Source: an uncultured Bacilli bacterium
Lineage (GTDB): Bacteria > Bacillota_I > Bacilli_A > RF39 > UBA660
Assembly (NCBI GenBank): GCA_947624175.1
Contig: CANQJD010000007.1
Span: forward strand, 1 to 36,857
Direction: 5' to 3'
Length of the DNA stretch: 36,857 nucleotides
Below are positions 1-36,857 of this stretch, piece by piece; within the stretch, counting starts at the first letter, position 1, and every line of letters starts with the position of its first letter. The notes beneath the pieces were generated by a model. The model had not been told where the DNA came from. It ran no database searches and saw only the letters and a program-made list of their open reading frames with translations. The position numbers and the translations under genes were made by a program.

Positions 1-249
1 ATATTTAGCCTTTTCTTTAGGTGTTAGTAAAGGTGTTCTTGTATTATGAAAAATAACTTTACCAATTACTTCTTTAACATCAATATCTAATACTTTTGAC
101 ATTACCCATTCTAATGTTTTCATTTGTCGTTCATTAAATAGGTAAGCATATAATCTATCAAAACGGACCTCAAAAATCTCGGTATTTAAAGAATTTAAAT
201 AGGCATTTATTTCAGCATCATAAAGACTTAAATCTTTTTCATCCAACAT
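1..249 (-). CDS. Partial Rpn-family / PD-(D/E)XK nuclease-transposase-like protein (N-terminus only, runs off the window edge)
   Basis: Reverse-strand translation from ATG at 249: MLDEKDLSLYDAEINAYLNSLNTEIFEVRFDRLYAYLFNERQMKTLEWVMSKVLDIDVKEVIGKVIFHNTRTPLLTPKEKAKY. The segment FDRLYAYLFNERQMKTLEWVMSKVLDIDVKEV resembles the Rpn-like ORF at 7658 (YDEAFCIMFGNPDHLSILTSLLSKILQVEYEEL). Confidence 0.6.
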   Translation of the reverse strand, partial: MLDEKDLSLYDAEINAYLNSLNTEIFEVRFDRLYAYLFNERQMKTLEWVMSKVLDIDVKEVIGKVIFHNTRTPLLTPKEKAKY

Positions 250-301
250 TATGTATCTCCTTTCGTCATATTTCAAAAGAAAAAAATCTCTTGATGAGGT
301 C

Positions 302-330
302 ACTATAACATAGAAGATGAAAGAAGTCAA
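302..330 (-). promoter_or_regulatory. Sigma-A-type promoter for the partial ORF at 1-249
   Basis: Minus strand TTGACT - 17 nt - TATAGT, with upstream TG (TGTTATAGT). Confidence 0.65.
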
Positions 331-605
331 CTATGATACATTTGTGAGCAATTTTGCTGCAATTCATCATTTTTAAGAATATTTTTAAACAATTCAAAAA
401 ATTGAAATAATTTAACTATCAAATTACTAAATTGAGCAATTTTTCAGAACAAAATTTGTATCATAATAATTACTTTTATAAATTTAAGATATATTTGATA
501 CTTAAAATATTTTTAAAATTTTACATAATTTTACATATATTTTTTTCTAATATAACTAAATATAGGTAAATTATCTTTTAAAACATATAATATAAGGGGG
601 TAAAT

Positions 606-1034
606 ATGGCAGTTATTAAATATACTGATAAAGAATTAGATTTATTAGCTAGACTAATGCGAGCCGAAGCATTAGGGGAGGGGAATCTTGGTATGTTAAT
701 GGTTGGTAATGTTGTTGTTAATCGGGCTATTGCTAATTGTTTAACTTTTAAAAATACAAGGTCTATCTATGATGTAATCTATCAATCTCCTGGAGGTTTT
801 GCTGGGGTTAATAGTTCGCTTTTTTATTCGGCTGCAACTAATAATGAAAAGAAACTTGCTAAAAGAGTATTAGATGGCGAATATTATTATCCAGCCACAA
901 ATGCTTTATGGTTTTATGCACCAGCTAGTGGTGCTAGTTGTGTTCCTTATTGGTATGAACAACGATTAAGTGGTAGTTATAAAAATCATTGTTTCTACGA
1001 ACCATATCCAGGTATTTGTAAAGAATTACATTAA
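606..1034 (+). CDS. SleB/CwlJ-type cell wall hydrolase (Hydrolase_2 family)
   Basis: LLARLMRAEALGEGNLGMLMVGNVVVNRA matches the ARxxxAEAxGE...VANVVxNR pattern of the SleB/CwlJ catalytic domain; RBS ggggg upstream. Confidence 0.8.
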   Translation: MAVIKYTDKELDLLARLMRAEALGEGNLGMLMVGNVVVNRAIANCLTFKNTRSIYDVIYQSPGGFAGVNSSLFYSAATNNEKKLAKRVLDGEYYYPATNALWFYAPASGASCVPYWYEQRLSGSYKNHCFYEPYPGICKELH

Positions 1035-1039
1035 CCTAT

Positions 1040-1062
1040 GAAGTCTAATGGCTTCTTTTTTT
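1040..1062 (+). terminator. Rho-independent terminator after the SleB-like gene
   Basis: GAAGTC-TAAT-GGCTTC followed by TTTTTTT. Confidence 0.7.
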
Positions 1063-1068
1063 GTCTTT

Positions 1069-1091
1069 AAAAAGGAAGTTTTTGACCTTCC
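1069..1091 (-). terminator. Rho-independent terminator of the fibre operon
   Basis: Minus strand GGAAG-GTCAAAAA-CTTCC followed by TTTTT. Confidence 0.65.
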
Positions 1092-1163
1092 TAATTAAGA
1101 ATATATTTTATATTACATTTGAGTAATATGAGCATTATCATCATATATATCTAGTAATTTTCT

Positions 1164-3362
1164 TTATATTCCAACAGTAGTATTACCTGTACCAACAGTT
1201 CCATAACCAGCAATACCACCACGACTACTATTACCAGTTATGCTAGAAGATTGATTTTTATTATTTGTAACTATACCACCAGATGAATTATTACCAACAA
1301 TTCCCCCAACATTTGCAATTCCTACAACTCTAGCCTCAGAAAAATTTGTATTATTATCTATAATTCCACCTTTTTTATTATAACCTGCTATTCCTCCAAT
1401 ATGTTTTCCCCAATAAGAACTTAAAGTACCACCTGGATTATAATGATGAATATAACCATGATTTTCACAATATTGAATAGTTCCTCCACCTTCAGATGAA
1501 CTTCCTCCACCATCAAGTTGCATACCAGAAAATCCTACTATTCCTCCAACATAACTTTCACCAGAAACTTCCCCATAATTCTTACATTTTGTAATTGTTG
1601 AATGAGACATCCAGGCTGTTATTCCTCCAGCCGGTCCAGAAAATTTAGTTGCATCTCCTGTAAAATCAGTAGAAACTCTTGCATTATTTGTACAATTACT
1701 TATTGTAGCATTAGCCGTTACATATCCTGCTATTCCTCCAGTATATGTATCTTCATCCATTGCTACCTCATCCAATGATACAACTTTTCCACTAACTGTT
1801 AAATTATCTAATGTTCCTCCTATTACTTTTCCGACAACAATCCCTGCAGTTTGATTATGATTTGTTACATCTGCTTCAGCAAGAGTTAAATTTTTAACAG
1901 TTGCTCCATTAGTAGTACCAAAGAAACCTATATTAATTTGCAATGATTTTTGAATAGTCAAATGAGATATAGTATGGTCTCCACCATTAAACACCCCTTG
2001 AAATGGATGGTCTAGTTCCCCAATCGGTAAAAATCCTGTATCAGAAGTTAATTCCTGATATACATTACCTTTTGTCTCATTTCCATTAATATCTCCATAA
2101 GCCATATTATCTGGATTTTCATAACTGCTTTTTTCACTAAAATCTAAATTTCTTGTTAATTTAAATCTTTCACCTTGAATATTTGCAACAGTAAGATTTT
2201 TTGGATTTGTTTTTCCCCTTATTGCTAAAGACATATCAACTAAATCTTCAACATATTGAATAGCACCATCTTGAGTTACCGTAAAATCAATATCAACTGT
2301 TTTAGTAATAGGACTAGTTGAAGTTACTCTTAATTTAAACTTTTTAGAAGGGTCTTCTAATTTAGATATATTTAAAGATAAATTTACACTTTGGTCGAGT
2401 TTACTACCACCTTTTATTGTTCCAGTTGTTGTTCCTGATAAAGCAAATTTAGAACTATCAATAACTTCAACTTTATAATTTCCATCAATATGATTAAAAT
2501 TAGTACCATCATTATTCTTTATTATTATATTAAAAGTTGTATTAGTAGTTAAAATGGTATTATAATCGGTAGTAGATGTCGTTCTTGGAAAGTTAACTGT
2601 CTTAACATTTGCCTCAACATAAAATTTAAAGTTTGTTATCACTACATCATTTTTAATATTATTTAAGGTAAAGTTTTTCTCACTAACAGTAAAACTAGTA
2701 TTACTTACTCCACCTACCGTTACATATAAATCATCTTTTTTTATTGTTTCATTAAATGTTACATTTAAATTATCTCCATCCATTATTTCAGTTGGATATC
2801 CGGCTGTACTTGAAAATCCTTTATATGTTGCTGTATGATAACTTCTAAAATCAAAATCTATTTTAAAATTAAAATTAGTATTATCAGCATTATATTGTCC
2901 ACTTTTATACTTTATTGTTATTTCAAATTCTTTTTTTATTCCTAATCTACATTGTCCACTAACATCACATATTTTTTCTTTTAATTTATAATCTTTTAAT
3001 TCATATTCTAAATTATCAGGTAATCCTGTTAATGAAAATATTCCCATCTCTGGTCCTTCAAAATTAGTTACTTCTACTTTATAAGTTACACTTGAATCAG
3101 AACTAGGTAATGTTATATTCCCATTTATATTTTTTACATTATAATCTTCACTATTAGATAAACCACCATTATTTGTTCCATTTGGTACAATACCTGTTAC
3201 TCTTATATCGGCTGGTACTCTAACTTCAGCTGCCATATTTATAGCTAATTTTTGCCCAAATACTGAAAAACCTATTGCTAGCATAAATACTCCTAAAACA
3301 ATAGATGTTATAATAATAGATAACTTATATTTATTAAAATCTACTTTTTTAAACTTTTTCAT
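1164..3362 (-). CDS. Large surface protein with SipW-type signal sequence and C-terminal GLUG-like repeats
   Basis: N-terminus ...LAIGFSVFGQKLAINMAAEVRV resembles the neighbouring subunit's GFAAFSQTLTIHSSAEVKP; C-terminal repeats GGIAGYVTANATISNCTNNARVS / GGIVGFSG / GGIAGYNKKGGIIDNNTN / GGIVGNNSSGGIVTNNKN / GGIAGYG. Confidence 0.75.
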   Translation of the reverse strand: MKKFKKVDFNKYKLSIIITSIVLGVFMLAIGFSVFGQKLAINMAAEVRVPADIRVTGIVPNGTNNGGLSNSEDYNVKNINGNITLPSSDSSVTYKVEVTNFEGPEMGIFSLTGLPDNLEYELKDYKLKEKICDVSGQCRLGIKKEFEITIKYKSGQYNADNTNFNFKIDFDFRSYHTATYKGFSSTAGYPTEIMDGDNLNVTFNETIKKDDLYVTVGGVSNTSFTVSEKNFTLNNIKNDVVITNFKFYVEANVKTVNFPRTTSTTDYNTILTTNTTFNIIIKNNDGTNFNHIDGNYKVEVIDSSKFALSGTTTGTIKGGSKLDQSVNLSLNISKLEDPSKKFKLRVTSTSPITKTVDIDFTVTQDGAIQYVEDLVDMSLAIRGKTNPKNLTVANIQGERFKLTRNLDFSEKSSYENPDNMAYGDINGNETKGNVYQELTSDTGFLPIGELDHPFQGVFNGGDHTISHLTIQKSLQINIGFFGTTNGATVKNLTLAEADVTNHNQTAGIVVGKVIGGTLDNLTVSGKVVSLDEVAMDEDTYTGGIAGYVTANATISNCTNNARVSTDFTGDATKFSGPAGGITAWMSHSTITKCKNYGEVSGESYVGGIVGFSGMQLDGGGSSSEGGGTIQYCENHGYIHHYNPGGTLSSYWGKHIGGIAGYNKKGGIIDNNTNFSEARVVGIANVGGIVGNNSSGGIVTNNKNQSSSITGNSSRGGIAGYGTVGTGNTTVGI

Positions 3363-3407
3363 ATAACTCCTCTATTTAAAAAATAAGTGAAATTTACTTC
3401 ACATATT

Positions 3408-4577
3408 TTAATTTAATACATTTCGACTTACAGTTTTATCTTCTAAATCAACAGCTTTTAAATAATATACATATACATCATCATTATCTTTTATATAAAA
3501 GTAACACTTTTGATGACTTGCTATATTATAATACATAATTGGTAACTTTAAATTATCTCTTACATCTAATAATTCTTGGAATTTATCTATACTAATAATA
3601 TGACTCTTATCCATATCAATACCAGTTGTTGTCTCAACAATTAATCTATCATATTCTCTTAATATCTTCTCTAAAATAGTATCATAAGGACTTTTCCTTC
3701 TATTTAACATCAATAATAATTTAATTATCTTTAATAAGAAGATCGCTGATATTATAAACAAAATACATTCTACTATAAAGATTTTACTATCAAAAATTAA
3801 CTTCTTATCAGTCATAATATTTTTAATTAATTTAGTATCTTTAGAATCAAAATTAATTTCAATAGCCTTTTCTGATAATGGTATTGTTATTTCAGAAGTA
3901 GCACTATCTTTTATATTAATATCTTTATCATTACCACCAGTTTTATCTACTTGTAAATAAACTTTTAAATAACTATTTGTATCAACCCCATATTGATTTC
4001 TAAAATTATTAGCTAATCTATTATAATAATCATAATCTATTTCTAAATCTTTATCTAAATTATAAACATTTTTATCATCTATTTTAGCAGTCTCTGTATC
4101 TAATAAAGTATAAGTTTTCTTAAAGAAATTAGTTGCTCCATTTACACTTGATATTACTAAATCTCCAAGTACTTTATAATTAAAATCTAAATCAACATTA
4201 GTATCAATATCAAAATCATAATTAAATGATAATTGTATTTTATCAATTAAACTTGCAACATATATCATTCCTTTATCTAGATAAGGAGTATCATAGAATT
4301 CATTTTCTTTTAAATAAACTTTATAATCAATAGTATTATTTTCTCTAAATTTAACAACTTTTGTATCTTCATATTCAAAAGATTTAGAAGCTAGGAATAA
4401 ACAAAGTGAGAATGCTATAACAAAGATTACAATATTTCTAACTAACCTTACATTATAACTAACATATTTTTTAAAATGTTTCTTCGTTGTAGGTTGTTTG
4501 GTTTCAGGTTCTTTTGAAACCTTTTTAGTTTGCTTTTTGACTTTTTCTTTTTCAGTTTCTTTTGCAATCTTTGTCAT
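3408..4577 (-). CDS. DUF5305-like membrane-anchored protein
   Basis: Two TM segments (VRNIVIFVIAFSLCLFLASKSF; FIVECILFIISAIFLLKIIKLLL) flank a beta-rich extracytoplasmic domain; C-terminal cytoplasmic segment; encoded next to the signal peptidase. Confidence 0.55.
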   Translation of the reverse strand: MTKIAKETEKEKVKKQTKKVSKEPETKQPTTKKHFKKYVSYNVRLVRNIVIFVIAFSLCLFLASKSFEYEDTKVVKFRENNTIDYKVYLKENEFYDTPYLDKGMIYVASLIDKIQLSFNYDFDIDTNVDLDFNYKVLGDLVISSVNGATNFFKKTYTLLDTETAKIDDKNVYNLDKDLEIDYDYYNRLANNFRNQYGVDTNSYLKVYLQVDKTGGNDKDINIKDSATSEITIPLSEKAIEINFDSKDTKLIKNIMTDKKLIFDSKIFIVECILFIISAIFLLKIIKLLLMLNRRKSPYDTILEKILREYDRLIVETTTGIDMDKSHIISIDKFQELLDVRDNLKLPIMYYNIASHQKCYFYIKDNDDVYVYYLKAVDLEDKTVSRNVLN

Positions 4578-4592
4578 TATATCCTCCTTTCA

Positions 4593-5720
4593 TTATAATT
4601 CATTTAACCATACAGTAGGTAGTCCCACGAATGGAACTTTTACACGAACAACACCAATCATCATGTCTTCAGTTATTTTGTAATCATCTATGTCCTCGTT
4701 CGCGTCTCCCTTACTATAAAAGTAATATTCTTCTCCAGATTTCATTTTTTTAACTAATCTATGTACAACAATTATGCCATCATATTCATAAGCTATAACT
4801 TGACCTTCCTGAACATTTTCAAATTTTCCATCAGTCTTTTCAATTATAACTACATCACCTTTATAAATATTTGGTGTCATACTTCCACTTGCAATAGCAA
4901 CAGCATAAAAATGGAAATATCCAGATGTTATATATACTAGAAATACTACAATAAGTAATGGTAATATCAAGGATACTGTTTTATGTTTATAATAGTCTCT
5001 TTCAATTTCTTTATCTTTTTCTTTTTCAAACCTTTTCCATATTTTATAACAGAATAGGGCAGGTACTATCAAAAAGATAACAGATGCAACATATTCATCA
5101 GGATTTGGAATAATTGGAAGTAAATATTTGTATAAATTAGTTACTAGTTGATAGATAATCGTTGGTTTATAGCCAACTTTCCTACTTACATAACTAAGTG
5201 ATATGTTAAGACTTATGGCCGGTAATAAATCAATTGCTAAAAATAGAAATATTTGATAGTTTGATTTAAAATCAGCATAGTATAAAGTTGTTGTTAAGTC
5301 TAACATAATAAATAGAATAACAGTAGTTGTAGTAAGCAATTTACTTCCTTCTGCTTTATTTAACATCATGTACCTTAAATATTCTTTTAGAACTATCGTT
5401 ATAATTAAAGGTAATATAAATAATGTAATACCTCTTAAAGTATAATAGTTGCTAACTCTTGCAAAACTTACAATTATTCCAAGTAAATAGAATAATATAA
5501 AGTAAATTAACAAGAAGATTATTTCTTCAAAAATAGCATCTTTTGTATAACGGTGTCTATCTTTTTCGAAACCAAAGAATATTTTAAAGACAACAAGTAC
5601 TATTATTAAGTATAAAGCTAACTTGTAATCGGTTAGTATACTTGATACAAAACTATTTAAGAGCAAAGTTATAAAAAGTATTATTTCAAATATAAGTAGT
5701 CTTTTATACCCTCTTTTCAT
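4593..5720 (-). CDS. SipW-like (S26B) signal peptidase I with a large N-terminal multi-TM domain
   Basis: C-terminal AIASGSMTPNIYKGDVVIIEK ... IVVHRLVKK ... YYFYSKGDANEDIDDYKI ... IGVVRVKVPFVGLPTVWL: Ser in SGSM, His in VVHR, typical of the ER/SipW-type Ser-His signal peptidases. About 250 aa of hydrophobic N-terminal sequence precedes it. Confidence 0.9.
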   Translation of the reverse strand: MKRGYKRLLIFEIILFITLLLNSFVSSILTDYKLALYLIIVLVVFKIFFGFEKDRHRYTKDAIFEEIIFLLIYFILFYLLGIIVSFARVSNYYTLRGITLFILPLIITIVLKEYLRYMMLNKAEGSKLLTTTTVILFIMLDLTTTLYYADFKSNYQIFLFLAIDLLPAISLNISLSYVSRKVGYKPTIIYQLVTNLYKYLLPIIPNPDEYVASVIFLIVPALFCYKIWKRFEKEKDKEIERDYYKHKTVSLILPLLIVVFLVYITSGYFHFYAVAIASGSMTPNIYKGDVVIIEKTDGKFENVQEGQVIAYEYDGIIVVHRLVKKMKSGEEYYFYSKGDANEDIDDYKITEDMMIGVVRVKVPFVGLPTVWLNEL

Positions 5721-5773
5721 TCTCTCCTCCCTAAATAGTCTTGTGCAAATATACTAGATATATTTGCTATATT

Positions 5774-6421
5774 TTAATCTTGTGATTTGTATAATAATTT
5801 AATATCACCAATCTCAACTGTAAAGTCACCATCAGCCACTCCTGAACCAGCAGTATATTCAATTTTAACTTCAACTTTTTCACCTGTCGCTTTTTTTAGT
5901 TCATGTTCGGTAATTGAAGGTTTTGATTCAGTAGTTGATTCAGTAGAATTTACAGTTACAGTTACTTTCATTCCTGTACAAGCAGCTGCAACTAAACCAG
6001 CATCTGTATCAGAGCCAGGCTTACAATTAATTGATGTACCAACTCCTGATGCATTTTGGTATGTAATAGATTTTAAGTAAGCATCATATTCTCCTTCATT
6101 TCTAACATAGAAAGTATAGGTTACATCTTGTCCTGGTTTAGTAAATTTTGCTTTTAAACCTGAAATTTCTGTATCACTAATAGTTGCTTGGTCAGCTGTT
6201 GCTCCAGCTTCTCCACCTGGTACTCCAGTAATTTCTTCAGTAGCTAATGATTCTTCACTTGATGAAAATTTTACATTAAAAGCTGTTTGGTCTGGTTTTA
6301 CTTCTGCACTTGAATGAATAGTAAGAGTTTGTGAAAAGGCAGCAAAACCTAATGATAAACCAATAACTGCAACAGTAAGTGCTATAATCGCCAAAATCTT
6401 AGAGTTTCTATCTCTTTCCAT
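5774..6421 (-). CDS. TasA/camelysin-like secreted fibre subunit (SipW-dependent type signal sequence)
   Basis: Start moved from 6469 to ATG at 6421, which has a strong AAAGGAGGTGAAATCG RBS. MERDRNSKILAIIALTVAVIGLSLGFAAFSQTLTIHSSAEVKP signal; beta-rich small secreted body with YTFYVRNEGEYDAYL (TasA-like 'partially averaged' pattern). Confidence 0.7.
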   Translation of the reverse strand: MERDRNSKILAIIALTVAVIGLSLGFAAFSQTLTIHSSAEVKPDQTAFNVKFSSSEESLATEEITGVPGGEAGATADQATISDTEISGLKAKFTKPGQDVTYTFYVRNEGEYDAYLKSITYQNASGVGTSINCKPGSDTDAGLVAAACTGMKVTVTVNSTESTTESKPSITEHELKKATGEKVEVKIEYTAGSGVADGDFTVEIGDIKLLYKSQD

Positions 6422-6505
6422 CGATTTCACCTCCTTTTTCTTTATTTTCAAGTGCAGGGGTAGTTTCAAATAGGTTTACTATTATCCTTACACTATCTAA
6501 CAACA

Positions 6506-6535
6506 ATTATAGCATATTTTGTCAAGTATAATCAA
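6506..6535 (-). promoter_or_regulatory. Candidate promoter of the fibre operon
   Basis: Minus strand TTGATT - 18 nt - TATAAT with extended -10 (TGCTATAAT). Confidence 0.6.
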
Positions 6536-6540
6536 TACTT

Positions 6541-6600
6541 TTAAGAAAAAAAGGTCGTTTTTTTTTTTTTTTTGAAATTCCGCCTTTTTTTGTATCTTAA
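6541..6600. repeat. Imperfect inverted repeat enclosing a 16-nt homopolymeric T tract
   Basis: ttaag...aaaaaaaggtcg - T16 - gaaattc - cgcctttttttgtatcttaa; arms TTAAGA(...)AAAAAAAGG / CCTTTTTTT(...)TCTTAA. Confidence 0.75.
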
Positions 6601-6637
6601 TTATTGCTTTTGTAATTTACTTTAAAAATTAAGTATA

Positions 6638-6676
6638 AAAAAGAAATGAACAATAATTAAATTTTTGTCCATTTCT
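6638..6676 (-). terminator. Rho-independent terminator of the slipin gene
   Basis: Minus strand GAAATGGACAA - loop - TTGTTCATTTC then TTTTTTA; 11-bp stem with one G-U. Confidence 0.75.
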
Positions 6677-6684
6677 AATAATTT

Positions 6685-7434
6685 TTATTTCTTCTTACTT
6701 AAATTATCAAATGTTTTTAGAACTTCAACTGGTAAAGCAAAAATAACAGTATTTGATTGGTCACTACTTAAATCATTAATTGTTTCTAAAGTTCGAAGAT
6801 GAACAGCAATTGGATTTTCAGCAAGTTTATTAGCAGCCGTTGCTAAATTATTACTTGCTTCAACCTCACCTTTAGCCTTCGTAATAACGGCTTGTTTTTC
6901 ACGTTCAGCTTCTGCAACTCTAGCAATTACTCTTTTCATTTCTTCTGGTAAGGAAACATCTTTAAGTTCTACATTTTCAACTTTAATTCCCCAAGGGTCC
7001 GTTGCCTTATCAATTATCTCGCATATTTTATTAGAAATAACTTCTCTTTTGCTTAATAACTCATCAAGACTAACTTCTCCAACTGCATTACGCATCGTAG
7101 TTTGAGCAAGTTGACTTACAGCATAATAAAAGTTTTCAACTTCTAAAATGGCTTTACTAGCATCAAATATCTTATAGTAAATAACAGCATTAATCCGAAT
7201 TGAAACGTTATCTTTAGTAATAGCATCTTGTTCTGGTACATCAACAGCTTTAGTTCTTATATCAACTTTTTTGTATGATTGAAAAATAGGTAAAACTATA
7301 TGCCAACCAGGTTTAAAGACTTTACTATATTTACCAAATGTAAATTTAACACCTCGTTCGTATTCATCAACTTGTTTAATCGAAATTAAAATGATAAAGA
7401 TAAGTATGCCTAAGATTACATAAACTATCTCCAT
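6685..7434 (-). CDS. SPFH/band-7 (slipin/stomatin-like) membrane protein
   Basis: QVDEYERGVKFTFGKYSKVFKPGWHIVLPIFQSYKKVDIRT ... VENVELKDVSLPEEMKRVIARVAEAEREKQAVITKAKGEVEAS. Start placed at ATG 7434 (RBS AAAGGAG), not 7536. Confidence 0.9.
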   Translation of the reverse strand: MEIVYVILGILIFIILISIKQVDEYERGVKFTFGKYSKVFKPGWHIVLPIFQSYKKVDIRTKAVDVPEQDAITKDNVSIRINAVIYYKIFDASKAILEVENFYYAVSQLAQTTMRNAVGEVSLDELLSKREVISNKICEIIDKATDPWGIKVENVELKDVSLPEEMKRVIARVAEAEREKQAVITKAKGEVEASNNLATAANKLAENPIAVHLRTLETINDLSSDQSNTVIFALPVEVLKTFDNLSKKK

Positions 7435-7530
7435 AAATACTCCTTTCAATGTGTATAGTATAACATATTTTATTTTTTTTGTACATATTAAAGTATTTTT
7501 AAAAAAATTGTATAAAATTTGAATATTTTT

Positions 7531-7575
7531 GTTCAAATCGATTATTTTCCGTGTATATATTATATTAGGAAGAAT
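7531..7575 (+). promoter_or_regulatory. Copy A of a conserved intergenic element (shared with 28037-28084)
   Basis: GTTCAAATCGATTATTTTCCGTGTATATATTATATTAGGAAGAAT; closely matches the reverse complement of 28037-28084. Confidence 0.6.
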
Positions 7576-7657
7576 TAAAGAGATATAAATATTTTAAATA
7601 TTGATGCTCTATTTATTATTTATATTAGTTTAATTTTACCTAGAAAAGGAGAAAATT

Positions 7658-8632
7658 ATGTTATTAGAAAAAAAGAAGAATAAAAAGAATATTAAGGTTA
7701 GTAGAATGCAAAAATTAAAGGAAGGACTAAAACCAGGAGAGATAATCAGGCTTAGTTATGATGAGGCTTTCTGTATCATGTTTGGAAATCCTGATCATCT
7801 ATCAATTTTAACATCTCTTTTGTCTAAAATCTTACAAGTAGAGTATGAAGAGTTAGAGGGAAAAATAACTTTAATTCCAAGAAGCGTACCTAATGAAACG
7901 GTCGGAGAATATTTAACTGAAAGAGATGTTGTGGTTAAAATTGATACTAATGATGAGAAAAAAGTATTACTAGAAGTAAATATTAGGTCAGGATTTTATA
8001 ATAGTGTAATAAATAGGAATATTCATTATTTAGAAGAAGAAGCTGTAAGTGGAATATCTCAAAATACTAGTTATGAAGATTCAAGGACAGTTATTCTAGT
8101 AAACTTTAATAATTTTAGTATTCATGATAATGGAAAAATCTTTGATGAATATTTATATCGAAATGAAGAAGGAGAAATCTTAACTGATAAAAGAAAAATT
8201 TTGAATATAAATATTGAAAAATGTTATGATGCATGGTACAATAAAGATGTATTTAAAGGAGATTTCAACTCTTATGAAATGGATTTATTGCTATTATCAG
8301 CAGCTTTATGGACTAATCGTGAGGAAGAGTTTAGAAAAGTAATAGATAATATAGAAATAGATAAAAAGATAAAGAGAGAGATTATGGAGGTATTATTGAG
8401 AATGAAAGAGAATGCCGATTTGGTAAGAAGATACCGAGATTATGAACTTGAAGAAGAAAGAACTGAAAAGGGAATTAGAAATGAAATAAGAGAAAATGCC
8501 ATCAAAGAAACAAAACAAGAAATGGTACTTGCTATGTATACCAACAATGAACCATTTGATAAAATTCAAAAATATAGTGGTTTATCTCAAGAAGAGATAA
8601 AAGAAATAATTAATAATTCCAAAACTAGGTAA
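7658..8632 (+). CDS. Rpn-family recombination-promoting nuclease / PD-(D/E)XK transposase-like protein
   Basis: YDEAFCIMFGNPDHLSILTSLLSKIL ... LTERDVVVKIDTNDEKKVLLEVNI ... RNIHYLEE ... with the C-terminal charged tail and SLSQEEIKEII motif typical of the family. Confidence 0.8.
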   Translation: MLLEKKKNKKNIKVSRMQKLKEGLKPGEIIRLSYDEAFCIMFGNPDHLSILTSLLSKILQVEYEELEGKITLIPRSVPNETVGEYLTERDVVVKIDTNDEKKVLLEVNIRSGFYNSVINRNIHYLEEEAVSGISQNTSYEDSRTVILVNFNNFSIHDNGKIFDEYLYRNEEGEILTDKRKILNINIEKCYDAWYNKDVFKGDFNSYEMDLLLLSAALWTNREEEFRKVIDNIEIDKKIKREIMEVLLRMKENADLVRRYRDYELEEERTEKGIRNEIRENAIKETKQEMVLAMYTNNEPFDKIQKYSGLSQEEIKEIINNSKTR

Positions 8633-8639
8633 AGAGGTA

Positions 8640-8915
8640 TTGGTAAGAATGAATGAAGATGCCAGTTTGGTAAGAAAATACCGAGATTATAAACTTGAAG
8701 AAGAAAGAACTGAAAAAGGAATTAGGAATGAGATTTTAACTGAAGGAAAAGAAATTGGTCTAGAAGAAGGAAAAGATATTGGAAAAAAGCAAAAAGAACA
8801 AGAAATGGTTATAAACTTTTATAATCAAAATGTTCCTATTGATATTATTTCTAAAGCAAGTAGCCTATCACAGGAAGAGATAGAAGAAATAATTAATAAT
8901 TATAAAAGTAAATAA
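8640..8915 (+). pseudogene. Tandem duplicate of the 3' end of the Rpn-like gene (C-terminal fragment)
   Basis: MVRMNEDASLVRKYRDYKLEEERTEKGIRNEI...LSQEEIEEIINNYKSK parallels LLRMKENADLVRRYRDYELEEERTEKGIRNEI...LSQEEIKEIINNSKTR of the upstream ORF. Confidence 0.8.
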
Positions 8916-8916
8916 T

Positions 8917-8990
8917 AGAAGTATTAAGAATAAAAGAATATATTATTTTTTTTCAAAAAAATACCAAGATTATAAAAAGGAAAATTAGAA
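8917..8990 (+). pseudogene. Third, decayed copy of the same 3'-end unit
   Basis: gaagtattaagaataaaaga ... aaataccaagattataaa corresponds to gaggtattattgagaatgaaaga ... agataccgagattatgaa of unit 1; starts just after the stop codon, as unit 2 does. Confidence 0.6.
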
Positions 8991-9083
8991 ACTATCATTA
9001 AAAATAAATAGAATTAATATCAATAAATAGAAATTAGTCACGAATATTTGTATAAATTATTGAATTAATAACACAATAATAGT

Positions 9084-9401
9084 ATGAAAACAAAATATAA
9101 AATAAATAAAAATGAATTAATTTTAGATATTAAGTTTTTATATGATATGGGTTTTGATAAAAATAATCCTGAAGATATTTTCAAGTATGTAAATAGATTT
9201 TTAAAAAATCAAAAAATTAAATTCTATGGGAATCGGATTCTTCTTTATGTGGATGGTATTTTTCTAGGTATAATTCATACTACTTCTTTATATTTAAAAA
9301 AATTACATTTAAAAAATAATTATTTAGAACTAAACTTTTATAATAGTTATTTTGAAAGTTTTGAGATACTAGAATTTAATGTTAAAAAAATTAATGCCTA
9401 A
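9084..9401 (+). CDS. Hypothetical protein, 105 aa
   Basis: Intact ORF in the ORF track; no recognisable motif. Confidence 0.5.
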   Translation: MKTKYKINKNELILDIKFLYDMGFDKNNPEDIFKYVNRFLKNQKIKFYGNRILLYVDGIFLGIIHTTSLYLKKLHLKNNYLELNFYNSYFESFEILEFNVKKINA

Positions 9402-9426
9402 ATTTAATTAAGCATTAATCTTTTTA
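9389..9426. terminator. Hairpin between convergent ORFs
   Basis: ATTAATGC - loop - GCATTAAT followed by CTTTTTATTTT (plus strand); A-rich on the other side. Confidence 0.6.
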
Positions 9427-10554
9427 TTTTAAGGATGCAACGGTTGCATCAGTACTTATTGAATTAGCAATTTCTAATAATTCTTGAGCACTCATAACAT
9501 CTGATACAATATAATATTCAATATTACCACTAGTCCAATTAAGAGAATTATCCGTTACAGCTCCAATGGTATCTCCAACCATAAGTGGTTCACCATAAGT
9601 TGGGATAACTGTAAATTCTTTGGAAACAGAAACGGTTTCTTCAACTAAAGTAAAGCCTTTCTCGCCACCAAAAGTTAAAATTACTCGTTCCCCATCAGTT
9701 TTATCAACTTTTTCTTGTTCTTCAAGAACTGTACCAGTAGGTAAATATAATGGATAAATTATATCTTCTAAAGTGGCTGTTTCAGTAGTTTTATCTTTAT
9801 CTTCACTTGGTGTTTGACTTTCATTAGTATCAGTAGTTGTTTCATTATTTGTATTATTATCCGTTGTATTTTCTTTATCTTTATCAGTAGTATTCTCATT
9901 ATCTTTTGCTGTATTATTATTATTCGTATTTGTATTAATTATACTATTTACTTCAAAATATGACTCATCAAAAGTCGGACCATAATCAATATTCGTAATT
10001 TCAAAAGTCATTTCAACTTCATCATTAGCATTTAAAACTTCAACTTTTGTAATTTTTAAATCTTTATCAACCGTTACTCTTTGTTTAGTTAAATTAGGAT
10101 TATTTGGATAATTAACACTACTTGTAAAGATATAATTAGAATCTTTTTCTTCTTTCGTTAGTTTACTATCATTATTTAAGTCATCAATAATTGATGCTAA
10201 AAGATAGATTTGAGAATTATTATAAGGCCAATCACTTTGGAATTTGAAACTCTTATTTAAACTTGGTGTTAGAACAAAAACTCCTTCATCGTTTCTTAAA
10301 ATTACTTGTTCATGATTATTAGCCGTATTAACTAATGATACTCGAAACTTATCTTTAGCCATATAACTAACACTTACATTATAATTATAGGAATTATTAT
10401 TATTTTTAACTGTTAAATTACCATTTACAGTATAACTATCTAGTTTATTTATTTTATCTGTTAAATCTTTAAATATTGTATCAACACTATTCTTGCCACA
10501 GCCTGTAATAAAGATAGCACTAAGTACTATTAACAAAATAAATATTTTTTTCAT
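9424..10554 (-). CDS. Lipoprotein: LolA/GerS-like N-terminal domain, Asn/Thr/Asp linker, DUF4367-like C-terminal domain
   Basis: Lipobox LSAIFITGCGKN; DKINKLDSYTVNGNLTV...YMAKDKFRV...; long NTNTNNNNTAKDNENTTDKDKENTTDNNTNNETTTDTNE linker; C-terminal LNWTSGNIEYYIVSDVMSAQELLEIANSI. Confidence 0.7.
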   Translation of the reverse strand: MKKIFILLIVLSAIFITGCGKNSVDTIFKDLTDKINKLDSYTVNGNLTVKNNNNSYNYNVSVSYMAKDKFRVSLVNTANNHEQVILRNDEGVFVLTPSLNKSFKFQSDWPYNNSQIYLLASIIDDLNNDSKLTKEEKDSNYIFTSSVNYPNNPNLTKQRVTVDKDLKITKVEVLNANDEVEMTFEITNIDYGPTFDESYFEVNSIINTNTNNNNTAKDNENTTDKDKENTTDNNTNNETTTDTNESQTPSEDKDKTTETATLEDIIYPLYLPTGTVLEEQEKVDKTDGERVILTFGGEKGFTLVEETVSVSKEFTVIPTYGEPLMVGDTIGAVTDNSLNWTSGNIEYYIVSDVMSAQELLEIANSISTDATVASLK

Positions 10555-10664
10555 TTAAAAACCCCTTTTTCTTTCTTTTCAATTAATTATATTTAAGAGT
10601 TTTTTAAATATTCATGAATAATTTTAAATATTTTGTTTATGATAGTTAGTGATAGGAGGAGTTT

Positions 10665-10868
10665 ATGCAAATATTACAAAAAATAGCCTTAGTATTTACA
10701 ATAATTGGGGCAATTAACTGGGGCTTAATTGGAATTTTTGATTTTGACCTTGTAGCAGCAATATTCGGAGACATGACTTTATTAAGTAGAATTGTCTATA
10801 CAATTGTTGGTATTGCCGGATTAATAAATATTGGTCTATTATTTACAGACTATAAAGAAGGAAAATAA
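10665..10868 (+). CDS. DUF378 family small membrane protein
   Basis: LQKIALVFTIIGAINWGLIGIFDFDLVAAIFG...SRIVYTIVGIAGL, the classical DUF378 pattern. Confidence 0.85.
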   Translation: MQILQKIALVFTIIGAINWGLIGIFDFDLVAAIFGDMTLLSRIVYTIVGIAGLINIGLLFTDYKEGK

Positions 10869-10895
10869 AAAAATTCGCGATGAACGAATTTTTTT
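10867..10895 (+). terminator. Terminator after the DUF378 gene
   Basis: AAAAAATTCG - CGATGAA - CGAATTTTTTT. Confidence 0.7.
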
Positions 10896-10916
10896 CTTGG
10901 TTTAATTTACTAATTG

Positions 10917-12374
10917 TTAAACAACTTTAAACACAATAATGATAATAAAGGTTGCTATAGCAATTAATAATAATTCTAAGAAGAACTTCCAAATGTTCTT
11001 TACCCAATCTTTATAAGATACCTTTAAGTAACTAATAACACCTAATAAGACAATACTTGTTGGAGCAATTAATAAGGCTAAACCTTGCATTGCTTGCATA
11101 ATAAATTCAACAAGTGGATAAACACTGGTATCTTGAATGACACTCATAACATAAGGTAAAAAGTTTGAAGCTGCATAGTTAACATCAACATAGAAGACGC
11201 TTGCTATAAAGCTTGATAAAGAAAGGGTTAAAGCATTAAAGCCATTAGTTATTTCCATAAGTGGTCTTAATAAAGTTAAAACAAATGGATGATTAACTGA
11301 TAGAACTAAAACTAAATAAGCAAGGAAGATTAGTAAAGCAGGTAAAGCAAATTTTTTAGCACCTTCTTTATAGCCTTCGAATATATCATTAGGTTTAATT
11401 CTATAAATAATAGCTAGAACAATCGTTGCAAGTACTAAGAACATCGTAAAATCAGTAACTGTCCAAGTACCAATTGCACCTGAAAACATCTGACTTGTTC
11501 CAATTAAATTAGCAAATATTGGATATCCCCAAGCCTTGAAGTTCATAACATTAGTATTAAATGTTTCAAATATAGAAACTCCAAATGCACCAGAGAAATC
11601 AATAGCACCTAAAATCATTAGAACTAAAACTAAATCAAAGATAACGATTGCTGGCCAAATAGCCCGTTTCTTTCCTTTACGACTTTTTAGTTCATACTTT
11701 TCAGCAATAAGTTCTTTACCTTCATCATCCTTCTTGATTTTATCTTTCTTTAAACGCCAAACAACATTAAATGTCAATAAAGCAATACCAATAATTAAAA
11801 TGGCTAACCTAAACCAAAGTAAATCAGTATAACTTGTTCCTAAACTTTCAATGTAAACACCTGTTATAGGTTTAGCAAATAAAGAACCGACAAAACCAAC
11901 AGCAATTGAACCTATTAAAGTCGTTGCAGCTGTAATTCTATCATGTCCCATTACAAGAATGATAGATGCTAAAAGTGGTAAAACAAAGATAAGTTCATAA
12001 CTAAAGCCACAGAATGCAACAATTGTTGCTAAAACTGCTATCACAGTTGCAAAGAAAATAATTTCCTTTCCTTTAAATATTTTTGCAATTTTATCAACTA
12101 CTTTTCTATAAGCACCTGTTTTTTCAAATACTCCATAGAATGCACCAACTGCTAAAACAAATAGAGTAGGATGCATGAAGTAATAAGTTAGAATAATAAG
12201 TGGATAACCTAAAATATCAAATATTCCAGCTGGATAACGATAATCTAAATTAAGGAATTCTCCAAATCCACCCATGATTCCATTATTGTAATAAGCAATA
12301 GGTAAAATCCAAGTAAGTAAGAATGTTGCTAAAATTGCAATTAATAGTACCTTCAATGTGTTATTCTTTTTCAT
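10917..12374 (-). CDS. YfcC/C4-dicarboxylate- or basic-amino-acid-type antiporter family membrane protein
   Basis: Polytopic protein; HPTLFVLAVGAFYGVFEKTGAYRKVVDKIAKIFKGKE, FCGFSYELIFVLPLLASIILVMGHDRITAATTLIGSIAVGFVGS. Start placed at MKKNNT (12374) rather than 12392. Confidence 0.7.
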   Translation of the reverse strand: MKKNNTLKVLLIAILATFLLTWILPIAYYNNGIMGGFGEFLNLDYRYPAGIFDILGYPLIILTYYFMHPTLFVLAVGAFYGVFEKTGAYRKVVDKIAKIFKGKEIIFFATVIAVLATIVAFCGFSYELIFVLPLLASIILVMGHDRITAATTLIGSIAVGFVGSLFAKPITGVYIESLGTSYTDLLWFRLAILIIGIALLTFNVVWRLKKDKIKKDDEGKELIAEKYELKSRKGKKRAIWPAIVIFDLVLVLMILGAIDFSGAFGVSIFETFNTNVMNFKAWGYPIFANLIGTSQMFSGAIGTWTVTDFTMFLVLATIVLAIIYRIKPNDIFEGYKEGAKKFALPALLIFLAYLVLVLSVNHPFVLTLLRPLMEITNGFNALTLSLSSFIASVFYVDVNYAASNFLPYVMSVIQDTSVYPLVEFIMQAMQGLALLIAPTSIVLLGVISYLKVSYKDWVKNIWKFFLELLLIAIATFIIIIVFKVV

Positions 12375-12513
12375 TTTGACCTCCCAATACAATTATATAA
12401 TACTTTTTCTCTGAAAATCAACTTATTTCACACTAATTTCACACAATTTCTAAAAAAATCTATTAATAAATCTAAACTTCGGTTATAATAGTAGTAGAAA
12501 AGGATATGATGTT

Positions 12514-13425
12514 ATGAATAATAAAGTAGTTTTAATTGGATGCGGAAATGTTGGTTCTAGTTATGCTTATGCAATTATTAATCAACGAACCAAAGTAAGT
12601 GAATTAGTTATCATTGATACTAATAAAGATAAGGCTTTAGGAGATGTAATGGACTTAAATCATTCTTTGGCTTTTGCACCTTCGAAATTAAAAATTAGAG
12701 TAGGGGATTATTCAGAAGTTAGAGATGCTAAAATTGTTTGTATAACGGCTGGTATAAATCAAAAACCTGGTGAGACAAGACTTGATTTAATTTCTAAAAA
12801 TCGAGAAATTATTAAAGATATTACAAATCAAGTTATGGATAATGGTTTTAATGGTATCTTTCTAATTGCAACTAACCCACTTGATGTAATGACCACTTTA
12901 GTTTATAGATTTGCAAAAGAAAAAAATCCAAGTTTTAAACCTAACCAAGTAATTGGATCAGGTACAACTTTAGATACTTCAAGACTTCGTTATTTAATAG
13001 GCGATAAATTAAAAATTAACCCAACTAATATTCATGCTTATGTAATGGGTGAACATGGTGACAGTGAGTTTGTCCCTTGGAGTAATGCAACCGTTGGTCT
13101 TAATCCGATTAGTAATTATTTAAATCAAGATGAACTAGAAAAAATCTATGTTGAAGTCAGAGATTCAGCCTATCGAATAATTGAAAGAAAAGGTTTTACA
13201 AATTTTGGAATAGGAGTTTGTTTAGTAAAAATAACAAATGCTATTTTAGGTGATGAAAATACCATTATTACTATTTCTTGTTATAATGAAGATAATGATA
13301 TTTTTATCAGTCAACCAGCAATTATTAATAAAGATGGAGTAAGAGAAAAGATTAAGCTTCATTTAAATGAAAATGAAAAACAATTATTTACAAAATCAAT
13401 AGATATAATTAAAAACGAACTTTAA
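12514..13425 (+). CDS. ldh: L-lactate dehydrogenase
   Basis: VVLIGCGNVGSSYAYAI, CITAGINQKPGETRLDL (Gln at the specificity position), TNPLDVMT, GSGTTLDTSRLR, GEHGDSEFVPWS. Confidence 0.92.
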   Translation: MNNKVVLIGCGNVGSSYAYAIINQRTKVSELVIIDTNKDKALGDVMDLNHSLAFAPSKLKIRVGDYSEVRDAKIVCITAGINQKPGETRLDLISKNREIIKDITNQVMDNGFNGIFLIATNPLDVMTTLVYRFAKEKNPSFKPNQVIGSGTTLDTSRLRYLIGDKLKINPTNIHAYVMGEHGDSEFVPWSNATVGLNPISNYLNQDELEKIYVEVRDSAYRIIERKGFTNFGIGVCLVKITNAILGDENTIITISCYNEDNDIFISQPAIINKDGVREKIKLHLNENEKQLFTKSIDIIKNEL

Positions 13426-13428
13426 AAA

Positions 13429-13450
13429 GAGCCACATCCCGTGGCTCATT
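13429..13450 (+). terminator. Terminator after ldh
   Basis: GAGCCAC-ATCCC-GTGGCTC. Confidence 0.65.
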
Positions 13451-13473
13451 ATAGTTTATGATTAATAAATTTT

Positions 13474-13505
13474 TTATCCACCAAAACGGTGGATAATTTT
13501 ATTTT
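13474..13505. terminator. Second hairpin between ldh and the convergent ORF
   Basis: TTATCCACC-AAAACG-GGTGGATAA followed by TTTTATTTTT on the plus strand. Confidence 0.55.
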
Positions 13506-14014
13506 TGATAATTTAATTTTAATTTTTTAGTTTCTTGATTAATAATTCCAAATATTCCTAATAATTCTAAAGTATCGTTCTTTAATTCTTGATTTTCCAT
13601 ATCTGGAACTTCTAAACCACTTTTTTTTAGATAAGCAATATTGGAAAGAGGAGTAATTGAATTATACTTTTCTACATATTTCCTAATTGCATAAGCAAAT
13701 ACTTCAATTTTATTAATTTGCTCTTTGGTAAATAAACTTAATAATACAAATAATCTTCTTGTATTGTAACCATTATAAAAACCATATATATAATCTTTTT
13801 TACTATCTAATTCATTTAACACACTTTCTAATTCTTCAGATACAACTCCATTTTCCCAAATAAAATTAAAATAATCATATATATTATATTCTTTAAATAA
13901 ATAGATTAAACTTTGAACATCAGTATGTTTTGTATCTTTATCTAAACCATATGCTTTTTGAAAAACTTCTCCATATAAAGCTAAAATAATTTGTTCATCA
14001 TAATTAAAATTCAT
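13499..14014 (-). CDS. Hypothetical protein, about 171 aa
   Basis: ORF track; start moved to MNFNYDEQ (14014), preceded by RBS GGGAGGG. Confidence 0.6.
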   Translation of the reverse strand: MNFNYDEQIILALYGEVFQKAYGLDKDTKHTDVQSLIYLFKEYNIYDYFNFIWENGVVSEELESVLNELDSKKDYIYGFYNGYNTRRLFVLLSLFTKEQINKIEVFAYAIRKYVEKYNSITPLSNIAYLKKSGLEVPDMENQELKNDTLELLGIFGIINQETKKLKLNYQK

Positions 14015-14136
14015 AAGCCCTCCCGTAACAAACTTTATTATAATATCATTAACGATATTCAAAATCAAGGATTAATTTCTATTTTAGTAGATTTTTTTTT
14101 AATTATATAATATAATTAATTCAGTTGAGGTAGTTT

Positions 14137-15675
14137 ATGGAAAATAGAAAAGTATTGAAAAAAAGAGCTAGAAAAAGTGTTAAATCTCATTATTTTAGAA
14201 ATGTTTTATTAGTTTTTCTTGCTTCAATTATTATTGCTGGTGGATATGATTATGTAACTAATATTTTAGATTCTAAACCAATCATTAATAGTGAAAGAGG
14301 TAATATAGCTCTTAATATTCCGGAGGCTTCAAAGAATAATATTGAAGTAATTGATGAATTTTTAAATAAGCATGATACTGCTAAAGAAGATACAACTAAT
14401 AAAAAATATAATCGAGGAGTACTAGCTGTTTTCTTTAACCAAATAAGTGAAAATGATTCTTTTATTTTTGGAACTTTAAATGCTATCAATCACTTTTTAT
14501 TTAAAGGTAATGTAAGTGTTCTAATTACTAGTTTAATTGCTGTTACTATTTCCTTTGCTATTTATTTATTAGTTCAAAATGTTATTATTATAGGTCGAAA
14601 CCGGTATTTTTTAGAGCAAAGGAAATATCGAAATACAAAAATAGATAAACTTTTATTTCCTTATAAAGTTAGAAAGACTTTGCATCTTGCTAAAATTTTA
14701 TTTATAAGAATTATTTATCAGTTCCTATGGGACTTAACTATCATTGGTGGTATTATTAAACACTATGAATATATCATGATACCTTATGTATTAGCTGAAA
14801 ATCCTAATTTATCAAAAAAAGAAGCATTCATGTTAACAAAAGAGATGACCTATGGGGAAAAGTTCAATATTTTTAAACTTGATTTAAGTTTCTTAGGTTG
14901 GAAGATTTTAGCTGCTTTTACTTTTAATTTAACTAGTATTTTCTATTTTGATATTTACCAAGAATGTACATATGCTGAACTTTATATGAATTTAAGAAGT
15001 AAAGTTAAAAATAAATATCCTAAACTATTAAATGATACTTATTTAGATATTGAAGAGGAAAAAGAAGAAGAATATCCAAAAGAAGGTTATAAAATTCCAT
15101 TTAAAGTTCATCGTAAATGGTTAAATATTGATTATCGTAGAAATTATAGTGTTACTAATTATATTTTATTCTTCTTTAGTTTTTCAATGGTAGGTTGGAT
15201 ATATGAAGTTGTGTTAGGTTTAGTAAATGGTGGAGAATTTATCAATCGTGGAACAATGATAGGTCCTTGGTTACCAATTTATGGTTATGGTGGAATCTTA
15301 ATCTTGCTTTTACTAAAACCTTTCAGGGAAAAACCTTGGTTAATCTTTCTATTATCATTTATTCTTTGTGGAATAGTTGAATATGGAACTGCTTGGTATT
15401 TAGAGGCCGTTAATGGTATGCGCTGGTGGGATTATAGTGGTTATTTCATGAATATTCAAGGAAGAGTATGTTTGGAAGGTTTATTAGTCTTTGGTCTTGG
15501 TGGTTGTGGATTTACTTATTTGTTTGCACCACTTCTAGATAACATATTTAATAATATTAAACCTAAAATAAAAATAATTATTTGTTCAATTTTACTTATC
15601 TGTTATGGAGCTGACTTTGTTTATTCAACAATTAATCCAAATACAGGTTATGGAATTACAACTAATTATGATTAA
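14137..15675 (+). CDS. DUF975-like membrane domain fused to a putative ABC-transporter-permease (ABC_trans_CmpB) domain
   Basis: N-terminus KKRARKSVKSHYFRNVLLVFLASIII... (DUF975-like); C-terminus FFFSFSMVGWIYEVVLGLVNGGEFINRGTMIGPWLPIYGYGGILILLLLKPF...EYGTAWYLEAVNGMRWWDYSGYFMNIQGRVCLEG (CmpB family signature). Confidence 0.8.
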   Translation: MENRKVLKKRARKSVKSHYFRNVLLVFLASIIIAGGYDYVTNILDSKPIINSERGNIALNIPEASKNNIEVIDEFLNKHDTAKEDTTNKKYNRGVLAVFFNQISENDSFIFGTLNAINHFLFKGNVSVLITSLIAVTISFAIYLLVQNVIIIGRNRYFLEQRKYRNTKIDKLLFPYKVRKTLHLAKILFIRIIYQFLWDLTIIGGIIKHYEYIMIPYVLAENPNLSKKEAFMLTKEMTYGEKFNIFKLDLSFLGWKILAAFTFNLTSIFYFDIYQECTYAELYMNLRSKVKNKYPKLLNDTYLDIEEEKEEEYPKEGYKIPFKVHRKWLNIDYRRNYSVTNYILFFFSFSMVGWIYEVVLGLVNGGEFINRGTMIGPWLPIYGYGGILILLLLKPFREKPWLIFLLSFILCGIVEYGTAWYLEAVNGMRWWDYSGYFMNIQGRVCLEGLLVFGLGGCGFTYLFAPLLDNIFNNIKPKIKIIICSILLICYGADFVYSTINPNTGYGITTNYD

Positions 15676-15678
15676 ATT

Positions 15679-15701
15679 GAAGTCTTATGACTTCTTTTTT
15701 T
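15679..15701 (+). terminator. Terminator
   Basis: GAAGTC-TTAT-GACTTC then TTTTTTT. Confidence 0.75.
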
Positions 15702-15749
15702 AATTATTTTAATTTTATATAACTAAAAGTGTAGTATTTGAAAAACCAA

Positions 15750-15821
15750 TGCTATAATGAAGGCACATCTTATAAAGAACCCATAATACTCTAATTATGA
15801 GATGTTAGAGAGGAGGAATAA
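15750..15821 (+). promoter_or_regulatory. Extended -10 promoter and structured 5' leader of a 68-aa ORF
   Basis: TGCTATAAT at 15750-15758; ACATCT (15765-15770) pairs AGATGT (15800-15805), stacked on CATAAT (15782-15787) / ATTATG (15794-15799); then GAGGAGG RBS. Confidence 0.55.
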
Positions 15822-16028
15822 ATGACTTTTGATAGTTTATCTAAATTACAACAATTAGTTGACAAAGAAAGAGTTAAGGCTCTTAAAAAGTTTCAAAGAA
15901 AATATAAAACAAAAGTCCAAAGAGAAGAGTTCTTAAAAGCCATGGACAATAATGATATTAATTTTTTAATTTATTGTACTGATACAATATATGGAAAAAT
16001 GTATCTTTCTAAATTTTTAAAGAAATAA
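15822..16028 (+). CDS. Hypothetical protein, 68 aa
   Basis: Strong RBS GAGGAGG and upstream promoter; no recognised family. Confidence 0.6.
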   Translation: MTFDSLSKLQQLVDKERVKALKKFQRKYKTKVQREEFLKAMDNNDINFLIYCTDTIYGKMYLSKFLKK

Positions 16029-16366
16029 TAATCTCTCCTATCCATTATTCACCTTTTTATTAATTATTATATACACTAATTTTATAAAAACATGCCAACT
16101 TTTAAAAAAGCTGATATGTTTTTATTTTATTTATTCAACAATTTTCGTATTTTTTAGAACTTTCATATTAACTTAATTTCCTATATCATTTTTGCTTATA
16201 GTATTATTTATTATTTTTTTTGATTATTATTTTATACTGTAAATATTTTTTTAACATGTAAATTTTATGAATAGCACAAACATTTATTTATTGATATAAG
16301 TATGATATTTTTATTGTTATACTTTATTTCTAATGAATATTTTTTAATATTTTGAATACAATAAAG

Positions 16367-16396
16367 TTGACAAGATCCTTATTTTTTTAGTATATT
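16367..16396 (+). promoter_or_regulatory. Sigma-A-type promoter of the candidate ncRNA
   Basis: TTGACA (16367-16372) - 18 nt - TATATT (16391-16396). Confidence 0.65.
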
Positions 16397-16403
16397 ATAT
16401 ATA

Positions 16404-16500
16404 GTCACTTGCCTGTGAAGGATTAAAGCTGGGTTCTCGAATGAGAGTAGATATATGTTTATATATTTAGAATTCCTTTGCTCCTGGGGCAAGTTTTTTT
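16404..16500 (+). ncRNA. Candidate compact non-coding RNA, unidentified family
   Basis: Closing stem CTTGCC (16408-16413) / GGCAAG (16488-16493) followed by T7; inner stem AAGGA/TCCTT; hairpins TCTC-GAAT-GAGA and ATATAT-GTTT-ATATAT; promoter just upstream; no significant ORF. Confidence 0.6.
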
Positions 16501-16546
16501 ATGCAATAAATTTAAAAAAATGTCAACAAAAATGTTAACACTTTCA

Positions 16547-17401
16547 CTAAATTGTAACTAATTCTTTTGTTAATAATTCAATAACCAAATTAATTGCATT
16601 CATTATTTCATCATAATCAATATTAGATGCATAAGATTTTTTATTTTTATAATTTTTAAAATTTAATCTTAACTTATCACTTTCTTTTATTTTACTAAAA
16701 TTATATATGATTTTATCTATATCAAAAGCAGTTTTTCTTCTTTCAAAAGTGTTTTTAATTGCCTTTACTAAAACTTTTTTATCAATTTTATCATAATATC
16801 TAGTTAATAAAATATACAAATCATAAAAATCTTTCGTTCTTGTATTCATAATATTATCAGAAATGAATGTTTCAAATTTTTCAGCAATAATAGTTTCCAT
16901 ATTAAAAGCCATAATGTTAATATAAGAATCATCAAACATACATTTATATCTATATTCTAATTCTCTTGGAGTAATTGGATCACCTACTGTTATATCAATA
17001 GATAGTGGTACTTGTAAATGTTCTTTATATCCTAGAAGGTTTACTCTAATTCCTCCATATTTATCATTTAATCTTATTTCGCTTAATTTCTTTAAACTAT
17101 AACTTATTCCATCTTCACAATCTATATTAATTATCTCATTTATAACTTTTTCTATTTTCCTTGCATCGAGTGGAATTCCTTTTATCATAGTATCCATATC
17201 TTGTGTAGTTCTACGATTATCACCAAATATTGCTGATAGTAATAATCCACCTTTTAATATAAAATTGTATTTATATGCACTTATTGATATTCTATATAAA
17301 AGTCTTTCAAAAAAATACATTTGCATAATATCTTGAGGTTCTAAGTTATTTTCATGGGCTTTAGTCTTTACTTTAATTTTTAAATCTTCAGCATCAATCA
17401 T
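16547..17401 (-). CDS. abiEii: AbiEii-type nucleotidyltransferase toxin
   Basis: FILKGGLLLSAIFGDNRRTTQDMDTMIKG (KGGxxL...RxTxDxD); NMETIIAEKFETFISDNIMNTRTKDFYDLYIL, typical of AbiEii. Confidence 0.88.
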   Translation of the reverse strand: MIDAEDLKIKVKTKAHENNLEPQDIMQMYFFERLLYRISISAYKYNFILKGGLLLSAIFGDNRRTTQDMDTMIKGIPLDARKIEKVINEIINIDCEDGISYSLKKLSEIRLNDKYGGIRVNLLGYKEHLQVPLSIDITVGDPITPRELEYRYKCMFDDSYINIMAFNMETIIAEKFETFISDNIMNTRTKDFYDLYILLTRYYDKIDKKVLVKAIKNTFERRKTAFDIDKIIYNFSKIKESDKLRLNFKNYKNKKSYASNIDYDEIMNAINLVIELLTKELVTI

Positions 17402-17994
17402 TATATTAGCATCTCCAAATATTTATTGATATCATCTAGAACATTAAATTTTTTAGCATAATCAAGAAGTAAGGGAAAATTTCTCTTATTTTTATTCTTC
17501 AAATATTCTGTTATAGCATATTTAATTATTTCTATATCCTGATTATCTTTATTTTTTAATAAATCACATATACATCTTTCTGCATTATAACATTTTACAA
17601 ATTGTCCTTGAGGACTTTTCATCTCTATTATTCCTAAATCAAACACTTCTTTTTTCACGAAATGTAGTTTCACTTTTTTTATTTTCCTTAAACTTCCATT
17701 ATATCCCCTATTTACTGTAATATGATATTCACTTGGAACTGACTGGCAAAGGTCTAAAAAATATAAAGCTGTTTCATAAGAAAAAACTGCATTATTTCCA
17801 TAAATTAAATTGAAATATTCATCACCCCAAGTAGAAGGCAAAACATATAAACCTTTTTTTACTCTTTCTAGTTTTTTATTATTAACTAATCTTGTCAAAA
17901 AAATCTTATTTATATTTTTGCTTACTACTTCTTTTGTGGTAATAATTCCATTATTTTTTTTAGCTAAATTTAATATAATATCTTCTTTATTCAT
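17401..17994 (-). CDS. abiEi: AbiEi-type antitoxin / transcriptional regulator
   Basis: LAKKNNGIITTKEVVSKNINKIFLTRLVNNKKLERVKKGLYVLP wHTH; stop codon overlaps the AbiEii start by 1 nt (TAATG). Confidence 0.85.
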   Translation of the reverse strand: MNKEDIILNLAKKNNGIITTKEVVSKNINKIFLTRLVNNKKLERVKKGLYVLPSTWGDEYFNLIYGNNAVFSYETALYFLDLCQSVPSEYHITVNRGYNGSLRKIKKVKLHFVKKEVFDLGIIEMKSPQGQFVKCYNAERCICDLLKNKDNQDIEIIKYAITEYLKNKNKRNFPLLLDYAKKFNVLDDINKYLEMLI

Positions 17995-18001
17995 TTTCTT
18001 T

Positions 18002-18049
18002 TGTTCCTTTCTACATACATTATATCATATATGTATGTTAAAAGGAACA
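18002..18049 (-). promoter_or_regulatory. 48-bp symmetric nested palindrome over the abiE promoter (probable AbiEi operator)
   Basis: TGTTCCTTT / AAAGGAACA and ACATACAT / ATGTATGT share the same centre (18025.5); minus-strand TATAAT (18019-18024) lies inside it and the abiEi RBS AAAGGA lies in one arm. Confidence 0.75.
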
Positions 18050-18205
18050 TATTTTTGTTTTTTTCTAAAAATTAAAAAAATGTTAACATACTTTATTTGT
18101 TAACATTTCCTTTAATTTCAAATGATTTTTTAATTTTTTTCAAACAAATTACAAATTTGCAAATATTTTATTTTTTTAAATTACTTATAAATCCTTATTT
18201 TATAA

Positions 18206-20698
18206 TCATTTTCCGCAACAGTTCTTGTATTTCTTACCACTGCCACATGGACAAGGGTCATTTCTTCCAACTTTTTCTTTTTTCTTTATAGGTTGTTTAG
18301 TTGTTCCTTCTTCAGTATCATTAGTAATTTGTTTTTTAACAACTTCTTTTCGTTCAATATTTTGTCTTATCTCGGCTTTTAATAGGAAGACTGTTGTATC
18401 TTTATCAATCTTATCAAGCATATTTTCATATAACTCTAAACCTTCCATTGTATAGGCTCTTAAAGGGTCTTCTCCACCATAACCACGCATTCTAACTGCT
18501 TCTCTTAAATGTGATAAGGTGTTAATATTTTCAGTCCAATATTTATCTATAACATTTAAACTAATTGCTTTTTCAAACTCATTAGCAACCTCGATAGGTA
18601 AAACACTTAACTTATCTTCATATTCTTTTTTTACTTTATCATAGATAAAATCAATCATATCATCTGGTTTTAAATCTTCAATATCTTTTAGTTTAATATC
18701 TTTCTTTAATAGATTTTGATTCGTAATATCTAAAATATCTTTTAAATCTTCTTCATTTATCTTATTATCAGTAAAATGAGTATCGACTAAATAAGTAATA
18801 TAAGAATTAATTGTCTCTAAAACTGTATCATGAATTGAATCATTATCTAAAATTTCATTTCTTCTTTCATAAATATCTTCTCTTTGATTATTCATGACAT
18901 CATCATATTGTAGTAAAGCTTTTCTAGTATCAAAGTTATTACCCTCAACTTTTGCTTGAGCACTTGATAAAGCTTTTGTAAAAGTTTTGCTTCTAATGGC
19001 TTGGTCTTCTTCAAATCCCATAGTTTGTAGTAATCCTTTAATTCTATCAGTTCCAAACCTAACCATTAATTCATCTTCCATTGAAACAAAGAATTGACTT
19101 TCTCCTGGGTCTCCTTGACGACCTGAACGACCTCTTAACTGGTTATCAATACGCCTTGATTCATGTCTTTCAGTACCAATTACACATAATCCACCTAAAG
19201 CTTTCGTTTCTTCAGTTAATTTAATATCGGTTCCACGACCAGCCATGTTTGTTGCTATTGTAACTGCACCTTTTTCACCAGCCCTAGCAATAATTTCAGC
19301 TTCACGAGCATGGTTTTTAGCATTTAAAACCTCATGTTTAATACCTTTTTTCGTTAACATACTACTAATTAATTCACTGGTTTCAACTGCAATCGTACCA
19401 ACTAGAATAGGTTGACCTGTTTTATGTTTTTCTTCAATTACTCTAACAATTGATTTATATTTACCTTTTAAAGTTGGATAAACTAAATCAGCATAATCAA
19501 TTCTTGCAACTGGTTTATTAGTTGGAACAGTAATAACATACATATTATAAATATTTCTAAATTCTTCTTCTTCAGTTTTAGCTGTACCAGTCATACCTGA
19601 TAATTTTTTATACATTCTAAATAGATTTTGGAAGGTAATTGTAGCAACCGTTTTGGTTTCTTGGTTAATCTTAACGCCTTCTTTTGCTTCAACTGCTTGA
19701 TGTAATCCATCACTCCATTGTCTTCCTTTCATAACCCGACCTGTAAATGGATCAACGATTAATACTTCACCATCTTGCACTACATAATCAAAGTCTTTCT
19801 TCATTGAATAATTAGCTTTTAAGGCTTGATTAATATAATGGACTAGTTCGGAATTACGCATATCATATAAGTTATCTATTTTAAAGAACTTTTCGGCTTT
19901 AGCATTACCTTCATCGGTTAAAGTAACTCCTTTAGTTTTTTCATCATAGATATAGTCATCATCATTTTTTAAACCTTTAACAAACTTATCAGCCTCTAAA
20001 TAAAGGTTAGCACTTTTAAGTTCACCACCTGAAATAATAAGGGGAGTTCTAGCCTCATCTATTAAAATTGAATCAACTTCATCGATGATTGCATAGTTAA
20101 GTCCTCGACCAACTCGATTTTCTTTTCTAATAACCATATTATCTCTTAAATAATCAAACCCAAGTTCATTATTAGTTGTATATAAGATATCACAGTTATA
20201 TTGTTCTTTCTTTTCACTAGGCGATAATTCTCTTTTATTAACCCCAACACTTAAACCTAAACCTTCATAAATAGGGCCCATCCATTCAGCATTTCTGACT
20301 GTTAAGTATTCATTAACCGTTACAACATGAACTCCATCACCCGTTAAAGCATTTAAGTAGGCTGGAAATGTTGTTACTAAAGTTTTACCTTCACCTGTTT
20401 TAAGTTCAGCAATATTTCCATAATGAATAGCAATTGCCCCAACTAATTGCACATAGAAGGCTTTTTCACCTAATTTTCTATATGCCATTTCGCGAACCGT
20501 TGCATAGGCTTCAACTAAAAGATCATCAAGGGTTTCTCCATTTTTTAATCTTTCTTTAAATTCATCTGTTTTCTCTCTTAACTCTTTATCAGTCTTTTTT
20601 TGATATTCTTCATCTAATGCTACTATTTTATCAGCTAAAGCATTAAATTTTTTTAATTCTTTATATTCATGGTCTAATAATTTTTTAAATATATTCAT
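18206..20698 (-). CDS. secA: Preprotein translocase ATPase SecA
   Basis: MRGYGGEDPLRAYTMEGLELYENM, GEGKTLVTTFPAYLNAL, IDEVDSILIDEARTPLIISG, ATNMAGRGTDIKL; C-terminal SEC-C zinc motif CPCGSGKKYKNCCG. Confidence 0.98.
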   Translation of the reverse strand: MNIFKKLLDHEYKELKKFNALADKIVALDEEYQKKTDKELREKTDEFKERLKNGETLDDLLVEAYATVREMAYRKLGEKAFYVQLVGAIAIHYGNIAELKTGEGKTLVTTFPAYLNALTGDGVHVVTVNEYLTVRNAEWMGPIYEGLGLSVGVNKRELSPSEKKEQYNCDILYTTNNELGFDYLRDNMVIRKENRVGRGLNYAIIDEVDSILIDEARTPLIISGGELKSANLYLEADKFVKGLKNDDDYIYDEKTKGVTLTDEGNAKAEKFFKIDNLYDMRNSELVHYINQALKANYSMKKDFDYVVQDGEVLIVDPFTGRVMKGRQWSDGLHQAVEAKEGVKINQETKTVATITFQNLFRMYKKLSGMTGTAKTEEEEFRNIYNMYVITVPTNKPVARIDYADLVYPTLKGKYKSIVRVIEEKHKTGQPILVGTIAVETSELISSMLTKKGIKHEVLNAKNHAREAEIIARAGEKGAVTIATNMAGRGTDIKLTEETKALGGLCVIGTERHESRRIDNQLRGRSGRQGDPGESQFFVSMEDELMVRFGTDRIKGLLQTMGFEEDQAIRSKTFTKALSSAQAKVEGNNFDTRKALLQYDDVMNNQREDIYERRNEILDNDSIHDTVLETINSYITYLVDTHFTDNKINEEDLKDILDITNQNLLKKDIKLKDIEDLKPDDMIDFIYDKVKKEYEDKLSVLPIEVANEFEKAISLNVIDKYWTENINTLSHLREAVRMRGYGGEDPLRAYTMEGLELYENMLDKIDKDTTVFLLKAEIRQNIERKEVVKKQITNDTEEGTTKQPIKKKEKVGRNDPCPCGSGKKYKNCCGK

Positions 20699-20773
20699 GT
20701 AATATCCTCCTTAATACATATTATTCTACCAAAAAATAAGCAAATTGAAAAGTATTTGCTTATTTAATCTTAA

Positions 20774-21298
20774 TTATTCTCCTTCGATAACTCCATAACC
20801 GCCATCTTTACGTTTATAAACTAAAGCAATTTTTTTAAGGTCGCTATCTTTATACATAAAGAAATTATGTCCTAATAATTCCATTTGTAAAATCGCTTCT
20901 TCAAGATTCATAGGCTTAATTTCAATCTTTTTATGTTTAATCTCTTTATCTTCATCATCTGATAAATCAATTATATCATCAATATTAAACTCTTTTAATC
21001 CTTCTTTTTCTTTCTTCTTTAACTTAGTTTTATTCTTTCTAATTTGTCTTTCTAGTTTATCAACAACAAGGTCAACGGCTGAATAAAAATCACTACTTTC
21101 TTCTTCAGCTCTTAAGATTAAAGTTTTAAGAGGTATTGTAACTTCAACTTTTTGAGAATAACTTCGAACTTTAACATTAACAGTTGCTTTTAAGTTATTA
21201 TCAAGTGTATATTTATCAAGTTTTGATAACTTCTCCTTTACATAATCTTTCATTGAATCGGTAATCTCTAATTTATTACCACGTACTAATACTTCCAC
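20774..21298 (-). CDS. hpf: Long-form ribosome hibernation promoting factor
   Basis: MEVLVRGNKLEITDSMKDYVKEKLSKLDKY; C-terminal VKHKKIEIKPMNLEEAILQMELLGHNFFMYKDSDLKKIALVYKRKDGGYGVIE-type domain. Confidence 0.95.
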   Translation of the reverse strand: MEVLVRGNKLEITDSMKDYVKEKLSKLDKYTLDNNLKATVNVKVRSYSQKVEVTIPLKTLILRAEEESSDFYSAVDLVVDKLERQIRKNKTKLKKKEKEGLKEFNIDDIIDLSDDEDKEIKHKKIEIKPMNLEEAILQMELLGHNFFMYKDSDLKKIALVYKRKDGGYGVIEGE

Positions 21299-21356
21299 AA
21301 TATCATCTCCTTTATATAACTATAATAACATATTTAAAGAAAAAAAACTATCGTTT

Positions 21357-21575
21357 TTATGCGATAATTTCTGATTTTACAACGGTAACATTTAATGCTT
21401 GATATCCTTTTGATGTTTCAAGTAAGTTAAATTCAACATATTGGCCTTCTTGTAATGTTTTATAACCTTCTTGGTTTATTGCTGAATAATGTACAAATAT
21501 ATCTTCTTTGTCAGTAAATTCAATAAAGCCATAGCCTTTTTCGTTATTAAACCATTTAACTCTACCTCTAACCAC
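21357..21575 (-). CDS. csp: Cold-shock protein (CspA family), probable GTG start
   Basis: (M)[40 protein letters not shown] 7 nt before GTG at 21575. The ORF-track extension to 21686 is probably fortuitous. Confidence 0.88.
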
Positions 21576-21864
21576 AATCACACTTCCTTTCTTTCTTTTT
21601 TGTAAGCTTACCTTTGATACTTCATGCACGATATCTATAATATCAAATATTTTAAGTTTAAACGACTTTTCTTCTAAATTGTTCATTTTGACTTGTTTTC
21701 AGCAAAAATATTATAATTTTTTCAATTTGTTCTCCAAAACAACAAAAAATATAACCTTTTAAAGCAATTTTCTATTTTTATAAAAATTATATTGTAAAAT
21801 ATCCCTATAGAAAATTAATTATGAATGCAAATTTTGTCATATTTTGGCAAGTTTAATAAAAAGA

Positions 21865-21957
21865 AGTAATTGTTTTCTATTAATGAACTTTAATATTTCG
21901 CCAAAGTATTAAAGTATCATTACTCCAAGACTGTTAACTTTTGTTAGCAGTCTTTTA
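21865..21957. other. Structured intergenic region; candidate plus-strand RNA with terminator, or csp leader on the minus strand
   Basis: Nested AGTAAT/ATTACT and CTTTAATA/TATTAAAG, then a 12-bp hairpin AAGACTGTTAAC-TTTT-GTTAGCAGTCTT followed by TT. Confidence 0.45.
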
Positions 21958-21962
21958 ATAGA

Positions 21963-21984
21963 AAAAAGATATCCGAAGATACCT
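21963..21984 (-). terminator. Terminator of ORF 21986-22345
   Basis: Minus strand GGTATC-TTCG-GATATC-TTTTTT. Confidence 0.8.
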
Positions 21985-21985
21985 T

Positions 21986-22345
21986 TTATAATGCTTTTGA
22001 ATTTTGAGTTAAGCCATCTAATTGACTTTTTAAATCCTCTATTTCAGGATTGAAACGATTTAAAACCGCAGCTATCTCATTTCTTAAGTTTATTAATTTA
22101 TTCTTGAATAAAATCATAGTTTGAAAGTCCGTTTTACTAAACTCAAAACCTTGATTTTTTGATTTTAAATCTTCTATTTGTTTTTCAACATAAGCAATTT
22201 CTGTTTCAATCGGATTTAAAACACCATTTCGATAGTTTATTAAATTATAGATTTGGTTTTGTAATAATATTCTTGTTTGAAAATCTGCACCACCTGGTGT
22301 TCTAGTTGAAGCAGTAACTCTTATTCCAGTATTAGCATTATTCAT
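21986..22345 (-). CDS. Small coiled-coil-like protein with an internal ~41-aa duplication
   Basis: ADFQTRILLQNQIYNLINYRNGVLNPIETEIAYVEKQIEDL vs TDFQTMILFKNKLINLRNEIAAVLNRFNPEIEDLKSQLDGL. Start at MNNAN (22345) fits the GGGGG RBS better than 22351. Confidence 0.65.
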   Translation of the reverse strand: MNNANTGIRVTASTRTPGGADFQTRILLQNQIYNLINYRNGVLNPIETEIAYVEKQIEDLKSKNQGFEFSKTDFQTMILFKNKLINLRNEIAAVLNRFNPEIEDLKSQLDGLTQNSKAL

Positions 22346-22370
22346 ATACATTCCCCCTTAAACGTCTAAT

Positions 22371-22399
22371 ATTGTATCATAAATCACTAATTTTGTCAA
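22371..22399 (-). promoter_or_regulatory. Consensus-like sigma-A promoter for ORF 21986-22345
   Basis: Minus strand TTGACA - 17 nt - TACAAT. Confidence 0.75.
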
Positions 22400-22467
22400 G
22401 TAAAACTATTTTGTATCAATTTTTTTCATTTTTTTCTACTTTACTTAACAAAACAATATTATTAAAA

Positions 22468-24483
22468 TTAGATATCTAAACTAAAATCATCAGGGTAAAA
22501 ACTTCCATATTTTAACTTTTTAGTTCTTGGTTCTTCAAAAACTATATTATTTAACTTTCGACAATAAGCAAAAGCATAATCTTCAATAACTTCTAAAGAA
22601 ACAGGAAGAATAACTTTTGTTAAACTACGACAACTTGAAAACGCAGAATATCTTATTTCTCTTAATTTATTATTAAAGTTAATTTCTTTTAAATTATCAC
22701 AATGAGAAAAGGCATTGTGATTAATTATTTCTAGTTCTTGAGGACAATTTAATTCTTGTAAATTATTAAAAAATACAAATACATTTGCTCCAATTTCTTT
22801 TAAAGAATTTGGGAATTTAATATGTTTAATTGATTTTATATTGGAAGAGTTCATATGATTGGCAATAATTTTAGTAATTCCAGGAGCAAAAGTTAAAGTA
22901 TCATTTTTAATAGTTATTAACTTGTCTGCAGATATATATTTCCTACAAGAATATATTATATCTATGGCAAAATCTTCATATAAATCTCCTATATCATATT
23001 CATTTTCATAAAACATACTTGATTTGTGTATAAATCGTCTTAGAAAATTATGTTTATACAAAATAGATTCTTTAGTTTGATTATTAATAATTAACTTTTG
23101 ATTATCACCTAAATTATCATCATATTCTATGTCAAATAATTTTGTATTATAATTTTTAATATAATCTTTAAAAAATTCTCTATAATAATAAGAATAATTT
23201 ACCAACAATATTGTTTTTAGATAACTAGGATAAGTTTCTAATAACACATTTTCTAATGAATTATTACCTAAAAGTAATTCAATTTTATATTTTATAAAAT
23301 TAACTATATCTGAGTTTAATTTAATAAATTTCTCATATTCTCTTTTAATTATATCTGAATAGTATTTTTTTTCTTCATAAGTTATATATTCATTTTTAGT
23401 TCTATGATTTTCAATAAATTTCTTACTTAAAAGTAAAAACTTTATTTCATACAAGTTATTTCTTAATTCTCTACTAATATCTTCTTGATATACTTCCTGA
23501 ACTACTAATAATTCATTTATTTTTTTAACAATTTTATCAACATTATCTAAAGTATTAGGAATATTTAAAATATTATTATATTGTTCTTGAAAAAATTTAA
23601 TAAGCTTATCTTTATATTTTTCTTTTATTAAGTCAATTTGTACTTCAATATCTGCAAATTTAAAAGGTAATATATCATGATAAATTAAGTGATTATCACA
23701 AAGTATTTTATTTAAATCGTAAATTCCAATTAATTTATTTTCAAATATTAATTCATTTATATTTTTATAAAGCTCTAATTTATCATAATATTTTTTATCT
23801 CTTACAGAATAATAATCTTTTTGCTCTTTTATATACACTTTTAAAGAATCTATTAATCTTTTAGATGTTTCAACTGAATTTCTACTTACTTCTAAATTAG
23901 AATTTAAAGCAATAATTGCAACTTTTAAAGTATTTTCTAAATTACCAAGACCTCTCTCTTCCATTTCTTGTTTTAATTTCTTATTTCTTCCTAAGAAACC
24001 TAAATATTCTATATTATGTTTTAAATTATGTTTTTGATATTCTTCTTTATATTTTAATACTCCTAGTAATTTTAATTCTAATTCTTTTCTTCGTTCAGTT
24101 AATATCTTATTTAAAGAAGTAATTTTAGCATATTTTATTTCATAATCAACAAGTTCATATTGATTAATTTTTATATCTTTTCCTAAATCTCTTTTTATAG
24201 TCAAACTTTCTGAAACTTGTTTTAATTCATATAAAAATTTTATTAATAAATTAGTTATATCTTTATTTTTTTCTCTTAATTCATTTGTATAATTAATTAG
24301 AGTATCAAAGTTATTAATATTTATTTCTTCTTTGTAATTATCTACTTTTATTTTATCTTCTTGCATTAATTCTTGATAATTAGGTAAATAAATAGTTTTA
24401 TCGGCAAAAGTTACTACACCATGTTCTTCTGAAATTATTTTTTTAGCTTTCAATTTATTAATCAATTTATCCAATATATTCAT
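22468..24483 (-). CDS. Large, apparently cytoplasmic protein with helical N-terminal region and C-terminal BspA-like (LRR_5) leucine-rich repeats
   Basis: C-terminal IKHIKFPNSLKEIGANVFVFFNNLQELNCPQELEIINHNAFSHCDNLKEINFNNKLREIRYSAFSSCRSLTKVILPVSLEVIEDYAFAYCRKLNNIVF; no signal peptide. Confidence 0.75.
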   Translation of the reverse strand: MNILDKLINKLKAKKIISEEHGVVTFADKTIYLPNYQELMQEDKIKVDNYKEEININNFDTLINYTNELREKNKDITNLLIKFLYELKQVSESLTIKRDLGKDIKINQYELVDYEIKYAKITSLNKILTERRKELELKLLGVLKYKEEYQKHNLKHNIEYLGFLGRNKKLKQEMEERGLGNLENTLKVAIIALNSNLEVSRNSVETSKRLIDSLKVYIKEQKDYYSVRDKKYYDKLELYKNINELIFENKLIGIYDLNKILCDNHLIYHDILPFKFADIEVQIDLIKEKYKDKLIKFFQEQYNNILNIPNTLDNVDKIVKKINELLVVQEVYQEDISRELRNNLYEIKFLLLSKKFIENHRTKNEYITYEEKKYYSDIIKREYEKFIKLNSDIVNFIKYKIELLLGNNSLENVLLETYPSYLKTILLVNYSYYYREFFKDYIKNYNTKLFDIEYDDNLGDNQKLIINNQTKESILYKHNFLRRFIHKSSMFYENEYDIGDLYEDFAIDIIYSCRKYISADKLITIKNDTLTFAPGITKIIANHMNSSNIKSIKHIKFPNSLKEIGANVFVFFNNLQELNCPQELEIINHNAFSHCDNLKEINFNNKLREIRYSAFSSCRSLTKVILPVSLEVIEDYAFAYCRKLNNIVFEEPRTKKLKYGSFYPDDFSLDI

Positions 24484-24508
24484 AAAGGTCCCTCATCAAT
24501 TGGGTCAT

Positions 24509-24537
24509 ATTATAACAACAAAAGGGTATATTGTCAA
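24509..24537 (-). promoter_or_regulatory. Perfect-consensus sigma-A promoter for the LRR protein
   Basis: Minus strand TTGACA - 17 nt - TATAAT. Confidence 0.85.
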
Positions 24538-24548
24538 ACTTAAAATCA

Positions 24549-25865
24549 TTATTTTTTCTCTTGTTTACTCGCTTTAACTAATAATTTTACTATAAAATAA
24601 TTATCAAGTAATTCATAACTATAATCAAATTTATTTCTATTTTTCATACCTTTATGTATTTCATACAAACCAAGTCCATGACCAGCACCTTTCGTTGTAT
24701 AACCATGTTCTTCAATCTTTTTTAAATCAACTTTTCCTTTATAAGTATTACTAACTAAAAATATAAGGTTCTCGTCTTCTAAATAAACCATAAAATGTAA
24801 TTCTTTATTGCTTGATTCTAAACTAGCATAAGTAGCATTATCAAAATACTCTCCTAATACTTCCGTTAGAAAACCTATTTCATTAACTTTAAAATCAGAA
24901 TAATCAACTTTCTTAACTTCATTTGATACTTCAACTGTAATTTTTAACTTTAAATCTTCAGCTTTTGATAACTTATAATAAACAAAATATCTAATACTAT
25001 CTTCCCTAATTCGATTCAAGTCCATTATCCAGTTATATTTTTTCTTTTTATAATCACCCAATAAATCATCAATATATTTAATTGCTATATCAACATCAGA
25101 TTTCAAATAACCTTTAATTGTAATAAGATTATTCTTATACTTATGAATAGTAGAACTATACTTTTCGATTAAATCAGATGATGTTTCAATATATTCTTCT
25201 AATAAACTATATTTCTTAAAAAATTCATACTTTTTAAATATTTGATAAACTAAAATAAAACTAACACCTAAAATAAAAATTGGAATTATAAAGCTAAAAA
25301 GCATATCATGAATTTCTAAATCATTTGCTTTTAAATAATAGATTGAAAATAAGAAGGCAATTAAATCAAGCAATACAACTATAATTATTTTTAAATCTAT
25401 TTTATTTTTAACTTTATAATGTAATCTATTAACTAATTTCCTAATGAATAATGCCAAAATTAAAGATAAAATTGAAACTATAACTATTTCATAATGATTA
25501 TCTTTAAAATTAATAATTAAACTATCTTGTTTAAGAAAGATAAAAACATTTATAAGATAGGTAAAAATAAAATAAATTAAACCAATACATAAGTACATAA
25601 AAATTGTATCATTGAAAGATTTATTAAATACTAATTTAATAAGAAGAAAAATAACTATAAAATAGATTAAGGATAAATTATTATCAAAATCTAAATAGAT
25701 TAAACCAAGATACGATATTATAAATAAAGGAATAATAAACAGTAATCTTTTTAGTTTAATATCTTTAAATTTTATATTTAAAAACATCTTACTAATTAAA
25801 AAGGTTGTTGTAAAAAAGACTAAGTTAATTAAAAATAACTGAACGAGAGTCCAGTATTTAAACAT
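24549..25865 (-). CDS. AgrC-like GHKL sensor histidine kinase
   Basis: Multi-TM N-terminus; IHKYKNNLITIKGYL H-box; LGEYFDNATYASLE (N-box), TTKGAGHGLGLYEIHKGMK (G-box). Start ATG at 25865 overlaps the regulator's stop. Confidence 0.88.
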   Translation of the reverse strand: MFKYWTLVQLFLINLVFFTTTFLISKMFLNIKFKDIKLKRLLFIIPLFIISYLGLIYLDFDNNLSLIYFIVIFLLIKLVFNKSFNDTIFMYLCIGLIYFIFTYLINVFIFLKQDSLIINFKDNHYEIVIVSILSLILALFIRKLVNRLHYKVKNKIDLKIIIVVLLDLIAFLFSIYYLKANDLEIHDMLFSFIIPIFILGVSFILVYQIFKKYEFFKKYSLLEEYIETSSDLIEKYSSTIHKYKNNLITIKGYLKSDVDIAIKYIDDLLGDYKKKKYNWIMDLNRIREDSIRYFVYYKLSKAEDLKLKITVEVSNEVKKVDYSDFKVNEIGFLTEVLGEYFDNATYASLESSNKELHFMVYLEDENLIFLVSNTYKGKVDLKKIEEHGYTTKGAGHGLGLYEIHKGMKNRNKFDYSYELLDNYFIVKLLVKASKQEKK

Positions 25866-26598
25866 AAAGATCACCTACCATACACCTTTCTTCAAGAGCC
25901 TTTCGTTTATCTCTTGACCAACAACTAGTTGATTTATTTTCAAAGTAAATGATAGGAATACTGGAATTTAATTTAGTAATTCGAAAGATATTAACAATAC
26001 AACTTCGATGTGTTTTAAAAAATCTTATATCATCAGATAATATTTTTTCTAATTTGGCAATATTACTTTTATAAATGATGGTATCTGATGCTGTTTCGAT
26101 TTCTAAATAATCTTCCGTTTTATTCTTTTCAATAAAAAGTATGTCATTGTATGGTATTCTTATAATTTCTCCATCTTGTTTAAAAGATAGAAATTTATTA
26201 GCATTAAAAATTTCATATATTTCTTGAAAGCAAGTCATAAGTCGATATTCTAAATCATCAAATTTAGAAATAAAATCTAACATTAAAAGTTTATTATGAA
26301 AAGCATTTTGAATTAAGTCCTGGTGAGCAGTTACTATTATTATCTGGTCATTCATTGTTTTTCGTAATTTTCTAACTTCTCTTGCAAAATCAAGACCTGA
26401 TTTGCCTTTCACTTCAATATCAAAAATAAATATATTTTGACCATTTAAGTTTTTAATTATATTAAGAATATTTGGTGAATATTTCTTAAATATATAAGTT
26501 TTATATCGATCATTATTGTTACCCATAAATTTATGGATACTATTCTCATAAATATTAGCAAAGTACTCCTCATCTTCGTAAATTATAAAATTAATCAT
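25858..26598 (-). CDS. LytTR-family (AgrA-like) response regulator
   Basis: N-terminal receiver with IYEDEE and FIFDIEVKGKSGLDFAREVR; C-terminal LytTR IPYNDILFIEKNKTEDYLEIETASDTIIYKSNIAKLEKIL..FFKTHRSCIVNIFRI. Confidence 0.9.
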   Translation of the reverse strand: MINFIIYEDEEYFANIYENSIHKFMGNNNDRYKTYIFKKYSPNILNIIKNLNGQNIFIFDIEVKGKSGLDFAREVRKLRKTMNDQIIIVTAHQDLIQNAFHNKLLMLDFISKFDDLEYRLMTCFQEIYEIFNANKFLSFKQDGEIIRIPYNDILFIEKNKTEDYLEIETASDTIIYKSNIAKLEKILSDDIRFFKTHRSCIVNIFRITKLNSSIPIIYFENKSTSCWSRDKRKALEERCMVGDLYV

Positions 26599-26644
26599 TT
26601 ATTATTTTTCCTCTATGGATTAAATCCTAACTTTCTTTTATATT

Positions 26645-26672
26645 TTTACTGCTTTGATTGGTTTACTGCTTT
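26645..26672. repeat. Perfect 11-bp direct repeat (17-bp period) upstream of the LytTR regulator
   Basis: TTTACTGCTTT at 26645-26655 and 26662-26672. Confidence 0.7.
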
Positions 26673-26680
26673 ATTTATCC

Positions 26681-27766
26681 TTATTTTTCTTTTTTCTTTT
26701 TATCTTTGATTTTTTTGAAACTAATTTGTTTTTCAGTTATGATATTGGTCTTATTGATAAACCAGAATACAAGTGCTAGTAAAACTAAATAAACGCCAAT
26801 TCTAATATACCTATTGATGTGTTCATTCATTGTATAGAAAATAGAAGCCATAGCAAATAAGATATTCACTCCATAGATAATTAAAACCGTTGTTCGATGG
26901 GAAAACTTCATACCTAATAATTGATGATGTAAGTGTTGTTTATCAGCATCAGTTATTCGTTTATGATGTCCAATTCTTCGAATAATTGCAAATAAGGTAT
27001 CGAGGATTGGAATTGCAAGAATAAGAAGGGGAACAAATACTGATGTTAACACAGTTCCTTTAAATCCTAAAAGGGAAATAATTGAAATTATAAAGCCTAA
27101 GAATAAAGCCCCAGAATCTCCTGCAAATATTTTAGCTGGATAAAAATTATGAATAAGAAAACCTAATGTACTTCCGAGCATTATTAGGGTTAAAGTAAAT
27201 TCTAAATTCATTGTTCTGCCTTGAAGGAAACAAATAATTAGAATGGTCATAAAGAAAATTGAAGCAATTCCACCAGCTAAACCATCTAATCCATCAATTA
27301 AATTTATAATATTCATACAGGCAACTATAAATAAAATCGTAATTGGATAGGCAAGATAACCAAAGTTAATATAAATTCCAAAAACTGTTATATCACTTAA
27401 AAGGATTTCACCATAAAAAGCAATTACCAAGGCTGAGATTAACTGACCAACTAATTTTGCTTTAGCCGTTAAAGGATTTATATCATCAATTATACCAGTT
27501 AAAAGTATTATAAAACTTCCTATTAAAATTGAATTCATCTTAACTGTATTTTGAGCAAATAACATATATCCAACTAGAAAAGCAAAGAAAATTCCTAATC
27601 CTCCTAATCTAGGCATTGGTTTTGTATGAACCTTTCTTTCATTTGGAATATCAATTGCATTTACATGAAATGCTATTTTTTTTACAAAAATTATAGATAC
27701 TGCTGAAATTATTAAAGTAACTATAACAACCTTTAAAGAATATAAAAATGTATTACTAATCATCAT
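26681..27766 (-). CDS. tagO: Undecaprenyl-phosphate sugar-1-phosphate transferase (TagO/WecA/MraY family)
   Basis: DIPNERKVHTKPMPRLGGLGIF, GIIDDINPLTAKAKLVGQ, NIINLIDGLDGLAGG, KIFAGDSGALFLGF, ITDADKQHLHHQLL. Confidence 0.9.
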   Translation of the reverse strand: MMISNTFLYSLKVVIVTLIISAVSIIFVKKIAFHVNAIDIPNERKVHTKPMPRLGGLGIFFAFLVGYMLFAQNTVKMNSILIGSFIILLTGIIDDINPLTAKAKLVGQLISALVIAFYGEILLSDITVFGIYINFGYLAYPITILFIVACMNIINLIDGLDGLAGGIASIFFMTILIICFLQGRTMNLEFTLTLIMLGSTLGFLIHNFYPAKIFAGDSGALFLGFIISIISLLGFKGTVLTSVFVPLLILAIPILDTLFAIIRRIGHHKRITDADKQHLHHQLLGMKFSHRTTVLIIYGVNILFAMASIFYTMNEHINRYIRIGVYLVLLALVFWFINKTNIITEKQISFKKIKDKKKKEK

Positions 27767-28036
27767 AACCTCCAGAATAAATTGTATAAAATTCTTATCA
27801 GCATTTTGCTATGAATTTTCTCTACATAAAAAATTATAACATTTACCTAAAAAAAAAACTAGTCTTTTCGTGGACTTTTCAAGTCATATTTAAAATTAAA
27901 AACTAATTTCATTTATAAATAAGGAATATTTGTTACAAATTTATCTATTAAAAAATTTTTTTAATTTAACGAGAGAAAGAATAACGCAAAGTTTTTTATA
28001 TTTGAATTTGGTAGTAAATATAATTTCTAAATTGAT

Positions 28037-28084
28037 ATTCTTCCCCTCTATATATAATATACACGGAAATTTTTCGATTTGGAC
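28037..28084 (-). promoter_or_regulatory. Copy B of the conserved intergenic element
   Basis: Reverse complement GTCCAAATCGAAAAATTTCCGTGTATATTATATATAGAGGGGAAGAAT matches 7531-7575 (shared CAAATCGA..A.TTTCCGTGTATAT...GGAAGAAT). Confidence 0.6.
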
Positions 28085-28113
28085 TTTTTTAAGTGATTTT
28101 TTTGATATATTTT

Positions 28114-28142
28114 ACAAAAAAAAGTGAATTTTTCATCACTTT
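28114..28142 (-). terminator. Terminator of mreB/mbl
   Basis: Minus strand AAAGTGA-TGAAAAAT-TCACTTTTTTTT. Confidence 0.75.
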
Positions 28143-29121
28143 AATCTATTAAATATAAATTATCAAGCATAATTCCCGTTCCTTCAGCAACACTAGTTAA
28201 AGGACTTTCAGCAAGATAAATTGGTATTTGTAATTCATGTTCTAATAATTCCTTTAATCCTCCAATTAAAGAACCACCACCTGTTAAAATAGCACCATTT
28301 TCAATGATATCCGCAGATAATTCAGGAGGAGTATCTTCTAATACGGCTTTAGTTGCATCAACTATTTTGGAAATATCTTCATATAAAGCTTCTTCGATTT
28401 CAGCACTATTGATAGTAACAATACTAGGAAGTCCTGTTTCTAAATCCCTTCCCCGAACTTCCATCATAACATCATCGGAACTATCATAAACTGAACCAAT
28501 TTGATGTTTTATAATTTGAGAGGTTTTATCTCCAATTAATAATCGATATTTACTTTTTATATATTCTTTTATATCATTATCAAACACATTACCTGCAACT
28601 TTTAAGGACCTACTTACAACAATTCCACCAAGTGATAAAACAGCAATATCAGTTGTCCCTCCACCAATATCAATAACCATATTTCCATTTGGTTTACTAA
28701 TATCAAGACCTACTCCAATAGCTGCAGCCTTTGGCTCTTCTTCAAGATACACTTTCTTAGCTCCTAATTTTTCAGCAGCCTCACGAATAGCATTTTTTTC
28801 AACTGGAGTTGTATCTGCAGGACAACAGATAATTATTCTTGGCTTTTTAAACATTCCTCTAGCTTTTACTTTATTAACAAAATAATCAAGCATCATTTCC
28901 GTTATCTCAAAATCAGCAATAACTCCATCTTTCATAGGTTTAATGGCTCTAACTTTAAAAGGAGTTTTACCAAGCATTTGATTAGCAGCATCTCCAAAAG
29001 CAAGAGGTCTTTTTGTTTCCGTATCAATTGCAACAACACTTGGTTCATTCAAAACAATTCCTTGACCTTTTATATATATAAGAATATTTGCTGTTCCTAA
29101 ATCTATTCCTATGTCTTTCAT
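28141..29121 (-). CDS. mbl: MreB/Mbl-family bacterial actin
   Basis: MKDIGIDLGTANILIYIKGQGIVLNEPSVVA, EPKAAAIGVGLDI, NMVIDIGGGTTDIAVLSLGGIV, GAILTGGGSLIGGL. Position after SpoIIQ-like gene suggests Mbl. Confidence 0.93.
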   Translation of the reverse strand: MKDIGIDLGTANILIYIKGQGIVLNEPSVVAIDTETKRPLAFGDAANQMLGKTPFKVRAIKPMKDGVIADFEITEMMLDYFVNKVKARGMFKKPRIIICCPADTTPVEKNAIREAAEKLGAKKVYLEEEPKAAAIGVGLDISKPNGNMVIDIGGGTTDIAVLSLGGIVVSRSLKVAGNVFDNDIKEYIKSKYRLLIGDKTSQIIKHQIGSVYDSSDDVMMEVRGRDLETGLPSIVTINSAEIEEALYEDISKIVDATKAVLEDTPPELSADIIENGAILTGGGSLIGGLKELLEHELQIPIYLAESPLTSVAEGTGIMLDNLYLID

Positions 29122-29187
29122 AATTCACCTCAACTATATTATTCCCATAATCTACTAAATTATTTATAATATAAAAAAAGATGACTA

Positions 29188-29811
29188 TTATAAATCACCT
29201 AATTTTTGACCAATTACTTTAAGAGGGTCAACATTAATACCATTTTTATATATTTCTAAATGTAAATGATTACCTAAACTTTCATTGATTTTGTTAGTTC
29301 CACTTGTTCCAATTTTCATACCTTGAGTAACTGCTTCTCCTTTTTGAACACTTATTTCACTTAACCCAGCATATGATGACACAAATTCATTTTCATGTCT
29401 TATCTCAACAATTTTTCCTAGCAATTCGTCTTCTTTAATATCAATTACGGTTCCATCTAGAATAGCTACAACTTCAAAATTCTCTTCAGACGTATAATCA
29501 ACACCTGTATTTGGCATATAAGTATTATTATAATATACTAAAGATTCTCTTTGTCTATCAACATCATCTTCAGAGTTATAGAAATATCTTGCTATTTTAA
29601 CATCTTCTGCAACATAAGGATTATTAACTGTTACATCAACATTAACAACAGGAACCGTATTACCTAAAACTATTGAAGATACATAAGTTACATCTTTTAA
29701 AGAATCAGAACTATCAGCCTCAATCATTCTACTTGTAAAATATAATCCAAGAACTAATGTAAATATTAAAGAAATATATAAAACAGGAAATACAAATGGT
29801 TTTAATTTCAT
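29188..29811 (-). CDS. spoIIQ: SpoIIQ-like LytM/M23-domain protein with altered metal site
   Basis: Single N-terminal TM; NTGVDYTSEENFEVVAILDGTVIDIKEDELLGKIVEIRHENEFVSSYAGL...GNHLHLEIYKNGINVDPL; located directly upstream of mbl as in Bacillus-type synteny. Confidence 0.75.
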   Translation of the reverse strand: MKLKPFVFPVLYISLIFTLVLGLYFTSRMIEADSSDSLKDVTYVSSIVLGNTVPVVNVDVTVNNPYVAEDVKIARYFYNSEDDVDRQRESLVYYNNTYMPNTGVDYTSEENFEVVAILDGTVIDIKEDELLGKIVEIRHENEFVSSYAGLSEISVQKGEAVTQGMKIGTSGTNKINESLGNHLHLEIYKNGINVDPLKVIGQKLGDL

Positions 29812-29861
29812 AAAATCACCTCATTTAAAGTATTTCCTGTTAAGATTTTTTTATACATTTT

Positions 29862-30053
29862 TTAAAATAATTTTAAATAGATAAAGTCATAAATAAAATT
29901 AGTTACTAAGTATATAATAGATAATAGCATTAGAAAATAAGCAACTCGAGCTTTAACAACTTGTCCCTTTTTGAAAATAGCATTAATGTTTAATCCATCC
30001 ATAGCCCAAGTTGTTATAATTGTAACTAAAACATATAATACAAACTTAGTCAT
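29862..30053 (-). CDS. DUF1146 (YwzB-like) small membrane protein
   Basis: WAMDGLNINAIFKKGQVVKARVAYFLMLLSIIYLVTNFIYDFI; start ATG 30053 overlaps the rpiB stop. Confidence 0.8.
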   Translation of the reverse strand: MTKFVLYVLVTIITTWAMDGLNINAIFKKGQVVKARVAYFLMLLSIIYLVTNFIYDFIYLKLF

Positions 30054-30510
30054 GATAACTACCTTCAATCTCTTTTATTTTATTATTTCTTCTTATATGT
30101 CTTTCTAAATTAGTAAACTCAGTTGTTATGAATGTCTCAACTATACTAATAGCTTCTTTTAAGGAAGTATCACCAGAAATCGCAACTGCATTAGTATTAT
30201 TATCAAGTCTTGTATATCTTGCTTCAAGAGCATTATTACATTTAGCACAGTAAACACCTTTAACTTTATTTAATGCTATTGATATTCCAATACCACTTCC
30301 ACAGATACCAACTCCAAAATCAATACTTTTATCTTGAAGCTCTCTACCTAATAATTTAGCATAATCAGGATAATCACAAGAATCTTTAGAGTTAGTACCA
30401 TAATCAACAACTTCTAATACTTTTTCATGATGTTTGAAATACTTAATAAGTTCTTCTTTTAACTCATAACCACGATGGTCAGATGCAAAACCTAATTTTA
30501 TCTTTTCCAA
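30046..30510 (-). CDS. rpiB: Ribose-5-phosphate isomerase B (RpiB/LacAB family)
   Basis: KLGFASDHRGYELKEEL, CDYPDYAKLLGREL, GVGICGSGIGISIALNKVKGVYCAKC, RLDNNTNAVAISG. Confidence 0.93.
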   Translation of the reverse strand: MEKIKLGFASDHRGYELKEELIKYFKHHEKVLEVVDYGTNSKDSCDYPDYAKLLGRELQDKSIDFGVGICGSGIGISIALNKVKGVYCAKCNNALEARYTRLDNNTNAVAISGDTSLKEAISIVETFITTEFTNLERHIRRNNKIKEIEGSYHD

Positions 30511-30592
30511 CTTTCATCACCACACATAATATACCATTTTTGTTTAAAAAAAGCAACTAGTAATAGTATGCTAATTTTGGATAATTTATAAC

Positions 30593-31783
30593 TTATTTTT
30601 TTAATAACCAATCTAAAACATTCATTTTTCTTATTCCATTATAATCAACTTCTGGGTCTATATCCATGGTTAAAAGATATTTTGGATAATGGTCATTTAT
30701 TGTTTCTAAGGCTCCCAATTCTCTTTCTAAAGTTTTGGAATCTCTTACAGAATAAGCAACTTGAATATAAGTCGTTCCTTCTTTATTCATAGCAACAAAA
30801 TCTACTTCTTTATCCTCATTTTTTCCTATATAAACTTTATAACCTCTTCTTATTAATTCTAAATAAACTATATTTTCTAATATATGACCTAAATCTATAT
30901 TCTTCCGTCCTAAAAGAGCATACCTCATTGCAACATCAGTAGCATAATATTTATCACTTGTTTGTAAATATTGTTTTCCTTTTATATCATATCTTGATAC
31001 TTTATTAAACATATAACTTTCCGTTAAGGCTTCTAAATAATTTTCTACTGTATGAACGGATATACTTCTCCCATTAGATGTTAAGGTATCGGCTATTTTT
31101 TTAACTGATAAAGTTGAACCAATAGTTGAAAACAAAAACTCAGTGATACTTTTTAAGATACTAGAATCTGTTATTTTCTTTCTTGCTAATATATCTTTTA
31201 CAATTATTGTATTATATAAACTATCTAAATATTCATCAATTTGATCACTATCATTCAAGTTTAAAGTATAAGGAAATGAACTATTGTTAATATAATTTAA
31301 ATATAATTTTTCTAAATTCTCTTCTTGGTAATATTCTTTATATTCTTTAAATGATAAAGGTAACATTTTTATTTCTATATATCTTCCTGAAAGTAAGGTT
31401 GCAAGTTCTCCTGATAAAAGGTAAGCATTTGAACCAGTTATATATACATCAATATTTTTCTTTATATATAAACCATCAACAGCCTTTTGAAATTCTGAAA
31501 TATTTTGAACTTCATCTAAAAACACATAATATTTACTATTATCTTTTACTTTATTTTTTACATAATCATATAATTCTTTATAATTGTTAAATTCATTTTC
31601 AGGGGACTCTAAATTTAATGATATTATATGGCTATCTTTAATTCCTTCTTCTTTTAAATAATTAATATATAATTCAAATAGAGTTGACTTTCCACATCTT
31701 CTTATACCAGTTACTACTTTAATTACATCTTTATCTTTCCATGATTTTAATTTTTCTAAATATTCTTTTCTTTCTAACATCAA
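30593..31783 (-). CDS. AAA_14/DUF4143-family ATPase
   Basis: KVVTGIRRCGKSTLFELYI (Walker A), YYVFLDEVQNISEFQKAVDGLY (Walker B), ITGSNAYLLSGELATLLSGRYIEIKMLPLSFKEY, ENIVYLELIRRGYKVYIGKNEDKEVDFVA. Confidence 0.92.
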   Translation of the reverse strand: MMLERKEYLEKLKSWKDKDVIKVVTGIRRCGKSTLFELYINYLKEEGIKDSHIISLNLESPENEFNNYKELYDYVKNKVKDNSKYYVFLDEVQNISEFQKAVDGLYIKKNIDVYITGSNAYLLSGELATLLSGRYIEIKMLPLSFKEYKEYYQEENLEKLYLNYINNSSFPYTLNLNDSDQIDEYLDSLYNTIIVKDILARKKITDSSILKSITEFLFSTIGSTLSVKKIADTLTSNGRSISVHTVENYLEALTESYMFNKVSRYDIKGKQYLQTSDKYYATDVAMRYALLGRKNIDLGHILENIVYLELIRRGYKVYIGKNEDKEVDFVAMNKEGTTYIQVAYSVRDSKTLERELGALETINDHYPKYLLTMDIDPEVDYNGIRKMNVLDWLLKK

Positions 31784-31841
31784 ATCGCCTCATATACATT
31801 ATACTAAACTTTAAATAAATTTGCAATAGAATGCAAACTTT

Positions 31842-32135
31842 TTATATTTTTCGATAAAATTTGCAATCAATTTTATTTTTTAAATATAACTCCATTTCAT
31901 TTAATTTCTCTTTTTCAATATCAACAATCTCTATAAATAAATTATTTTTTAAATAAATAACATTATCTAATAATAATTCATAAATATCTTTATTAATATT
32001 ATTTTCAACCATTAATAAATCATAACAAGCCGATACTATCATATAGTACTTATGCCAATTATGATAATTTTTTTCTTTTAAATATTCTTCTTTTACAACT
32101 TTAATTTTTATTTTTAAATTATTAATATCAAACAT
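31842..32135 (-). CDS. Hypothetical protein, about 97 aa
   Basis: ORF track; start moved to MFDINNLK at 32135, preceded by AGGAGG. Confidence 0.5.
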   Translation of the reverse strand: MFDINNLKIKIKVVKEEYLKEKNYHNWHKYYMIVSACYDLLMVENNINKDIYELLLDNVIYLKNNLFIEIVDIEKEKLNEMELYLKNKIDCKFYRKI

Positions 32136-32164
32136 TTTAAAACCTCCTTGCAATAAAAAAAGAC

Positions 32165-32374
32165 TTATTCGCCTTTTTCAAATCCATATTTTTTATTGAA
32201 CTTGTCAACTCGTCCTGCACGTGATGCTCTAGTTTGTTTTCCTGTATAGAATGGATGACATTTAGAACATACTTCTACATTGATTTCTGGTCTTGTAGAA
32301 ACAGCTTTAAAAGTTTCACCACAAGCACAAGTTACAGTAACTTCATAATTTTTAGGATGGATATCTTTTTTCAT
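32165..32374 (-). CDS. rpmE: 50S ribosomal protein L31 (zinc-binding form)
   Basis: [47 protein letters not shown]; CxC...CxxC zinc ligands; start moved to 32374. Confidence 0.96.
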
Positions 32375-32623
32375 CTTATCTCCTTTCGCCATGACAATCA
32401 GTCATAGTAATAAACATTTCTTATGTAGTATATCAAAGTTTTCTTTAAAAATCAAGCATTTTTTTGCACTAATACCTATATTTTCAAGGTTTTAGATAGT
32501 TTATTCTATGTAAATATCTTTATTTTATTATACTTCTATAATTAAAAGAGATGAAAAAATTTAATTCTTCAATCTCTCTAATGTAAAATTGATAACAAAT
32601 ATCAATATTTTTTATTACTAATG

Positions 32624-32887
32624 TTATTTACCTTTTGATGATTGTTCAAGTAAACCATTATCTTCTAATATTTTTTTTATATTTTCCATATTAGAATATT
32701 TAACAAAATACGGATAATTTTCACCATCTTGTTCCATAGCCTTAGCTATCAAAGTATTAAATGCTTGATATTGCTGTGCTAATAAACTTAATGTTTCCTT
32801 ACATTCCGAATAATCTTCTCCATATTTAGATAAACTCCTAACTAAATTACTCATTGATACATCTAGTTTTTCTAATGCTTCTTTCAT
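32624..32887 (-). CDS. Hypothetical protein, 87 aa
   Basis: ORF track, RBS AGGAGGTAC; no recognised family. Confidence 0.55.
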   Translation of the reverse strand: MKEALEKLDVSMSNLVRSLSKYGEDYSECKETLSLLAQQYQAFNTLIAKAMEQDGENYPYFVKYSNMENIKKILEDNGLLEQSSKGK

Positions 32888-32968
32888 TTAAGTACCTCCT
32901 ATATATATCATATCACATTTTCGTAAATTACAAAATATTATTTATTGCTTTTCTATCTTTATAACTTT

Positions 32969-33817
32969 TTAAATTTTTTTAGTATATACTTTTTCTTTTT
33001 CCTTTTCTTGTTCTTCTTCTTCAAGTTTCTTTATAATTTTAGGAATTCTATCTTGAGCCCATTCAAATTTAATTGGAAACTCAACATCTCCTTCTTTATT
33101 TGCTAACTTATCAACTATATTCCTATTTAAACTATCATAATAATATTCTTCTATAGAAGGTAAAGGATATTTTTCTTCTTTAACCATTCTATAAACATTT
33201 ATTTCTTTATCTTTTTCTTTATAATTATCAACATACCATTTCTCTTTGTGAAGTTCATTTCTATTAACACTATTATTATCTATCTTCTCTGAACTAACAA
33301 GAGGTATTTCAGTTATTTCAAATTCTTGTTCTTTTTCTTTACATAAAGAAAGTAATTTTTGTTTTTCCTTTCTAGTTTTCCTTAATAGATTTTCATAATA
33401 TTTTACATACTTATCTAATGTTTTATTTGAACCCAACAAAGCATTTATGCTTATATTTGTTATTACAAAATCGCCAAGAACAAGTCCTAAAAACTTTAAA
33501 AGATTAGGAATAGTAAATATACTAGATTTTATATTCATACATATAGTCAAAATAATAATTCCTATCAATAAAATTAAAAAAACTTTTTGTTTAATAGATT
33601 TATTCGTTTCTTTTTTATCATTTAAATCTATAATTCTTTGTTTGTAATCTTCTTCTTCTTCCTGTTTTTCATATATTTCATTTAAACGAGCAATATATTC
33701 TAAAAAATTTACTTTAGAATTTACTTTTAACAATCTTGAAAAATTACCATCCCTATCAAAAACGGCATGTAAATTGTCTGGTAATGATATTCCAGTTGTT
33801 ATTTTGGCTTTTTTCAT
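32969..33817 (-). CDS. Hypothetical membrane protein, about 282 aa
   Basis: Two TM helices (VFLILLIGIIILTICMNI; LLKFLGLVLGDFVITNISINALLG) with charged tails; start MKKAKITTG at 33817 with AAGGAG RBS. Confidence 0.6.
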   Translation of the reverse strand: MKKAKITTGISLPDNLHAVFDRDGNFSRLLKVNSKVNFLEYIARLNEIYEKQEEEEDYKQRIIDLNDKKETNKSIKQKVFLILLIGIIILTICMNIKSSIFTIPNLLKFLGLVLGDFVITNISINALLGSNKTLDKYVKYYENLLRKTRKEKQKLLSLCKEKEQEFEITEIPLVSSEKIDNNSVNRNELHKEKWYVDNYKEKDKEINVYRMVKEEKYPLPSIEEYYYDSLNRNIVDKLANKEGDVEFPIKFEWAQDRIPKIIKKLEEEEQEKEKEKVYTKKI

Positions 33818-33897
33818 AATTAAACTCCTTATCAAATTAATTATATAAAAATATTTTTGTCTTTTCAACACACTTTACATATTTTGATAAGTAACTT

Positions 33898-34620
33898 TTA
33901 GATAGTTTTTTCTATCTTTTTTATAACTTCTAAAGCAATTTTTAAATAACCTCTACTAGTTAAATGATAGTCTTTTTCATTAGGTAGATAACTTTTATCT
34001 TTATTAATTGTATTATATATATCAACATAAGTTACTTCATATTTATCAGCTAAACTTTGGTATTTATCTTTTAAATAAGCAAATATTTCTTGCATTTCTT
34101 TATCATTATTATTATAAGGATTATAGTAACCAACTAAAACTATCTTGGTTTTAGATAAGGAAGTAATAGTTTTTAATAATTTATCCATATTCGAGGACAT
34201 CTTATCAAGTTCAACTTTAACTTCTTCAAAATCTTTATTTTTATAATTGTTTAAAACTTCAACTAATTCATCCATTCCAATTGCAATTGTTACTAAATCA
34301 GCTTCTCTTAGTTCTTTCTTGATATTATAAGTTTTATCATCATACATAATTTCTTTATCATCATTAATATCATCTAAAAGTTCTAATATAGTATATTTGT
34401 TTTTAGAATAATAAGCATTGTATTTATGTAACATATCATTGTTTTCTAAATAAGATTTAATATAATCATTATAACCATAACTATGATTGCCATAGGAATT
34501 AATTCCTTCATTGATAGAATCACCTAAAGACATATAATCAATTAAGTCATTATCATTTGCTTTATAAATTATAAATACTAACAAAAATATAAAAATAACT
34601 GCTATAATTATTTTTTTCAT
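33898..34620 (-). CDS. SGNH/GDSL-family hydrolase with N-terminal membrane anchor
   Basis: YMSLGDSINEGINSYG (GDS block), VTIAIGMDELVE, VLVGYYNPY, YLPNEKDYHLTSRGYLKIA (DxxH-like block). Confidence 0.85.
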   Translation of the reverse strand: MKKIIIAVIFIFLLVFIIYKANDNDLIDYMSLGDSINEGINSYGNHSYGYNDYIKSYLENNDMLHKYNAYYSKNKYTILELLDDINDDKEIMYDDKTYNIKKELREADLVTIAIGMDELVEVLNNYKNKDFEEVKVELDKMSSNMDKLLKTITSLSKTKIVLVGYYNPYNNNDKEMQEIFAYLKDKYQSLADKYEVTYVDIYNTINKDKSYLPNEKDYHLTSRGYLKIALEVIKKIEKTI

Positions 34621-34657
34621 TTGTAGTCCTCCAAAATAAAAGATTAAAGATAATTTA

Positions 34658-35911
34658 TTATATTTCTTTAATCTCTATTTTAGCACCTACATTTGTCAAT
34701 TTTTCTACTATTTCCTCGTATCCTCTCAAAAGATGTTCAATATTTTGAATTTCTGATTCCCCATCAGCAATTAAAGAGGCAACGAGTAGGGAAGCACCAG
34801 CCCGAAGGTCAGTTGCTTTAACTGTTTTTCCTTTTAATTTAGTTGGTCCACTTATTTCAATGATCTTGCCATCTTCATGAATACTAGCACCCATTTTGTT
34901 TAAATAAGGAACATTCATAAATCTATTTTCATAGATATTCTCGCTTAAATGACTTAACCCTTTGGCTTGAGTGAGTAGGGTAGTGAAAGGTTGTTGTAAG
35001 TCTGTTGCAAAACCAGGATACTCATGGGTTTCAATATCGGTTGCTTTTAATTTATTTTGACTATCTATAATTAAATAATCGGAATGGATTTCTAGATTTG
35101 CACCCATTTCTTGGAGTTTATCAGTTAAGGCTTTGATATGTTCTGGAATAATGTTATCAATTTTTAAATAATTTCCTAATAAAGCTCCGATTATTGTATA
35201 AGTTCCAGCCTCGATTCTATCTGGGATTATATCATGATTAGTTCCACTTAAACTTTCTACTCCTTCTATGGTAATAGTCGTCGTTCCAGCGCCTTCTATT
35301 TTAGCTCCCATTTTGGTTAACATATCAATAAGATCCGTTATTTCAGGTTCCCTAGCTGCATTTGTAATCACGGTTTCACCTTTAGCAAGAACACCTACTA
35401 AAATAGCATTAACAGTTGCTCCAACACTTGGCATATCAAGAGGAATATGAGCACCTTTTAACTCATCAGCTTCCATTTTAAATAAACAACCATCTTCTGT
35501 AATTTTAGCACCAAGCAATCTAAAGGCTTTTAAGGTTTGGTCAATAGGCCTTGAGCCAATTTGACAACCACCGGGAAAATACATTTCAACATGTTTAAAT
35601 CTAGCCAAAAGAACTGCCATGAAATAGTAAGAAGCCCGAAGTTTATTGGATAATTCTTCTGGAATTGGTTTATTTTCTAAATTAGTTGTATCTATTAAAA
35701 TTGAACCACTGGCTCTTTTAACATCAACATTCAAATATTCTAAAGTTTTTTCTAAAACATCAATATCTAAAATATCAGGAATATTGCAAATTGTTGTCGT
35801 ACCTGTTGATAGTAAAGTCGCAGGAATTAAAGCAACTGCACTATTTTTAGCCCCACTTATTCGAATACTACCTGTTAATTTCTGATTTCCTGTTACTTGT
35901 AATACTTTCAT
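34658..35911 (-). CDS. murA: UDP-N-acetylglucosamine 1-carboxyvinyltransferase
   Basis: ISGAKNSAVALIPATLL, YFPGGCQIGSRPIDQTLKAFRLLGA, PDRIEAGTYTIIGALLG, ATDLRAGASLLVASLIADGES. Confidence 0.96.
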   Translation of the reverse strand: MKVLQVTGNQKLTGSIRISGAKNSAVALIPATLLSTGTTTICNIPDILDIDVLEKTLEYLNVDVKRASGSILIDTTNLENKPIPEELSNKLRASYYFMAVLLARFKHVEMYFPGGCQIGSRPIDQTLKAFRLLGAKITEDGCLFKMEADELKGAHIPLDMPSVGATVNAILVGVLAKGETVITNAAREPEITDLIDMLTKMGAKIEGAGTTTITIEGVESLSGTNHDIIPDRIEAGTYTIIGALLGNYLKIDNIIPEHIKALTDKLQEMGANLEIHSDYLIIDSQNKLKATDIETHEYPGFATDLQQPFTTLLTQAKGLSHLSENIYENRFMNVPYLNKMGASIHEDGKIIEISGPTKLKGKTVKATDLRAGASLLVASLIADGESEIQNIEHLLRGYEEIVEKLTNVGAKIEIKEI

Positions 35912-35939
35912 TATAAATCACCACTATATTTTATTTGTT

Positions 35940-36776
35940 TTACTTATTTATGTTAATTTTTTCGCGGACAACATCTTTAATTGCTTGGAATCCAGCTCCA
36001 ATTATTTTTCTTGGATCAATTACATCAGGATTTTCTTTAATAAAGTTTCTAACAGCTTTACTCCAACTATCTTGAATATCTGAATTTATATTAATTTTTG
36101 TAATACCTGCTTCTTTGCATTTTTTTAAAGTTTCAATTGAAAGACCACTTCCACCATGTAAAACTAATGGTTTATCAATTTCATTATATAAATTTTCGAT
36201 TAGTTTGTAATCAATATTAAGTTTTCCTTTGTAAATACCATGAACAGTTCCAACACTAGCTGCAACAGCATCAATTCCGGTATCTTTTACAAAATTCTTG
36301 CAATCTTCAAGGTTAGTATTTGTACCTAATTGTAAACTATCACCACTTATTTGACCCATTGAACCAATCTCGGCTTCAACTGAAACATCATTATTTTTAG
36401 CATAACGAACAACTTCACTTACTTTCTCGACATTTTCTTGATAAGGTTTCTTGGACATATCTAACATAACGGAATTAAATCCAGCATCAATTGCTCTTAT
36501 ACAACTTTCAACACTTGAACCATGATCTAAATGTAAGCAGACATCAGTTTTTATTTCTAAATCGGTTATTAAACTATATACTAAAGAAGCAACAACATCA
36601 TAGCCACCCATATATTTAATAGCACTTTCTGAAACACCTAAAATAACTGGTGTTTTTAACTCATTACATTCTTCTAAAATACATTTTGCCCATTCTAAAT
36701 TATTAATATTAAAATGAAAAACTACTTCTTTTTTCTTTTTTGCATTACTAAGCATTTTTTTACTATTAACTAACAT
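35940..36776 (-). CDS. fba: Class II fructose-bisphosphate aldolase family
   Basis: HFNINNLEWAKCILEECNE, DVCLHLDHGSSVESCIRAIDAGFNSVMLDMSKKPYQENVEKVSEVV, VHGIYKGKLNIDYKLI, LVLHGGSGLSIETLKKC, KININSDIQ. Confidence 0.92.
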   Translation of the reverse strand: MLVNSKKMLSNAKKKKEVVFHFNINNLEWAKCILEECNELKTPVILGVSESAIKYMGGYDVVASLVYSLITDLEIKTDVCLHLDHGSSVESCIRAIDAGFNSVMLDMSKKPYQENVEKVSEVVRYAKNNDVSVEAEIGSMGQISGDSLQLGTNTNLEDCKNFVKDTGIDAVAASVGTVHGIYKGKLNIDYKLIENLYNEIDKPLVLHGGSGLSIETLKKCKEAGITKININSDIQDSWSKAVRNFIKENPDVIDPRKIIGAGFQAIKDVVREKININK

Positions 36777-36792
36777 AAAATCACCCACTTAA

Positions 36793-36821
36793 AGAATACT
36801 ACATTTTTCTTTAAAAGTCAA
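36793..36821 (-). promoter_or_regulatory. Candidate promoter for fba
   Basis: Minus strand TTGACT - 17 nt - TATTCT. Confidence 0.55.
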
Positions 36822-36857
36822 AAAGAATATGGCAATCGCTTAAAAATTTTTAAAGAT

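Follow-up and report, generated by a model that had tools for sequence, protein, structure and literature searches.

Fibres whose export depends on a SipW-type signal peptidase, and whose assembly is independent of sortase, have been proven for Bacillus subtilis TasA (PMC9674648, PMC10151520), Clostridium perfringens BsaA (PMC7395162) and Bacillus cereus TasA/CalY/CapP (PMC13082335). TasA, AbpX and ABP form donor-strand-exchanged fibres, with the N-terminal segment of the mature subunit serving as donor strand (PMC11952670, PMC9674648). TasA with Phe at P2' is a poor substrate of the P-type peptidase LepB and is cut by the ER-type SipW (PMC10269814). The conservation of TapA is incomplete even inside the genus Bacillus (PMC10151520).

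The window analysed here, a 36,857-nt stretch from an uncultured Bacilli bacterium, carries a four-gene operon (Table 1) that its computed homologies and conservation make probable as an operon for a donor-strand-exchanged surface fibre of the TasA/archaeal-bundling-pilus type. It shares with tapA-sipW-tasA of B. subtilis a SipW-type ER peptidase beside a small subunit (here, a putative beta-sandwich) with a signal cut (here, predicted to be cut) before A-F, an expected donor-strand fibre, and another secreted partner whose N-terminus is similar (TapA in B. subtilis, the large protein in the window). In contrast to that operon, ours has a DUF5305 gene and no TapA, its partner protein is large with a subunit-like head, its sequence match to TasA is marginal (E 0.22), and its peptidase carries ~200 aa of additional membrane sequence relative to the ~190-aa Bacillus SipW model. 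The best solved relative is AbpX of Pyrodictium, from the archaeal bundling pili (9sj2, 9rhp), which has a matching mature N-terminal strand and a donor-strand-exchanged fibre, although the host here is bacterial and the SipW long. The sipW-bsaABCRSD operon of C. perfringens provides a 23-kDa matrix protein whose export and polymerisation depend on SipW and not on sortase (PMC7395162), but includes a two-component system, and no DUF5305 is described there. Sortase-independent assembly in the B. cereus sipW-calY/tasA-capP system involves two camelysin-type subunits and a dedicated third protein (PMC13082335, PMC10151520); that protein, CapP, is however cell-wall chaperone-like rather than a DUF5305 protein, and the system has no large subunit-domain adhesin. 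Finally, signal peptidase I and DUF5305 loci on plasmids of Halostagnicola, Natrialba, Halocatena and Halobaculum also have a SipW-type peptidase and DUF5305 adjoining, but their subunit genes are not recognised by our small-subunit profile and they contain no such large protein.

Operon layout

The initial annotation had described four co-directional genes with short gaps, and this arrangement stands. All four lie on the minus strand between 6421 and 1164 at the positions first assigned to them, separated in gene order by 53, 15 and 45 bp, and each is preceded by a strong GGAGG-type ribosome-binding site (RBS). The proposed distal terminator was likewise recovered, as a terminator-like hairpin with a U-run after the last gene. 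The proposed single upstream promoter has a plausible candidate at 6535-6506 (TTGATT-18-TGcTATAAT), although promoter-like matches in this region are not commoner than in shuffles (57 versus 51.6 +/- 7.3). Upstream, an SPFH/band-7 gene (6685-7536) ends before the operon; downstream, a gene at 606-1034 is convergent with it.

Table 1. Features of the putative fibre operon, with positions in the window and the evidence for each
Feature	Positions	Strand	Evidence
Putative small fibre subunit, TasA/AbpX-like, 215 aa	5774..6421	(-)	RBS + ATG; family profile vs AbpX; signal motif statistics
Long SipW-type (S26B, ER-type) signal peptidase, 375 aa	4593..5720	(-)	TIGR02228; alignment of 18 relatives; SEC11A profile match
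DUF5305 protein, 389 aa	3408..4577	(-)	PF17231; hydropathy of 48 homologues; motif 0/47
Large subunit-domain protein, 732 aa	1164..3362	(-)	hhalign heads vs small subunits; sub-threshold GLUG; C-terminus check
Rho-independent terminator-like hairpin, 3' of operon	1067..1098	(-)	MFE -10.6, z -2.8
Candidate extended -10 promoter, TTGATT-N18-TATAAT	6506..6535	(-)	Consensus scan, not above chance frequency

Small subunit, shared signal and signal peptidase

The small subunit starts at the ATG at 6421, with AAAGGAGGTG just before it; a longer ORF reaching 6469 from a TTG is not needed. Its signal is of the SipW type, with a predicted mature start at A28 (GFA/AFSQTLTI), and the mature protein combines a donor-strand-like N-terminus with a KPGxxVTYxFxVxNxG core. 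The 215-aa protein alone matches no curated family. When a profile built from 46 homologues was searched against the whole PDB, AbpX (9sj2) was the only significant match (E=8e-9 over the mature length), the alignment beginning at mature residue 2 (WSETLSLSATIS versus FSTTLTITGTA), whereas TasA was matched weakly (E 0.22). The BsaA model TIGR04090 also matches the small subunits weakly. These comparisons support membership of the TasA/archaeal-bundling-pilin superfamily with AbpX, not TasA, as the closest solved relative. The original description of the protein as TasA/camelysin-like is thus upheld for the superfamily relation and not for the named families: the window subunit is unmatched by the Pfam camelysin model PF12389, which hits 8 of 25 relatives (best 5e-4), and does not reach the cut-off of NF046066 (TasA/camelysin), which matches two relatives (best 6e-4). 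AlphaFold models built from window sequences alone had pLDDT values of 44.5 (the small subunit, from two window sequences) and 41.4, and Foldseek with these low-pLDDT models returned generic beta-sandwiches only. Compared with haloarchaeal SipW-dependent proteins by hhalign, the subunits aligned in the signal region alone (1.9%), a match that was discarded as evidence.

The signal regions of the first and last operon proteins do match, as had been noticed at the outset (GFA/AFSQTLTI and GFS/VFGQKLAI; BLASTP 4e-5). We defined the motif as an aromatic P2, a small P1 and a bulky hydrophobic P2', then x3-hydrophobic-x-hydrophobic, and found it in 65 of 75 TasA-like proteins (51/60 small, 14/15 large), compared with 8 of 177 other exported ORFs with an N-terminal hydrophobic stretch, taken as controls, and none of 47 DUF5305 proteins. 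Among motif carriers, P2' is F in 31, L in 25, Y in 7 and W in 2. The SipW-dependent signal models TIGR04088/04089/04090 matched only few members, and weakly. Taken with the TasA/LepB precedent, the shared bulky P2' residue suggests that the first and last operon proteins, but not DUF5305, are likely clients of the long SipW-type peptidase.

That enzyme had been annotated as a SipW-like signal peptidase, which our searches confirm. It matches TIGR02228 (archaeal-type signal peptidase I) above the cut-off at 1.6e-20, against 1.8e-8 for the bacterial P-type model, and S280, H320, D339 and D345 are invariant in an alignment of 18 homologues; the invariant S280 and H320 fit an ER-type Ser-His arrangement rather than Ser-Lys (PMC10269814). 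Its profile finds human SEC11A/C as the best solved matches (SEC11A 7p2p at 1.6e-21). Ahead of the catalytic domain lie ~240 aa of polytopic, mostly hydrophobic membrane sequence. With 50.6 bits against a cut-off of 190 for the SipW equivalog NF046067, the peptidase is of the same type but no orthologue of Bacillus SipW. The genome of the window encodes one P-type signal peptidase (PF10502, 3.5e-47), so the long SipW-type peptidase comes on top of the general enzyme; a second long SipW copy and a short SipW-type copy are also present.

Large subunit-headed protein, DUF5305 and conservation of the cassette

The large protein consists of a SipW-type signal (GFS/VFGQKLAI), a TasA-like N-terminal domain, a beta-rich middle and C-terminal GLUG-like repeats. 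Its first designation as a GLUG-repeat protein is half sustained: repeats of the GGI(A/V)G type can be seen directly in the sequence, but the Pfam GLUG match (E 0.0013, 19.4 bits) falls below the cut-off of 20.5 and the label is therefore sub-threshold. A head of ~130 residues directly after the signal (...DIRVTgv...LPN.nStITY.V.ITN...) is common to 16 large proteins. With signal and donor strand removed, these heads align with the small subunits in hhalign at 97.4% (E 1.4e-11), as against 0.1% for DUF5305 as negative control, and a head profile detects small subunits directly, up to 2e-12. A mature-only HMM of small subunits misses the window large protein, whose homology is detected by profile-profile comparison. 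These alignments identify the N-terminal domain of the large protein as a diverged version of the fibre subunit. What follows the head is highly variable, the bodies spanning 404-2589 aa and including InlB-type repeats, fn3 and GLUG-like parts as well as unassigned sequence. In 15 large proteins we found neither an LPxTG signal nor a C-terminal TM segment, and LPxTG is also absent from the window subunit, so that the mark of a sortase-assembled pilus, LPxTG on subunit or adhesin, was not seen. Four sortases are encoded elsewhere in the genome. The large protein had been proposed as an accessory partner; it is present and shares the signal, but its subunit-like head makes it more than an accessory, probably a minor or tip/terminal subunit carrying a variable adhesive body. 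Such a protein occurs at 16 of 48 DUF5305 loci and is not obligatory, many cassettes being without one.

The third gene was correctly assigned to DUF5305, matching PF17231 at 6e-11 (42.6 bits; gathering cut-off 29). Two TM segments (42-69 and 259-293) are predicted to flank an external domain of ~190 aa, followed by a conserved C-terminus predicted to be cytoplasmic (hydropathy of 48 homologues). A sequence-based comparison with solved structures found no relative, the hhalign control showed that DUF5305 is no subunit-like domain, and the window protein gave no match to a kinase, a DNA-binding domain or a known signalling domain; some homologues have extra C-terminal domains (DUF285, MshEN). 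DUF5305 was named in no paper found in an open-access literature search. The original label 'anchor' is unproven for this membrane protein, which has two TM segments and lacks a signal of the SipW type.

The conserved neighbourhood in relatives by which the annotation was to be checked is evident. A long SipW gene lies at most two genes away on the same strand at 41 of 48 DUF5305 loci, and a TasA-like gene lies within four genes at 39. Four of the seven loci without the peptidase are at contig ends (L033, L045, L055, L058), leaving three lone DUF5305 genes off contig ends (L046, L087, L089). Across 58 genomes, the 2 x 2 counts for long SipW and DUF5305 are 20/1/2/35 (p 2.5e-12), a value that is descriptive as the genomes are related; in the one genome counted with SipW alone, DUF5305 is present after all, at the end of its contig (L073). 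Distances between SipW sequences correlate with those between DUF5305 sequences (Mantel r 0.89), compared with r 0.57 for DUF5305 and subunits. Within this family of small-genome bacteria, 21 of the 35 genomes sampled have DUF5305, against 1 of 23 outside it. The genome of the window has a second, diverged cassette (L048), and another genome (G327) has two in tandem (L077).

Outside the family, the peptidase and DUF5305 are paired in a further two families of Bacillota (L075, L076) as well as on a haloarchaeal-looking contig (L074). On the haloarchaeal plasmids named above they are adjacent or one gene apart, the Halocatena locus also carrying DUF1102; in Haloferax they are about six genes apart. 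Four further haloarchaeal plasmid clusters (L060-L062, L064) encode the peptidase together with SipW-dependent proteins and lack DUF5305, which is therefore not universal with SipW. The initial annotation suggested that DUF5305, together with the large protein, replaces a TapA-like accessory. None of the four operon genes gave a TapA-type match. DUF5305 is, however, no local substitute for TapA: its pairing with SipW-type peptidases in haloarchaea and in other bacterial families makes it an old partner of the peptidase. It is better stated that SipW-DUF5305 pairs are widespread and that TapA is a local solution of Bacillus.

Proposed fibre assembly and its alternatives

The small proteins could instead be a secreted, non-polymerising matrix or decoy of camelysin-like character, with SipW and DUF5305 as a dedicated secretion-release pair and no fibre. 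Fibres are not known from the host lineage, and the Ig-like core (KPGDxVxYxxxIxNxG) is generic, with DUF11/CARDB/CBM matches. However, the AbpX profile alignment extends over the mature N-terminal donor-strand region, the large proteins bear the same head, which would be sensible for co-assembly, runs of 3-4 consecutive subunit paralogues (L080, L082) resemble multi-subunit fibres, and the C. perfringens analogue BsaA polymerises SipW-dependently (PMC7395162); we regard a fibre-less system as improbable. The large proteins could also be independent surface adhesins that have only the export route in common with the fibre. Their widely differing lengths and domains, and their absence from many cassettes, would suit such adhesins. 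Yet a subunit-homologous head follows the signal in every large protein examined, although mere export would not need it, and proteins with neither LPxTG nor a C-terminal TM segment would have no other known means of cell retention. An existence outside the fibre thus appears unlikely.

A role for DUF5305 as regulator or sensor of the operon, rather than as structural platform, deserves a little more credence but is still doubtful. Its external domain would sense the subunit and its conserved cytoplasmic C-terminus would signal, an arrangement that its two TM segments and the extra C-terminal domains of some homologues would accommodate; dedicated sensors can control SipW operons, such as BsaRS in C. 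perfringens (PMC7395162). Against this stand its tighter co-evolution with the peptidase than with the subunits and the window protein's lack of any recognised signalling domain.

We postulate for the favoured fibre operon that small subunit and large protein alike would be exported by Sec, their cleavage regions with bulky hydrophobic P2' residues suiting a signal peptidase of the ER type and not of the P type. Both would be cut by the long SipW-type enzyme, exposing an N-terminal strand (AFSQTLTI... or VFGQKLAI...) that could insert into the beta-sandwich of a neighbouring subunit and so let the small subunit polymerise. Through its subunit-like head, the large protein may join this polymer, probably in a minor or terminal position and with a variable adhesive body. 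DUF5305, an uncut membrane protein with an external domain, would most likely form the assembly or anchoring site together with the peptidase.

More tentatively, and with somewhat less than even confidence, we propose that an old peptidase-DUF5305 membrane module of archaea and bacteria is the platform of donor-strand fibres, that DUF5305 is the missing counterpart of TapA/CapP, and that the fibres of this bacterial family end in a giant variable adhesin with a modified-subunit head. TasA and the archaeal bundling pili represent a matrix-fibre design common to bacteria and archaea, of which the initiation, anchoring and adhesive end are poorly known beyond Bacillus. The peptidase and DUF5305 cassette, found from haloarchaea to small-genome Bacillota, supplies a candidate for the missing platform that can be put to the test, and the large subunit-headed proteins are candidates for a class of fibre adhesins of uncultured bacteria.

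Gene context of the operon

The second ORF of the transposase-family pair repeats the C-terminal region of the PF12784 ORF preceding it, which looks like the result of duplication or breakage.

Features of the window outside the operon
Feature	Position	Strand	Remark
Small SleB-type cell-wall hydrolase (PF07486)	606-1034	+	Convergent with the operon
Hairpin with T-run	1040-1055		Beside the SleB-type hydrolase gene
PD-(D/E)XK transposase-family ORF (PF12784) and second ORF	7658-8915	+	
AbiEii/AbiEi-type toxin-antitoxin (abortive infection) pair	16547-17994	-	Directly downstream of secA
secA	18206-20698		
BspA-type leucine-rich-repeat protein, 671 aa	22468-24483	-	

A related cassette and a possible peptidase fusion

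The same genome carries another TasA-like/long SipW/DUF5305 cassette (G000:C4, ~23.9-26.6 kb; L048:8880-11479), which shares ~25% identity with that of the window, lacks the large subunit-domain protein and is followed by a polysaccharide deacetylase-like gene. On a plasmid of Arthrobacter sp. TMP15, a SipW-type peptidase forms part of a single 852-aa protein annotated as Ig-like (L063:4845-7403), possibly a fused peptidase-fibre protein; beside it lies a small protein that bears a SipW-like signal.

DUF5305 in other loci

One contig (L074, G109:C49) is haloarchaeal in character, with acid-rich proteins, TAT-like signals and a strong DUF5305; since its genome is filed in the window's class, the contig is probably a binning contaminant. 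In a locus from another Bacillota family, the DUF5305 protein adjoining a SipW-type peptidase bears a C-terminal MshEN domain (L075:6837-8774). MshEN is known from type IV pilus ATPases, and its presence here might suggest that cyclic nucleotides control the system.
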